Shown here: in pieces, positions 1-64,000 of the stretch
How positions within the stretch are numbered: position 1 is the stretch's first letter
How the letters are laid out: each line of letters opens with the position of its first letter
Assembly: GCA_009784945.1 (NCBI GenBank)
Contig: WQXH01000003.1
Location: 1 to 64,000, forward strand
Length of the DNA: 64,000 bases
DNA from: Coriobacteriia bacterium
GTDB lineage: Bacteria > Actinomycetota > Coriobacteriia > Coriobacteriales > UBA8131
Reading direction: 5' to 3'
Notes under the pieces: generated by a model
Told to the model about the DNA's origin: nothing
Database searches by the model: none
Seen by the model: the letters and a program-made list of their open reading frames with translations, nothing else
Made by a program: the position numbers and the translations under genes

Positions 1-1
1 C

Positions 2-3000
2 AGTGGAGTCAACGGGGCGCTGGTAGAGCTCAAAGCTCACCTCGCTGGGTAGGTCAAAGAAGCTGCCGCCCTCGGTATTGAGTACCTTGCGCACGGGTAC
101 GTCTATGGTCTCGATTTCATTGGAAACAGTCACAGAAGCCTCGGTGTTAGGCTTATCATCTATGTTGCCTCCAACACCGTTGCTGCGTGCTATGCCATAG
201 CCACCCGCACTATAAGAGTAGCCAGGAGGGTTGTAGCCATGAAAGGCGGTATCAAGGCCGCTCGAGCCAATCTCGGTAACGGTATACACAACTTCTGTGC
301 CATTATCCCAGTAGACAGGAAGATCAGTCCACGCCTGGTTCCAAGAGCCAGAGGCATCCAGCGTGAGTGTGTCAACAAAGTCCAGGCCCATGAGCTCGGT
401 CATGGGCACTGTTGCCCCATCAACCTTGGCGCTGATTTTGACTTGTACCGACTCAGGCTGCAGTCCGTAAGCATTATCAAAATCAATCCAGCTCTTGGTA
501 GGCCTCAAATCCATGACGAGCGGGGTGTAGTGGTTATCCACAAAGATGCGGGCGGGCGCAGAGTTGTTAACCTTAACTTGGGCAGGGTCTGAGCTGTTTT
601 CGATAAGAGCGCCGCTTGTATCGGTGTAGTTATACTCTGCTGTGTAGCGGTCAATCCGCTCGATAATACCCTGGACATCGGCGTTGTTGCCCAAGGAAAG
701 CTCCTCTACCTCGTAGACTGCTTCGCTTCCATCAAGGCGGTATTGGGGCAAATTGGCCCAAGTGTGACTCCAGCTGTCTTCTGCAGAAACGGGTACCGTG
801 TCAAGCAATTCCTTGGTAGTGCCCACTACACGTGACAGGCCAAAGATAACCGACTCGGGCCTCAGACCGTCCTGGTTGCCTGCATCTTCCCAATTCTTTT
901 TTACGGTGATGCTACCGTGCGATTGGAAGGTGTTGGAAACAAATGCCGGGGTGCTGGTTGTTCCTACATCATTGCCGTTGACAACGATATAGCCTACTGC
1001 CTCGATTCCTGCTTCGCTTTCTACCACGTCTACATCACCAATCTTGATTTCTTTGATTTTGTACTCGTAGCGCACGCCCTGATTGTTAACAACGGGCAGA
1101 TACTCTATAACACCGTTCCAGATATGCTCATCAGATGACCCAGAGATGGTGACGGTTCTGATTGCATCAAGCCAGGGGTTTTCTTCTGCTTGGCCTGCCT
1201 GCTCGAGGCGATATTGCAGCAAGACCGTAACACTGGGGGGAATCTCGGCATACTCGACCCCATCAAGACCCAACCAGCGCTTTTGAATAAGGATGGAGGT
1301 TGAGTCCATAAGATTGCTTATTTGTATACGTGCCGTATTGCTTGCATTGCAGCTTGTGTCGTCCACCCAAATGGGCATATTGCTGGCGCTGTAGCTGCCT
1401 CCTACGGCTGCGTCACGATAGCCAGCAGAGTAGCCAATTACTCTCTCGGCCAGATAATCGATGTTAGATGGATCCAGGGGAGACTTGGCGGTTTCTATGA
1501 CGCGGTACCTGATTCGCTCCATGCTGGCGTTGGTAGTACCATCGTTCATACGAGCAGGCAGGTCATTCCAGGTAGTGGCCCAAAACCAGCCGGTGTCGTA
1601 TTCGTCTTCGGGTTTCATTTCTACAATTGCTGCTTGACCGTCAAGGATATGAGAAGGAACTACCTCCCACCTGTTGCCCTGAAACCACTGGAGGGTAAAG
1701 TAGATAGAGGTAGGACGAATATTTCTGACTTCGGAGGAGCCAAAGCTTTGATTGATATAGAGGTCATCCCAACGCTGTTTGGTAGCACTGACATTGATGG
1801 TGCGCGGTACATGACGATTGGTGAATTCATATTCCTTGGCCAAGGGAGCAGATGATGCATCAAGGCCTGGGTCGGGCAAGCTCAGGGAGCCCGTAATGGC
1901 TCCGCTGGAATTAAGGCTTCCTCGAAGGTTGCCATTGGAGTCAAAGAGTTCATAACGTGCAATAAAACCCGTGTTGGGAATCACAAAGGACTCGGTTACC
2001 GTGTACTCTGCAAGCTTGTTTTGAGCATTATAGCGAGGCACTTGTACGGTAATTGGGTTCCTATCGGGTGTCATAACAACCGCTATTCTGCGTGTGACGT
2101 CAGCATCGTCAACAATAGTAAAGCTTATTGATGCAGGTCTCACACCGTCTCGATTGTCTTCATCATCCCATGATTTATGTATGGTAAGGGGGATGGTTTC
2201 CAGGGTATTGGATATGGCACCAGAGCCATTGCCACTCACGACAAATTGACCTTGGGCGTCAACCGGCTGAGTGGCATGCCAAGGAACCGGAACTCCATTG
2301 ATGCTGGTTTCAACCAGACGATACGCTCTTGTGTCGCTGGCAGAAGAGCCGTACAGCGGCAGGTTGTTGATTAGAACCGTCATCACGTTGCTCGAGGCTC
2401 CTCTGAGTATGGTGATGAGCTGGCTCTTGGGTATTCTCGTTTGTTTTTGAGAGGATATCTCTCCCACGGTTTCCATGAGAGGAAGCCAAGCCTCAGCGGC
2501 AGCATCATAATACTCAACACCAAAGATTATCTCGCTTGGTAGCAGCATTTCAAGTTGCAGGAGATTAATTGGGCCAGAGATAAGACCTTCAAATTCTTGA
2601 GTGAGCCATGACTTTGTCGTGCTAACAGAACTAGTCCTCAGTGTGTTGGTAAAGCTTGCCCACTCAGCGGTATCGGAGATACTCCTGGTTTTTGCAACCA
2701 GGCTTCCAAGGGGAAGCTCGCCTGCGCCTATTAAGGCCGAACTGCCTCCATTTGCGCTAATGACACTGGTGTAGTGATACGAGCGGCTGGTAGGAAGCTC
2801 AACCACATAGTATAGATAGGAACTGCCATCGTGGGCATAGCGGTAAAGACCACCGCTTTGTTCGGCGCCAGTCATCTGACTACTGATGCCCACACCATCT
2901 TGGCGCGTATGTATCTCAAAAGTCCAGGTGTTTTGGGCGCTCATATTCCAGTCAAGCGTCACTGCACTGGTGATGTCTTCAAGCGATGCCCCATGACCCT

Positions 3001-6000
3001 CTGCCTGTCGATACACCTTAAAGCTGCCTTCAAACTCGGGTGCACCTGGCCTGGTGCTAAAGCCATTGGATTGATCGCTCCAAATCTTGCTGCCGGTGAT
3101 GGAGACGCTCTCCTCATCAATACCCGTGTAGGTATTGACAATGGTGTAGGCAAAGCTGTTGCCTTGGCTTGCGGCGTCGTCTTCTTGAACACTTGCTTCG
3201 TAGCCTGCAAGTGGTGCTTCCATAACAAAGTAGCGGAAGGGATTACCGTTGTAGGCGTATTTGGGAAGCCCTGAAAAGACTATGCTTTGACCAAGACCGT
3301 TGGGGTCGTAGGTAATCTGTTGAGGATTGGCAAAGCTGCCTCCCTCCACAACCTTTACCCAGCTGGCGTCTACCAGTTCTGCGCCTATGAGCCCGGAGCC
3401 AACCAGATCGTTGCCATCTTCATCGGTGGCAACTCTCCAGAGCTCTATGCTTGCCCGGGGATACAAACCGGGGCTTAAGTCTTGACGCATGTTGACCCAG
3501 TCTTTGTTGACGCTCACGCTTACGAGGTCGTCATCAGTAAGGTCATCTATCGTCTTATAACTATTGGTTACCGTCATGGTAAATGAATCATAGCTGGGCT
3601 CCAGGTAACCCGCAGTGACGTTGCCGTCTGGTCCACCAATAATCTCAACGTAGTTGTCCTCGTTGCCTTCTTGGATGACCTCAACGGCCATGTAGCGAAT
3701 AAAGACTCCATATCGGTCATATTTATCTAAGGACACCACATTTTGATTGGCATCCACAAAGATGAAGTCTCTTTTGTTGCGCTCTAAGGTTACAACCGCC
3801 TCGCCGGTGGCGCTATAAAGGAAGTCTCCCAGTGGGTCGTCCCACGTATATACCTTGAGCTGCAAATTAACCGAAGGAAGGTCTGACCCAGAAATGCCAG
3901 CGGGTACGTTTTTCCATACCTTTTGTCCTGACATGCGTCTTTCGCCTACGCGCAGGTTTTCTACCGAACCTCCAAAGTGTATGTAGCCGTCGGAGGTTTC
4001 AAAACCTGTGGATTTGTACATGGTAACCCCGGGCGCTACTGCTTCGAGAGAAGGAACAGTCAGCTCTTGCAGGTTGTCACTTAAGAGAGTGCTGTTATAA
4101 GGCTCGCCACTGTTGAAATACGTTGACTCGTACTCACCGGGATAGTCCATGATCTCTTTGACGTAATAGATTATCTCCTTGCCGCCCTCATCATAGCGCG
4201 GCAGTCCATCATAGATACACTGCCATGCGTAGTCGTTAAAGTCGTCTCCAGAGGTAGTCCAGTTAGCCTGGACATCCAGGGGAGTCTCCATTCCATCAGC
4301 GTATTGAAAGAGCTGAAAGTAAAAGTCGGGGCGCTGGCGCAAAGCGTTTTCGCTTGCAGATTCATCCGTGCCATCGGTGCGCAGCACGTCACGCCAGATT
4401 TTGTAGGCTACAAAGTTGATGGTTTCGCTGCGCTGATTGGTAAAGCCAAAGCTGTACTCGTCGGGTTGGGGTGCCGTGAGGCCAGGCATATGCTCACCGT
4501 AGATGCGCCGCTCCTCAGAAGAAACGGTATAGAGGTGCCTGTCATCCAGTTCATAGGAACTGCCGCCTCTTCCCAGGGGATGCACTGTCCCTGTTTCGGT
4601 TTCGGTAATAGCAGTTTCATAGGCATAGTAGTAATAGAGCACGCCGTTGGTGTCATACTTAGGCAAGCCTTCGAGTCGCTTGGTCCACGGCTTGTCTTCT
4701 GTACCATCCAAGATGATGGTTTGATAGAGACTCTCTTCTGTAGAGTTGGCCTGACGGCGAGTGATTTCAATGGTAAGCGCCTGGGAAACAACCGTATGGT
4801 GGTCATCGTCAATCCAGGTCTTGGCGAGGTCAATATTTACTGTGCCCTCGCGCACATTGCGAAATGTGTAGTTGCGCCCATCTGAGTTGAGCTGTGCCCA
4901 GGATGAATAGGAGTGCTCGTTGGTGGTAACGGTGCCCATAGGCATTGACGATGCGCCAGGAACAAGGGCAGTAATCGTAGGATCAAGAAAATCAACAGCA
5001 TACGTTGTTCCCTCGCTCACCATGCTTACTTCTCGGAGCATGAAATCTGAGTAAAGGGCTTGCGAGCCGCTTGTTGCGCCCCAGGTAGTCCGGGCATAAT
5101 CATCGATTCTTATCCAAGCTCTCCAGTCATTACCATAAGTAAGCGTGGCAGTTGCACCCTGCACCAAAGTCCAGTTGCCCGTCCATTCCCACTCGCCTGT
5201 CTCGTCACCCTTCACCTTATCCTTGGCATAGAGCTGTACGACAACATTGCCGCGACACGCTTCGTCACCGTCGTCTGCCCAAACCTTCTGAGCAATGACA
5301 TACCTGGCGTCGCTGGTGTTGACAATGGGGGTATTGGTTATGGTTGTTTGTAAAATGCCATACTCAACGCCGTTTATGTCGGTGTCAGTTGTTCGGTTGT
5401 TTGTATAACCAACAGAGTAGCCCAGTGGCGCGGTTTCTTGATTGGCAGCGGGCGTAGCCTCTGTGATGTCATAGCGGATAATTCTCCCCATCTGGTCAAA
5501 GCGATCAAAGCTGCCTAGATAATAGAAACCTTCTAGTGCCTGCTGCTCTGTGGTAAAGGGTTTGCTTACAGAAGCAGCCCTGTCTGAGTTAATGTAGAGC
5601 GTGAGGTTTTGTGGGTTATTGTCTGTCCAGATTTTTCTCACATATACCTCGGTTTGACCAATAAGGGAGTTGCTGATGAACACATCACCATTGCTGTTTG
5701 TGGTATAGGTGGCGCGGTAAGAAAATGGTGCTATTGAATATTCCTGGCTGTCATTGCCTGCCTCCAGCTCTTCTGCACCCAGATCTACGGTAGCTCCATT
5801 AACCGTGACGCTTGCCTCACGGAAGCGGTACTCGTACAGCAGACCTTCTTCACTATACTCTGGAAGGCTAAAGGAGCAGCTTTGCTGAGTAGTGGCTGCG
5901 CCAAAGCCGCTCATCGTTTGAGAGCTTGCTTCTTCCCATGCGCCATCTGTGCCACTGATTTTGCGCTCCGCAACTATGGTGACAGAGGCATCCATGCTGG

Positions 6001-9000
6001 GAACAGCTTGGGCATACCAGGTTTTATTAACGGTTTGCTCCACGGTGCCAATACGGCGGTTTTGCAGCGTGCCTCCATTGTAGAGAACACTTCCTCCCAG
6101 GCCGCTCATGCCTTCGGGGTAGCTGAAAATCTGGCTATAGTTGTCCGTGCCTGCACCGCTGAGCACTTCTCTTACGAAGTAAATGTACTCATTGCCTTCG
6201 TTATCAAAGCGTGGCAGTCCGTCTTTTGGATAAGAGGCAAGCGTCGAGAAGTCTATGGAGTACTCGCCGCCAGAAGGATAGCTCGCCAAAGGCATTGACA
6301 GACCCGACACCGGAATGGCTGTGGTAAAGCTACGTCCTGGAACATCGGGGTAACGATAGAGGGTGAGTGTACCCCCTGGACGAGTCTCGGTGCCATCGTC
6401 TTGCCATACTTTGGTCATGTTGAAATTGGCCGTGTCGCTGAGCGTAAAGAGTATGGTGCCGCCCTCATAGGCTGCTTGTGAGTTTTGTACAAAGTTTCCT
6501 TTGTTTCTATAGGAGGAGGCATATTCTGCGCTGCTGTCGTTTGGTAGAGAGTTATACTCTGCCAAGTCCATAGTGCTGTCCACCGCTTTAACATAGTAGG
6601 TATACAGCAGGTGATTGGGATGAAAGTGAGGAAGTCCGCTGATTTCAAGCTGCCAGTTGGCACCGCTCGTATCTATCTGAACCATATCGCCCAGCTCGGA
6701 GAGCAGACCCACTACTTCTTCATGGGTGTTGGCACCCTCAGTATAGATACGATAAAGCATGAGGTTTGGCTTGATGTCGTCTTCACCAAGGCGCGTGTTA
6801 TTTTTGTTAAGGGCATCCTTCCAGGCTATCTCTGCCGTATAGACAACGTTAAGGGTATTGTTGACCGAAAGCGGGCCTGTCTGCTCAGTCAGGTAGTGCT
6901 GTTTAAAGACCGGGTCATCGATGACCTGGGCAAAGGTATAGCTCAGCTTGAGTGACTCAACCAGCTCACCGTATTCGTTGACTTTGTTAAAGCTGGCAGG
7001 AAGAGAAAAGTCATATCTCCAGATTCTTCCGGTGTTGGTTAGGGTTGGACCAATGTCTATGCCCAGTTCTGCCCACTCAGACAAAACCTCAGGGGTAAGC
7101 AGCCGCGGCTCATCTTCGCCCTCGAGCGTAAAGTAGATTTCAATGTCTACGTCAGCTGGCAAGGGGCGATGACCGTCGGCACCATCGTTATCTATCCAAT
7201 TAATGGTAAAAATATAATCTGTGCCCGCGGTAAAGCCAACCGTCAACTTTTCAACGTAGGTGTTAGTGATAGTGCCGCCTGTGTAGGCGTAGCCGGTCTC
7301 TTCTTCAAAGCCTTCGGCTACATTGGTGTAGGACACTTCGTAGCCAGGGGCGTTGTCTTCTATGATTTGAACGCGGTATATGATTTCTTCGCCCGTCTCG
7401 GGGTTGTGAGAGAGTAGGTCTTTAAAGGAAACCTCCTTGCTCAGTGGCCCCAGGATGGTTGTGGTGGTCGTAGGAAGGTAGCCACTGTGCGCAGCTTCAA
7501 GAGTGCTCAGCTCTACTTTGACACCGGCAGGTGTGCCCGAGGGTATCTCACCTTCATTGTCAGGGTCTGCGTCGATGACGTAGGTAGCATGAAAATCAAC
7601 CAGGCTCACCAGCGTGATGTCTACTGGAACCAAAAGGGGAGTGCTGCCGTCTCCAACAAGCACGCCGCCTGAGTAGTAGAACTGCTTGGTGTCCAAAGCG
7701 TTATAGATGGTCTTAGCCACACGTACGGTGTACTCAAGTTGTCCGCTTGCGTCAACAGTGGGGAGTTCGCCAAATGAGTAGGTGCCAAGAGGCCCATTGA
7801 GAATTGCCGTGGCACCGCTTAAGAGGACTCCATTTTCGTAGAGCTCTATAGTGTATTGGCTCTGGAAGGTTGCGAGGTCGAGTCCCATCAAATTGAGCTT
7901 GCCACCAACATAGATATAGTCGACATCATCGTTCATGGGGCTTATTTCATTGAAAGATTGAAATGCCAGTGGCTCGGCCAGTGGCTGGGCAAGCGCAAAA
8001 GGCTCATCTATAGCAAGAGGTCCATCTAGAGGCTCATCTATTGGTTCACCTGCAGCAAGTGGCTCGTATGCTATTAAAGTGTTAATTGCTATGAGTGCCT
8101 CTTGGTTAGAAGTTAAGAGTTCGGTGCTGTAGTCCTCACTAAAGCTCTCTAAGCTTACGATTTGCTCAAAGGCATAGGTAATGGGCGTAGAGCTTACGAG
8201 CCTGTTACTCTCTACTGAAACAATCTCGCCATCCAGCTCTTCTTGCCCTTTGGCCCACTGGTAGGTAAGTAACGTTTCAGGAAGCCCTTTATAAGAGTAG
8301 CTCCAAGCCCGGGAGTCTTCCTCTCTTGGAAGAATGCCAGTAAAGGTTTGCTCTACTCCCCAGTTTTTCAATACCTCTTGTGTGAGCTCGCGAAATGACA
8401 GCCCGCCATCGAGCGAGTAGGTGAGCCCGATGGCCACTTGGTTTGATGCAGGGCGCTTGCCTGCGCTATTAGAATCGTCTTGCCAAAGGATGCTAATATC
8501 CAGGTCAATTGTGTCTTTTGTAACCAGAGAGAAGCCAGTCTCTGATTCGAGTTCTGGCTCAGAATCTGGCTGCTCGTCTGTGGTGATGCCAAACAGACTT
8601 GAGAAGAAGTCAGAGATAGCAGCAAAAAAGCCGCCGCTTTCTGACGACTCATCATTTGTGACTTCATTATCTTCTGCGAGCACTTTGTCTGACTCTTCTT
8701 TAGTCTCCGATGCCAAAGCTGCCTCTGGCGCATCGGCCTCGGGTGCATCATCTTCTGTTACATCAACTTCTGCTGAAAGAGGACTGTTGATAATCGTTCC
8801 TCCAGAAAACACCTTATCAAACGTGTCAGCATTGGGTTCAGTGTTTTGGTAGTGCACTACATAGCCAGCGTCGTTATCTGTGATCTGAGCTGCGTAGGTT
8901 ATTTTGTTACCCGTGAGAGGGTGGTAGGAAGGAAGCTCCTCGGTAACAGAAAACTGTGAGCCACTCTCCAAAGCGATATATTTTTGAGAGATGGTAAAAC

Positions 9001-9907
9001 TACCATCAGTTCCATCAATCGCGCTCAGTGCTGCAACAGTGCTTTTGGGCGCATCAGCATTTGCCGTATTAAGTACATATTCAAAGACAAAGCTTTCAAG
9101 ATCTACTAAAACGATGTCTGCTGGTCTGCCTCCAGGATTATTGCCCTCACCGATAATCTGTCCTCCCCAAACAAAGTATTGCATGAAGCTAGGGGGAGTG
9201 CCAACCTGGTGGGTGGCCTTTGCTCGCACCGTATAGACTTGATGGGGGGCTGGGCTGTTGCCCTCAGGGCTGCCCCTAAATGAAAAACTCCATACCTGTC
9301 CGTTTGCGCTGCCCTGCGAACGCTCTTCAGAGTATTCAAACAGGAGATTATAATTGCCAGTAGGCACACCATTAACAAGCAGTTCAAGTTCAAACGCCGC
9401 AACAGAAACGCCATAGAGGGTAACAAAGCCCTGGGCAACAACCGCATCGCCTGATTGAGAGCCTTGCTGATTTGTGTCTGTTAGTGAGGAGGCTTCACTG
9501 GCATCTTCATCAAAGATAGCATTTGGTGATCCGTCTGATTCCTGAGTAGCTCCTTGGGCACCTTCTTCACTGGCAACCTCATTTGATTCGCCAGACTGCG
9601 TGGGCGCTTCTTGGGTGTGCTCTTCTGAGACAGCCTCTGCTATTGAGTCTGTTTGCAAAGGAGCTTCCTGAGCAGCTTCTTCGTAAGCAGCCTCTGTTGG
9701 TTCGTCTGATTGCTCTGACTCAGAGGCAGGCAGTGTGCTGCTTTCCTCTTCAAGCGCAATGCTTTCATTGCTCAAAGGGTCGATAGCTACGCTGCCATAG
9801 GCAAAGGCGCCTGTTGGCACCAGCTGAAATGTCAGTAGGCCCGCCAAGAGCATGGCAAAAAATCGTTTTGTACGATGGTGAGTTCTTCTTTTCTTAAGGT
9901 TCTTCAT
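2..9907 (-). CDS. Giant Cna B-type repeat surface protein (adhesin/pilin-like), N-terminal ~3300 aa; C-terminus lies beyond the left window edge
   Basis: Reading the minus strand from ATG at 9907 gives MKNLKKRRTHHRTKRFFAMLLAGLLTFQLVPTGAFA (signal peptide), an acidic Ser/Glu-rich segment, then many repeats with K-x-W-x-D...RP openings and YxVxE closings (e.g. LTIHKSWDDEDNRDGVRPASISFTI, ITVKKNWEDAGNQDGLRPESVIFGL, YEVEELSL). The frame is still open at position 2, which explains why the ORF track omits it. Confidence 0.88.
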   Translation of the reverse strand, partial: MKNLKKRRTHHRTKRFFAMLLAGLLTFQLVPTGAFAYGSVAIDPLSNESIALEEESSTLPASESEQSDEPTEAAYEEAAQEAPLQTDSIAEAVSEEHTQEAPTQSGESNEVASEEGAQGATQESDGSPNAIFDEDASEASSLTDTNQQGSQSGDAVVAQGFVTLYGVSVAAFELELLVNGVPTGNYNLLFEYSEERSQGSANGQVWSFSFRGSPEGNSPAPHQVYTVRAKATHQVGTPPSFMQYFVWGGQIIGEGNNPGGRPADIVLVDLESFVFEYVLNTANADAPKSTVAALSAIDGTDGSFTISQKYIALESGSQFSVTEELPSYHPLTGNKITYAAQITDNDAGYVVHYQNTEPNADTFDKVFSGGTIINSPLSAEVDVTEDDAPEADAPEAALASETKEESDKVLAEDNEVTNDESSESGGFFAAISDFFSSLFGITTDEQPDSEPELESETGFSLVTKDTIDLDISILWQDDSNSAGKRPASNQVAIGLTYSLDGGLSFRELTQEVLKNWGVEQTFTGILPREEDSRAWSYSYKGLPETLLTYQWAKGQEELDGEIVSVESNRLVSSTPITYAFEQIVSLESFSEDYSTELLTSNQEALIAINTLIAYEPLAAGEPIDEPLDGPLAIDEPFALAQPLAEPLAFQSFNEISPMNDDVDYIYVGGKLNLMGLDLATFQSQYTIELYENGVLLSGATAILNGPLGTYSFGELPTVDASGQLEYTVRVAKTIYNALDTKQFYYSGGVLVGDGSTPLLVPVDITLVSLVDFHATYVIDADPDNEGEIPSGTPAGVKVELSTLEAAHSGYLPTTTTTILGPLSKEVSFKDLLSHNPETGEEIIYRVQIIEDNAPGYEVSYTNVAEGFEEETGYAYTGGTITNTYVEKLTVGFTAGTDYIFTINWIDNDGADGHRPLPADVDIEIYFTLEGEDEPRLLTPEVLSEWAELGIDIGPTLTNTGRIWRYDFSLPASFNKVNEYGELVESLKLSYTFAQVIDDPVFKQHYLTEQTGPLSVNNTLNVVYTAEIAWKDALNKNNTRLGEDDIKPNLMLYRIYTEGANTHEEVVGLLSELGDMVQIDTSGANWQLEISGLPHFHPNHLLYTYYVKAVDSTMDLAEYNSLPNDSSAEYASSYRNKGNFVQNSQAAYEGGTILFTLSDTANFNMTKVWQDDGTETRPGGTLTLYRYPDVPGRSFTTAIPVSGLSMPLASYPSGGEYSIDFSTLASYPKDGLPRFDNEGNEYIYFVREVLSGAGTDNYSQIFSYPEGMSGLGGSVLYNGGTLQNRRIGTVEQTVNKTWYAQAVPSMDASVTIVAERKISGTDGAWEEASSQTMSGFGAATTQQSCSFSLPEYSEEGLLYEYRFREASVTVNGATVDLGAEELEAGNDSQEYSIAPFSYRATYTTNSNGDVFISNSLIGQTEVYVRKIWTDNNPQNLTLYINSDRAASVSKPFTTEQQALEGFYYLGSFDRFDQMGRIIRYDITEATPAANQETAPLGYSVGYTNNRTTDTDINGVEYGILQTTITNTPIVNTSDARYVIAQKVWADDGDEACRGNVVVQLYAKDKVKGDETGEWEWTGNWTLVQGATATLTYGNDWRAWIRIDDYARTTWGATSGSQALYSDFMLREVSMVSEGTTYAVDFLDPTITALVPGASSMPMGTVTTNEHSYSSWAQLNSDGRNYTFRNVREGTVNIDLAKTWIDDDHHTVVSQALTIEITRRQANSTEESLYQTIILDGTEDKPWTKRLEGLPKYDTNGVLYYYYAYETAITETETGTVHPLGRGGSSYELDDRHLYTVSSEERRIYGEHMPGLTAPQPDEYSFGFTNQRSETINFVAYKIWRDVLRTDGTDESASENALRQRPDFYFQLFQYADGMETPLDVQANWTTSGDDFNDYAWQCIYDGLPRYDEGGKEIIYYVKEIMDYPGEYESTYFNSGEPYNSTLLSDNLQELTVPSLEAVAPGVTMYKSTGFETSDGYIHFGGSVENLRVGERRMSGQKVWKNVPAGISGSDLPSVNLQLKVYTWDDPLGDFLYSATGEAVVTLERNKRDFIFVDANQNVVSLDKYDRYGVFIRYMAVEVIQEGNEDNYVEIIGGPDGNVTAGYLEPSYDSFTMTVTNSYKTIDDLTDDDLVSVSVNKDWVNMRQDLSPGLYPRASIELWRVATDEDGNDLVGSGLIGAELVDASWVKVVEGGSFANPQQITYDPNGLGQSIVFSGLPKYAYNGNPFRYFVMEAPLAGYEASVQEDDAASQGNSFAYTIVNTYTGIDEESVSITGSKIWSDQSNGFSTRPGAPEFEGSFKVYRQAEGHGASLEDITSAVTLDWNMSAQNTWTFEIHTRQDGVGISSQMTGAEQSGGLYRYAHDGSSYLYYVVELPTSRSYHYTSVISANGGSSALIGAGELPLGSLVAKTRSISDTAEWASFTNTLRTSSVSTTKSWLTQEFEGLISGPINLLQLEMLLPSEIIFGVEYYDAAAEAWLPLMETVGEISSQKQTRIPKSQLITILRGASSNVMTVLINNLPLYGSSASDTRAYRLVETSINGVPVPWHATQPVDAQGQFVVSGNGSGAISNTLETIPLTIHKSWDDEDNRDGVRPASISFTIVDDADVTRRIAVVMTPDRNPITVQVPRYNAQNKLAEYTVTESFVIPNTGFIARYELFDSNGNLRGSLNSSGAITGSLSLPDPGLDASSAPLAKEYEFTNRHVPRTINVSATKQRWDDLYINQSFGSSEVRNIRPTSIYFTLQWFQGNRWEVVPSHILDGQAAIVEMKPEDEYDTGWFWATTWNDLPARMNDGTTNASMERIRYRVIETAKSPLDPSNIDYLAERVIGYSAGYRDAAVGGSYSASNMPIWVDDTSCNASNTARIQISNLMDSTSILIQKRWLGLDGVEYAEIPPSVTVLLQYRLEQAGQAEENPWLDAIRTVTISGSSDEHIWNGVIEYLPVVNNQGVRYEYKIKEIKIGDVDVVESEAGIEAVGYIVVNGNDVGTTSTPAFVSNTFQSHGSITVKKNWEDAGNQDGLRPESVIFGLSRVVGTTKELLDTVPVSAEDSWSHTWANLPQYRLDGSEAVYEVEELSLGNNADVQGIIERIDRYTAEYNYTDTSGALIENSSDPAQVKVNNSAPARIFVDNHYTPLVMDLRPTKSWIDFDNAYGLQPESVQVKISAKVDGATVPMTELMGLDFVDTLTLDASGSWNQAWTDLPVYWDNGTEVVYTVTEIGSSGLDTAFHGYNPPGYSYSAGGYGIARSNGVGGNIDDKPNTEASVTVSNEIETIDVPVRKVLNTEGGSFFDLPSEVSFELYQRPVDST

Positions 9908-10349
9908 GGTCTCTCCTGCCCTCGTTCCTTGCAGTCGACAGATACTCGAGCCCACCCGTGCTCTGAATCTTGTCGATTTCTAACGGTAATACTGTTGTGA
10001 GCAAAAAGCCCAACAGCACGTCATTTACCCTTGACTCTGCTAGATATTACTGTTTTCTTCTGTTGGGTAGTGCGCATAATACCCAGACCCCTCCCCTCAG
10101 GATACCCACAAGGAGAGGAACTGATACACTACAACGTACATTTCTCCTGCATGTTAGCAAGGGGCTAGAGGATCACGAGCCCGAGCTACATGGGTAGATT
10201 ATAACTTCTGCGCAAAAAAATCCTATTATCTTCACTAAATCTCCATAAACCTCAGGGGATACAATGGAAACCTACCCCCACTGGTCGCATTGTGGCTGTA
10301 CCTACAATGTGGTAACATTAAACAAGAATAATAGAGAGAGGAAAAGCAG

Positions 10350-10643
10350 ATGAAAGCAACTGACACCATACGGATCAGGATAGAGCCGACTCTCAAACAG
10401 AAGCTTCAGAGCCGCTGTGACGATAGGGGTATCACACTCTCCCATCTTATTCGAGACTTTTTGACTACTGAGGCTAATCGCCCGGTCACAGCAGCAGAGC
10501 GCTTTGACGCGATTATGGCGAGTGCCGCCAGTAAAACTGGAACAACCGGTCTCAATGAGCCAACCATTGATGACATAAACGATTATATTGACTCAATACG
10601 CGAGCAGCGCCTTGAAGCCATTAATCTTAGCAGGAGTGCTTAA
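10350..10643 (+). CDS. RelB/DinJ-like ribbon-helix-helix antitoxin
   Basis: N-terminus MKATDTIRIRIEPTLKQKLQSRCDDRGITLSHLIRDFL is RHH-like; immediately followed by a PIN-domain ORF. Confidence 0.75.
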   Translation: MKATDTIRIRIEPTLKQKLQSRCDDRGITLSHLIRDFLTTEANRPVTAAERFDAIMASAASKTGTTGLNEPTIDDINDYIDSIREQRLEAINLSRSA

Positions 10644-11066
10644 GTGCTGGATGTCATCATCGATACCAACGTTTTGGCTGCTGCTTTGCTTAGACCAGAA
10701 GGCTCAAACGCAAAAGCGTTAAGAGAAATACTGGCAGACTCTGATCGATTCAACCCCTGCTACAGTTCTGTGATTATTGCTGAATACGAAGATGCTTTAT
10801 CGCGGCCACTCTTTACCGGTCGAGGTCTTGGTACAGAAGCCCTCCAGCTCTTGGAACTCATAAAAGAGCTCGGCGAAGAAGTTATCCCTAAGCCTGTCTA
10901 TGCAGCGGTATATCCAGACCGCACTGACAGGCCTTTCTTGGAGGCTGCCGTGTATGTCAATGGTCTACTGTTAACCAATAATCTCAAGGTTTTTCCTTTT
11001 GCTGATGTAACGGTCATGGCGCCTGAAGCGTTTCTCGACTGGCTAAAGACTCAGGCTGCAAAGTGA
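10644..11066 (+). CDS. PIN-domain toxin (putative TA toxin, PIN family)
   Basis: MLDVIIDTNVLAAALLRPEG...SSVIIAEYEDALSRP...; GTG start abutting the antitoxin stop. Confidence 0.8.
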   Translation: MLDVIIDTNVLAAALLRPEGSNAKALREILADSDRFNPCYSSVIIAEYEDALSRPLFTGRGLGTEALQLLELIKELGEEVIPKPVYAAVYPDRTDRPFLEAAVYVNGLLLTNNLKVFPFADVTVMAPEAFLDWLKTQAAK

Positions 11067-11375
11067 GCGCCAGGGCGCTGGGTAGCTATGCAGCCCGTGG
11101 GCGCAGTTCAGGGGCTCTCTGCGTAGATATGTGTATTTTGGTTACACTATGCGGACTTGAAAAAGCCTGAGCAGATTGCGTGGGAGAAGATGTGGTTAAT
11201 AGTCGCACACACAAGGGGTGCTCAATGATTATGGAGCCTGATGGTAATGCATTGAGCGAAGATGGTGGAAGCTTTCTCGATCAAAGTATGTCACCAGGCC
11301 ACCAACAACGACTTGTGAGCATTCCGCTTGTGCCCCGGGCGCATTCTCACGGGTCGTTACTGATCAGACCCAATT

Positions 11376-11446
11376 CGTCATTGCGGGCTTGACCCGCAAT
11401 CCGAGACGCATTTTGGTTAGATTGCGGCTCGGAGGCCGCAATGACG
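11376..11446. repeat. 71-bp REP-like palindromic element (CGTCATTGCGG...CCGCAATGACG)
   Basis: Terminal inverted repeats; the reverse-complement relative occurs at 53064..53134. Confidence 0.75.
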
Positions 11447-11509
11447 GACTACAGTCTGACTAGTGACCATGGGTCGCTTTGCTCACACCTGGTTTGCTAT
11501 TACAGTGGA

Positions 11510-11552
11510 TTTTGCATCCATAATCGAATATAATGCGATTATGGATGCAAAA
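11510..11552 (+). promoter_or_regulatory. Perfect 17-bp inverted repeat bracketing TATAAT; candidate AbiEi operator/promoter
   Basis: TTTTGCATCCATAATCG-AATATAATG-CGATTATGGATGCAAAA read directly; the right arm contains the ATG at 11541. Confidence 0.8.
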
Positions 11553-12182
11553 TTGGCTACGATAGCGTCGGTTCCCGTTGAGTTTGACTTACTAAGGTCG
11601 CTCTACAGCGAGTACGCTTCGCCCAAGGATAAGATCGTACGCTTAGCCTCAGACGGACAACTGATTCGTCTCAAGAAGGGCTTGTACACTGTCTCGCCTA
11701 AGCAGGCACTACGAGCTGCTCCTTTGGGGCTCATCGCAAACCGGCTCTATGGTCCATCGTACGTCTCAATGGAAACAGCACTTTACTTATATCAAATGAC
11801 TCCAGAGCGCGTATATGAAACGCGCTCTCTTACTATTAAGCGCAGCAAGCTATTTGAAAACGATCTAGGTAGGTTTAGATACTCTCATATGGAGGCAGGT
11901 TACTTTTCTCTTGGAATTGATGTGTTTGAAAGTGAAGAAGAAAGATTTTTGATTGCCTCGCCAACAAAGGCGCTTTGTGACATGATTGTCTTAAGCCGAA
12001 ACCTTCGCATACAATCTCAAGGGGCAATGCGAGCATTCCTTGAAAACGACCTCAGGGTAGATTTCGAGCAAGTAGGTTCACTCGATGAAGCTGTTTTTGA
12101 TGCAATACTCGACACGGGAATTAAGCATCGGGAGATGCGTCTATTGAAGGAGTACTGCAGCAATGCCTTTGACACTGTTTGA
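11541..12182 (+). CDS. AbiEi-family type IV TA antitoxin / transcriptional regulator
   Basis: MDAKLATIASVPVEFDLLRSLYSEYASPKDKIVRLASDGQLIRLKKGLYTV (wHTH); followed by an AbiEii-like nucleotidyltransferase. The track extends this ORF to 11463; the internal ATG at 11541 is preferred. Confidence 0.8.
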   Translation: MDAKLATIASVPVEFDLLRSLYSEYASPKDKIVRLASDGQLIRLKKGLYTVSPKQALRAAPLGLIANRLYGPSYVSMETALYLYQMTPERVYETRSLTIKRSKLFENDLGRFRYSHMEAGYFSLGIDVFESEEERFLIASPTKALCDMIVLSRNLRIQSQGAMRAFLENDLRVDFEQVGSLDEAVFDAILDTGIKHREMRLLKEYCSNAFDTV

Positions 12183-13005
12183 TAAAATGCTCAAAAGCTA
12201 CGATACCAGTAGTGATGAAGCTCGCCTTGCTAGCACACGCGAGGTCATGCAAAAGTTTGCGCTGGCAGGATTACACAGGGGGGGCTTTTTTGAATCAGCT
12301 GCCTTTTATGGTGGCACAGCTTTACGACTTCTCTTTGACCTGGATAGGGCGTCTGAGGATATGGACTTCTCTCTCTTGGCTCCTTGTGAGGAGTTTTCTC
12401 TTCAGCCCTACTTTGCCGCTCTGCTAGAAGAATTTGCGCTGTCTGGGCGCGAAGTCAGCATTGTAGAAAAGAAAAAGACTGCACTCACTGCCATCGACTC
12501 GGCATTTCTCAAGGACACAACAAGGCACTTTGACCTTAAGGGAAACTTGATGCCCACAGTAAGAATCAAAATTGAGGTTGACACTTCGCCTCCGCCAGAG
12601 TTTAAGACCGAACATCAGCTTTGCATGCTGCCCTATTCCTTCATGGTCAGAAGCTATACATTACCTTCGTCATTTGCCGGCAAGATGAGCGCAGTGTTGT
12701 ATCGTGGATGGGCTAACAGGGTAAAAGGTAGAGACTGGTATGACTTTGAGTGGTATGTGAGGAAGGGCATAGCCATGAACCTCCAGCACTTTAGCGCTCG
12801 AGCAAGGCAAATTAACAAACTGGATGCAGATCTAACCGAGCAGGGCTTTAGGGATTTACTCGACTGCAAGATTGCCTCAACAGACTTTGATAAAGCGCGT
12901 TTAGATGTAAGCCCTTTTATCGCCGATGCAAGTAAGCTGGAAATATGGAACGCAGACTACTACTATCAAGTTGCCAGCAAGATGAAGCTTATTGCTAATG
13001 AATAG
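12163..13005 (+). CDS. AbiEii-family nucleotidyltransferase toxin
   Basis: FYGGTALRLLFDLDRASEDMDFSLL (GGTALR...S.DhDF nucleotidyltransferase signature); overlaps the AbiEi end. Confidence 0.88.
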   Translation: MPLTLFDKMLKSYDTSSDEARLASTREVMQKFALAGLHRGGFFESAAFYGGTALRLLFDLDRASEDMDFSLLAPCEEFSLQPYFAALLEEFALSGREVSIVEKKKTALTAIDSAFLKDTTRHFDLKGNLMPTVRIKIEVDTSPPPEFKTEHQLCMLPYSFMVRSYTLPSSFAGKMSAVLYRGWANRVKGRDWYDFEWYVRKGIAMNLQHFSARARQINKLDADLTEQGFRDLLDCKIASTDFDKARLDVSPFIADASKLEIWNADYYYQVASKMKLIANE

Positions 13006-13133
13006 TGGAACGAGCAATAACTTCTGCAACCGTGGGGGCCAACTTGCGTAGATGGCGTGGCTCGACCAGCGAGAACCGTCAACTCTAACACTCCCGCAAG
13101 TACCAGCTCTGCCTTAATCGATATACTGTAAAC

Positions 13134-14534
13134 ATGACTGAAGTATTGACAATAGAATCTATGGCCTACCATGGGGCTGGTATTGCTCGAACAGCCGAGG
13201 GTAAGGTTGTATTTGTAGAAGGGGCAATTGCGGGAGACATGGTAAGGCCGCTGGAGCTACAAAGCTTGCCTCAGTATGACAAGTGCGTGAGCCATGAGTT
13301 GATGGAGCCTTCTGCTGCTCGTGTGCCAGCACCTTGTAGTTATGCTCGCGAATGTGGTGGCTGCCCGTGGCAGGCAATGAGCTATGAGGAGCAGCTGCGC
13401 TGGAAGCGAGGCTTTGTGGTAGATGCCCTGGAGCGTATTGGCAAGGTTGCAAACAGCAACGAGCTGGTTGCAGCATGCGAGCCCTCTCCTTCAAAGTGGC
13501 ACTATCGTAATAAAGTGGAGCTCGATGTATTTAGGCAAAAAGGCAAGTTCTGCCTGGGTCTGCACAAAAAGAACAGTCACGAACACATAGCGCTGGAGGA
13601 ATGTCTGCTATTGCCTCAGGCGCAAAGGCAGCTTCCTGCTCATTTGGCGGGCGCGCTCAACTACAGTTTAAAGGAGGAGCAAGACAAGCTGGTGCGAGTG
13701 GCGCTGCGCAGCTCCCGTACCACTGGTTCATCAGAGCTGGCGCTGTACATGCTTCCCTCTGGTGTCAACCGCTCGCTGCTCGTCAAGACGCTCAATAATA
13801 GCAGGGCATTTAATAGTCTAGTGAGAGTCATTGTAGAAGACGGGAAGCTAGTCGAGCGCAAGGTCAAGAAGGTCGAAGTGCTCGACGGAGCAGGCTATTG
13901 GCACGAGGAGCTGGCGGGCAATCACCTGAAGATAAGTGCCCCTTCATTCTTTCAGCCCAATAGTGCGGTGGCCGAAGCCATGATTGCTCACCTTGTTCGG
14001 ACTGTGGATCAGCTCAGCTTAGGCAAAGACTCCCCAGTAGCCGATCTGTATTGCGGCGCTGGCACTTTTACCCTACCTTTGGCAAAGCGTTTTAGAAAGG
14101 TGTATGCCATAGAGAGCTATGGCTCTTCCATTCGCGACTTGAGGCGCAATCTTGAAGAGGTGGGTCTCAGCGCAAGGGTGGAGGCCATAGGAGGTGACGT
14201 TGCGCGAGAGCTCGCTACGCTTGAGCCTTTGACCTTGGCAGTTGTTGATCCACCTCGCAGTGGGCTTAAGCCTGAGGCTCGTCGCGCCTTGCTTGAGGCA
14301 CGCCCCGAACACCTCATCTATGTATCGTGCAACCCGGTCACCATGGCTCGCGACCTTGGCAACTTGTGCAAGGAGTATGAAATACTCAGTGTTGCGCCCT
14401 TTGATCAGTTTCCACAGAGTTATCATGTAGAGACGATGACAGTGTTAAGAGTTAAGAATTGCCCGCATCGCCCTGCACGTTCGGTCAAGCCAAATGGTGC
14501 AGGATCAAGCGAGGAGTTACATAATCAACAATGA
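13134..14534 (+). CDS. rlmD: TRAM-domain 23S rRNA (uracil-5-)-methyltransferase, RlmD/RumA family
   Basis: TRAM-like N-terminus; CGGCPWQAMSYEEQLRWK; VADLYCGAGTFTLPLA; VVDPPRSGL; IYVSCNPVTMARDL. Confidence 0.88.
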   Translation: MTEVLTIESMAYHGAGIARTAEGKVVFVEGAIAGDMVRPLELQSLPQYDKCVSHELMEPSAARVPAPCSYARECGGCPWQAMSYEEQLRWKRGFVVDALERIGKVANSNELVAACEPSPSKWHYRNKVELDVFRQKGKFCLGLHKKNSHEHIALEECLLLPQAQRQLPAHLAGALNYSLKEEQDKLVRVALRSSRTTGSSELALYMLPSGVNRSLLVKTLNNSRAFNSLVRVIVEDGKLVERKVKKVEVLDGAGYWHEELAGNHLKISAPSFFQPNSAVAEAMIAHLVRTVDQLSLGKDSPVADLYCGAGTFTLPLAKRFRKVYAIESYGSSIRDLRRNLEEVGLSARVEAIGGDVARELATLEPLTLAVVDPPRSGLKPEARRALLEARPEHLIYVSCNPVTMARDLGNLCKEYEILSVAPFDQFPQSYHVETMTVLRVKNCPHRPARSVKPNGAGSSEELHNQQ

Positions 14535-14559
14535 GCAAGAGTGGACGGAGGACAAAACT

Positions 14560-16851
14560 ATGAGCGTAAAATATATGCCCCAAGCCGTGGTGATGCAAGG
14601 CGGAGAGCCTGAGTTTGCCAAGGAGGCGCTTTTAGATTCAACTGCATGGGCAGGCAGAGAGCTTACCATGGCATATCGAATCATGAGGGCACACCAAAAG
14701 GAGGGCAGCTTGTCAGATGGTCAGCTGCACTTGACCTTTGATGCACTTATTTCGCATGACATTACGTATGTGGGCATCATCCAAACAGCGCGCGCCAGCG
14801 GGCTTTTGAAGTTTCCGGTGCCGTATGCGCTCACCAACTGCCATAACTCACTTTGTGCGGTAGGCGGAACGATAAACGAAGACGACCATGTTTTTGGTCT
14901 CAGCGCTGCTCATAAATATGGAGGAAACTACGTGCCCGCAAATGTAGCTGTCATTCACCAGTTTGCCAGAGAGCGCATGACCGGCGTAGGCAAGATGATA
15001 CTCGGCAGCGATTCTCACACACGCTACGGCAGCTACGGCTGCATGGGCATAGGTGAGGGGGGCGGAGAGCTGGTCAAGCAGCTGCTTTCCAACAGCTATG
15101 ATTTACCCCAACCAGAAGTGGTGCTTGTTTGGCTTACTGGATCGCCAAAGCAAGGCGTAGGACCTCATGATGTGGCACTGGCGCTCGTGGGAGAAACCTT
15201 CAAGGATGGCAGGGTTAAAAATAAAATCCTTGAGTTTGCCGGACCGGGCATCGTCAACCTCAGCATGGACTTTCGTGCAGGCATAGACGTAATGACAACC
15301 GAAACAAGCTGCCTGTCATCCATCTGGCCCTCTGATATTACCACTGCCTGTTTCTACGACATGGTAGGACGCAGCCAAGACTTTGAGTTAATGGGCGTAC
15401 TGGACGGAAGCTACTATGATGCCTTCGTCCAGATTGACCTGGATAAGGTGGAGCCGATGATTGCGCTTCCGTTTCATCCCTCAAAGGTCTATCCGATTGC
15501 AGAGCTCAAAGAAAACACCGTAGACATCTTCAGGCAAATCGAAGAAGAGGCAAACGAGGAGTTAGGCGGTCAAGTCAAGCTTGACCTCCAGCGCCACATT
15601 GATAAGAACGGCAGCGTTCTTTGCAGCCAGGGCACCATCGTTGGTTGCGCCGGTGGCCTTTATGATAATCTTACTGAGGCGGCTGCCATTCTCAGGGGAG
15701 GCAATATCGGAAACGGCTACTTTAGCCTCTCCGCCTTTCCTGCTTCAGAGGCAGTCAACTACTCACTCGTAAAAGATGGCACGTCAGCCATGCTCATGGA
15801 GGCGGGTGTCATTATGAAGCCCGCCTTTTGTGGCCCATGTTTTGGAGCAGGTGACACTCCAAGCAATAACGCTCTCTCTATTCGTCATGCAACGCGCAAC
15901 TTTGCCAACAGAGAGGGAGCCAAGCCAGGCATGGGTCAGGTATCGGCTGTGGCCTTGATGGACGCGCGCTCGATAGCAGCCACTGCGCTCAATCAGGGGC
16001 GTCTGACTGCTGCCACCGAGTTGGACTACGAGGCTATTGGCAAGCGCCCCAGGCCCAACTGGCAAGACAGTTACCAGGGTGGTGTATATGACAAACGCTG
16101 TTACTTTGGCTTTGGCAAGGAAGACTCCAGCTATGAGCTACGCCTTGGTCCTAACATCGTAGACTGGCCGAGCATGCCGCCCTTGGGAGAAGACCTTCTA
16201 TTAGAGTTGGCAGCAGTCATCCATGATCCTGTCACCACCACCGACGAGCTCATTCCTTCGGGAGAGACTTCCTCATATCGCTCTAACCCCCTGGCGCTGG
16301 CCGAGTTTACGCTTTCGCGCAGGGCACCAGATTACGTGAAGCACGCTCAGCACATTGCCAGCAAGGCAGCTGAGCTGAGCAGCGGCAGCCCTACCGCAGA
16401 CATACAACGTTTACTCAAAGTTCTCGGCGCAGACCCCGCAAGGACTCAGCTAGCCTCCGCCCTCTTTGCCACCAAGCCTGGCGATGGTTCGGCAAGAGAG
16501 CAAGCGGCCTCTTGCCAAAAGGTGCTCGGCGGCGGTGCCAACATTGCCAGCGAGTACGCAACCAAGCGCTATCGCTCTAACTGCATCAACTGGGGCCTGG
16601 TACCTTTTACCTTAGGCAAAGACAGTGCTTTTAACTACAAGCCCGGCGACTTCATCTATATACCCAACATCAGAGCAAGCATATTGGAGGGCAAAGAGGA
16701 GTTGAGCGCTCAAGTCATCAGCGGAAGAGGTGTTACAAGCCTCACTCTCTACTGTAGGGGTCTGAGCTCCACAGAGCGGCGTATTTTGGTAGATGGCTGC
16801 CTCATCAACTACTACGCCAGGCTGCGTAAAGAAGAAGAGGGCTCTGCCTGA
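14560..16851 (+). CDS. Aconitase-family hydratase (YbhJ-like)
   Basis: LILGSDSHTRYGSYGCMGIGEGGGELVKQLL-type aconitase motifs; FCGPCFGAGDTPSNNALSIRHATRNFANREG. Likely start is the ATG at 14560 rather than the track's 14494. Confidence 0.8.
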   Translation: MSVKYMPQAVVMQGGEPEFAKEALLDSTAWAGRELTMAYRIMRAHQKEGSLSDGQLHLTFDALISHDITYVGIIQTARASGLLKFPVPYALTNCHNSLCAVGGTINEDDHVFGLSAAHKYGGNYVPANVAVIHQFARERMTGVGKMILGSDSHTRYGSYGCMGIGEGGGELVKQLLSNSYDLPQPEVVLVWLTGSPKQGVGPHDVALALVGETFKDGRVKNKILEFAGPGIVNLSMDFRAGIDVMTTETSCLSSIWPSDITTACFYDMVGRSQDFELMGVLDGSYYDAFVQIDLDKVEPMIALPFHPSKVYPIAELKENTVDIFRQIEEEANEELGGQVKLDLQRHIDKNGSVLCSQGTIVGCAGGLYDNLTEAAAILRGGNIGNGYFSLSAFPASEAVNYSLVKDGTSAMLMEAGVIMKPAFCGPCFGAGDTPSNNALSIRHATRNFANREGAKPGMGQVSAVALMDARSIAATALNQGRLTAATELDYEAIGKRPRPNWQDSYQGGVYDKRCYFGFGKEDSSYELRLGPNIVDWPSMPPLGEDLLLELAAVIHDPVTTTDELIPSGETSSYRSNPLALAEFTLSRRAPDYVKHAQHIASKAAELSSGSPTADIQRLLKVLGADPARTQLASALFATKPGDGSAREQAASCQKVLGGGANIASEYATKRYRSNCINWGLVPFTLGKDSAFNYKPGDFIYIPNIRASILEGKEELSAQVISGRGVTSLTLYCRGLSSTERRILVDGCLINYYARLRKEEEGSA

Positions 16852-16993
16852 GCGATTGGCATCAAGGAGGGGTATCAAGGAAATGCCCCTGACACTCACG
16901 TTAAAGTGAGGACCTTGATTCCCCCGCGCTCTTTGTGGCTTGTTTTGCTACAATTATGTGTTCGTGTGTGCCAGTTAATCTACAGGAGGCGTA

Positions 16994-17542
16994 ATGCTCA
17001 ATATCTATACACCTGCATATGTTCCCAGCGGTCAAGAAAAAGCCGTGTTTCACACTAATAAAGGGAGCATCACCATACAGCTTACTGGTAAGGATGCGCC
17101 TATTCATGTAGGCAACTTTGTTGAGCTGGCAGAGCAAGGGTTTTACAATGGGCTCAAGTTCCATCGTTATGAGCCGGGTTTTGTTATCCAGGGTGGCTGC
17201 CCTCATTCACGTGAGTACAGCACAGAAGAGTTGGCACGTGGCTTGAGCGACAGACAAAGAGGCATTCCTGGAACCGGCGGTCCCAATCACAATATTAAGG
17301 GCGAATGGCTCACGAATCCCAACAACAAGCATCTGGACGGCACCTTGGCTATGGCTAGATCACAGGCACCAGACTCCGCAGGTTCACAATTCTATTTCTG
17401 CTTGGGCTCACAAAGTTTTCTTGATGCAAACTATACGGTTTTTGGCAATCCCCACGATGATGAGAGCTTACGCATCATCCACACGTTGGCAAAAGGCGAT
17501 GTAATCGAGTCCGTTGAGATTCTTGATAAGGCAGCCGAGTAG
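16994..17542 (+). CDS. Cyclophilin-type peptidyl-prolyl cis-trans isomerase
   Basis: FHRYEPGFVIQGGCP...LAMARSQAPDSAGSQFYFCLGSQSFLDANYTVFG; SD AGGAGG upstream. Confidence 0.92.
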   Translation: MLNIYTPAYVPSGQEKAVFHTNKGSITIQLTGKDAPIHVGNFVELAEQGFYNGLKFHRYEPGFVIQGGCPHSREYSTEELARGLSDRQRGIPGTGGPNHNIKGEWLTNPNNKHLDGTLAMARSQAPDSAGSQFYFCLGSQSFLDANYTVFGNPHDDESLRIIHTLAKGDVIESVEILDKAAE

Positions 17543-17599
17543 CTCTGTGCAGCTCATGCAGCTAAAAGTAGCCGGTGAAAGCCACAACACCAAAAGGTT

Positions 17600-18943
17600 T
17601 TGAGAGGAGCAGCTTTTTTGAATAGCGCAAATTATAGCCGGGCAGAAACTGCTTACAAAAAAGGCGACTACGTAAACGCCCTAAAGTCATTTTACACCGC
17701 ACTTAAAGAGGATAATGCCAGCCTTGCCCCCGGCGAGGTAGGGCTGCTCTATTACCGCATAGGCAATTGCCTGCTCAAGATGTACACCTTTAACGAGGCA
17801 GCCATTAGCTACCAAAAGGCATTGGAGGACAAGTGGTTTTGCTCTCGAGCTGCTGCTCAGGTCAACTTGGGCAAGGCACAGCTGGGGCTTGGGAGGTTTG
17901 AAGATGCAGTTCAGTCTTTTAATGCCGCTCTTGCAGACAACAGCTACACAAAGCCCTACCAGGCTCAAATGGGTCTTGGCAGTGCCTACACAAAGCTGGG
18001 TATGATTGTTGATGCAGGCACCGCCTATCGCAATGCGGCACTGGATGAGAGAAACCCTAACCCCCCTAAGGCGCTCATGAGCCTGGGTGGCTGTTTTATG
18101 GCTCTTGAGCGACACGAAGACGCTATTGAGACTTTTAATGCCATCTTTGAATTTGACCCCCAGCAAGCTGTGGCTCAAAAAGCCTACGAAAGCCTGGGTC
18201 AGGCCTTTTGCGCGGCAGGTCATTATTCTGAAGCGCTTGAGGCTTTTGACAGGGCGCTTGAGCCGGGCAGCTTTAATCTGTCAGCACCAGCTCAGGCAGA
18301 CTACAACAAGGCTTTGCAGGCATCTGAGGAAGATGCTTCTTATCCCGCCGCCAATATGGCAGGATTTGATACTACCAACTACGGCGACGAGGAACTGGAG
18401 CACGATCCGTTCTTCGAGACCAATGGCACCTCGGTTTATGGCGCCGGAAATGTGCCCACCGCCAATGATACCGGCTTTTTTGATGTTCAGGAATCCGAGC
18501 TCGTAAAGCTTTCAAAGAAGCAGATGAAGGGTCAACGCAAGCTCAGGCACACAGGCCTCAAAATCGTTCTCACCATAGTCATCCTTCTTATCCTAGTGCT
18601 GGGGGCGGCTGTTTTTGCCTACACGCAAGGGTACGGATGGCCAACGCAAGAAGCGGTTGTCAGCGGCATCTTTGATGCCAATGCTCGCGGTGGGGATACC
18701 ACACAGTATTGGGTGGGCGCAACCGAAGAGGAGCAACAAGTCATCGAGCGTATAATGGACATGGTGCCGCCAACAACAGCGGTTGACATCATATATATGA
18801 ATAGGGGCATGGGTAGCACCGAAGCTGTTGTTGCAGCACAGCTGCAACAAGGCGGTACGGTGCGCTACCAGATTGCCATGGAGCGTGACGGCCTCGGCTG
18901 GAAAATCAGCAGCCTTGACCTCTTCTTTGCTTCTCGACAGTAA
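17600..18943 (+). CDS. TPR-repeat protein with a C-terminal transmembrane helix
   Basis: Repeated TPR units (YLGLGRFEDAVQSFNAAL..., LGQAFCAAGHYSEALEAFDRAL) and a hydrophobic segment IVLTIVILLILVLGAAVFAY. Confidence 0.8.
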   Translation: MRGAAFLNSANYSRAETAYKKGDYVNALKSFYTALKEDNASLAPGEVGLLYYRIGNCLLKMYTFNEAAISYQKALEDKWFCSRAAAQVNLGKAQLGLGRFEDAVQSFNAALADNSYTKPYQAQMGLGSAYTKLGMIVDAGTAYRNAALDERNPNPPKALMSLGGCFMALERHEDAIETFNAIFEFDPQQAVAQKAYESLGQAFCAAGHYSEALEAFDRALEPGSFNLSAPAQADYNKALQASEEDASYPAANMAGFDTTNYGDEELEHDPFFETNGTSVYGAGNVPTANDTGFFDVQESELVKLSKKQMKGQRKLRHTGLKIVLTIVILLILVLGAAVFAYTQGYGWPTQEAVVSGIFDANARGGDTTQYWVGATEEEQQVIERIMDMVPPTTAVDIIYMNRGMGSTEAVVAAQLQQGGTVRYQIAMERDGLGWKISSLDLFFASRQ

Positions 18944-19011
18944 CGTTACAGAAACAAAAAGTAACGCAGCAGTAATCAAATGAGTTACCAGCAACATTAG
19001 GAAGGTACGAT

Positions 19012-19413
19012 ATGACAGAAAAGACATACGCTATGCTTAAGCCCGATGCAGTAGCGGCTGGCCATATAGGCGAGATCATCTCTCGATTTGAGAATGTGGG
19101 GTTAGTAATAGAGCGCATGGAGCTTGCCACGCTCACACCCCAACAGGCTGCTGCTAATTATGCAGAACATGAGGGCAAGCCGTTTTATGAGGGATTGGTT
19201 CAATACGTAACCTCTGGACCCGTTGTAAAGCTTGTGCTTGCAGGGGAGGGCGCGGTGGCCATAACGCGCAAGCTGATGGGTGCCACGAACCCAGTTGATG
19301 CTCTTCCAGGTACTATCCGAGGTGATTTTGGCCTTGTCATGGATGCCAATGTGATTCATGGTTCAGACTCTCCCGAATCAGCCGAGCGAGAGATAGCGAT
19401 CTTCTTTGATTAA
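19012..19413 (+). CDS. ndk: Nucleoside diphosphate kinase
   Basis: MTEKTYAMLKPDAVAAGHIGEII...NVIHGSDSPESAEREIAIFF. Confidence 0.96.
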   Translation: MTEKTYAMLKPDAVAAGHIGEIISRFENVGLVIERMELATLTPQQAAANYAEHEGKPFYEGLVQYVTSGPVVKLVLAGEGAVAITRKLMGATNPVDALPGTIRGDFGLVMDANVIHGSDSPESAEREIAIFFD

Positions 19414-19515
19414 AGGGCGTTGGAGCAAAGATAGTTGTACTATCGCCATTAAGAAACACCAGATTCTTGTAGTATCGATACCTATAAGAGGAAAAGAGTA
19501 GGAGCTCGGACAGAA

Positions 19516-20556
19516 ATGTCTTTCTTTGATAACTTGTTCAGCCAGTGGAGCTGTGATATGGCCATTGACCTTGGCACTGCCAATACCTTGGTGGCTATTG
19601 CTGGCGAGGGCATTGTGCTTGACGAGCCCAGCGTAGTGGCCATAGACAATGAGGTTAACAGGGTGCTCTCGGTAGGCTCCGAGGCTCGTGAAATGATAGG
19701 TCGCAACCCCGGCAATATTTCTGTGGAGCGCCCCTTGGCAGACGGCGTCATTGCCGACTATGATGTTACCGAGGCCATGCTCTCTTACTTCATCAACAAG
19801 GCAAATCCAAGAACTCGACTGTGGCAGCCTAAGCCACGCATCGTCATTTGTATTCCCTGCGGAGTTACTTCGGTAGAAAAGCGTGCCGTCTTTGAAGCTA
19901 CTATCCAGGCCGGTGCCCGCCAAGCCTTTCTTATTGAGGAGCCTATGGCTGCTGCCATTGGAGCGGGACTGCCGGTAGAGGAGCCCACCGGTTCAATGGT
20001 TGTGGACATTGGCGGAGGAACAACCGAAATTGCAGTCATCTCTTTGGGGGGCATTGTAACCTCACGCTCTCTTAGAACGGCAGGTAATGAATTTGACGAG
20101 GCGGTAGCCCGACACGTCAGAGAAGTATACGGTCTCAACATTGGTGTGCGCACTGCTGAAGACATCAAGATTGGCATTGGATCTGCCATGCCCATCACCA
20201 CGGGAGAGATGGACATGGAAATTTCTGGACGAGATCTTTCCACCAACCTACCACGCTCCGAGAACTTGCAAAGCGAAGACATTCGCGATGGCCTGAGAAG
20301 TCCACTCAGCGACATACTCATTGCCATAAAAGAGACTTTCCTAGAGACTGATCCAGACTTGGCAGCAGATATCATTGTAAATGGTATTTTGCTTACCGGG
20401 GGAGGAGCAATGCTCAAGGAGATGGATCGATTTTTGGCAAACTTCTTGGATGTTCCGGTGTACGTGTCGCCGACAGCCTTTACCAATGTAGTAGTAGGTT
20501 GTGCCATGGCCTTGGAAAACCCACAGGCTTTACAGCGTTCTTATACGCAACGATAG
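19516..20556 (+). CDS. mreB: Rod shape-determining protein MreB
   Basis: MAIDLGTANTLV...RNPGNISVERPLADGVIADYDVTEAML...IDIGGGTTEIAVISLGGIV. Confidence 0.96.
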   Translation: MSFFDNLFSQWSCDMAIDLGTANTLVAIAGEGIVLDEPSVVAIDNEVNRVLSVGSEAREMIGRNPGNISVERPLADGVIADYDVTEAMLSYFINKANPRTRLWQPKPRIVICIPCGVTSVEKRAVFEATIQAGARQAFLIEEPMAAAIGAGLPVEEPTGSMVVDIGGGTTEIAVISLGGIVTSRSLRTAGNEFDEAVARHVREVYGLNIGVRTAEDIKIGIGSAMPITTGEMDMEISGRDLSTNLPRSENLQSEDIRDGLRSPLSDILIAIKETFLETDPDLAADIIVNGILLTGGGAMLKEMDRFLANFLDVPVYVSPTAFTNVVVGCAMALENPQALQRSYTQR

Positions 20557-20586
20557 TACCGACTTTTACAGAAAGGTTGCGCGCTC

Positions 20587-21573
20587 TTGCCGCTCCTCAA
20601 TCAAACACCGAAGAAGCTGACCGGTGGCGTGCTCGCCGTAGTGTTATGCGCCATCTCTATGGGGCTCATAACGCTCTGGTCTTATGAAGGGGGAGCCTCG
20701 GCAAACGCCTCTGGCACACTTCACAGTTTGCGTGGAGCTGTTTCTACCATAGTCATGCCTTTTGATCGAGCCAGTTCTTTTGTTGGGCAGTCAACCGACG
20801 CGCTTGGCACATTGGCAAGTGACACAACTGCAAGCACCGAAACGCTCGGCGAACTCCTGGCACAAAACGAAGAGCTGGCTGCATTGGTTATGCGTCTTGA
20901 GGAGTATCGACTCGAAAACGAACGCCTCTCGGCGCTTCTTGAGCTTGCCGATGTCTATAGCCTTGAGGCCACGGGCGCACGTATTCTCAGGACGTCCATC
21001 GACTCCTATAATCAAACCATCATCATAGACAAAGGAACTCTAGACGGCCTGGCAGTAGGCATGCCGGTCATGAGCCCCAACGGTCTTATTGGGCAAATTG
21101 AGTCGGTGGGCTTGGTAACCTCGCAGGTGCGCCTACTGACCGATCCCAACTCCGGCGTTGCCGTCATCATTCAAGGAAGCCGCATTGAGGGAGTCTTGGA
21201 CGGCTCTCACTCTCGCCTTCTCTATCTCAACTACATTTCTCTCGATGTTGCAGTCAAGCCGGGAGATGCCATAATAACCTCCGGCGCCGGTGGCATATAT
21301 CCCAAGGGTATTGTCATAGGCGAGGTTACTTCGGTCAATTACGCACCCTCGGATGTGTATCAAACCATTGTGGTGCGACCCACTGCCAGAGTAAAGCACT
21401 ATGAGGAAGTGCTGGTGCTCACTGGCAGACCTTCTGAGGTGAGCTACAGCTCGCATGCCGCAGACCCTGCAGAGGGCACAGAAAACATCGACGATGCTGC
21501 GAGCACAGACGAGCAGGCTGAGCCACAAGACGAGCCAGGAGACGCTGCCAGTCAAGTAGGTGATGAGCAATAA
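20587..21573 (+). CDS. mreC: Rod shape-determining protein MreC
   Basis: Position after mreB; coiled coil then GLIGQIESVGLVTSQVRLLTDPNSGVAVII. Confidence 0.92.
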   Translation: MPLLNQTPKKLTGGVLAVVLCAISMGLITLWSYEGGASANASGTLHSLRGAVSTIVMPFDRASSFVGQSTDALGTLASDTTASTETLGELLAQNEELAALVMRLEEYRLENERLSALLELADVYSLEATGARILRTSIDSYNQTIIIDKGTLDGLAVGMPVMSPNGLIGQIESVGLVTSQVRLLTDPNSGVAVIIQGSRIEGVLDGSHSRLLYLNYISLDVAVKPGDAIITSGAGGIYPKGIVIGEVTSVNYAPSDVYQTIVVRPTARVKHYEEVLVLTGRPSEVSYSSHAADPAEGTENIDDAASTDEQAEPQDEPGDAASQVGDEQ

Positions 21574-21590
21574 ATACGGGTCAATCAAAG

Positions 21591-22136
21591 ATGAGCGTTA
21601 CTATAGTATGCGCCCTTATAGCCGTTGTATTACAGCTGATAGTGGCGCCTGCCATTACAATAGCGGGAGTTGTTCCCAACTTTATCATGGTGGCAGCCGT
21701 TATTCTTGCCATGCATCACGCGCCAGTGCGCTCAATGCTCACGGGCTTTTTCCTCGGCTTCATCTACGATCTTTGCTCGCTTGGCCCCATGGGAGCCATG
21801 ACCCTGGTACTTACCATCTTGTCATTCATTGTTAGCTCAATCAACAAGGATGCCATTGGCGGCGGAGTCCTCGTAGAAATCTTCGTTCTCTTTGCCGTTG
21901 TTACCTTGGGAGAGCTGCTGACCAGTGTTATCTACTCGGTAGCGGGAGTTAATCCAGAGTTTTTACTCTCACTCATATATCGGGTGTTGCCCGCCATTGT
22001 CATCAACACGGTTATTGGCTGTATTCTTACACTTATCTATAACGCAGTCCTCATGAGCAAATCCACAAATACGCCCCTGGGCATGGGCGCGGGCAGAAAA
22101 AAAGGACGCTCGATCTCTCGAAAGATATATAAGTAA
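21591..22136 (+). CDS. mreD: Rod shape-determining protein MreD
   Basis: Small polytopic membrane protein between mreC and PBP2. Confidence 0.85.
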   Translation: MSVTIVCALIAVVLQLIVAPAITIAGVVPNFIMVAAVILAMHHAPVRSMLTGFFLGFIYDLCSLGPMGAMTLVLTILSFIVSSINKDAIGGGVLVEIFVLFAVVTLGELLTSVIYSVAGVNPEFLLSLIYRVLPAIVINTVIGCILTLIYNAVLMSKSTNTPLGMGAGRKKGRSISRKIYK

Positions 22137-24223
22137 TGAGCGCCTACCTACTCTCTGGCCTTCTTGCCCTGGTAGTTTTTGCTCTGGTTGTCCTGGCGTA
22201 CTTCATTGCACGCTATCTTTATAAGAATCGCCGTAAAAAGAGTGTTTACAAACCCTCCTTTGTGCGGGCTGACAAGGATATGATCAAGGATACCGAGCAG
22301 CTTCGCGGCTCAGCAAGCCTCAAGGATCGTACGAGCAAGCAGGGGAGAGGACGCTTTTACGCCTTTGGAGTTCTTATCGCTGCTGTCTTTGGCACCTTGA
22401 CGGTGAGGCTTTGGGGCCTTCAAATTCTCGAGCACGAAAAGTATGCAAAGCTCTCGAATGAAAATATGATAGTACAGGTTTCTTTGCCAGCCAACCGAGG
22501 ACGCATACTCGATCGCAATAGAAATGAGCTGGTCGGAAACCGCCCTTCCATAGCTATTACTGGCAAGCGTTCGCTTGCCAATGACTCTGGCTTGGTAAGG
22601 CGGCTGTCTTTGGTCCTTGGCATTCCCGCTGGCATTATTCGACGTAATCTTCTTGATGACTCAGAGGGCGTGCAGTCCGACCACTCTATTGCCACCGATG
22701 TGCCTATGGAAACGGTAGCCTATATCCGTGAGCACCCCACGCTTTTTAAGGGTATCAATGTGGAGCCACGAACGGTACGTTACTACCCTTATGGCTCTCT
22801 GGGTGCTCACATTCTTGGCTATACCGGCCCGGTGACTGAGGAATTTCTCAAAAACCAAACGGGAGAAGAGCCTATTCCCTACAAAGGGGGCGACATCATA
22901 GGAAGAGATGGTGCCGAAGCCACTTTTGAGAATCTGCTTAAAGGTATGCATGGCGAGAGGCTCTATGTCGTTGATGCTTCAGGAAACCCCATCGAGGTGA
23001 GAAGCGAGATTGAGTCTGCAAACGGAGATGATGTGGTTTTAACCCTGGATGCCAACTTGCAGCGCGAGACCGACAAGATTCTCATGGACATCATCAATCT
23101 GGTAAAGAGCCACAATGGAAACGATAACTGTAACGCCGGCGCCATTATCTGTATGGATGTAGAAGACGGCGGCATACTGGCTTCTTCGAGTCACCCCACT
23201 TTTTATCCCTCTGACCTTACCAGAGGTATTTCTACGGAGCTCTGGGAGGAGCTTAATTCAAAGGAGTCTGATTATCCTCTCACGAATCGTGCGGTGAGCG
23301 GGCTCTATCCTGCTGCATCAACCTTTAAGATATTTACGTCTTTGGCGGGCCTGGAAAACCACATGATAGCTGACGACACAACCTTTGTGTGTAACGGATG
23401 GTGGGACATCTATGGAGATGAATGGGGTCAGCGTTGCTGGATATTTCCTAATGGACATGGCACGGTGGATCTTGAGGAATCCATCAATGTGTCCTGCGAT
23501 GTCTTTTTTTATCAGGTGGGAGCTGCCTTTTACGAGCAGTGGTTTGCGCTGAAAGATACTCCTGACAACGAGCGCCCCAACCCCTTTCAAGACTACCTTG
23601 CTACCTGGGGCTTTGGGTCTTTGACAGGCGTGGATATTCCTGGAGAGGCTCGAGGTCGTATCCCTAACGCAGAGTGGAAGTGGGAGTATTTTGCCGATAC
23701 CCCAGAGGAGGCCAAGTGGCAGCCTGGTGACATGACTAACATGAGCATAGGCCAAGGAGATCTTCTCGTTACTCCACTCCAGCTCTGCAACGCCTTTTGC
23801 ACCTTTGCTCGCCGCAAAGCCCTTAAGCCGCATCTGTACAGTCACGTACTTGATGACGAGGGCAATGCGGTGGCGCGCTACAAGCCCGAGGAGATGGATA
23901 CCCAGCCAGTGTATGACCTGAAGTATCACGCCCGTGTTATGGATGGTATTAAAAGGGTAGTTGCCCGCGAAGGCGGGTTTGATGCCATCCCCGTGCCAGT
24001 AGCCGGTAAAACAGGCACCGCAGAAGTTGCTGGCAAGGATGACTATTCGTGGTTTGTGGGCTTTGCACCAGCTGATGATCCCAAGTACTGCGCCCTGTGT
24101 GTCATCGAACAGGGCGGAAGCGGCGCCTTGGTAGCCATGAACGGAGTCATTCAAACCTTTGCACGTATCTATGAGGTAGATGCTGGCGAAATCACCGTGT
24201 GGCAAAACAGAAACGAGCGCTAG
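22136..24223 (+). CDS. mrdA: Penicillin-binding protein 2 (MrdA)
   Basis: PANRGRILDRNRNELV; YPAASTFKIFTSLAGLEN; VAGKTGTAEVAGKDDYSWFVGFAP. Confidence 0.94.
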   Translation: MSAYLLSGLLALVVFALVVLAYFIARYLYKNRRKKSVYKPSFVRADKDMIKDTEQLRGSASLKDRTSKQGRGRFYAFGVLIAAVFGTLTVRLWGLQILEHEKYAKLSNENMIVQVSLPANRGRILDRNRNELVGNRPSIAITGKRSLANDSGLVRRLSLVLGIPAGIIRRNLLDDSEGVQSDHSIATDVPMETVAYIREHPTLFKGINVEPRTVRYYPYGSLGAHILGYTGPVTEEFLKNQTGEEPIPYKGGDIIGRDGAEATFENLLKGMHGERLYVVDASGNPIEVRSEIESANGDDVVLTLDANLQRETDKILMDIINLVKSHNGNDNCNAGAIICMDVEDGGILASSSHPTFYPSDLTRGISTELWEELNSKESDYPLTNRAVSGLYPAASTFKIFTSLAGLENHMIADDTTFVCNGWWDIYGDEWGQRCWIFPNGHGTVDLEESINVSCDVFFYQVGAAFYEQWFALKDTPDNERPNPFQDYLATWGFGSLTGVDIPGEARGRIPNAEWKWEYFADTPEEAKWQPGDMTNMSIGQGDLLVTPLQLCNAFCTFARRKALKPHLYSHVLDDEGNAVARYKPEEMDTQPVYDLKYHARVMDGIKRVVAREGGFDAIPVPVAGKTGTAEVAGKDDYSWFVGFAPADDPKYCALCVIEQGGSGALVAMNGVIQTFARIYEVDAGEITVWQNRNER

Positions 24224-25452
24224 TCATGCCTGTTACCCCACGCCTACAGTCTTCGCCTAGCAACCGATCTGGCGCACAAGCCGGGTTTCGCCTGGGTGAC
24301 ATCATACGAAGCCTGAGCTTTCCCGTTTTGGCAGTTGCCTTGATCTTGGCAGCCTACGGGTTGCTCATAGTGTGGTCGGCAACCTATGGATTGAGCGAAT
24401 ACAACTACAATCGACAGCTCATGGGCGTAGGCATTGGCATTTTGTTGATGTTGGTGATTTGGCGGATTAAATACAACCGCTTTTCTTCGCTCACCTTTGT
24501 GTTTTTTGGCATCTGTGTGGTGCTTATGCTTCTCCCGCTTGTGCCTGTTATTGGTCAGACCATCAGTGGTGCGCGCAGATGGGTTTTGATCTTTGGTTTT
24601 CAGTTTCAGCCATCGGAGTTAGCTAAGATATTCTACATACTGTTTGCCGCTTCGTTACTGGCGCGCTACAAGGGGCGTTTAGACTCGGGGTCTGAGTATC
24701 TCAAGTGTTTTGTTTTGTTGCTGGTTCCTATCTTTTGTGTCATGCTCCAGCTAGACTTGGGCACTTCCATGGTACTTTTTGTCATCGGCATGGCAGTAAT
24801 GTTTGCTGGAGGAGCCAACAGGCGCTGGTTAATCATATCCGTGGTGGCTCTTGGTGCCACCTTTGTTTCGTTTTTGGTTTTGGATGGCTTTCTTGACGAG
24901 CTCATGGGCAGGGATGTCTTTATACAAGACTACCAAAAGGACCGCCTCTTGGTTTTCCTTAACCCCGAGCACGACGTAGACCGCGCAGGTTACAATCTCA
25001 GGCAGGCTCAGATAGCCATAGGCTCAGGCGGGCTTTTTGGAAAAGGCCTCGGCAATGCTACGCAAAGTGGTCTGGGCTTCTTGCCCGAGGCACCAACTGA
25101 CTTCATCTTTTGTGTGTTGGCCGAGGAGTTTGGCTTTGTAGGCTCTATGGCACTCATTCTTCTTTACGCCAGCTTGATGTTCTTGGTATTACGCGTGGCG
25201 TTTAACTCCTACGATTTCTTTGGCACTCTCATCATTACGGGAATCCTGAGCATGTGGATATTTCAGATTATGGAAAACATTGGTATGAATCTGGGTCTTA
25301 TGCCCATTACAGGCATTCCTCTCCCCTTTATGAGCTATGGAACATCGTCCATGCTGGTCAATTTTATAGCGTTGGGCTTTATTCTCTCGGTTTGGGCACA
25401 TCGCAATCCGGTAAAATCTAATGTCTCCCAGCCTGGGCGCAGGGTACAATAG
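24199..25452 (+). CDS. rodA: FtsW/RodA/SpoVE-family glycosyltransferase RodA
   Basis: FQFQPSELAKI; GLGNATQSGLGFLPEAPTDFIFCVLAEEFG; LPFMSYGTSSM. Confidence 0.95.
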   Translation: MAKQKRALVMPVTPRLQSSPSNRSGAQAGFRLGDIIRSLSFPVLAVALILAAYGLLIVWSATYGLSEYNYNRQLMGVGIGILLMLVIWRIKYNRFSSLTFVFFGICVVLMLLPLVPVIGQTISGARRWVLIFGFQFQPSELAKIFYILFAASLLARYKGRLDSGSEYLKCFVLLLVPIFCVMLQLDLGTSMVLFVIGMAVMFAGGANRRWLIISVVALGATFVSFLVLDGFLDELMGRDVFIQDYQKDRLLVFLNPEHDVDRAGYNLRQAQIAIGSGGLFGKGLGNATQSGLGFLPEAPTDFIFCVLAEEFGFVGSMALILLYASLMFLVLRVAFNSYDFFGTLIITGILSMWIFQIMENIGMNLGLMPITGIPLPFMSYGTSSMLVNFIALGFILSVWAHRNPVKSNVSQPGRRVQ

Positions 25453-25459
25453 AATGAGA

Positions 25460-25612
25460 AGCCAAACACCCCAGTTGCCGCACAACGATCGGAACAGCCG
25501 AAACACCCTGCTGCCTTGTGTGCTGGGCATAGCTGAAACACCCTGTCGCGTACAGCGCAGCCGAAACACCCTGTCGTCCTGTCGCATTCGGCGCAGCCGA
25601 ATGTTGCAGGAC
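25460..25612. repeat. Short direct-repeat array AGCYGAAACACCCTG with a terminal hairpin CATTCGGC-GCA-GCCGAATG
   Basis: Repeat starts read at 25460, 25496, 25531, 25559 and (degenerate) 25595; hairpin 25585..25603. Confidence 0.7.
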
Positions 25613-25635
25613 CTACGAGAAGAATTGAGAAGAGC

Positions 25636-26547
25636 ATGATACCTAAGATTCCTGTCAATATGAAGGCTTTGGCTAAGGCCGGTCAACTGTTTGAGGATGC
25701 ATCCCAGGCCGAGACGCTCATAGAGGTTTTGGTGGACACGAGCGCCAGCGCTGGGCTTATTTCGCTTTGTCGCAAGGTGCTGACCATACAGCCAGGAGCG
25801 GCTCGGCTGACAGTCGTTGGTTTTTGTAGCGAAATGCCCCCGCTCAACAGGGAGGCAGACCTCAGCATCTTGGTGGCAGGCAGCTCGCCGCTTCTCAAAA
25901 GAATAATGGAGATAGCGCTTTGGTCGAGGCATGATTGCGTGGTGCTCTCAGAGAATGCTCCCGCGCTGGTGGCCACCGTGCCCGAAGAAGATGCCTTGGA
26001 GATAGCTAGAACTATTATCGAGGTTGATCTGGCCAATCCGCAAGAGATACTTGAAGACAGGCTTGCCAAGTGGTGTATCAATCGCCTGCCTCAGCTGCGC
26101 ATAGCCTTGGCAACCGCCCTTCCATTCATGCGCTATCCGGTAAGCATGGATCTTACCCGGCAGACTGCATTTGAAAATACCGCTATTGCCGCCATCTTTT
26201 TCTTACCCGGCGCAGATTTGCCAATACTCACTTTGAACCAATGTAAATTGTTCTATCAAATAGCAGTTATACACCAGGTACCACTCTCACGAGAGCGCCT
26301 GGTAGAATTGGCAGCCGTCATAGCCTCTGCCTTTGGGATGCGAGGACTGACTCGCCTCGCCGTACGAAAGCTCTCGCCGGTGAGCTGGCTGGTGCGAGGC
26401 ACTACTGCCTTTGGTGGCACGATGGCACTTGGGCGCCTTGCCTATGAGCTTTATAGTCGCGGTGGCGGCGTTGTAGAGCTGGCCAAGGGCGGCTTTAATC
26501 TTGGGTCTGCATCAGATGCAAAGCAAGAGCAAGCAGGGCAGTCTTGA
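25636..26547 (+). CDS. Conserved membrane-associated hypothetical protein (DUF697/YcjF-like)
   Basis: Open frame with good context; hydrophobic central segments; family call tentative. Confidence 0.55.
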   Translation: MIPKIPVNMKALAKAGQLFEDASQAETLIEVLVDTSASAGLISLCRKVLTIQPGAARLTVVGFCSEMPPLNREADLSILVAGSSPLLKRIMEIALWSRHDCVVLSENAPALVATVPEEDALEIARTIIEVDLANPQEILEDRLAKWCINRLPQLRIALATALPFMRYPVSMDLTRQTAFENTAIAAIFFLPGADLPILTLNQCKLFYQIAVIHQVPLSRERLVELAAVIASAFGMRGLTRLAVRKLSPVSWLVRGTTAFGGTMALGRLAYELYSRGGGVVELAKGGFNLGSASDAKQEQAGQS

Positions 26548-28490
26548 TTAATTCGCAGTCTCAAAGCCTCTGGCCGCACATAGAACCGCTTCTCCCTCGG
26601 GTCGAAAAGCCTTCTCGCTATATTGGCTCCGAATACTGTACGAGCAGCGCCCGCGCTCAGGCAGCCAGCGGCAACACCGGGGGCGGGGCTGACTGTCCGA
26701 GTAACAACTGGGCCGGCCTAGACGGGGGAGGCTCCCCCGTTATTGATGCGCATCCTCGGGGTCAGCTGACTACGCCCGTACCATCATCAGAGCACCTTGA
26801 CGTGGCTCTCATCTATCCCGACATATATGACATTGGAGCTTCCAACCAGGCATTGGTAATTCTCTATGACCTGGCTTGCCGCTTGCCAGGCGTTGGTGCA
26901 GAGCGCGCCTTTTTGCCCTGGCTGGATATGGCTGCTGTTTTACGTGAGCGCGAACTGCCGCTTTGCAGCCTGGAAAGTGCAAGGCCGCTAAAGGACTTTG
27001 ACCTTTTGGGCATCACCTTGCCTCATGAACTGGTTGCCACCAATCTGTGCGAACTTTTTGATCTTGCGCACATTCCTCTCCTTGCTACAGGGCGCGGAGA
27101 GGATCTGCCCCTGGTCATTGGCGGTGGCCCCGTTGCCAACAACCCAGCGCCATTGTCAGGCTTCTTTGATGCCTTTTGCATTGGAGAGGGAGAAGAAGCC
27201 TTTGCTGACGCACTTATGGCACTCGCCCGGGCCAAGCGGCTCAATAAGAGCCGTCCAGAGCGCTTGCGCATACTTGCCGACCTGCCAGGATTTTACGTTC
27301 CCAGCATCAAACAAGACAAGGTTCAGCGTCAGATTGTGCAGGCTTTTGCAAACTATCCGGTGGTCATTGACCCTATCTTGCCTTTTGTTGATGTGAGCCA
27401 AGATCGCTTTTCGGTTGAGATATTTCGCGGCTGCACCCGCGGTTGCAGATTTTGTGCAGCTGGCATGGTCGGTAGACCGGTTCGTGAGCGCTCTGCCGAT
27501 GTCATCGTACAGGCGGTAACGCAGGGTCTGGCCACCACCGGGCTGTCCGAAGCCTCGCTTAACTCGCTTTCGAGCACCGATCACAGCCAGATAGCACAGG
27601 TGCTCAGACGTCTGGCACATCGATACCTTGGCAGCGACACTAAAATCAGTCTGCCTTCGCAGCGTATGGACTCCTTTGGGGTATCAATGGCTGCCCTGGT
27701 GTGCGGTTCACAAAAAAAAGGATCACTCACCTTTGCTCCTGAAGCGGGAACCCAGCGTCTGCGTGACGTTATCAACAAAAATATCACCGAAGATGATATT
27801 TTGGGTGCCATTTGCGCTGCCTACGAGGCAGGATGGCGCCGAACCAAGCTCTACTTCATGTTGGGGCTTCCTACCGAGACCGATGAAGACATCGAAGCTA
27901 TAGTTGAGCTTGCCAACAAGGCTTATAACGCTGCCAAGGATGCCGTAGAAGACAACGAGCGCGCAAAAGTGCGCATGAGCATTTCCGCCGCAGTCTTTGT
28001 GCCCAAGGCGCATACTCCCTTCCAGTTTTGTGGACAGGTTCCTCAAGAAGAGCTGAATAGACGCGTGCACTTGCTCAAGTCAGCTCGCTTGCACAAGGGC
28101 ATAGACTTACACTGGCACGATCCGTCTTCTTCTATGATAGAGGCGGTGTTTTCTCGCGGCGACGCTTCTCTTACCGCTTTAGGGATACAGGCATGGAAGC
28201 TGGGTGCTCGCTTTGATGCATGGAGTGAGCAATTTGACCTTGCAATATGGGAAGAAGCTGCAAGTGCCTTGGGTATGGATCTCGCCTCGCTTGCCGAGCG
28301 TTCTTTAGGGCTGGAAGAACCGCTGCCCTGGGACTTCATAACCGGTGGTGTAAGCAAGGAGTTCCTCGTGCGCGAATACCAACACTCGCTTGCCGCTGTG
28401 CTCACTCCCGACTGTACTCGTGCAACCTGTGGCTCCTGTGGTGTATGTAACGACGACGTTTTAACAGAAGTGGTGGCTTACCGTGGCTGA
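26544..28490 (+). CDS. TIGR03960-like B12-binding-domain radical SAM protein
   Basis: VALIYPDIYDIGASNQALVILYDL; VEIFRGCTRGCRFCAAGMVGRPVRERS; coupled to a DUF2344-type partner. Confidence 0.9.
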   Translation: MINSQSQSLWPHIEPLLPRVEKPSRYIGSEYCTSSARAQAASGNTGGGADCPSNNWAGLDGGGSPVIDAHPRGQLTTPVPSSEHLDVALIYPDIYDIGASNQALVILYDLACRLPGVGAERAFLPWLDMAAVLRERELPLCSLESARPLKDFDLLGITLPHELVATNLCELFDLAHIPLLATGRGEDLPLVIGGGPVANNPAPLSGFFDAFCIGEGEEAFADALMALARAKRLNKSRPERLRILADLPGFYVPSIKQDKVQRQIVQAFANYPVVIDPILPFVDVSQDRFSVEIFRGCTRGCRFCAAGMVGRPVRERSADVIVQAVTQGLATTGLSEASLNSLSSTDHSQIAQVLRRLAHRYLGSDTKISLPSQRMDSFGVSMAALVCGSQKKGSLTFAPEAGTQRLRDVINKNITEDDILGAICAAYEAGWRRTKLYFMLGLPTETDEDIEAIVELANKAYNAAKDAVEDNERAKVRMSISAAVFVPKAHTPFQFCGQVPQEELNRRVHLLKSARLHKGIDLHWHDPSSSMIEAVFSRGDASLTALGIQAWKLGARFDAWSEQFDLAIWEEAASALGMDLASLAERSLGLEEPLPWDFITGGVSKEFLVREYQHSLAAVLTPDCTRATCGSCGVCNDDVLTEVVAYRG

Positions 28491-29124
28491 GTTTAGGTTG
28501 CGTATTGGTTTTGCTAAGACCGGTGCCGCGCTGTGGCTCTCGCACCTTGAGCTGGTGCGCGCCATGGAGCGCTGTGTGCGCAGATCTGGCCTGCCTTACG
28601 CTATTTCGCAAGGTTTTAATCCCCATATGAAACACTCTTTTAGCGCTGCGTTGCCGGTTGGCACTGCCTCACTGGGTGAGTATATGGACGTTGAATTGGT
28701 CAGTCTGGTAAAACCAGCTGAGGCTCTGATGGCGCTACGAGCGGTTGAGCACTACTGCCTGCCTATACACACAGCCGAATATGCACAAAAAGATGAAGCC
28801 TCGTTGCAAGTTGCCTTCAATAAAGCCAGCTACTGTATTGAGTTGGCTGACATGAAACATGACGAGTACGCCGACCTCCTTAAGCGGCTGCTTGCCCTTA
28901 CAGAGATTACAGTCCTCAAAAAGGGAAAGCCCAAGACCTACGATCTTAATCACTATCTGGTTGACGCTTGGGCAAGTCCGGGCAACCACACAGCCCTCCA
29001 CTTGAGCCTACTCAGCCGACCCGAAGGATCTCTCAGGCCAGAAGTTATTCTTCATGCAGCTGCAGACTCAGACTACGAAATAAGCATTACGTCCATAACA
29101 CGCACAGCTCTTGAGCAAGCATAG
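28483..29124 (+). CDS. TIGR03936 / DUF2344 radical SAM-associated protein
   Basis: RIGFAKTGAALWLSHLELVRAMERCVRRSGLPYAISQGFNPHMKHSFSAALPVG. Confidence 0.9.
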   Translation: MAEFRLRIGFAKTGAALWLSHLELVRAMERCVRRSGLPYAISQGFNPHMKHSFSAALPVGTASLGEYMDVELVSLVKPAEALMALRAVEHYCLPIHTAEYAQKDEASLQVAFNKASYCIELADMKHDEYADLLKRLLALTEITVLKKGKPKTYDLNHYLVDAWASPGNHTALHLSLLSRPEGSLRPEVILHAAADSDYEISITSITRTALEQA

Positions 29125-29148
29125 TGGAAACTGCGGTATACTCAAAGT

Positions 29149-31461
29149 ATGACCATCGATCTTTCTAGCTTAAATAGTCAACAGTACGAAGCTGCCACTA
29201 CTACTGAGGGGCCGCTTCTTCTTTTGGCTGGAGCGGGCACAGGTAAGACCCGGGCGCTCACCTACCGTATTGCGCATATGATTGAAAACTGTGGGGTTGC
29301 TCCTTGGCAAATACTTGCCATCACCTTTACGAACAAGGCAGCCGCCGAGATGCGTGAGCGTCTTGCAGAGCTTTTGGGCACGACCCGCGGTATGTGGATT
29401 ATGACCTTTCACGCGCTTTGTGTACGCATTTTGCGGAGGCATGGCGAGCTCCTTGGTTTTAGTGCTCATTTTACTATCTACGATGATGACGACTCCAAAC
29501 GGCTGGTAAAAGAAATCATGGAAGAGCTGGACATTAGCCATAAGAACTATTCACTCAACTCTATCCGCGCTCGCATCTCAACAGCAAAAAATGAACTCGT
29601 TGATGCAGAGCAGTTTTTTCAAAGCGCCAAGATTCCTCGCGACAAGCAGGCAGCGCGCGTCTACCGAGAGCTCACGCGACGTCTCAAGCAGGCAGATGCC
29701 ATGGATTTTGACGATTTATTACTGTACACATGGCAGCTTTTTAAGGATCACCCCACCGTGCTTGAGCAATACCAGGAGCAGTTCAGATATATCTCCATTG
29801 ACGAGTACCAGGACACTAATCACGTCCAATACCAGATTGCAACCCTCCTTGCGGCAAAGTACCAAAACATCATGGTTGTGGGCGATGACGACCAATCAAT
29901 CTACTCGTGGCGCGGTGCCGATATCCGCAATATCTTAGGGTTTGAGAATGATTATCCCAAGGCCAAGGTATTGCGCCTTGAACAAAACTATCGCTCTACC
30001 TCCTCAATTCTTGATGCGGCCAATCAGGTCATAGCCAATAACGAAAACCGTAAGCCCAAGCGTCTCTTTACCGAGGGAGAAAAGGGCGAGCCAATTCGCC
30101 TCTATTTGGCAAGTGACGAGAGAGACGAGGGGCGCTGGGTTGCTGGAGAGATTGAGCGTCTTCACAGAGCAGGGCATGGCTACAATGACTTTGCACTTTT
30201 TTATCGCACTAACGCCCAGTCGCGCATGCTGGAAGACATGCTGCTGCGTGCCGGGGTGCCCTATCGCATCTATGGAGGCACGCGCTTCTTTGATCGTGAG
30301 GAGATTCGAGACCTCATGGCCTACCTCAAGCTTATCGTAAATCCACTGGACGACATTGCAGCCAAGCGCATCATCAACAAGCCGCGCCGAGGCATAGGCC
30401 AAACAACAGTTACTCGCTTGGAGCAACGTGCGGCTGATGAGCAGTGCAGCTTTATGGATGCCGCAGAGCTGGCGCTTGCCGAGGAGACGCTTGCCAAAGC
30501 CGCACAAAAAAGTGTGAGCGAGTTTGTACAGCTCATCAAGGATATGCGATTGCTCGAGGGCGATCTACGCAATATAGTGGAAATAGTTGCCGAAAAGAGC
30601 GGGATAATGGACCATCTCGCCTCCTTGCCCTACGAAGAGGCCACTACTCGTCGCCAAAATGTACAGGAATTCTTTGGCGTTGCCTCGGAGTTTTCGTTAG
30701 GGCAAATGAACGAATCAAACAGTTTGCTGCCGGCAGACGAGTCTTTGAGTGCTGGGCAGCAAGAGCAGGCAGCAGCTCCCTTGATTGCCTTTATGGAGTG
30801 GCTTGCCCTCAGGAGCGATCTGGACACCATGGTAGAGGGAGAAGACTACATCAAGTTGATGACGGTACACTCAGCCAAGGGCCTGGAGTTCAAAGTAGTT
30901 TTCATAGCTGGTATGGAAGAGGGGGTATTTCCCCATATGATGAGCGTCAAAGAAGGGCGAGGGGTAGAAGAGGAGAGACGCTTGGCCTATGTGGCCATCA
31001 CGCGAGCACGTCAATTGCTCTATCTCACCTGCGCAGTACAGCGCTCGCTCTATGGTACTTCATCGGCCAACCCAGTCTCGCGCTTTGCTACCGAAATACC
31101 CTCATCACTGCTCAAGCGCATAGGGCTGGGTTCGCAAGGCATGCGAGGCACCGGCTGGGAGAAACGCGGCAGTCGAGGTGGCATCTATGGCTCGGGCACT
31201 ACCAGTCCTGTTGGCAGGGTCTTTGGTAGCGGCAGACGAGAAAGTCTCTCCGGCATCCAGGGCGTAGTTCAAGAAGTGCCAACAAAGGCTCAAAGAGAGG
31301 TCTTGGTCTTTACGGTAGGCGACCTGGTTGAGCACAAGGTATTTGGACGCGGCAGAGTCCTTTCTGTTGATAAGGACACTATTGAGGTACAATTTGATAA
31401 GAACAGTAAAACCCGTAAGCTGCTCATTGAGTTGGCACCCATCGTCAAGATCAAAGAATAA
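29149..31461 (+). CDS. pcrA: ATP-dependent DNA helicase PcrA/UvrD
   Basis: LLLLAGAGTGKTRALTYRIAHMI; DEYQDTNHVQYQI; VGDDDQSIYSWRGADIRNI; LMTVHSAKGLEFKVVF. Confidence 0.95.
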   Translation: MTIDLSSLNSQQYEAATTTEGPLLLLAGAGTGKTRALTYRIAHMIENCGVAPWQILAITFTNKAAAEMRERLAELLGTTRGMWIMTFHALCVRILRRHGELLGFSAHFTIYDDDDSKRLVKEIMEELDISHKNYSLNSIRARISTAKNELVDAEQFFQSAKIPRDKQAARVYRELTRRLKQADAMDFDDLLLYTWQLFKDHPTVLEQYQEQFRYISIDEYQDTNHVQYQIATLLAAKYQNIMVVGDDDQSIYSWRGADIRNILGFENDYPKAKVLRLEQNYRSTSSILDAANQVIANNENRKPKRLFTEGEKGEPIRLYLASDERDEGRWVAGEIERLHRAGHGYNDFALFYRTNAQSRMLEDMLLRAGVPYRIYGGTRFFDREEIRDLMAYLKLIVNPLDDIAAKRIINKPRRGIGQTTVTRLEQRAADEQCSFMDAAELALAEETLAKAAQKSVSEFVQLIKDMRLLEGDLRNIVEIVAEKSGIMDHLASLPYEEATTRRQNVQEFFGVASEFSLGQMNESNSLLPADESLSAGQQEQAAAPLIAFMEWLALRSDLDTMVEGEDYIKLMTVHSAKGLEFKVVFIAGMEEGVFPHMMSVKEGRGVEEERRLAYVAITRARQLLYLTCAVQRSLYGTSSANPVSRFATEIPSSLLKRIGLGSQGMRGTGWEKRGSRGGIYGSGTTSPVGRVFGSGRRESLSGIQGVVQEVPTKAQREVLVFTVGDLVEHKVFGRGRVLSVDKDTIEVQFDKNSKTRKLLIELAPIVKIKE

Positions 31462-31515
31462 AAGGCGCCGGCAGCAATAGCCTAAAGCTCCTTGGGGAGA
31501 GAAAAAGACTATAAC

Positions 31516-32517
31516 ATGACAAACTATATAGCATATAACGATAAGGATCAGATACGTCGAGACGTAAGAAGTGTTGTATTAGGTGTGGCTGCCTTTATCC
31601 TGACCATGAGCCTTGTATCCGCGGTGGTGCTGGCCGTTGCCGTCGTCTTTGAAAACATGGGCGAATTAATGCAAGTGGTTGAAGAAATGGACGGCCCAAT
31701 GAGCTTTGAAAGCTCGAGTCAATTAGCAGACTTTTCTATTGAGTCAATAGGTGATTATATTGGCCTTGCTTCCATTCTCGGCATGCTCTGCGGTCTACCC
31801 TGGCTTTTTTTGGTGCGTGGTAAAAAGTTCCTCACCTCTGATGTTACGCGAGTACACAGTAAGGTCAACATCCCTACGATTTCTTTTCTTTTTATTCTCA
31901 TCTTAGGCGTTCAGTTTTTGATGGTACTTATACAAACGGGAGTTGAACCCCTCTTTGAGCAAACAGGCGGCTCGTTTACCGAGGCTCTCGAAGAGAGCAC
32001 CGCGAGTCTGGTGAGCTGGCCTTGGGGCGTGCTGTATGTGGTTATCCTCGGGCCCATCTTTGAAGAGCTGGTGTTTAGGGGAGCTGTCATGCGCAGGCTC
32101 GAGCGTCACGGCGCTAACTTTGCCATCATTGTATCTTCCGTGCTTTTTGGGCTCTATCACATGATTTTGTTTCAGGCGATATTCGCATTTTTCATCGGTC
32201 TCATTCTTGCTTATGCGGCTGGCAGGTTCTCGCTTAAATGGGCGATACTTCTCCACATGCTCAATAACGGCTTGGCTGTTTTGCAGGTTCACTTTGCGTT
32301 GGATGAGACCTTTGCCCTCGTTGTGCTCATCTGTTACTTTGTTGCCTTTATTATTACCCTCGCAGTCCTCATAGCAAAGAAACGACTTATTACGGCTCAA
32401 AGAAGGGCAGGCGCGCCCCTTAATCCTCGAGTGTACGCCTATGCCTTTTCGAGCCCCTGGATAATTGCCTACCTTTTCATAACTACCCTCGTAGCCGTTC
32501 AGCTTCTCTTTATCTGA
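31516..32517 (+). CDS. CPBP-family intramembrane metalloprotease
   Basis: GPIFEELVFRGAVMRRLERHG...FGLYHM; multiple TM segments. Confidence 0.88.
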   Translation: MTNYIAYNDKDQIRRDVRSVVLGVAAFILTMSLVSAVVLAVAVVFENMGELMQVVEEMDGPMSFESSSQLADFSIESIGDYIGLASILGMLCGLPWLFLVRGKKFLTSDVTRVHSKVNIPTISFLFILILGVQFLMVLIQTGVEPLFEQTGGSFTEALEESTASLVSWPWGVLYVVILGPIFEELVFRGAVMRRLERHGANFAIIVSSVLFGLYHMILFQAIFAFFIGLILAYAAGRFSLKWAILLHMLNNGLAVLQVHFALDETFALVVLICYFVAFIITLAVLIAKKRLITAQRRAGAPLNPRVYAYAFSSPWIIAYLFITTLVAVQLLFI

Positions 32518-32520
32518 CTC

Positions 32521-34686
32521 ATGCTCATTTGCAGTGCCAGCTCCGTTACCAAGTCCTTTGGCCTCAGGGTGCTCTTTTCTGACGCTTCATTTACCATTCA
32601 ATCCAATGAACGCATTGCCTTGGTTGGAGCCAATGGATCGGGCAAAACCACCCTACTCAATATCATATCTCAGCGCGATGCAATAGATTCGGGTACGCTG
32701 ACGCTTGCCAAGGGTATGCATCTTGGTTATCTGGAGCAGGGCACCCTGGGAGCAGTGAGCGAGAAAACCGTTCTTGAGCAGGTACTCGGAGCCAAGCAGG
32801 AGCTACTGAACGTAAGGGCACGACTCACCGAGCTGGAAGAGGAATTGGCCTCTACCAGCCCCTCTGGGCCTACTGATGACAAGGCTTCCTCTCAAGAGGC
32901 CGAGCGGCATGAACAGCTGCTCAAGGAATACGGCAGACTCTCAGATAGCTTTGACAATGCAGGCGGTTGGCACATGGATGCTGATGCCCAAACCGTATTA
33001 GCCGGACTGGGCTTTAAGACGGCAGACGCAAGCCGCAGGGTGGATGAGTTTAGCGGTGGCTGGCAAATGCGCATTGCCCTGGCTCGCCTGCTTTTTGCAC
33101 GCCCTGATTTGCTGCTCCTTGATGAGCCTACCAACCACCTCGATCTAGAGAGCGTACGCTGGCTTGAGTCTTTCTTGCGCAGTTACGAAGGCGCAGTAGT
33201 GGTAGTTAGCCACGATCGCGCCTTTATGGACGGCATGGTTACCCGCATCTGGAATATAGAAAACGAGCAGATCCACCTGTATCGAGGTAACTACAGTGCC
33301 TTTGAGTCAGCACGAGACAAAGAGCGCGAGCTGCGCCAGGCTGCCTACGAACGACAAAAAGAAGAGATTGCCCAGATGGAAGTGTTTATCAATCGCTTCA
33401 GGTATAAAGCTTCCAAGGCACGACAGGTGCAAGAGCGAGTCAAGAAGCTTGAGAAGCTCGAGCGCATTATTCCGCCGGAGGGCAAGCCTAAGATCAGCTT
33501 CAGGTTTAAGCAACCGCCGCGTACCGGGGATTTAGTCATTGAGCTCAAGGACATTGCCAAGGCTTACGGCAGCCTGGATGTCTACGGCGGAAAGCACCCG
33601 CTGCTCAACTTAAAGCTCTATAGAGGCGACCGTGTAGCCCTGGTTGGTCCAAACGGCGCTGGTAAGTCTACCATGCTTAAGATTTTAGCCGACGTGCTTA
33701 CCTTTGAGTCCGGGCAGCGTGTGCTTGGTACCAAGGTTGCCTCAAGCTACTTTGCGCAGCATCAGGTAGAAGAGCTGCGGGCAAGCGCCACAGTGTTTGA
33801 AGAGCTCGACGGTGTGGCGCCTGGCTGGACCATAGGGGAGGTGCGCGGTCTTTTGGGCGCCTTTCTTTTTGTAGGAGACGATGTCAATAAGAAGGTCAGC
33901 GTGCTCTCGGGTGGAGAGAAGAGTCGACTCGCCCTGGCAAAAATGCTCGTGAGCCCTACGCCTTTGCTCTGCATGGACGAGCCCACTAATCACTTGGATA
34001 TTTCTTCTGCCGATGTTCTTGAAGCGGCGCTCTTGGCATTTAGCGGCACCCTGGTTCTTATTACGCATGACCGTCACCTGATACGCAAGGTGGCAAACCG
34101 CATTATCGAGATTGACTCGGGTCGTGTGCGAGAATTCATTGGAGACTATGACTATTATCTTGGCAAGATAGAAGAAGAGGCTGTTGCCTCGCTGGGAGCT
34201 GATGAGAAGCCGAGCTACTACCAAGATGCTTCGCGCTTGGCACTTCCAGCAGACAAGCCCGTACGCAGCAAGAAGCACGCACACTCAGACAAGGTGAGCA
34301 CCATGAGTGCCAGAGCAGCGCTTCCCTTGTCACCCTCAAGTGACAAGGGAAGCGCTGCTCTGTCGCACGTGCCACCACCCCTGGCATCCGCAGCTGGCCC
34401 CAAGACCAAGGAGCAAAAGCGACTCGAAGCTGAGGCTCGCACGCGCACCTATCAAAATCTCAAGGACGATCGAGCACGGCTTAAGGTGCTGGAGCCAGAG
34501 CTTGAGCAGGCACAGGAAGAATATGATCGCATCGTAGAGGCCATGGCAGATGAGGCGCTTTATAATGACAAGGAAAGCTTTACCGCGCTTATGGACAGGT
34601 ATAATGAACTCAAGCGAACTATTCCCCGCTTAGAGGAGGAGTGGTACGAGATAACTGCACGTATAGAATTCGAATTGAATGGATAA
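32521..34686 (+). CDS. ABC-F family ATPase (two ABC domains plus C-terminal coiled coil)
   Basis: [54 protein letters not shown]; second [15 protein letters not shown] / [15 protein letters not shown]. Confidence 0.94.
34311..34362. repeat. Perfect 23-bp-arm inverted repeat (6-nt loop) inside the ABC-F CDS
   Basis: CAGAGCAGCGCTTCCCTTGTCAC-CCTCAA-GTGACAAGGGAAGCGCTGCTCTG read directly. Confidence 0.92.
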
Positions 34687-34693
34687 TTGATTT

Positions 34694-35428
34694 ATGGATC
34701 CTGTGATAGTAAACGAAATATTTCATACGAAGGTTTTTGGCCTCATACCTCTTACGGGCATTATCATGCTCCTTTGTTTTGTTCCTGCCATCGTTGTGCA
34801 TGAAGTTGCTCATGGCTATATGGCATGGAAGCTGGGTGATCCCACTGCAAAGAGCAGAGGAAGGCTCTCCCTTAACCCCCTTAAGCATATTGATCCCTTT
34901 GGTACGGTAATACTACCTATCTTTCTCGCTTTAATGGGAGGGCCAGTTTTTGGCTATGCAAAGCCGGTGCCCTATAATCCCAGCTACTTCAAGGATATCA
35001 GAAAAGGCGAGCTTCTTACCGGAATGGCTGGGCCTGCATCTAACCTGCTTATGGGAGGTGTGGCCGCGTTTGCATGCATAGCACTTGTTTTGACGGGCTT
35101 TCTTTCTGGAGCAGTTTCCACCTGGGTCATTTTGATAAGCTACTACTTTATCTTTATCAATTTCGTTTTGATGTTCTTCAATCTTCTTCCCATACCTCCG
35201 CTTGATGGATCAAGCATCATGGCTCCCTTCCTGTCTGACCGAGCACTCCAGAAGTACTACAGTGTGCAGCGCTACGCCCTGCCCTTTTTGCTCATCCTTC
35301 TTTTTGTGGTGCCCTGGCTTACGACGCAGCTTGGTTTTCCGTTTTCTCCTATTCAAGCTTACATTGGAGTTACGGCAGGCAATCTGGCAGGTTTATTCCT
35401 TGATGCTATTACCTCCATTGTCGGCTGA
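34694..35428 (+). CDS. Site-2 protease family (M50) membrane metalloprotease
   Basis: PAIVVHEVAHGYMAWKLGD (HExxH); FNLLPIPPLDGSS. Confidence 0.9.
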   Translation: MDPVIVNEIFHTKVFGLIPLTGIIMLLCFVPAIVVHEVAHGYMAWKLGDPTAKSRGRLSLNPLKHIDPFGTVILPIFLALMGGPVFGYAKPVPYNPSYFKDIRKGELLTGMAGPASNLLMGGVAAFACIALVLTGFLSGAVSTWVILISYYFIFINFVLMFFNLLPIPPLDGSSIMAPFLSDRALQKYYSVQRYALPFLLILLFVVPWLTTQLGFPFSPIQAYIGVTAGNLAGLFLDAITSIVG

Positions 35429-36484
<1,056 letters not shown>

Positions 36485-36505
36485 AGAATTATTATTGGAG
36501 AGTAA

Positions 36506-36763
36506 GGGTTTCTGTGAGCGAGTAGATTGCCTTCAAAAAAGAGTTCGTGCTGAAAGGAGTGTATACCTGATACATGACTGAGGTACGGAGTCTATTTGAA
36601 AGGCAAGATGCCGCTCACAGGAAGCCGGAAGAGAGGGTTTCTGTGAGCGAGTAGATGGCCTTGAAAAAAGAGTACGTGCCGACAGGAGTGTATACCTGAT
36701 ACATGACTGAGGTACGGAGTCTATTTGAAAGGCAAGATGCCGCTCACAGGAAGCCGGAAGAGA
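36506..36763. repeat. Two tandem copies of a 129-bp element, each able to fold into a long imperfect hairpin
   Basis: Unit 1 36506..36634, unit 2 36635..36763; period 129 measured from GGGTTTCTGTGAGCG and from GAAGCCGGAAGAGA. Confidence 0.92.
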
Positions 36764-36768
36764 AGGTA

Positions 36769-37584
36769 ATGTCATACAATGTAAAAACAGCAGACTTCGA
36801 AGGCCCCTTTCAGTTGCTTTTGCATCTGGTAAGCCAGCGAAAGGTTGACATTGGCAATATCTCGATAACCGAGGTGGCAAGCCAGTACCTGGAGTATCTG
36901 GGAGACATGAAGAATCTCGACATGGATGTGGCCTCAGACTTTGTTGAGGTTGCTGCCAGCTTACTGGCAATCAAAGCTTCCTCTCTTTTGCCCAATGCCT
37001 CAGACTACGAATTTGACACCGATGAATTTGACGACATCGAACCTGAGCAAGCCAGAGAGATACTTATCTCACGCCTCGTGGCTTACAAACAGTTTAGGAA
37101 TGCTGCTGCCGCTCTTTCTTCTCGCATGGAAAACGAGGGAAGAATGCATGCGCGTCATGCAGGGCTGGAGATGCCTTTTCTTTCGGTATTGCCAGACTAT
37201 CTTGATGGAGTCAATCTCGAGAATTTGGCGCTCATCTGTGCTGGTTTGGCTGCAAGGCGCGAAGAGTTCCTCATGGAGGCACGGCATATTGCCGCACGAC
37301 CCATACCGGTAGAAAGCTGCCTGGAAAACATCTGCGAGCGTCTCTCAAAAAAGAGGCGGATGACCTTTAGCGAGCTCTTGACCGACCGCCGAGACAGCGC
37401 AACGCTCATAGCAAGCTTTTTAGCCATGCTTGAGTTATTCCATAGAGGCATGATTGATGTTGAGCAACAAGAACTTGATGGAACCATAGTGCTGAGCTGG
37501 ATAGACGAAGAGCACTGGGCTCCTGCTGTCCCTCTACCAGGCGAAGCAAGCCCGGTAGACGATTATTTGGAAAAAAAGAACTAG
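36769..37584 (+). CDS. scpA: Segregation and condensation protein A
   Basis: MSYNVKTADFEGPFQLLLHLVSQRKVDIGNISITEVASQYLEYL; start set at 36769, downstream of the repeat. Confidence 0.93.
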   Translation: MSYNVKTADFEGPFQLLLHLVSQRKVDIGNISITEVASQYLEYLGDMKNLDMDVASDFVEVAASLLAIKASSLLPNASDYEFDTDEFDDIEPEQAREILISRLVAYKQFRNAAAALSSRMENEGRMHARHAGLEMPFLSVLPDYLDGVNLENLALICAGLAARREEFLMEARHIAARPIPVESCLENICERLSKKRRMTFSELLTDRRDSATLIASFLAMLELFHRGMIDVEQQELDGTIVLSWIDEEHWAPAVPLPGEASPVDDYLEKKN

Positions 37585-37588
37585 AGGA

Positions 37589-38317
37589 GTGATTGTGATG
37601 GCACAAGAGGACTTGTATGGAGTTCTGGAAGCCTTGTTATTTGTATCTGATGAGCCAGTGAGTGCAGCAGAACTGGCCAAGATTATAGAAGCACGCCCTT
37701 CTGAGGTAGACAGCGCTCTGGCCTTTTTGGCACACCGTTTTGCTGACGAGGAGAGAGGTATACAGCTGCGTGAGGTAGCAGGAGGATGGCGGTTGTATTC
37801 GCACCCAGCCTATCACGAAGTCATCGAACGTTACGTAGCATCTTGGGACACCCGCTCGCTCTCGCAGGCTGCCTTGGAAACCCTTGCAGTCATAGCCTAT
37901 CATCAGCCGGTAACACGCTCAAATATCAATGCCATCCGTGGCGTAGGCTCCGAGGGAGTGGTTTCTTCGCTCGTAGAAAAGGGATTGGTGCGCGAGACAG
38001 GGCGTGCCTCTGCTCCAGGAAATGCCATTCTCTACGGCACCAGCCGCACCTTCTTAGAACGTTTTGGCCTCAAGAGCCTCGGCGATCTGCCCCCCTTGGA
38101 ACAATTTGCCCCCGACGACTACACCAAGCAGGTCATTCGTGAGCGTCTTTCTGCCGCCGCTGGCAATACCTCTACACTTGAGCTCGATGCCAGTGCCGAG
38201 CAGATGTCCAGAGATACTCAAGACTATGACGACGATGATCGTGATGACTTTGATGAAAAGTACGACTCCGAATATGACGCTGAGCTCGAGCTTGCAAGAG
38301 AATTGAGCGAATCATAG
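37589..38317 (+). CDS. scpB: Segregation and condensation protein B
   Basis: LEALLFVSDEPVSAAELAKII...LSQAALETLAVIAYHQPVTRSNINAIRGV. Confidence 0.93.
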   Translation: MIVMAQEDLYGVLEALLFVSDEPVSAAELAKIIEARPSEVDSALAFLAHRFADEERGIQLREVAGGWRLYSHPAYHEVIERYVASWDTRSLSQAALETLAVIAYHQPVTRSNINAIRGVGSEGVVSSLVEKGLVRETGRASAPGNAILYGTSRTFLERFGLKSLGDLPPLEQFAPDDYTKQVIRERLSAAAGNTSTLELDASAEQMSRDTQDYDDDDRDDFDEKYDSEYDAELELARELSES

Positions 38318-38331
38318 AGCGTCTCTACCCT

Positions 38332-39150
38332 ATGCGCCTTCAGAAGTTTTTAGCTCGCGGCGGAGCTGCTTCGCGCCGTGGATCAGAAGACCTGATGACT
38401 GCTGGCAGGGTTACGGTAAATGGAGCGGTGGTGAGGGAGCTTGGCAGCAAGGTTGACCCCTTGAAAGATGAGGTGCGCGTAGACAACAAGCTGGTGACCC
38501 TTGCAGATCAAAAAGACTACTTTATGATGCACAAACCTGCCGGATATCTCACTACGATGTTTGATCCGCAGGGGCGTCCTACTGTGTGCGATCTACTACC
38601 CAAAGAGCGTGCCGCCGGTCTCTTTCCCGTGGGCAGACTCGACTATGACACCACAGGCCTCCTGCTATTTATGACCGATGGCGAGCTGGCTCACCGTCTC
38701 TTGCATCCAAAAAATCACGTGGCAAAGCGATATCTGGTAACCGTGGATGGTGTTCTCACCAACGCAGATGTGATGCAATTAAGCGAGGGCATCGAGCTTC
38801 ACGACGGTTTGACCAAGCCGGCAGTGGTTGAGATTCTGGGCGCTCCGCTGGGCAACGGTTCTGGCACCAATCATCTTAAGCAGTTCAAGAAACTCAATAC
38901 CAACGAACGTATACAACTGGCTGCTGGCGAGCTGCCAGTTGTGACAACTGAGGCAAGTATCACGATATCTGAGGGCCGTAAGCGCCAGGTCAAGCGTATG
39001 TTTGCCTACGTAGGCCGCCCGGTAGTCAGTCTGCATCGCCAAGCCTTTGGTTCTGTTGTGCTGGGCGATCTTGCGCCAGGTGAATGTAGAAAGCTGACTA
39101 CAGAAGAGGTTGCAGGTTTACAGAACGCAGTGCGGATGGAAGCTGTTTGA
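38332..39150 (+). CDS. RsuA/RluB-family pseudouridine synthase
   Basis: MRLQKFLARGGAASRRGSEDLM (S4 domain); PVGRLDYDTTGLLLFMTDGELAHRLLHP. Confidence 0.93.
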   Translation: MRLQKFLARGGAASRRGSEDLMTAGRVTVNGAVVRELGSKVDPLKDEVRVDNKLVTLADQKDYFMMHKPAGYLTTMFDPQGRPTVCDLLPKERAAGLFPVGRLDYDTTGLLLFMTDGELAHRLLHPKNHVAKRYLVTVDGVLTNADVMQLSEGIELHDGLTKPAVVEILGAPLGNGSGTNHLKQFKKLNTNERIQLAAGELPVVTTEASITISEGRKRQVKRMFAYVGRPVVSLHRQAFGSVVLGDLAPGECRKLTTEEVAGLQNAVRMEAV

Positions 39151-39211
39151 GCACCGTTGACTTGAGGGAGTATTGCAGCAGCACCTGCTGAGAGGGAGGG
39201 GAGCTGTGTCT

Positions 39212-39733
39212 TCAGTATCCAGTCAAGTTGAGACCTTCGAGTGTGCCTCTAAACATAGGGCCAGTTTTGCTGAATCTGGCAAAGTCATCGGGAAAGACTA
39301 TCGAGCTTCGTTTGTGCAAGCGAGCTTCCTCGGCAGGTTCCAGGATTTCTGCAACAAACTGGCTGCAGAAGCGACGATACTTTCTCTTCCAATAAGGAAA
39401 ACGCACCGCAGCCATCAAGACTCCAGGCACATCATACTTCCAGATCTTGCAGCTATCATGGAAGGAAGCCAAATGCTTTTTCATTTCGTCGTAGTCTTCT
39501 TGAGATACCGAGATCTTATACAAGGCGCACTTAACGTTTTTGCGCTTTTGACAGATTTTTTCGGGCTCTTCGATATGAAAGCCTCTTCGGGTAAAGCTGT
39601 AGAACTTACCCTTCTCATCGTCAAAACCTATCGAAGCATGCGAATAGTAGCCCCGAATCAAGAAGAGAATAAACAAAGAGAAATTGTCTGAATGCTTTGT
39701 GAGTAATACAAAAACATCCCGCGTGTCGCTCAT
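39212..39733 (-). CDS. Hypothetical protein resembling YiiX/NlpC-P60-like permuted papain-fold hydrolases
   Basis: FLIRGYYSHASIGFDDEKGKFYSF ... RRFCSQFVAEIL (His and Cys motif arrangement). Start chosen at ATG 39733 with an upstream GAGAGG. Confidence 0.5.
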   Translation of the reverse strand: MSDTRDVFVLLTKHSDNFSLFILFLIRGYYSHASIGFDDEKGKFYSFTRRGFHIEEPEKICQKRKNVKCALYKISVSQEDYDEMKKHLASFHDSCKIWKYDVPGVLMAAVRFPYWKRKYRRFCSQFVAEILEPAEEARLHKRSSIVFPDDFARFSKTGPMFRGTLEGLNLTGY

Positions 39734-39956
39734 CGACCGACCTCTCGTTATCAACACGACCGTGCACTCTTAAGAGTTTTTACAAACCTAACTGGTATAT
39801 GCTAGCAGAAAACAGAAAAAACCGCCAATACGCGCCCAGTTTTGTTACCAGTTGCATGGGGTTGGTTCACTAGTCACACATCTGTCGTCCTGTCGCGTTT
39901 TGCGCAGACCTACTACAGGTCTGTCTATAATGCTAGCAGACCCTGCGGTCCTGTCC

Positions 39957-39987
39957 TGCAACATTCGAGCGCAGCTCGAATGTTGCA
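39957..39987. repeat. Hairpin TGCAACATTCGAGC-GCA-GCTCGAATGTTGCA in noncoding DNA
   Basis: Perfect 14-bp arms, 3-nt loop; related core at 25585..25603. Confidence 0.85.
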
Positions 39988-40112
39988 CGAACCGCTCTTC
40001 GAGCGAACGCGACATGAGGTGTAGGATGAGTTGGACTGAACTGTTACATGGGTTGCCAGGGGGACGGTTACTTTTAGCGCTGCAAAAAAACTATAATTAT
40101 TGAGCAGATATT

Positions 40113-40206
40113 ACGGTTGTGCATGATTTCCAGGGAAAATAACCCTTAGATAGCCTGAATATGGCTATTCTAGTGTACTTAGGCACAAAAAATCGTGCAC
40201 AACCGT
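40113..40206. repeat. 94-bp MITE-like element with 17-bp terminal inverted repeats (1 mismatch)
   Basis: ACGGTTGTGCATGATTT ... AAATCGTGCACAACCGT. Confidence 0.75.
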
Positions 40207-40296
40207 CATTGTGGCACAAATTCTGGCTAAATAATGTAGAAGAGGCTTGAGCAGATACAGGTAACGGGGCAGGAGCATGTGACAAGACGGAAGTTA

Positions 40297-40752
40297 TCAG
40301 TAGCACTCTTGCGGACTCCTCCCTTCTTTGAGGCAGGTGTAGACTTGCTCTACAGCAGCAAGTACATCGTCATGCAATGGGGCAAAGAATTCGGTATGAG
40401 AGGGTTGTATACCCAAGAAGACCACTTCTTTACAGCATGCTTTGAGTTCACTCAGTAGATAGGTGAGGGGAAGTGAGTGAGTAGTGATGAGGTAGTCAGT
40501 AAAGACCTCCTCCTCATGCAAAATGCGTACTGCGCCAGGCTCAAGTCCCATGTCTGCCGCATCTACCACAAGGAGGTAGTCCGGTGACTTTCTGCGAATG
40601 ACTGCCAACTCGTCTTCGGGCGTCTGTCCTCCATCGATGACCTCCCACCCACTAGCGGGATCATCCATAAGCATCTTGGCAAGCAATGGCCCAGCTGCAT
40701 CATCGCCTCTTAGCACGCTGCCAACAGTAAGAATCAAGGAGTTGCTACTCAA
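40297..40752 (-). CDS. hycI: Hydrogenase maturation endopeptidase HycI-like
   Basis: LILTVGSVLRGDDAAGPLLAKML...YLLVVDAADMGLEPGAVRIL...TTHSLPLTYLL. Confidence 0.88.
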   Translation of the reverse strand: MSSNSLILTVGSVLRGDDAAGPLLAKMLMDDPASGWEVIDGGQTPEDELAVIRRKSPDYLLVVDAADMGLEPGAVRILHEEEVFTDYLITTHSLPLTYLLSELKACCKEVVFLGIQPSHTEFFAPLHDDVLAAVEQVYTCLKEGRSPQECY

Positions 40753-41168
40753 GGGCGCACCTCTCTCGCCATTAAGTACACCGTGCGAGAGCGCATGATA
40801 CGATTGAGAGACTGAGCAAAGCTCAGCAGCCAGACAGCAGAGGATTGCCCTAAGTTTTGTAGTGCTACAAGCAGATAAGCCGCATGGTTTTTGTCTATCT
40901 GAATCTCCCCATGCCTCAGTATGCCTTCGAGCTTGTAGCGCGCTTGACTTCCCTCTGGCAGCATCTCGATCAGCTTGCGGTATTCATGCATTGGGCACCG
41001 GAACGCTTCACTCAAGCAGTCGATGACACCCGTGTGGTGCCCAACAGCTAAAGCGTAGTAGAGCACTTCTTGAGACTGCTCAGGAACTGCACGCTCGCTA
41101 TCAACAAACTTGGTGCTCAATTGATAGAAGATTACCTCACCGCCGTCAGTAGAGCTACTGCTGCTCAT
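40749..41168 (-). CDS. hycH: Formate hydrogenlyase maturation protein HycH-like
   Basis: Position between hyfI and hycI; VIFYQLSTKFVDSE...LYYALAVGHHTGVIDCL. Confidence 0.8.
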   Translation of the reverse strand: MSSSSSTDGGEVIFYQLSTKFVDSERAVPEQSQEVLYYALAVGHHTGVIDCLSEAFRCPMHEYRKLIEMLPEGSQARYKLEGILRHGEIQIDKNHAAYLLVALQNLGQSSAVWLLSFAQSLNRIMRSRTVYLMAREVRP

Positions 41169-41967
41169 AACAAGCTTCCATGCTGGCAGTAAGGGCACAA
41201 AGCTCAGTCTTGAGCTCGGTAAGCACCTCTCTCTTGCGCGGATCGCTCGCCTCAGAAATCAGGGCTTGTATGCTGATAAGAGCGTCCTCACCGCCAGACT
41301 CGAGAGCTGCCATGAACTCGTTGGACATGTCCTTGCCCGAGCGATAACCAGAGAGCACCCGTGCCTTGCGCTCGATAGCCGTTCTCACCTTATAGGGTAT
41401 GGCCTCAAAAGGCAGGGGAGCAAGCTCGCCGGGCAGCTCCGCAGATGTGCTTCTCTGAAGCTTTTGTTCAAGCAAGCCTAATGCCATCGCAAAACCATAG
41501 ATGGTTTGAGCAGGGGTGGGTGGGCAGCCGGGAACATAGACATCTACAGGAAAAAGCTGGTCAGTTCCACCCCACACACAATAGTTGTCGTGAAAGATGC
41601 CACCCGTGCAGCCGCAGGCTCCGTAAGACACAACGAGCTTGGGGTCGGGCGCACCCTGCCAGGCACGCAGTGCAGGCATGCGCATCGAGCGGGTGAGCGA
41701 GCCCGTATATATCAAGATGTCTGCGTGACGCGGGCTGGGTGTGTTTTTGATGCCAAAGCGCTCGGCGTCAAACACCGGAGTGATGGTTGAGAAGATTTCT
41801 ATCTCGCAGCCATTGCAGCCTCCGCAGTCAATGCGATAGAGATAGACAGAGCGTTTGATGCTGTTTAAGAGGGCAGACTTGGCCTTGATGATGCTTTCAT
41901 CAAGGGTAATCCTATCCAGCTTATATTGAAGGCGACTGGGGTATTCGTGATCTATTAACACAGCCAC
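41155..41967 (-). CDS. hyfI: Group 4 [NiFe]-hydrogenase small subunit (NuoB-like, HycG/HyfI)
   Basis: IDCGGCNGCEIEI...VSYGACGCTGGIFHDNYCVWGG...YVPGCPPTPAQTIYGFAMALG. Confidence 0.92.
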   Translation of the reverse strand: MAVLIDHEYPSRLQYKLDRITLDESIIKAKSALLNSIKRSVYLYRIDCGGCNGCEIEIFSTITPVFDAERFGIKNTPSPRHADILIYTGSLTRSMRMPALRAWQGAPDPKLVVSYGACGCTGGIFHDNYCVWGGTDQLFPVDVYVPGCPPTPAQTIYGFAMALGLLEQKLQRSTSAELPGELAPLPFEAIPYKVRTAIERKARVLSGYRSGKDMSNEFMAALESGGEDALISIQALISEASDPRKREVLTELKTELCALTASMEACYEQQ

Positions 41968-42497
41968 TCACCTTCCTCTTTGGATTGCTCCATTAAGCGT
42001 TGTACGTCGTACTTTTGCTTGCACTTGGGGCACACCTTGGCGTACTCCAACTTCTGGGCCGCGGTGTTTGTGTCTTTGCCTTGAGCCAGTATGCGCGCCA
42101 CGTACGCAACCTGCTTGGCAGGAGCAAAGTGAGAGCCGCATTGTGTGCAGGCTTGCAGGTGGTAAACGCAGAGCTCTTCCATGTCTTCCTTGGTCATGAC
42201 TGCCAGCTCAAATTCTGTACCCAGCCTGATGGCCTTGCTGGGACAGACCTCCTCGCAACGCCCACAAAACACGCATCTACCGTAGTTGATCGACCAGGTC
42301 TTGGTGCCCTCTCTCATATCAAGCGGTGTTTGAATGGCATTGGGAGGGCAGGCCACTGCGCAGGCAGAGCATACCATGCACTTGACATGATTATGCTCGG
42401 GCTTGCCTCGCACATCCTGTGGCCGCTCAAGCGGCGCAAAGGGATACTTGACGGTGGCGTTGCCGGTTCTGAGAACCTCTTTAATGGTTTTAAACAC
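41955..42497 (-). CDS. hyfH: 4Fe-4S ferredoxin subunit (HycF/HyfH)
   Basis: CMVCSACAVACPPNAI...CVFCGRCEEVCPSKAIRLG; C-terminal CPKCKQKYDV. Confidence 0.9.
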   Translation of the reverse strand: MFKTIKEVLRTGNATVKYPFAPLERPQDVRGKPEHNHVKCMVCSACAVACPPNAIQTPLDMREGTKTWSINYGRCVFCGRCEEVCPSKAIRLGTEFELAVMTKEDMEELCVYHLQACTQCGSHFAPAKQVAYVARILAQGKDTNTAAQKLEYAKVCPKCKQKYDVQRLMEQSKEEGEWLC

Positions 42498-42523
42498 GTG
42501 CCTCTTCTTTCTTACATTTCAAA

Positions 42524-44257
42524 CTAGATAATCACCGTGCTTTTTTCCAGCGGTGAGTGTTTGCGGTTGCGGCAGTAGCTCTCTAATTGCTGGCGACTCA
42601 ACACTTGTTGCTTTTTGCTCTTAACATCAATAACAGCTACACGCTCGGCGCAGGAGTAGCAGGGGTCAATGCTACCCACTATCATGGCAGCGTCAGAGAT
42701 GGTGTTGCCTCTGAACATATACCTGAGCGGCGGCCAGTTACTGTACGTAGAGGCTTTGGCTCTCCACCGGTAGCACTTTTGATTATCGCCGATCATAGAC
42801 CAGTGAAGATCTTCTCCGCGGGGAGCCTCGGTGAGAGCCACCGCAAAGCGATGCGGCTCGTGCGACCAAGACTCATTTAAGATGGGGCCGCCCGGTGTAT
42901 TTTCTAAAAGCTCTCCGATAATTGACAGGCTGTCCATGAATTCGTCAATCCGTACCAAGGTGCGTCCCTTGACATCGCAACTTTCTTGAGTAATGGGAGA
43001 GCGCTCAATGAACTTATAGCCATCATAGGGGTGCAACCAGCGCGCATCACGAGCAAAGCCGCTGCCTCTGATGGTGGGCCCCACCGGGCTGTAGTCGCGC
43101 GCCACCCCTTTATCGAGTATGCCAATGCCCTCGGTGCGTTTGAGGAAGTGTGGCGTGCTGAGCAGCTCGTCAACAAGATGCTTAACATCGGTGCGCAGCT
43201 CATCGAGACACTTGAGGGTTGCCAGCTTTTGCTCTGCCAGGATGTCGCGGCGCACTCCACCGATGAGGTTGAGTCCATAGGTCTTGCGTGCTCCGGTAAG
43301 CATCTCTGCCAGATCCATGGACTTCTCGCGCACCCTGAACATATGGTGGAAGCCTGTATCAAAACCGCTGAAGTGGCAGACCAAGCCTAAGTTGAGCAGG
43401 TGCGAGTGCAGCCGCTCGGTTTCTAAGATGATGCTCCTGATGTACTGAGCCCTGAGCGGCACCTCGATCTGCTGTGCCTTTTCGATGGTCTCAACGTAGG
43501 CAACGGAGTGGGCAAAGCCACAGATGCCGCAGATGCGCTCTGCTAAGAAGGGCACGGTATCGTAGTTCATGCGCGATTCAGCACACTTTTCCATGCCGCG
43601 GTGCACATAAAACATGCGATAGTCGGCATCGATGATGTCTTCGCCCTCCACAAACAACCTGAAGTGACCCGGCTCGTCTGAGGTAATATGCAAAGGCCCC
43701 ATGGGCATGACAGTGGTGTCGTGCCCAGCCGTCTCATAAAGGAATTCGTAGTTTTCTACATCGGTTGTGGGTTCGGGGCGGTGTCGGTAGTCCATGGTAT
43801 CCTTGCGAAGCGGATAGAGCCCTTCAGGCCAGTCGTCGGGCAAGACGAGGTTTCGCCTGTCGGTTATTCCGAGCGCCTTGAGTCCAAACATGTCCTGCAC
43901 CTCGCGTTCGCCCCATATCACGGCGGGTACCCGCGAGCTGGCTGAGTAAAACTCGCAGCTGTCTGCCGGAACCTCAACGCGTACCGTGCAAAAGCAAGGG
44001 TCGGCTCCTTCCATAGAGAGTACGTAGTAAAGCGCATAGCGCCCATTCAGCGGTCGCTCATCATTGCCTACCAGTACCGAGAACCACCCATCGCGCTCGT
44101 AGTAGAGATGCTCAACGAGCTCGGGAGCCTGCTTGGGCGTGCTTTCTATCACGACCTGATTGTCAGCGCTCCACGATACCCCTCGTACCGCCTCAGGAAA
44201 GCGTTCCTTTGCTGACAACACATGAGTTTCACCGCTTCTTAACTCTTTATCATTCAT
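42524..44257 (-). CDS. hyfG: Group 4 [NiFe]-hydrogenase large subunit fused to a NuoC-like domain (HycE/HyfG)
   Basis: NuoC-like GEREVQDMFGLKALG...LVLPDDWPEGLYPLRKD; RICGICGFAHS; DPCYSCAER near the C-terminus. Confidence 0.94.
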   Translation of the reverse strand: MNDKELRSGETHVLSAKERFPEAVRGVSWSADNQVVIESTPKQAPELVEHLYYERDGWFSVLVGNDERPLNGRYALYYVLSMEGADPCFCTVRVEVPADSCEFYSASSRVPAVIWGEREVQDMFGLKALGITDRRNLVLPDDWPEGLYPLRKDTMDYRHRPEPTTDVENYEFLYETAGHDTTVMPMGPLHITSDEPGHFRLFVEGEDIIDADYRMFYVHRGMEKCAESRMNYDTVPFLAERICGICGFAHSVAYVETIEKAQQIEVPLRAQYIRSIILETERLHSHLLNLGLVCHFSGFDTGFHHMFRVREKSMDLAEMLTGARKTYGLNLIGGVRRDILAEQKLATLKCLDELRTDVKHLVDELLSTPHFLKRTEGIGILDKGVARDYSPVGPTIRGSGFARDARWLHPYDGYKFIERSPITQESCDVKGRTLVRIDEFMDSLSIIGELLENTPGGPILNESWSHEPHRFAVALTEAPRGEDLHWSMIGDNQKCYRWRAKASTYSNWPPLRYMFRGNTISDAAMIVGSIDPCYSCAERVAVIDVKSKKQQVLSRQQLESYCRNRKHSPLEKSTVII

Positions 44258-45800
44258 CAAATAAGTCCTTAATGACAGGTGCCTCAAGCAACACATTGCC
44301 TTCTTCCTGCAACACTATAGCCGTTGCCGCCTCAATGCCTTTGAAGAGCTGTTGTGGCATGGCTACGCCAAACCAGAGTATCACGACCACCAAAAGAATC
44401 TGGGGAACCAGCGCAAATACCCCCACTTCTCCCTTGGCAGCATCTTCCGGCGCCTTGCTCAAGACCATTTTTGAAATGGCACGGAAGCAGGCGGCTATGA
44501 CCACCGTCAAAACCAGGCCAAAGATGACCACCACTATGATGTTGCCAGAAACTACGGCCGCTATAATGGCAAGCACTTCCGACACAAAAAGCGCAAAGGG
44601 AGGAAAGCCCGCCAGCGACACAAAGCCAATGACCAGCAGCACAGCAGTAGCAGGCGCCACTTGCAGGACGCCTTTGATTTTGGAGAGCTCGCGCGTGCCG
44701 TACTTCATATCCAAATTGCCCGTAAGGCAAAAGAGCAAGGCTTTGATGAAGCCATGAAAGACACAGTGCAACAGAGCAGCTGCTATGCCCAAGGGGCCGC
44801 CAAAGCCCAAGCAGAGTGCCACGATACCGATGTTTTCGCAGCTGGAGTAGGCAAGCAGACGCTTGACATCATCTTGCATGAGCATGGCGAAGGCAGCAAT
44901 GATCACGGAAACTATGCCAATAATCAGCATGATCATCTGAGGGAAGCCAGATCCCAAGGTCTCTACGGCAAGTGTATAGAAGCGCATGATGATAAGCACG
45001 GCGCACTTGAGCAGCACGCCAGAAAGCAGAGCCGAAACGGGGCTTGGAGCCTCTGAGTGCGCATCGGGCAGCCAGGTATGCAGGGGAAAGAGACCCGCCT
45101 TGGTGCCAAAGCCCACTACGGCAAAGACAAAAGCAATTTGCATGAGCAGGGGATCAAAGGGTGCACCGCTCCCTACCAACGAAGTCCAAAAGATAGCTTG
45201 GCTGGAGTCCGCTAGAGCGCTCGCGCCATTGGCGTACACCAAAAGCGTACCATAAAGCCCAAAGGCCACACCAACCGTGCAAATGATAAGGTACTTCCAG
45301 GCCGCCTCAAGCGAGAATCGATTGTTGTAGAGGGCCACCAAGAAGACGGTGGCCAGTGTGGTAGCCTCAATAGCCACCCACATCATGATTATGTTGTTGG
45401 AGAGGACTGCAACCAGCATCGTAAAGATAAAAAGGTTAAAGAAGAAATAGTAATGCTTGACTTGCCTGTTGCTCAGCGTGTCGTTGCCCACCTTGTGGCG
45501 CAGGTAGGGCAGCGAGTACCATCCGGCAAGCAAACCTACGGCACCTATCAAGAAGATAAACACGGCTCCGAGCGCATCAAGATAGAACCAAGAGCCCAGC
45601 GCCTGGACATTCTCGCCATTGAGCACCACTGTTATGGCAAGGTAGAGTGCTGAGACGCAAACAATGGTTAAAGAGAACGCATGCAGCACCTCGTACGCCC
45701 AATGCGGTAAGATCTTTGAGGGCAGCACCGCTGTTAACAGTGCCGCTGCAAAGGGAGTGGCCATGAGGGCAATGACGAGCAGAGTGCTTTCCAAGGTCAT
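44250..45800 (-). CDS. hyfF: Hydrogenase-4 membrane proton-translocating subunit HyfF
   Basis: NuoL/M/N-type membrane protein; LPDAHSEAPSPVSALLSGVLLKCAVLII...LLAYSSCENIGIVAL; order D-E-F. Confidence 0.88.
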   Translation of the reverse strand: MTLESTLLVIALMATPFAAALLTAVLPSKILPHWAYEVLHAFSLTIVCVSALYLAITVVLNGENVQALGSWFYLDALGAVFIFLIGAVGLLAGWYSLPYLRHKVGNDTLSNRQVKHYYFFFNLFIFTMLVAVLSNNIIMMWVAIEATTLATVFLVALYNNRFSLEAAWKYLIICTVGVAFGLYGTLLVYANGASALADSSQAIFWTSLVGSGAPFDPLLMQIAFVFAVVGFGTKAGLFPLHTWLPDAHSEAPSPVSALLSGVLLKCAVLIIMRFYTLAVETLGSGFPQMIMLIIGIVSVIIAAFAMLMQDDVKRLLAYSSCENIGIVALCLGFGGPLGIAAALLHCVFHGFIKALLFCLTGNLDMKYGTRELSKIKGVLQVAPATAVLLVIGFVSLAGFPPFALFVSEVLAIIAAVVSGNIIVVVIFGLVLTVVIAACFRAISKMVLSKAPEDAAKGEVGVFALVPQILLVVVILWFGVAMPQQLFKGIEAATAIVLQEEGNVLLEAPVIKDLFDE

Positions 45801-45807
45801 CTCCCTC

Positions 45808-46470
45808 CTAACCCCTGAGCTTTGTTATCTCGTTGGCATCAAGCGTGCCTATTGTGCGATACATACGTGTTGCCATGATGACCATGACTATGACAACGAG
45901 TACGGCATCAGTGGCTATACCGATTTCTACCAGCATGGGCGCCTCAGGCGCAAGCAGAGCAAGCGAGACATGTGAGCCATTTTCCATAAGGCAAAAGCCA
46001 AAGATCTGCTTGATAATCGAGCGCTGACTAATGATGCAGGTAATTCCGATGAAGAAGAGTGCGAGCGAAACTGCCAAGGCAGGCTTGACCTCAAGTGCCG
46101 TGGGCAGCGTAATGCCGCTCACCACCAAAACACAGAGCACCACAATGACCACTGTCAACGCCACAGTAACGGTAGGGGCAAGACGTGGCGGCATGTCTTC
46201 TTGCTGAGGCTTCATCTTTTTAAGAGCAAAGAGCAGTATCGCCGGCACCAAAATAACCTTGGTGATGAAGGCAGTGATGCTCCAGGTGTAAAGCCCGTGT
46301 GCACCAGATGCAGAGCCAAGCGTTATCAAGATGGCTACTAGCACCAAAGCCTGTGTGCCATAGATGTAGGCAGCTTTACGAGGACTCTTGGCCAAGATGA
46401 GCACCAGCGAAGTCAAAATGAGGAGGGTGCTCAAGATATTTACGATGATGTATCCGCTCATCACAACCAC
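45808..46470 (-). CDS. hyfE: Hydrogenase-4 membrane subunit HyfE
   Basis: NuoK-like membrane protein between hyfD and hyfF. Confidence 0.85.
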   Translation of the reverse strand: MVVMSGYIIVNILSTLLILTSLVLILAKSPRKAAYIYGTQALVLVAILITLGSASGAHGLYTWSITAFITKVILVPAILLFALKKMKPQQEDMPPRLAPTVTVALTVVIVVLCVLVVSGITLPTALEVKPALAVSLALFFIGITCIISQRSIIKQIFGFCLMENGSHVSLALLAPEAPMLVEIGIATDAVLVVIVMVIMATRMYRTIGTLDANEITKLRG

Positions 46471-47928
46471 CTAACCTAACCATGCTGCAGCTATAAAGCT
46501 GGAGACAAATACCATGATTATTAAAAGCACCAAGGTAAAAGACATTGACTTGGGGAGGGGAGTAGCAGATGCAACGACTTCTGAGGGCTCTCCCGGCAGT
46601 ACGGAGCCTATCCACTTGACAAACCAGGCAAAGCAAACGACGGTCTCAACGAGCGCCACTACAACGATAGTCATGAGGAGAAAGTCTCCTGCTGCTGCCT
46701 GAAAACTGCCAGAGAAAATAGCAAATTTACTGAAAAAGCCATTTAAAGGTGGCACGCCGGCAATAGCCAGTGCGCCTACCGCAAAGCCTACGCCCAACAA
46801 GGGCTGTTTCTTCAAAACTCCCTTAATGTGGGGCAACAGGCGTGTTCCTAACGTAAAGCTCAAGGCACCAGCCACTAAGAAGAAAAGCGTCTTGGCAAAG
46901 GCGTGATTGAATATATGCATGAGCGCGCCCTCAAAAGCGAGTGAACTGCCCAAGATGAAGAAGGCAAAACCTAAGAAAATGTATGACAACTGCGAGATGG
47001 TCGAGAAGGCCAAGAGGCGCTTGAGGTCGCGCTGAGGCAGATACATAAAAAAGCTGAAGAGCAGCGTTATAACGGCTGCAATGGCAGCAACCCAGCCTAT
47101 AATCTCGGGAATGGCACCAGCTTCTGTGAGCACGCGAGCAAATACGGCGACCCCCGCTTTGACCATGGACGCGCCATGTAGGTAGGCAGATACCGGCGTG
47201 GGTGCCTCCATTGCCGATGGCAGCCACATATAAAAGGGCAGCTGAGCACTCTTGGCCCAGGCAGCAAAGAGCACGCACAGGAGCAGCACGGTCTTCCAGT
47301 GGTCATCAAGCAAGGCAATGGCACCTATGCCGAGGGAGCCGGTCTGAAAGAAGAGGATGCCAATGGCCAAAAAGAGGCCAAGTGTACCAACATGGGTGAG
47401 AATGAGCGCCTTGAGCGCAGCCCTGTTGGCCGTCTTGGTGCCGTAGTACCTGATAAGTGCCCAGGAGCAGGCACCCGTTATCTCAAAAAACACCAGTTGG
47501 CCTACCAGGGTAGAGCTATATACCAGCCCTGCCATAGCGCCGATGAAGAGCGTAAAGAACACATAGAAGCTCCTGCGAGGGGCATCGGCGTGCTCGCGGT
47601 TTTTGCTACTGAGGTAGCCTATCGAGTACACCGTAATGATGAGTCCAATGACCACAAAGCAGCTTGCCAGCATAACACTGATCTGGTCAAACACCAGACC
47701 TAGCACTTCGACTTTGCCAAGGCTTATAAGACCACTATGCACTCGCTCAGCCTCAATGCCCGCAAAGCCAATCCACACGAGAGCAGTTGCGAAAAAGGAG
47801 AGCGAGCCGGCTCCCAAAGAAAGCCACTTTGCTGCCGCCTGCTTACAGACTATGATGAGTATGGCAGCCACAAAAGGCACCACCACAGAGGCAATTGCAA
47901 AGCCTGCTATGTCAAAACCAAACAGCAC
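46471..47928 (-). CDS. hyfD: Hydrogenase-4 membrane subunit HyfD
   Basis: FYMWLPSAMEAPTPVSAYLHGASMVKAGVAVFAR...RDLKRLLAFSTISQLSYIFLG. Confidence 0.88.
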   Translation of the reverse strand: MLFGFDIAGFAIASVVVPFVAAILIIVCKQAAAKWLSLGAGSLSFFATALVWIGFAGIEAERVHSGLISLGKVEVLGLVFDQISVMLASCFVVIGLIITVYSIGYLSSKNREHADAPRRSFYVFFTLFIGAMAGLVYSSTLVGQLVFFEITGACSWALIRYYGTKTANRAALKALILTHVGTLGLFLAIGILFFQTGSLGIGAIALLDDHWKTVLLLCVLFAAWAKSAQLPFYMWLPSAMEAPTPVSAYLHGASMVKAGVAVFARVLTEAGAIPEIIGWVAAIAAVITLLFSFFMYLPQRDLKRLLAFSTISQLSYIFLGFAFFILGSSLAFEGALMHIFNHAFAKTLFFLVAGALSFTLGTRLLPHIKGVLKKQPLLGVGFAVGALAIAGVPPLNGFFSKFAIFSGSFQAAAGDFLLMTIVVVALVETVVCFAWFVKWIGSVLPGEPSEVVASATPLPKSMSFTLVLLIIMVFVSSFIAAAWLG

Positions 47929-47959
47929 TAATATCTCTTAATTCGTTGCACAAAATCCA

Positions 47960-47990
47960 TGAGTATACTATAGCCAGTTACGAGGCTTGC
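47960..47990 (-). promoter_or_regulatory. Promoter-like element upstream of hyfD: GCAAGC-N17-TATACT (minus strand), within an 18-nt sequence shared with 58981..58998
   Basis: Plus strand TGAGTATACTATAGCCAG at 47960..47977, followed by GCTTGC at 47985..47990. Confidence 0.65.
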
Positions 47991-48006
47991 AGCAGCGATA
48001 ATTCAA

Positions 48007-48093
48007 CGTTACTCCCCAGGCGGTAGGCGTTACTTGTCTGCTCCGCTGTATAAGGCATGAATACCGACCGTTACTCCCCAGGCGGTAGGCGTT
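48007..48093. repeat. 25-bp direct repeat CGTTACTCCCCAGGCGGTAGGCGTT, two copies 62 bp apart
   Basis: Copies at 48007..48031 and 48069..48093 read directly. Confidence 0.85.
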
Positions 48094-48111
48094 GACTGGT
48101 CAGACTCTACT

Positions 48112-48183
48112 TCATTGCGAGCCTTGGCGAAGCAATCCAGTCAACGCTCAACAGTCTGGATTGCTTCGCTACGCTCGCAATGA
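48112..48183. repeat. 72-bp REP-like palindrome TCATTGCGAGCC...GCTCGCAATGA
   Basis: Long arms TCATTGCGAGC..GCGAAGCAATCCAG / CTGGATTGCTTCGC..GCTCGCAATGA. Confidence 0.85.
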
Positions 48184-48502
48184 CAGTGAGTGTGACCTGT
48201 GACCGGTAGGTAACTGCAGAGTGCCACAGATACTACAAGTGCACTGTGTCAGCTAAAAGCAGCTTTATGGGTGAGGGTTTTCTTCGTTAGGCAAGGCGGG
48301 GTTATGTGGCACTACTTGCGGTAATGCCGCATAATCCTCGCGCAGCATAACGGGGAGAAGACCAGCCAGAAAGCCGCTTTTTAGCTTACACAGTGCACAA
48401 GCTCTCTTAATCTAGTTTTACGCAAAGTGTGACGCAGTGCAATTAGCTCGTATAGCTCATAGAGATTCGTGCTGTGATAGAGCGTGTCACAATTTCGGGG
48501 GG

Positions 48503-48626
48503 TTTTGCCAAAAAAAACAGCTTATGAACGATATTTTCCCTAAAAAACTAAGGATAAAGGAAATGCAGCCGCATTTCGGGGTCATTATTCCAAATATTCG
48601 TTCATAACCTGTATTTTTTGGCAAAA
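48503..48626. repeat. 124-bp MITE-like element with ~33-bp near-perfect terminal inverted repeats
   Basis: TTTTGCCAAAAAAAACAGCTTATGAACG-ATATT versus reverse complement of the right end TTTTGCCAAAAAATACAGGTTATGAACGAATATT; inner GAAATGC-AGCC-GCATTTC hairpin. Confidence 0.82.
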
Positions 48627-48724
48627 TTTGAGTAGTTTCTGCCTTGCGTGAAATCAACTAAGTTAGCTGCCTTTGATTTACTGCCTCTGACAACACATCT
48701 GGCAACACATCAAATGATGCATGC

Positions 48725-49189
48725 TTATATTGCTGCATCTAGCTCTGCTAAATAGGGAGCGGTTAGCTCAGGGTTAACAGCCTTAAGCAATAAAAGTGCA
48801 GCGCGAAGACTGTCGTGAAAAATAAGCTCAGGCAGTGCGTTGTAGAACATAATAGGCGCAAACTCCTTAAACTGCTCCATGTTGCCCGCAATTATTGCAG
48901 CAATTATTTCTGGTGCAGACCAGTCTATGTTGCCGCCCTCCTCATTCATTCCCCAGATATGCCTGCGTATGGTTTCGGTGAAGAACAAAGGATTCGCTTG
49001 CGCGCGCTCCTTTGAAAGCATTACAAAGGCTTTGATAGCATTGGCATGCAATTGAGTGTCGGGAGCATAGGTTAGTTGCGTAAGCAAACGACGCACCGAG
49101 AAGGGATCTTCATCAAACAAGCTCAAGACTGAGCTATAGTCTTCCTCAAGTATCAAGTAATTGAAGTCATCTTTAGTAATCATCAGCAC
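48725..49189 (-). CDS. HEAT-repeat-like hypothetical protein (DVU0298-like)
   Basis: All-alpha ORF MITKDDFNYLILEEDYSSVLSLFDEDPFSVRRLLTQLTY...; family tentative. Confidence 0.6.
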   Translation of the reverse strand: MLMITKDDFNYLILEEDYSSVLSLFDEDPFSVRRLLTQLTYAPDTQLHANAIKAFVMLSKERAQANPLFFTETIRRHIWGMNEEGGNIDWSAPEIIAAIIAGNMEQFKEFAPIMFYNALPELIFHDSLRAALLLLKAVNPELTAPYLAELDAAI

Positions 49190-49449
49190 ACACGCAGTTT
49201 ACCGTTTCGGTGTCTCTTGTTTGTACTACTAGTCTGATCAACTTTACTCCAGGGTTGATAGCAATCCTTCATGCATGCTTGCAAGGCGTTACTACATGCA
49301 CCAGAGAGATGAGCAAACTGTTTAAACTGTAACACATATTGCTGGGACGGTGCTGCCAACTCCCTTTATTAGACGAAGCGCAATTGAGCATATGCTAGAA
49401 TACGGGCAGCTACAAAGAAAATGATCAGGCGGGTTGATTGAAAGGAATG

Positions 49450-49923
49450 GTCATGAGGCATTACAGGAAACTACTATCGATAGTGGGGGTAGCTACCTTA
49501 ATCATGGCTTTAGCTTTGGCGGTGCCAGCATTTGCTGAAAGCCAAATGCCAGGAAAGGTGGGATTTAACTATTCGCAGCGGTTTCAGGTGTGTCCAATGA
49601 GCTCTGGAACAAACTACGTTGACGCAGATGGCGACGGTACATGCGGTGCTTTTGCTAATGGAGAGTGCGCTAGGCCTTTGAGCTGTCAGAATTCAGGTCA
49701 GGGCACGGCTCAAGAACAAGAACAAGGACAAGGGCAAGGACAAGGACTCGGACAAGGACAAGGACTCGGACAAGGACTCGGACAAGGACAAGGACAAGGA
49801 CTCGGCTTGTGGCAAGGTTTATGTCAAGGCGCTTGGTACATTGATGCTAATAATGACGGTGTTTGTGACAATTACGGTAGCGGCCGTGGGGGGTCAAGGT
49901 GCCAGGGGGCACAAACTAGATAA
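49450..49923 (+). CDS. Secreted small protein with Gly-Gln/Gly-Leu repeats flanked by two DxDxDG/DxNxDG-type loops
   Basis: Signal peptide MRHYRKLLSIVGVATLIMALALAVPAFAES; YVDADGDGTCG; (GQ/GL)n; YIDANNDGVCDNYG. Track start 49438; ATG at 49450 also plausible. Confidence 0.75.
   Translation, partial: VMRHYRKLLSIVGVATLIMALALAVPAFAESQMPGKVGFNYSQRFQVCPMSSGTNYVDADGDGTCGAFANGECARPLSCQNSGQGTAQEQEQGQGQGQGLGQGQGLGQGLGQGQGQGLGLWQGLCQGAWYIDANNDGVCDNYGSGRGGSRCQGAQTR
49690..49806 (+). repeat. Hexanucleotide tandem array GGACAA/GGACTC coding GQ/GL
   Basis: Read directly within the preceding CDS; the array boundaries are approximate. Confidence 0.85.
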
Positions 49924-50084
49924 CCATTTGGGCAGAAGATGATATCTCCCTAATGACGCCTCGCAGCAGTTTTTGGGCGCTCTGGTGTTGGCTATTGTGT
50001 CATTCGCCGACTCAACCGACACTTTCGTGCTTGTACAAATCATAATAGAAACACTTAGGCAGACTATTTGAAGCGAGGAAAATT

Positions 50085-51287
50085 GTGAATGTGATTCTTG
50101 ATAATGTGTATTGCGTTGGCACACTCAATCCTAATTTGCGCATATTTGACATAGAGATGTGCACCGAGCATGGCACTTCGTATAACTCCTACTTGGTGTG
50201 TGGAACAAATGAAACAGCAATCATTGATGCTAATCACGAAGCATTTGCGGGTGAATGGCTTGCTGGTATTGAGGGAGTGCTCAACGGCAAAGAGCCCTCA
50301 TACCTTATTCTCAATCATACCGAGCCCGACCACAGCAGTTCTTTGGATGCCTGCCTTGCGCAATACCCCAGCATTACTGTTGTATGCAGTGCCTCTGCGG
50401 CAATCAACATTAAAAACATTACCAACAGGCAAGACCTTGCCATACAGGTGGTTAAGAATGGCGATTCGATAGACTTGGGTGGCTTGACCCTGGAGTTTTA
50501 CAGTGCGCCCTTCCTGCACTGGCCAGACTCAATGTTTACTTGGCTTCCCGAGCATCAGATTGCCTTTACCTGCGATTTTTTGGGAACCCACTACTGTGAG
50601 CCACGAATCTTTGACCGCACGCTTTCGTATCACGATGCATTCATGACTTCTTTTGAAGCGTATTACCAGGCCATCATGAGCCCCTTTGCTCCCTGGGTGC
50701 GCAAAGGTCTTGCCATTCTTGATGACCTTGAGCCCAAGATAGTGGCAACAAGCCATGGCCCTGTTCTCACCAAAGGCTCCTCCCTTGAAAAGTGTATCGA
50801 CCTTTATCGAGAGTGGTCTGTCGAGCAGCCAAGCAGTCCTGAGAGGATAGCACTCTTTTATTGCAGCGCCTATGGCTACACCCAAGCACTCGCAGAGCAT
50901 ATCGCCGTGGGCATTTCTACCGCCTTGCCAGAGGCCAAGGTATCTCTCTATGATTTGGTTGGGGCTAACCTGGCTCATTTGGGCACAGAGCTTAATAGAT
51001 CCACTGCCTTTTTGATTGGCTCACCCACTGTTAACAAGGCAGCCCTGCCCACTGTGTGGAACTTGCTTGCTCATATAGATGCCATAAATATTGTCAAGCG
51101 CCCCGTGGCACTCTTTGGTTCATATGGTTGGAGTGGCGAGGCGCTCCCTCAGCTTGCTGCCCACCTCACTACCCTCAAAGCCAAGGTGTTTGACACGCAG
51201 CTGAGCGTTAGGTTTGCGCCTTCGGAAGCTGATTTGGCAGCCGCGGAGGAATTTGGCAAAGAGTTTGCCCTGAGCCTCTTAGCCTAA
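50085..51287 (+). CDS. FprA-like A-type flavoprotein / flavodiiron protein (MBL fold plus flavodoxin)
   Basis: LNHTEPDHSSSLD (HxExDH), APFLHWPDSMFTWLP, CDFLGTHYCEP, SHGPVL; C-terminal flavodoxin domain IALFYCSAYGYTQALAEHIA. Confidence 0.92.
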   Translation: MNVILDNVYCVGTLNPNLRIFDIEMCTEHGTSYNSYLVCGTNETAIIDANHEAFAGEWLAGIEGVLNGKEPSYLILNHTEPDHSSSLDACLAQYPSITVVCSASAAINIKNITNRQDLAIQVVKNGDSIDLGGLTLEFYSAPFLHWPDSMFTWLPEHQIAFTCDFLGTHYCEPRIFDRTLSYHDAFMTSFEAYYQAIMSPFAPWVRKGLAILDDLEPKIVATSHGPVLTKGSSLEKCIDLYREWSVEQPSSPERIALFYCSAYGYTQALAEHIAVGISTALPEAKVSLYDLVGANLAHLGTELNRSTAFLIGSPTVNKAALPTVWNLLAHIDAINIVKRPVALFGSYGWSGEALPQLAAHLTTLKAKVFDTQLSVRFAPSEADLAAAEEFGKEFALSLLA

Positions 51288-51313
51288 CCATCGGCAATGC
51301 ACACGCCAGGGGT

Positions 51314-52237
51314 TTAATAGCCTCGGGCTTTGAGGTCAGCAACCAGGGCAATGTAAAAGTCTACAATGTCGTTATGCTCAAGAGGAATGCCAGAAGGCCC
51401 TGCCTTTGCAGCAGAAGCTTCATGCTTCTGCGACTCAGAAGCATCAGGCGGCAGGTTAACGGTGTAGGGGTTTTGAGTTACATCAACAAGCCTCATATGC
51501 GACACACCACTGCCAACCAGAGCAGAAAACTCCCCTTGATAATGATCATATCCAGCTGAGCTCACTGCCACGAAGCCATCATTGGGACCTTCGAGAAGCG
51601 AGACAAAAGGATTGGTGAAAATGCTGATTGGGTCGCCCAGAGAATCGCGCACAGTGCCGGCAAATTGCTGACTATATACAGGCGAAATATTTGGCTGATC
51701 GGCATTAAACTGTTGCATATGTGTAGCAGTGAGGTATTTACAGGTGGTTATAACGTCGGGATTCTCATCTCCAGCTAATCGATAGAGATTGTTTGTTACA
51801 AAGGCAAAGGGGTAAAACAGTGGCCAGAAGGTGTAGAACAGCATTTCCAAGGTCAGCGAGCCATGATGCGGAGTGGCAATGGTGGTGAGAGATGCAATGG
51901 GCATATCGATTGAAAGATCTTCCTTCAAGAGCTCAATCAGGTAGCGCGAGTCCAAACCACCCTTTGAATGAGCGATAATATTGACCTTGGTGGCGCCACT
52001 TTCTTCAAGGATTACCGGCAGACGCTCCATGAGCTGCACGGCATTGTTAAGCGGCGTGCCCCAGGCATCGGCCTCTCCAAAGTAGACCTGCGCCCCTTGC
52101 TCGCGCAAGGCATCGGGAATGCGCCCCCAGATTCTGTTTGATTTTCCATCGCGCAAAGCTACTCCGTGTACAAACAAAAGGGGGTAGCGAGTTGCACAGC
52201 TTTGTCCTTTGCTCGTTGTTTGCTCTGTGTCCATCAT
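51314..52237 (-). CDS. Triacylglycerol lipase-like alpha/beta hydrolase
   Basis: PLLFVHGVALRD...NIIAHSKGGLDSRYLIELL...ATPHHGS. Confidence 0.85.
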   Translation of the reverse strand: MMDTEQTTSKGQSCATRYPLLFVHGVALRDGKSNRIWGRIPDALREQGAQVYFGEADAWGTPLNNAVQLMERLPVILEESGATKVNIIAHSKGGLDSRYLIELLKEDLSIDMPIASLTTIATPHHGSLTLEMLFYTFWPLFYPFAFVTNNLYRLAGDENPDVITTCKYLTATHMQQFNADQPNISPVYSQQFAGTVRDSLGDPISIFTNPFVSLLEGPNDGFVAVSSAGYDHYQGEFSALVGSGVSHMRLVDVTQNPYTVNLPPDASESQKHEASAAKAGPSGIPLEHNDIVDFYIALVADLKARGY

Positions 52238-52294
52238 TCAGTCCGTTCTTTTAGCGATTAGGTAGTCGTAGACCAGGGTACACCTGTTATCCAG

Positions 52295-52984
52295 CTATAA
52301 CTCCCATTCGTATACGTATTCCATTTGGTTGTACTTTACCCCAAAAATCTCAAACTTGTAGGGGTACTCAACAGCGCGTTTCCATCCCAGGTGGTCATAA
52401 ATCTGGTAATTGCAGCTGTCGTCGGTATCGAGGCAAATCAGAGAGCAGCCCTGAGACTTACACCAGGCAAGCCCACGCTCAAGTAACGCTTGGCCAATTT
52501 TGCGCCCGTGGTGGCTCGTATCAAGTAGCAGCAAGGTGACCTCACCGTCATAGGGAGCCACGCGGTGCTCTTTGACCAGCTCCCAATGCTTTCTGAATTC
52601 TTGTTCCAGCTTGCTCAGGTTCCGAGAGAGTTCGCTCCCAAAGGCCTTTCCTGCTTCAAGCGCCTCTGCAATGCGCGTCTCATGCTGTTGTTGGAGATGC
52701 GTAGCGAGGGTTTCTAGTCCGCGCACCCCCACAACACCCACTATCCTGTCTTCATCCTCATCTATGGCCACAATTGCATGAGTTGTCTCCATAAAGAGCA
52801 GGCTCGTGTCGATAACAGCCGCAAGCTTCTTGACCTCTTCAGACGAGATTTGAGTAAGCTCAGTAAACCAAACTTGATACACCAGCTCGACAACATCATC
52901 AAAATCTGCCTCAGTCATGTTCCTGTATAGCATGCTTTCTCCTTTGTCTGCCTCTCTTTTGCTCAATGACCCATAGACTATCAC
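52295..52984 (-). CDS. GNAT-family N-acetyltransferase
   Basis: LLLLDTSHHGRKIGQALLERGLAWCKSQGCSLICLDTDDSCNYQIYDHLGWKR; internal start MLYRNMTEADFDDVVELVYQVWF also plausible. Confidence 0.85.
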   Translation of the reverse strand: MIVYGSLSKREADKGESMLYRNMTEADFDDVVELVYQVWFTELTQISSEEVKKLAAVIDTSLLFMETTHAIVAIDEDEDRIVGVVGVRGLETLATHLQQQHETRIAEALEAGKAFGSELSRNLSKLEQEFRKHWELVKEHRVAPYDGEVTLLLLDTSHHGRKIGQALLERGLAWCKSQGCSLICLDTDDSCNYQIYDHLGWKRAVEYPYKFEIFGVKYNQMEYVYEWEL

Positions 52985-53063
52985 ACATAGCTTAGTGGCA
53001 AAAGGCGTGAGGCATCTGGAGCAAGTTACTTGTGTAACTGCGGGTCACTGCTCACACTCTGTC

Positions 53064-53134
53064 CGTCATTGCGGCCTCCGAGCCGCAATCTTGCCAACAT
53101 GAATTATTGATTCCGGGTCAAGCCAGGAATGACG
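53064..53134. repeat. 71-bp REP-like palindromic element, inverted relative of 11376..11446
   Basis: CGTCATTGCGGCCTCCGAGCCGCAATCT...GGGTCAAGCC.GGAATGACG. Confidence 0.78.
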
Positions 53135-53229
53135 ATGTATAGACTGAGCTGTAAGAGCGACGGTAGCTTCCCGAGAGAGATTTCTCATCATGGCCATAGT
53201 TAATAGTAACGCTACCCGTAAAGGCAGAA

Positions 53230-54156
53230 CTACACTCCCAGTATGCTCAAAACAAGTGCCATGGCAGCTATGCCTACGACTGCCCAGGTTTGGTGGCCGA
53301 GAAGGCTCAGGCGCACGCGAGCCACGACATTCTCGATAATCGTACAGACAAAGAAAAGTCCGGCCATTTTGAGCAGGTAGACTCCCAGGCCCAGTGCAAG
53401 TGCTGGCAAGGAGAGCTCCAAGGCACTGCCAAAGGGCACAAAGATGGCTACAAACCAGCTCAGTACGATGATCTGTTTCATAGACATGCTCATCTTGACC
53501 AGCGCAAGCGAAGGGCCCGAGTACTCGGAAAGAGGACCGTCTTGTAGCTCTTGCTCTGCCTCAGCAAGGTCAAAGGGCAGTTTGCCGAGCTCAATGTAGC
53601 AGGCGCAAGCAAAGGCAACGCCTGCAAGTGCTACTGCCACGGGAGTCTCAGTGGCAAACGAGCCTATGGCCATGCCCATTTCTCCCATATTGGTAGAGCC
53701 GGTGGCGAGGATGGTTACAAAGAGCGCGAGCATCATGGCAGGCTCTACTAAGACTCCGAGCAGGAGCTCGCGAATACCGCCTACTCCTGCATAAGACGAG
53801 CCTGAATCAATAGCTGCAAGTGCAAAGAAGAAGCGGGGCAATACCAGCAGGTATAACAGCAAAATGACATCGGCAAGCACGGTAACAGGAGAGAAGCGCG
53901 TTATCACCGGCACGCCCATAAAGATGAGCATCATGGTGCCAAAGAAGAGGGCAGGCATGAGTTTGTGTATGAAGCTCGAATCTCGGGTATGCAGGTCTTG
54001 ACGCTTGAAGAGCTTGATGATGTCGTAGTAGTCTTGCAGGATAGGCGGGCCTTTGCGGGTTTGGAACTTGGCACGCATCCAGCGGGCACTGCCCGAAACG
54101 AGGGGGGCAGCCAGCAGGGCAAGCGCAGCCTGTAAGCAGGCAAGGAGGATGAGCAT
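53230..54156 (-). CDS. hyfC: Hydrogenase-4 membrane subunit HyfC (NuoH-like)
   Basis: ARFQTRKGPPILQDYYDIIKLFKR-like segment; ELGKLPFDLAEAEQELQDGPLSEYSG. Confidence 0.92.
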   Translation of the reverse strand: MLILLACLQAALALLAAPLVSGSARWMRAKFQTRKGPPILQDYYDIIKLFKRQDLHTRDSSFIHKLMPALFFGTMMLIFMGVPVITRFSPVTVLADVILLLYLLVLPRFFFALAAIDSGSSYAGVGGIRELLLGVLVEPAMMLALFVTILATGSTNMGEMGMAIGSFATETPVAVALAGVAFACACYIELGKLPFDLAEAEQELQDGPLSEYSGPSLALVKMSMSMKQIIVLSWFVAIFVPFGSALELSLPALALGLGVYLLKMAGLFFVCTIIENVVARVRLSLLGHQTWAVVGIAAMALVLSILGV

Positions 54157-56192
54157 TAGAGCGCACCTCCTACTCCAACCAGGGCGGTTATGATGAGCAA
54201 CACGATAAGCGCAAGAATAATGTAGGTGAGATAAACCCTCACGTTGCCACCCTCGATGGCCTGCGCCTTACGCCCCAGCCAGGTGGTAAAGTTGGTAACG
54301 GAGTCAACGAGGTAGCGATCGGGCAAAGGCTCGATTTTCTCAGCACTTTTCACGGTACTTTTGAAGAGGCGATGAAACGTGCTCTGCTGCGCAGCGAGGA
54401 AGGCCTGCACAACGTAAACAGGCTTCAAGAACATATGAGCCGGCGCAGCAAAGCTGGCGGCTATCATGGGCATTTCTGTGTTTGGCACATAACCACAGGC
54501 CCAGGGCTCCTTGGTTGAATCGGTGGCCTGCCTACCCCTGGCAAGCACAGCGCGCAACAGAAAGGGGAGTGCCACCAAAGCAACGATAAGTACTGCTACC
54601 AAAGGCGTAGAGATTGCTCCGCCCACGTCTGGGTTTACCAGGGTCATGCCCGCCGCCGCCTCTATGCCGGGTGCTATGAGCACCGAGGCAGCGATACCTT
54701 CTACAACCGGCACCACCCAAGGCGCGCCCACTCCCATACAAACGCAGCAGACTGCAAGAAGGACAAGGGGAAGCTTCATACTCAAGGGAACCTCGGTGGC
54801 CTTAAAGGCAGCCTCCGAGCGAGCGGTGCCCAAAAAGCTCACCCCAAAAGCCTTAACAAAGCAGAGCACTGCAAGTCCGCCGGTTATCGCAAGGGCAACT
54901 AAGGCAAAGGCTGCAACAGCCTTGATAATACCACTGCTTGCCAAGGCTGCGCTGATGAGCGACTGGAAGGTAAACCACTCAGATGCAAAGCCATTGAGTG
55001 GCGGCACGGCTGCTATGGCAAGCGATCCTATCAAGAAGCAAAAGGCTGTGAGGGGCATGGTGCGCACCAGGCCGCCCAGCTTGCCCATGTCTCTTGTGTG
55101 AGTACGGTGTATGACGGCTCCAGTACCCAAGAAGAGCAGGCCTTTAAAGAGCGCGTGATTGACGAGGTGGAAGAGGGCAGCAAGCAGTCCCAGGGTAGCA
55201 ATGACGGGCATTTGAAGTGCCACGCCCACAAAGGTGATGCCCACTCCCATGAAGATAATGCCGATGTTTTCGACCGAGCAGTAGGCGAGCAAGCGTTTAA
55301 TATCACTTTCTGCCAGGGCATAGGCAATGCCAAGCACCGCAGAACATGCTCCCATAATCAGCACGATGATGCCCCACCAAAGCTCAACACCAGACCCAGC
55401 CAGCAACTCGAGCCCCACCTTGAGGATACCAAAGATGCCAATCTTGATCATGGCGCCTGACATAAGAGCAGACACATGAGAGGGTGCCGCCGGATGCGCC
55501 TTGGGTAGCCAGGAATGCAGGGGTACCATACCCGCTTTGATGCCAAAGCCCAAGAAACAAAGTACAAAGACGAGGGAGGCAGCTGACTTACCAAAGTCTG
55601 TCTCTCTAAAGCTTGCAAAGTCAAAACTGCCAGTAAATGTTGACATAACAAAGAAGGCAATCATGATGAGGAAGAATCCCACATGAGCCATGATGAGGTA
55701 AAGAAAGCCCGCTTTGATTGATGCCTTCTTCTGATCAAAGATAACCAAGAAGTAGGAGGCAAGCGACATAATTTCAAAGAAGATAAGGAACCAAAACACG
55801 TTATCGGCTGCTACTACCAGGTTCATGGAGGCTATAAAGAGGTTCATGAAAAGCCCCAGCACGCCAATGCCCTTGCCTGTGTATTCCCTGAGGTAGCCAA
55901 TGCCGTAAAGCCAGGCTACCAAGGCAAGCAGATTGATGACCACTATCAAAAGCCCTGAGAGGGGGTTAATGAGCAGGCTGAGTGAGGCAAAGGAAAAGGG
56001 TGTGGCAAAGCTGAGGGTATCAGGCAGTCCAAAGATGCCCAAGAAGCCAGCTCCCAGGGCGAGTAGCGCTGCAGAGGCACCAAAGAGCGTAGCGGTGAAC
56101 TTGGCAGCAGTTTCAAAGCGTCTGAGTACGAGAGAGCTAAAAGCCCCTGCGAGCGAAAGCGCTATCGAAAAGAGCAGGAGTTCCATAGTCAT
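54156..56192 (-). CDS. hyfB: Hydrogenase-4 membrane subunit HyfB
   Basis: SWLPKAHPAAPSHVSALMSGAMIKIGIFGIL...LLAYCSVENIGIIF; ATGA overlap with hyfA sets the start at 56192. Confidence 0.9.
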   Translation of the reverse strand: MTMELLLFSIALSLAGAFSSLVLRRFETAAKFTATLFGASAALLALGAGFLGIFGLPDTLSFATPFSFASLSLLINPLSGLLIVVINLLALVAWLYGIGYLREYTGKGIGVLGLFMNLFIASMNLVVAADNVFWFLIFFEIMSLASYFLVIFDQKKASIKAGFLYLIMAHVGFFLIMIAFFVMSTFTGSFDFASFRETDFGKSAASLVFVLCFLGFGIKAGMVPLHSWLPKAHPAAPSHVSALMSGAMIKIGIFGILKVGLELLAGSGVELWWGIIVLIMGACSAVLGIAYALAESDIKRLLAYCSVENIGIIFMGVGITFVGVALQMPVIATLGLLAALFHLVNHALFKGLLFLGTGAVIHRTHTRDMGKLGGLVRTMPLTAFCFLIGSLAIAAVPPLNGFASEWFTFQSLISAALASSGIIKAVAAFALVALAITGGLAVLCFVKAFGVSFLGTARSEAAFKATEVPLSMKLPLVLLAVCCVCMGVGAPWVVPVVEGIAASVLIAPGIEAAAGMTLVNPDVGGAISTPLVAVLIVALVALPFLLRAVLARGRQATDSTKEPWACGYVPNTEMPMIAASFAAPAHMFLKPVYVVQAFLAAQQSTFHRLFKSTVKSAEKIEPLPDRYLVDSVTNFTTWLGRKAQAIEGGNVRVYLTYIILALIVLLIITALVGVGGAL

Positions 56193-56704
56193 TTTTTGCT
56201 CTCCTCGTTGCTCACCAGTCGAAGGGCGTTTGTCACGCAAAAGGCTACGCAACGAGGCGAGCCATTGGGCAGGTATGAGCAAAGATCGCACTTGACTGCG
56301 CAGGCGTACACACCTATCTCCCACTGGAGAATGGGGCTTGCAGAAGCGGGAAAGCTGGGGGTATAGTAGCCCACGCCAGCTACTCCGGTAGTTGGCGTGC
56401 CACCAACGTGCATGGCACCAAAGGGGCAGGCAATGGCACAGAGCTTGCAGCCTATGCAGCGCTTTTCGTCGACCCTCACGCAGCCCAAGTCATCGCTACT
56501 GATGGCATCAATGGGGCAGACCTTGAGGCAGGGAGCCTCAACGCAGTGATGGCAGGTAATGGCAGCAACAACCTCGCGCGTTTCAAAAAGAGTAATGCGA
56601 GGCTCGCCTTGCAGGCCAGCTCGCTTATGCCCCTCAGTGCACACGGCCATGCAGGTTCCGCAGGCTATGCACCGGCTTGGTTCTATGGAAACATGGCGAC
56701 TCAA
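56189..56704 (-). CDS. hyfA: 4Fe-4S electron-transfer subunit HycB/HyfA-like
   Basis: CIACGTCMAVC...CHHCVEAPCLKVCPIDAI...CIGCKLCAIACPFGAMHVGG...CDLC...CVAFCVTNAL. Confidence 0.9.
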   Translation of the reverse strand: MSRHVSIEPSRCIACGTCMAVCTEGHKRAGLQGEPRITLFETREVVAAITCHHCVEAPCLKVCPIDAISSDDLGCVRVDEKRCIGCKLCAIACPFGAMHVGGTPTTGVAGVGYYTPSFPASASPILQWEIGVYACAVKCDLCSYLPNGSPRCVAFCVTNALRLVSNEESKK

Positions 56705-58917
56705 GCTGAGCCTCCAAAAGAGTTAAGGCCACTGTCTTTTTGCGCAGCAGTAGAGCCAAACTGTGCCGCCGCCTCACCAGCGAGCAGCTCTTTCATCTTC
56801 ATATAGGACTCCATAGCATAGCGCTCTGCCCAGACCTGATCGTCAATGACCTCTATTTGACAGGCTGAGTATTTGTCTTCTGGCGTAGCAGCCTTGTCGT
56901 CCACCGCATGGATGGTCAGTTCGTTGCACTTGCCTATCCACCATTGGTAGGTCATATAGATGGTGCCCTCGTTTACTCGAGAATCAATCTCGGCGCGGGT
57001 AATTATTTTGCCACGACGAGAGAAGACCCAGATTAAGTCATCTTGCTTGATTCCTCGTCTGCCAGCATCAACAGGGTTAACGTGGGCATAGCCTGGCTCT
57101 TCGGCCAGCTTGGACAAAGCCCTGCAATTGCCGGTCATGGATCTGCACGAGTAATGTCCCACTTCGCGTACCGTGCAAAGGATGAGGGGGTACTGCTCGC
57201 AGGGCATCTCGGTAGGTTGCTCAAAGTCGCTTGCGTAAAGACGCGCTCGCCCATCGGGTTTGTTGAAGTTTCCGCCGAGGTGTAGGTCGGGAGTGCCAGG
57301 ATGATCCAGGCTGGGGACGGGCCACTGAAGAGACCCAAGCCCCTCTAAGCGCTCGTAGCTTGCACCGTAGGCTCTCTCCCAAAGGGCGCGCATTTCGTTA
57401 TCCCAGATTTCTTCGGTGTTTTGGTAGCTCATGGGGTGACCCATGCGCGTTGACAAGTCTTGGATGATGTCCCAGTCGTGCCTGCACTCGCCCTTGGGGG
57501 GCAGCGCAGCACTAAAACGTTGGAATCTCCGGTCGCTTGCACTAAAGGTGCCTTCATGTTCTCCCCAAGAGGTGGCAGGCAAGATGACATCTGCCGCAAG
57601 GCAAGTCTGTGTCATGAAGATGTCCTGGCAAATGAAGATGTCCAGTTGGCGCAGCTGGCGTTCCAGTTTGTTGGTATCCGGCTCGGTTTGCAGGGGGTCT
57701 TCGCCCATGTTGTAGAAGGCGTGCACCTTGCCTTCTTCAATCAAGCTGCCAATGTTAGAGACTTTGTAGCCTACATGGCCTGAGAGCTTTTCTACGGGCA
57801 CGCTCCAGGCCTTTGCAAACTTCTCTCGTGCTTCTAAGCTGGTAATTGGTTGATAGCCAGGGAAGATATGTGGCAGGCAGCCCGTATCGCACGAGCCCTG
57901 CACGTTGTTCTGCCCGCGTACGGGGGCAACACCCGAGTTAGGCTTACCAATCTGTCCAGATATGCAGGCGATGGCTGCAATGGCGTGCACCGACTCTACG
58001 TTTTGCTTTTGTTGGGTAACGCCCATACCCCAGCAAAGCACCGCTGAGGGCTTAGCCGTTGCATACATACGAGCAGCCTCGCGCATCAGCTGGGGCGCAA
58101 TGCCCGTAACGGCCTCGGTACGCTCAGGGGTGTACTGCTCAACAATCTTCCACCAGTCGTCAAAGCCAACCGTGTGATTGTCGATGAACTGTTGGTCATG
58201 GAGACCCTCGGTGACAATGGCATTTGCAAAAGTATTGAGAAAGGCAAGATTGGTGCCGTTGTTAAGCGGCAGGTAGATGTTGGCAATGCGCGCAGTTTCG
58301 ATGAAACGCGGATCACCCACGATAATCCTGGCTCCCTTCTCTTTGGCTTTGACGATGCGTCTGGCCACTACAGGATGCGAGGTATTGGGGTTATAACCAA
58401 ACAGGAAGAGGCACCCGGCATCTTCTAAGCCAGGTATACTACAACTCATTGCCCCTTCTCCTAACGTGTTCATCAGACCGACGACAGAAGGAGCGTGTCA
58501 AGTGCGGGCACAGTTATCTATGTTGTTTGTTCCTATACAAGCACGGGTAAAACGCTGCATAATGAGATTGGCTTCATTGCCAGGGCCGCGTGAAGAGCCC
58601 GTGGTCATGACTGCATCAGGCCCATGCTTGTCAATGATGGCAAGCAGCTTTTCTGCTACGAAGTTAAGCGCATTATCCCAGCTTACCCGCTGCAAGGGAG
58701 CCCCTTTGACAGGACGGAGCATGGGGTGATAGAGCCGTGGCGTAAGGATCTTCGTATCGTTAAGAAAGTCGTAGCCACAAAGACCCTTGAGGCAAAGGTT
58801 ACCCTCATTGGTATGCCCGTCCAGTGGCTCAACGCCTACCACCACGCCGTTGTCTACGAGCAGGTTAAGCTTACACCCTGTTCCGCAATAGGGACACACC
58901 GCCATATGCTTTTGCAC
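56701..58917 (-). CDS. fdhF: Formate dehydrogenase H, selenoprotein with in-frame UGA (Sec) at 58498..58500
   Basis: MQKHMAVCPYCGTGCKLNLLVDNG...GTNNIDNCART-UGA-HAPSVVGLMNTLGEGAMS...; the two track ORFs (58498..58917 and 56701..58473) are in the same frame across TGA. Confidence 0.93.
58463..58500 (-). promoter_or_regulatory. Candidate bacterial SECIS element directly 3' of the UGA
   Basis: UGACACGCUCCUUCUGUCGUCGGUCUGAUGAACACG; stem UCGUC/GAUGA with loop GGUCU. Confidence 0.6.
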
Positions 58918-58980
58918 TCATGCCTCCTTTTATGATTTCGCCGCAGCTGCTAAACTGGTAAATCAGGTACATTTATTTCG

Positions 58981-59010
58981 TGAGTATACTATAGCCAGAA
59001 ATACGCTTGC
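58981..59010 (-). promoter_or_regulatory. Promoter-like element upstream of fdhF: GCAAGC-N16-TATACT (minus strand), 18 nt identical to the hyfD upstream copy
   Basis: TGAGTATACTATAGCCAG at 58981..58998 and GCTTGC at 59005..59010 (plus strand). Confidence 0.65.
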
Positions 59011-59087
59011 CAAGGCTACCATTTTCCAGATACTTGCCCAAAGGCAAAGAAGGCACAGTCTGTGCGCTGACTTGAGGGATTCCTTTA

Positions 59088-59456
59088 TTAGGTAGCGCGC
59101 TGCACCTCGGCGCCAAAGGGCATTAAGGCAAGCTTGGCGAGCTTAAAGCACTGCATGCCAAAGGGGATGCCGACAATGGTGATACAAAAAACGCAACCCA
59201 CAATGAGAGCCTCAAGCGCAAGGATTGCGCCACCAAAGATAACCCAAAGAATGTTAAGGATTAATGAGGGAGCACCTCCGCCATACTCAACCTCTTTTTT
59301 GAAGGGAAAAAATGCCAGTCCAGCCATCTTAAAGCACTGCTTGCCAACGGGGATTCCGATGATGGTGATGCACCACAGCGCACCAACTATTATCCAGCTG
59401 AGCCCCATTGGCAGTCCGCCAAATATAAACCAGAGAATGTTTCCAAGTGTGCGCAT
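59088..59456 (-). CDS. YccF-domain inner membrane protein
   Basis: Two repeats GNILWFIFGGLPMGLSWIIVGALWCITIIGIPVGKQCFKMA and NILWVIFGGAILALEALIVGCVFCITIVGIPFGMQCFKLA. Confidence 0.9.
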   Translation of the reverse strand: MRTLGNILWFIFGGLPMGLSWIIVGALWCITIIGIPVGKQCFKMAGLAFFPFKKEVEYGGGAPSLILNILWVIFGGAILALEALIVGCVFCITIVGIPFGMQCFKLAKLALMPFGAEVQRAT

Positions 59457-59542
59457 ACTAAAACCTTTCTCGCTTGTTACAGGGGATTCCACGCCCGTTG
59501 TTGTTTGCAGATCCTCTATGCAGCACGCTTCTTTTGAAGCGC

Positions 59543-60691
59543 TTAGCGCTCTATTACCTCAACCGAGCTGCCTTCGAGGCGAAGCGTAAGTTTGCCCTCA
59601 AGCAGCTTAAGCAGCTCTGCACCTACCAGCTTGTAGCGCCAGCCAGTAAGTATTCTCAGACCCTCGCGCTCTCCATTTGCCAGGCGAATCAGTTCATCTT
59701 TATTGACAAGCATGGAGGCAGTTACCTGGTTATCACGAGAACGCTGATTAACCAGCGTGCGCAACAGATCGTTGGCTGCAGCGTTGCTTTGAGCCCTAAA
59801 GGAGGGCTGATTGCGCTTGGGCAGCCGCTCTGGGGGCATTTCCAGGCCACGCAAAACAGCAGAAAGTATTTCGTTGCCCCAGTGGCTGCCGAGCTGGCTC
59901 TCGGCTCCTCTCAGGCTAAATAACTCGTCAAGACAAAGGGGCGAGAGCCGGGCAATCTCAAGAACAAGTTCGTCGGATAAGATGCGCTTTCTTGGTAGGT
60001 CACGACTTTTAGCAATAGTGTCTCGGGCGGCCGCCACCTCTACGAGCACTCCAAGCTGAGCAGAGCTGAGGGACGAAGAATGCTTTATCTTGCGCCAGGA
60101 TTGCTCAGGGTGCACTTGATAACGCTTTGTGTCTCCCAGTGCGGCAAAATCCTCCTCGAGCCACTCCAAGCGCCCAAGCTGCTCCAGCTGGTCATACATG
60201 CTCGAATAAATTCGTGGTAGATAGCGCACGTCGTCAAGCGCATATTCGATTTGCGAGTGGGCAAGAGGGCGCGAGTTCCAGTTGCTGAGAGAGACCGTTT
60301 TGGCAAGCCGGACCTTTGAAAACTCCCTTACCAGCGTACGAAGAGAAGACTGCTGAGGCATACCCAAGAGCTCAGCTGCCAGTTGTATGTCAAAAAGTGG
60401 CTGTGGAATCAAGGAGAGGTGATGATATATGATTTCTATGTCTTGCTCGGCGGCATGAAACACTTTGATGATGCGCTCAGAAAGAAACAGATCTTTGAGG
60501 GGAGAGAGATTGGTGAGCGCCAAAGGGTCAACGATGACAGATCGTTTGGGAGTAGCCAATTGCACAAGGCAAAGCTGCGGAAAGAAGGAACGCTCGCGAA
60601 TAAATTCGGTATCCACGGCCAGTACAGTAGCTAAACTGGCCTCCTCAACAAACGACAAAAGCTTTGCGGGGGTATCGAGATAATCTTGCAC
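59543..60691 (-). CDS. rnd: Ribonuclease D
   Basis: VLAVDTEFIRERSFFPQLCLVQLAT...FHAAEQDIEIIYH...YALDDVRYLP; HRDC-like C-terminus. Confidence 0.93.
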   Translation of the reverse strand: MQDYLDTPAKLLSFVEEASLATVLAVDTEFIRERSFFPQLCLVQLATPKRSVIVDPLALTNLSPLKDLFLSERIIKVFHAAEQDIEIIYHHLSLIPQPLFDIQLAAELLGMPQQSSLRTLVREFSKVRLAKTVSLSNWNSRPLAHSQIEYALDDVRYLPRIYSSMYDQLEQLGRLEWLEEDFAALGDTKRYQVHPEQSWRKIKHSSSLSSAQLGVLVEVAAARDTIAKSRDLPRKRILSDELVLEIARLSPLCLDELFSLRGAESQLGSHWGNEILSAVLRGLEMPPERLPKRNQPSFRAQSNAAANDLLRTLVNQRSRDNQVTASMLVNKDELIRLANGEREGLRILTGWRYKLVGAELLKLLEGKLTLRLEGSSVEVIER

Positions 60692-60695
60692 TGCG

Positions 60696-61739
60696 TCATC
60701 TTTCTATATCTAGTAAAGCTTGAGCAATCTCTGCACTGCTCATTCCAGGCTTTTGCAGCTCGGCAGACTGATCTCCTTTCTCAGAGTTTGGAGACCCTTG
60801 GTCTGCATGAGCTTCATAGATCCACGTCTTTGCATCTGCGATTAACGGCAGATCTTCGTGTTGATGCACGATAGCTTCAGCTCGCTGCACCTTTCCATTA
60901 TGACTTATTGACGACAGCAATGCATCACCAGTTAGTAAATCGCTACTTGCCTTGGGTGTTATCTGATGTAATTCGCCTGGAAGAACCCGGGGGTTATGGT
61001 AGCTGGTGTGCACGCGTCCCGATGTGCTAATGGCAGATGCAGGACACCAGTGTACACAGGCGAGGCAGGCTTCGCACTTATTGGAGCGAATGGGCGCCAC
61101 GGGCACAGAGCCCTCCAAGTTCAACTGAATGTTTTGTGCAGGGCACACCAAGACGCAGATACCGCAACCATTACAACGCTTATGAATGCGAAAAAGGATA
61201 TGCTTCCTGCGAAACTCAGCAAAGTGACGCACAGCCCAGGCAAGAAGCTTGTTAGCGCGAGGAAAGTAATTTTCTTGACGATACGAAATTGCTGTGGCTA
61301 TCACTTCAAGTTGTCGCTCCATCTCATCCAGGCGTTTGCAGATGGTTGCCTGCGAAGGGCTCACCAGTCCAACGTTTCCCATCATACGTACATTGGCTGT
61401 GTAGTTGAGAGCAGCGCCTCTGGAAACGAGTAGTTCGTCTATATCCCAAAACTCATTGGATCCAAAGAGCGAGTAGTTAGAAACTGCAAAGTAGTAGCAG
61501 TCTGGATTGATAGGCATAGACTGAATAAAACCGCGTAGCATTTCGGGGATGGTGGCTCGTTGAACCGGAAAAACAAAACCAAGCACCTCTGCTCCGCGAG
61601 CGGCAATATAAGGGTCTTTATTGACCAGTGAGCCGGGTATCGAGACCGGGTCGCCAACACCTAGCTCCTTGGCTAGATGGTTGGCAACAACAAGGCTGTT
61701 ACCAGTGGCACTAAAGTAGTATATGGCAGTCTTACTCAT
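60696..61739 (-). CDS. EFR1-like flavodoxin-ferredoxin protein
   Basis: MSKTAIYYFSATGNSLVVANHLAKELG; HKRCNGCGICVLVCPAQNIQL...CEACLACVHWCPASAI. Confidence 0.88.
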   Translation of the reverse strand: MSKTAIYYFSATGNSLVVANHLAKELGVGDPVSIPGSLVNKDPYIAARGAEVLGFVFPVQRATIPEMLRGFIQSMPINPDCYYFAVSNYSLFGSNEFWDIDELLVSRGAALNYTANVRMMGNVGLVSPSQATICKRLDEMERQLEVIATAISYRQENYFPRANKLLAWAVRHFAEFRRKHILFRIHKRCNGCGICVLVCPAQNIQLNLEGSVPVAPIRSNKCEACLACVHWCPASAISTSGRVHTSYHNPRVLPGELHQITPKASSDLLTGDALLSSISHNGKVQRAEAIVHQHEDLPLIADAKTWIYEAHADQGSPNSEKGDQSAELQKPGMSSAEIAQALLDIER

Positions 61740-62069
61740 AGACTCAAACCAAGCGATGCTCTCTCGATTATCCTGCATTGGCCATTAACGAGGTGACACT
61801 AGTACCGACGCAACCGGTAGACGTAACTTGTGGACGTAACCTGTGAAGCAAGGGCGAGGCTTGTGCCCTAGCCAAGACCACGGTACCCGATGTATCGGTT
61901 GTCATTTGGGTACATCTGCGCCAGGCGGTGTGTGCGCAATCGTAAGCGGTACGCACAAGGAGACAAAAACCAAAGACAAAGGGCAAAATGTTGGCAAAAG
62001 AGATACCTTGATAGATAATGGACTCCAGCCAAACTTTTGTAATAAGAGTAAAGGGAGTTCCGGTGCATA

Positions 62070-63350
62070 ATGAGCCACTATGAGTCAAGCAAAAAAATCA
62101 GCGCAGAAGAAGCTACCAATACCATCTTAGGCTTTGCCAAGGCGCTTGAGCCCGAGCGCGTTCCTATGCTACAGGCAAGGGGAAGGGTACTGGCCAAAGA
62201 TATCGCAAGCGATATTGACATTGCCCCCTTTGATAACTCAGCGATGGATGGCTATGCTCTTTTGGCATCTGACACTGCCAATGCCAGTCCTGAGCACCCC
62301 GTGAGCCTGAGAGTCGTGGGAGCAATAGGAGCCGGCAGTGTTTTTAGCGGCACGTTGCAAGGGGGGCAGGCCGTGCGTATTATGACTGGCGCTATGCTGC
62401 CTGCTGGAGCGGATGCGGTGGTGATGATAGAGCATGTTGAGCTCGTTGATGCGTCTCTCCAAAAGCCAGAGGGTGTTCAAATCATATTGACCAAGAGGGC
62501 TGAGTCGGGCTTGAATGTGCGGCTCAAAGGCGAAGAAGTTTGTTGCGGAGAAGTGCTGCTTGGGGCAGGCACTGTGCTCACTGCTGCCGGTATAGGACTC
62601 TTGGCAGCCACCGGCAATACGCACGTAGAGCTCATCAGACGTCCGCGCGTAGCCATACTTTCAACAGGCAGCGAGCTGGTGGATCCAGGCGAGCTTCCCG
62701 AGCCAGGAAAAATACGCAATTCTAACTGCTTTTCGCTTTCTGCGGCGGTGAGTGCCGCCGGGGGAGAGCCCCATATCTTAGGTATTATCAAAGACGACAA
62801 GGACGAGATTTGCGCGGCAGTGCAAAAGGCTGTGGCAGCACACGATATGGTGCTTATTAGCGGCGGCGCTGCCGGCGGCGATTATGACTACGGCTATCAG
62901 GTCTTAAGTGAGCTTGGTACGGTGCACTTTCGTAAGATCAACATGCGTCCTGGCAAGGCACAGACTTTCAGCATTATTGACGACACCATTGTTGTAGGGC
63001 TTGCAGGAAACCCTGCAGCCGCCCTGGTAGGCTTTGAGGTATTACTGCGTCCGGCTCTGCGCTTTATGCAGGGCTATAAAAAGATCAAGCGGCCAATAAC
63101 GAAAGCGCGTCTTGCGGCCGATACCTTCAAGCCGGACTCCCGGCGATTTTATATCAGAGCTCGCGTTGAGTACGACAAAGAAACAGGCGAGCATGTGGTT
63201 GCGCCCGAGCAACACCAATCCTCCGCCTTGCTCGGTGCCATGCAAAACGCTAACTGCCTGGTAGTGTTACAAGAAGGGCTCACCGGCAGTCTTAAGAACG
63301 AACTCGTTACCTGCCTCAGGCTCGACATTGACGAAGGCGTGGTAATCTAG
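62070..63350 (+). CDS. moeA: Molybdopterin molybdenumtransferase MoeA
   Basis: DIDIAPFDNSAMDGYAL; VRIMTGAMLPAGADAVVMIE; ILSTGSELVDPGE; MRPGKAQTFSII. Confidence 0.93.
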   Translation: MSHYESSKKISAEEATNTILGFAKALEPERVPMLQARGRVLAKDIASDIDIAPFDNSAMDGYALLASDTANASPEHPVSLRVVGAIGAGSVFSGTLQGGQAVRIMTGAMLPAGADAVVMIEHVELVDASLQKPEGVQIILTKRAESGLNVRLKGEEVCCGEVLLGAGTVLTAAGIGLLAATGNTHVELIRRPRVAILSTGSELVDPGELPEPGKIRNSNCFSLSAAVSAAGGEPHILGIIKDDKDEICAAVQKAVAAHDMVLISGGAAGGDYDYGYQVLSELGTVHFRKINMRPGKAQTFSIIDDTIVVGLAGNPAAALVGFEVLLRPALRFMQGYKKIKRPITKARLAADTFKPDSRRFYIRARVEYDKETGEHVVAPEQHQSSALLGAMQNANCLVVLQEGLTGSLKNELVTCLRLDIDEGVVI

Positions 63351-63374
63351 TACCAGCTAAAAGGGAGCACCCAA

Positions 63375-64000
63375 GTGTCTTTTGACCAACATGGCAGAAC
63401 CATAGACTACCTGCGTATTTCGGTTACCGATCGATGTAATCTGCGCTGCCTGTACTGCATGCCAGAAGAGGGTGTGCCATCCAAATCTCACGACTCCATG
63501 CTCAGCCTCGAAGAGATTGCCAGCTTTGCCAGGATAGCAGCAGGCGAGGGATTTAAGCGTATCAGGCTCACGGGCGGGGAGCCACTGGTGCGCTTGGGAA
63601 TAGAAGAGCTGGTGACCAAGCTGAGAGCAATACCGGGCGTAGAGTCCATTGCAATGACCACCAATGGGATACTTCTTCCCAAGATGGCCAAAAAACTCAA
63701 GGAGGCGGGTCTCAGTCGAGTCAATATCTCTCTTGACACACTCGACCCAGACCAGTATCACCACATTACACGCTGGGGAAACATCAAAGAAGTGCATAGA
63801 GGTATAGACACTGCGCTCGAGCTTGGCTTTAGGCCTGTCAAGATCAATGTTGTAGTTGTGAGAAGTCTTGACCAAGATCTCCTGGCCTTTGTTCGTATGA
63901 GCTTGGACAGACCGCTGCATGTGAGATTCATCGAGTATATGCCTGTGGGAGGCTCGTTGGGCAACGAAGGCCTTGGTTGGACAAAGGAAGATACAATTCC
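63375..64000 (+). CDS. moaA: GTP 3',8-cyclase MoaA (partial, runs off the right edge)
   Basis: GTG start: VSFDQHGRTIDYLRISVTDRCNLRCLYCMPEEGV...RLTGGEPLVR...MTTNGILLP; not in the ORF track because the stop lies beyond the window. Confidence 0.95.
   Translation, partial: MSFDQHGRTIDYLRISVTDRCNLRCLYCMPEEGVPSKSHDSMLSLEEIASFARIAAGEGFKRIRLTGGEPLVRLGIEELVTKLRAIPGVESIAMTTNGILLPKMAKKLKEAGLSRVNISLDTLDPDQYHHITRWGNIKEVHRGIDTALELGFRPVKINVVVVRSLDQDLLAFVRMSLDRPLHVRFIEYMPVGGSLGNEGLGWTKEDTI

Follow-up and report, generated by a model that had tools for sequence, protein, structure and literature searches.

A perfect palindrome spanning the −10 element and start codon of abiEi in a Coriobacteriia bacterium, a probable AbiE operator with a predicted leaderless start

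INTRODUCTION

AbiE is a widespread phage-defense toxin-antitoxin system. In S. agalactiae, the antitoxin AbiEi autorepresses its operon through two 23-bp inverted repeats with a 3-bp spacer and a −10 element, TAAAAT, at the dyad; the protein binds these repeats in electrophoretic mobility shift assays (EMSA), and the repeats are required for repression (PMC3985639, PMC7319586). Transcription of S. agalactiae abiE begins 26 bp upstream of the ATG, and the mRNA carries a ribosome binding site (PMC3985639); this promoter, with its conventional leader, is the only one mapped in the AbiE literature cited here (PMC3985639, PMC7319586). The Rv2827c-Rv2826c promoter of M. tuberculosis is similar in that an AbiEi-family antitoxin acts on inverted repeats that straddle the promoter and end just before the start codon, but there are four repeats, separated by 13-bp gaps, and none of them enters the reading frame (PMC7319586). 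Of two AbiEi-family proteins, neither binds the repeats of the other (PMC7319586).

Leaderless autorepressor genes whose operator overlaps their own promoter near the ATG include acuR of Rhodobacter (PMC3017554), nreA of Mesorhizobium (PMC12724321), paaR2 of E. coli O157 (PMC8630535), and lambda cI. Unlike AbiEi, these repressors belong to the TetR, CsoR/RcnR, and phage-type families, and the operators of acuR and nreA are placed in the promoter and not in coding sequence (PMC3017554, PMC12724321). In M. tuberculosis, a genome-wide mapping study of one genus found leaderless transcripts to be enriched in toxin-antitoxin modules (32 of 37 gene pairs); the passages considered here do not describe an overlap of operator and start codon in AbiE (PMC3898074). 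Within the AbiE report PMC7319586, the word “leaderless” occurs solely in references. Operators over promoters and leaderless autorepressors are each known, and their combination in AbiE would be a new variation on these. Here we analyze an abiE locus in a 64,000-nucleotide stretch of a Coriobacteriia bacterium genome (the window), where an earlier note, made from the sequence alone, had pointed out a palindrome at the abiEi start codon.

RESULTS

The window encodes a bicistronic abiE operon on the forward strand. The first gene, abiEi (11541 to 12182), encodes a 213-amino-acid predicted antitoxin and autorepressor (PADLOC AbiEi, 9.2e-65). The NCBIfam model TAA_AbiEi matched its product below the curated cut-off (2.3e-07), and no Pfam match for AbiEi was found, but an alignment of its relatives gave a profile match to the solved S. 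agalactiae AbiEi structure (PDB 6y8q). The nearest protein relatives in the genomes searched are 39 to 45% identical. An AlphaFold model from the AbiEi single sequence had a pLDDT of 37.6, too low for fold comparison. The second gene, abiEii (12163 to 13005), overlaps the first by 20 nt and encodes a nucleotidyltransferase toxin (Pfam AbiEii PF08843, 9.8e-29; PADLOC AbiEii, 8.1e-102), for which a phmmer search of the PDB returned no match. A Shine-Dalgarno (SD)-like motif, AAGGAG (12147 to 12152, forward strand), lies 10 nt 5′ of the abiEii ATG. The locus therefore has the gene content of a type IV AbiE system, an AbiEi-family antitoxin followed by an adjacent, overlapping AbiEii. We found no relative of the window AbiEi protein in viral contigs and none of the L047 protein in phages.

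Two other elements lie upstream of the operon. Positions 10350 to 11066 encode a small RHH-looking protein with no family match, followed by a PIN_3 domain protein, and together they resemble a toxin-antitoxin pair. Just 5′ of the abiE promoter is a repetitive palindromic element (11376 to 11446; CGTCATTGCGGGCTTGACCCG...), whose core is found unchanged at least 21 times in 1.22 Mb of the genome.

The palindrome at the abiEi start is a perfect inverted repeat of 18 bp per arm (left arm, 11509 to 11526; right arm, 11536 to 11553; forward strand) with a 9-nt loop. The earlier note had described arms of 17 bp. Its sequence and coordinates were exact when the letters were re-read (TTTTGCATCCATAATCG, 11510 to 11526; AATATAATG, 11527 to 11535; CGATTATGGATGCAAAA, 11536 to 11552), and only the arm length needed correction, because A11509 pairs with T11553. 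Also confirmed were the placement of TATAAT in the loop (11529 to 11534) and of the abiEi ATG 6 nt farther on, in the right arm. That arm holds the ATG (11541 to 11543), codons 1 to 4, and the first base of codon 5, and it follows directly from the sequence that the proposed operator also encodes the antitoxin N terminus, MDAKL, as the earlier note had stated. With one mismatch allowed, the arms match at 20 of 21 positions around a 3-nt center, and a weaker, imperfect symmetry extends to 34-nt arms at 79%.

Such a palindrome is far above chance: when the 64-kb window was simulated 30 times with a first-order Markov model, the longest perfect arm (loop of 0 to 12) was 12 bp. As a DNA hairpin, it had a z-score of −7.6, and none of 200 shuffled sequences was equally stable. 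It is present in a single copy in the 2.27-Mb assembly. Across 1.22 Mb of the genome, the remaining long inverted repeats are recurring sequences and look like repeated or mobile elements. One family, based on GGTGACAAGGGGACGGGGCGTTTGTCACCTT, consists of very long, perfect repeats with arms of up to 73 bp (L119, 14340 to 14488; L080, 10579 to 10724; and others), and the core word of this family, GACAAGGGGACGGGGC, occurs 28 times in 1.22 Mb. The core of the abiEi palindrome, GCATCCATAAT...ATTATGGATGC, was also found at 9052 to 9083 of L009, a cyanophage-like viral contig (IMGVR_UViG_3300013093_000614), where it lies between two phage genes. We rejected this copy as abiE related, given that no abiE gene is found there; it is presumably a coincidence or an unrelated element.

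The TATAAT in the loop is the candidate −10 element, and its third base, 11531, is the dyad axis. It is separated from the abiEi ATG by 6 nt (TATAAT-N6-ATG). No SD-like motif was found 5′ of ATG 11541. We surveyed TATAAT-like hexamers before the candidate ATGs of 892 long open reading frames in 1.22 Mb of this genome and found a single peak exactly at −12 from the ATG (27 hexamers versus about 5 to 6 per offset, with 12 at the next highest offset). Nearly all starts in this peak are ATG, with one further case of GTG, and the set includes abiEi itself and the genes starting at window positions 13134 (RlmD) and 29149. We conclude from this peak that leaderless genes are a real class in this organism, in which they appear to be common. 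The start codon at 11541 to 11543 on the forward strand, which belongs to this set, would then also be the transcription start.

Other members of the −12 set, which was drawn from L067 to L126 and the window, include a large SMC-like gene (L103, minus strand, start 12386) and a DNA polymerase III alpha subunit-like gene (L105, minus strand, start 11842). Five paralogues of 316 to 333 amino acids that begin M(E/S)xxxSHxSALxYWR are likewise all leaderless by this hexamer test (L089, 6024, minus; L117, 1371, plus; L123, 6251, plus; and L126, 6178, plus, and 19560, minus); some have a weak C-terminal match to an MTES_1575/DUF559 nuclease-like domain. At abiEi, no good −35 hexamer was present at the right distance, and a consensus scan reported no promoter there. 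The first 50 nt of the predicted mRNA were not unusually unstructured (z-score, 0.43).

The palindrome also fits the published S. agalactiae operator. In a 23-3-23 frame (geometry from PMC3985639 and PMC7319586), the proposed AbiEi half-sites on the forward strand are IR1 (11507 to 11529) and IR2 (11533 to 11555, running into abiEi codon 5), which are symmetric at 20 of 23 positions around a 3-nt center. According to the published accounts (PMC3985639; Hampton 2018 via PMC7319586), S. agalactiae AbiE shares with the window the overlapping AbiEi and AbiEii genes, the 23-3-23 repeats, and a −10 element at the dyad. There, AbiEi autorepresses by acting on both repeats, and in the window the same function is predicted by homology. 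The two loci differ at the start: S. agalactiae has a leader with a ribosome binding site, whereas the window has its ATG within the right repeat and, by prediction, a leaderless mRNA. Because of the match to this published geometry, together with the homology of the protein and the position of the promoter, the palindrome is very probably the operator through which AbiEi represses its own operon.

We drew abiEi relatives from whole genomes of the same order, class, and phylum and from plasmids, and their start codons were assigned via protein homology or annotation. Two large groups were found, an SD group of 14 loci and an SD-less group of 24 loci, with an SD motif before 14 of 14 starts in the first and 0 of 24 in the second. 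Most loci of the SD group have a dyad on the −10 element, with gtataat or tgtataatg in the loop. An unbiased palindrome search placed this dyad exactly 23.0 nt before the ATG in most of them, and the right arm mostly ends near or at the ATG, with the SD motif in or beside it. Proteins of the SD-less group begin MKxxELL, and their genes share a dyad 17.5 nt before the ATG, which is the best-scoring palindrome in about half of the loci; there, the −10 element lies within the right arm and ends 6 nt before the ATG. The window has its dyad at −10.0, which puts the ATG at dyad +10, inside the operator, and its dyad-to-minus-10 register is that of the SD group with the SD leader missing.

The picture drawn in the earlier note is accordingly not universal, as the SD group keeps the operator-promoter register and has a leader with an SD. 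The notion that all relatives are leaderless was rejected, since 14 loci have an SD in or beside the right arm. The clearest natural example of the SD type is upstream of abiEi in L054, where a TTGACA-N17-TAAAAT consensus promoter has its −10 element in the loop of a 12-bp palindrome, with GGAGG in or beside the right arm. No clear palindrome of the window’s kind was seen in L004 and L005, which are among the nearest relatives, and neither register pattern was clear in other AbiEi subfamilies (L053, L057 to L062, and L066). On plasmids of Sulfurospirillum and Arcobacter, abiEi has a −10-N6/N7-ATG arrangement, and several Sphingobium-type plasmids have a likely −10 element about 7 nt before the abiEi ATG, as read by eye; one Sphingomonas abiEi locus has an SD-like GAGGA. 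Plasmids of Phocaeicola and Bergeyella carry what we take to be a Bacteroidota-type promoter element within a few nucleotides of the abiEi ATG.

Arm symmetry in these relatives was scored with the dyad position fixed from the ATG alone, using 11 loci of the SD group and 24 of the SD-less group; loci within a group are related, and the covariation counts are therefore not independent events. At −23.0, 156 of 220 arm pairs in the SD group were complementary, compared with 43 to 76 at neighboring half-step offsets. Swapping arms between loci gave 128.6 ± 6.3 complementary pairs, and 0 of 2,000 swaps reached 156. For the SD-less group at −17.5, the count was 297 of 480, versus 106 to 157 at other offsets and 267.5 ± 6.5 in arm swaps (0 of 2,000 reaching 297). 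When the window and three SD-group loci placed by their own dyads were added, 262 of 375 pairs were complementary, compared with 193 ± 10 in swaps. From locus to locus the arm sequences diverge, yet each pair keeps its symmetry, which fits what an autorepressor would require of its operator. Conservation of the window arm sequence itself was rejected, because what is preserved across loci is geometry and symmetry only, and the arms vary.

These results bear out two claims of the earlier note. The proposal of an operator for AbiEi autorepression is supported by the protein assignment, the published 23-3-23 geometry with the −10 element at the dyad, and the arm covariation. Leaderless expression of abiEi is well supported computationally by the TATAAT-N6-ATG spacing, the lack of an SD that the note had also reported, the genome-wide −12 peak, the SD-less relatives, and the plasmids of other phyla.

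We weighed two other translation starts. The palindrome could be the AbiEi operator while a transcript with a short leader is translated from TTG 11553 (codon 5), behind the degenerate SD GGATG. This TTG is at dyad +22, near +23, where SD-group loci have their ATG, and the weak GGATG shortly 5′ of it aligns with the GGAGG of L015. We consider such a start improbable, given that ATG 11541 has ideal −10 spacing for a leaderless start, that the SD motifs found in 14 of 14 SD-group loci are missing from the window, and that in the homologues L006 (MDRQLTEIGTIP) and L003 (MDGLDEL) the start is level with ATG 11541 or upstream of it. Alternatively, transcription could come from upstream and the protein begin at GTG 11463 (or ATG 11469), making the palindrome internal to the frame, which is indeed open as far as GTG 11463; the earlier note mentions an annotation track with that start. 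No relative shares the resulting N-terminal extension, and 11463 is not the conserved start because in-frame stops close the L004 and L005 frames directly upstream of the ATG homologous to 11541. Moreover, no SD precedes 11463, and the sole promoter-like match upstream of abiEi is at chance level, so that we regard this reading as very improbable.

The palindrome could also act through something other than AbiEi, or as RNA. Because a second toxin-antitoxin-like pair lies just upstream, at 10350 to 11066, the operator might be bound mainly by a product of that pair or by a host factor. Against this, the symmetric operator recurs before abiEi in many genomes, and in S. agalactiae the repressor has been proven to be AbiEi; we judge another main regulator to be highly improbable. 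A hairpin that is very stable on either strand might instead function in RNA read through from the upstream genes, where it could terminate or attenuate transcription or mark a site of RNA processing. The terminator or attenuator reading was rejected, as the palindrome has no T-run and no terminator-like match, and relatives in the same register have a promoter in the loop and an SD or ATG in the right arm. With the −10 element in the loop, the left arm lies upstream of the predicted transcription start and would never be part of a transcript from the abiEi promoter; that mRNA would therefore contain no hairpin, which favors a role at the DNA level and makes an RNA role scarcely credible.

DISCUSSION

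Based on these comparisons, we think it likely, with considerable confidence, that the palindrome serves a type IV AbiE operon as its autoregulatory operator, that transcription starts at A11541 and is leaderless, and that the right half-site combines operator, start, and codons 1 to 5. Two AbiEi molecules on the two half-sites would flank the −10 element and cover it from both sides, and RNA polymerase could then not load; by homology, repressor and polymerase may be competing for the same 43 bp. Once repression is relieved, transcription would begin at A11541, which is also the A of the abiEi ATG, and the mRNA would therefore be leaderless and translated from its 5′-terminal AUG. The right half-site would thus be operator, transcription start, start codon, and codons 1 to 5 in one, and the toxin gene, whose 5′ end overlaps abiEi, would use its own SD. 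A leader is possible in principle, because SD-group relatives with the same operator register have one.

Relatives in several phyla appear to keep variants of this compact operator-promoter-start switch. A tentative idea is that AbiEi genes across phyla follow one general design rule, in which leaderless initiation is fixed in register with the operator; we hold this to be possible but rather doubtful. If it is true, promoter, operator, and start codon would fit in about 45 bp with no need for an SD, and a mobile module could express its antitoxin in hosts with differing translation signals, the toxin meanwhile keeping SD-dependent or coupled translation. If many abiEi genes are leaderless with a fixed operator, antitoxin and toxin synthesis would respond differently to changes in ribosomes or initiation factors, and one short stretch of bases would be under constraint in four roles, those of DNA-binding site, promoter, start codon, and protein sequence. 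A fixed dyad-to-start register would also offer a simple way of predicting AbiEi operators from sequence.
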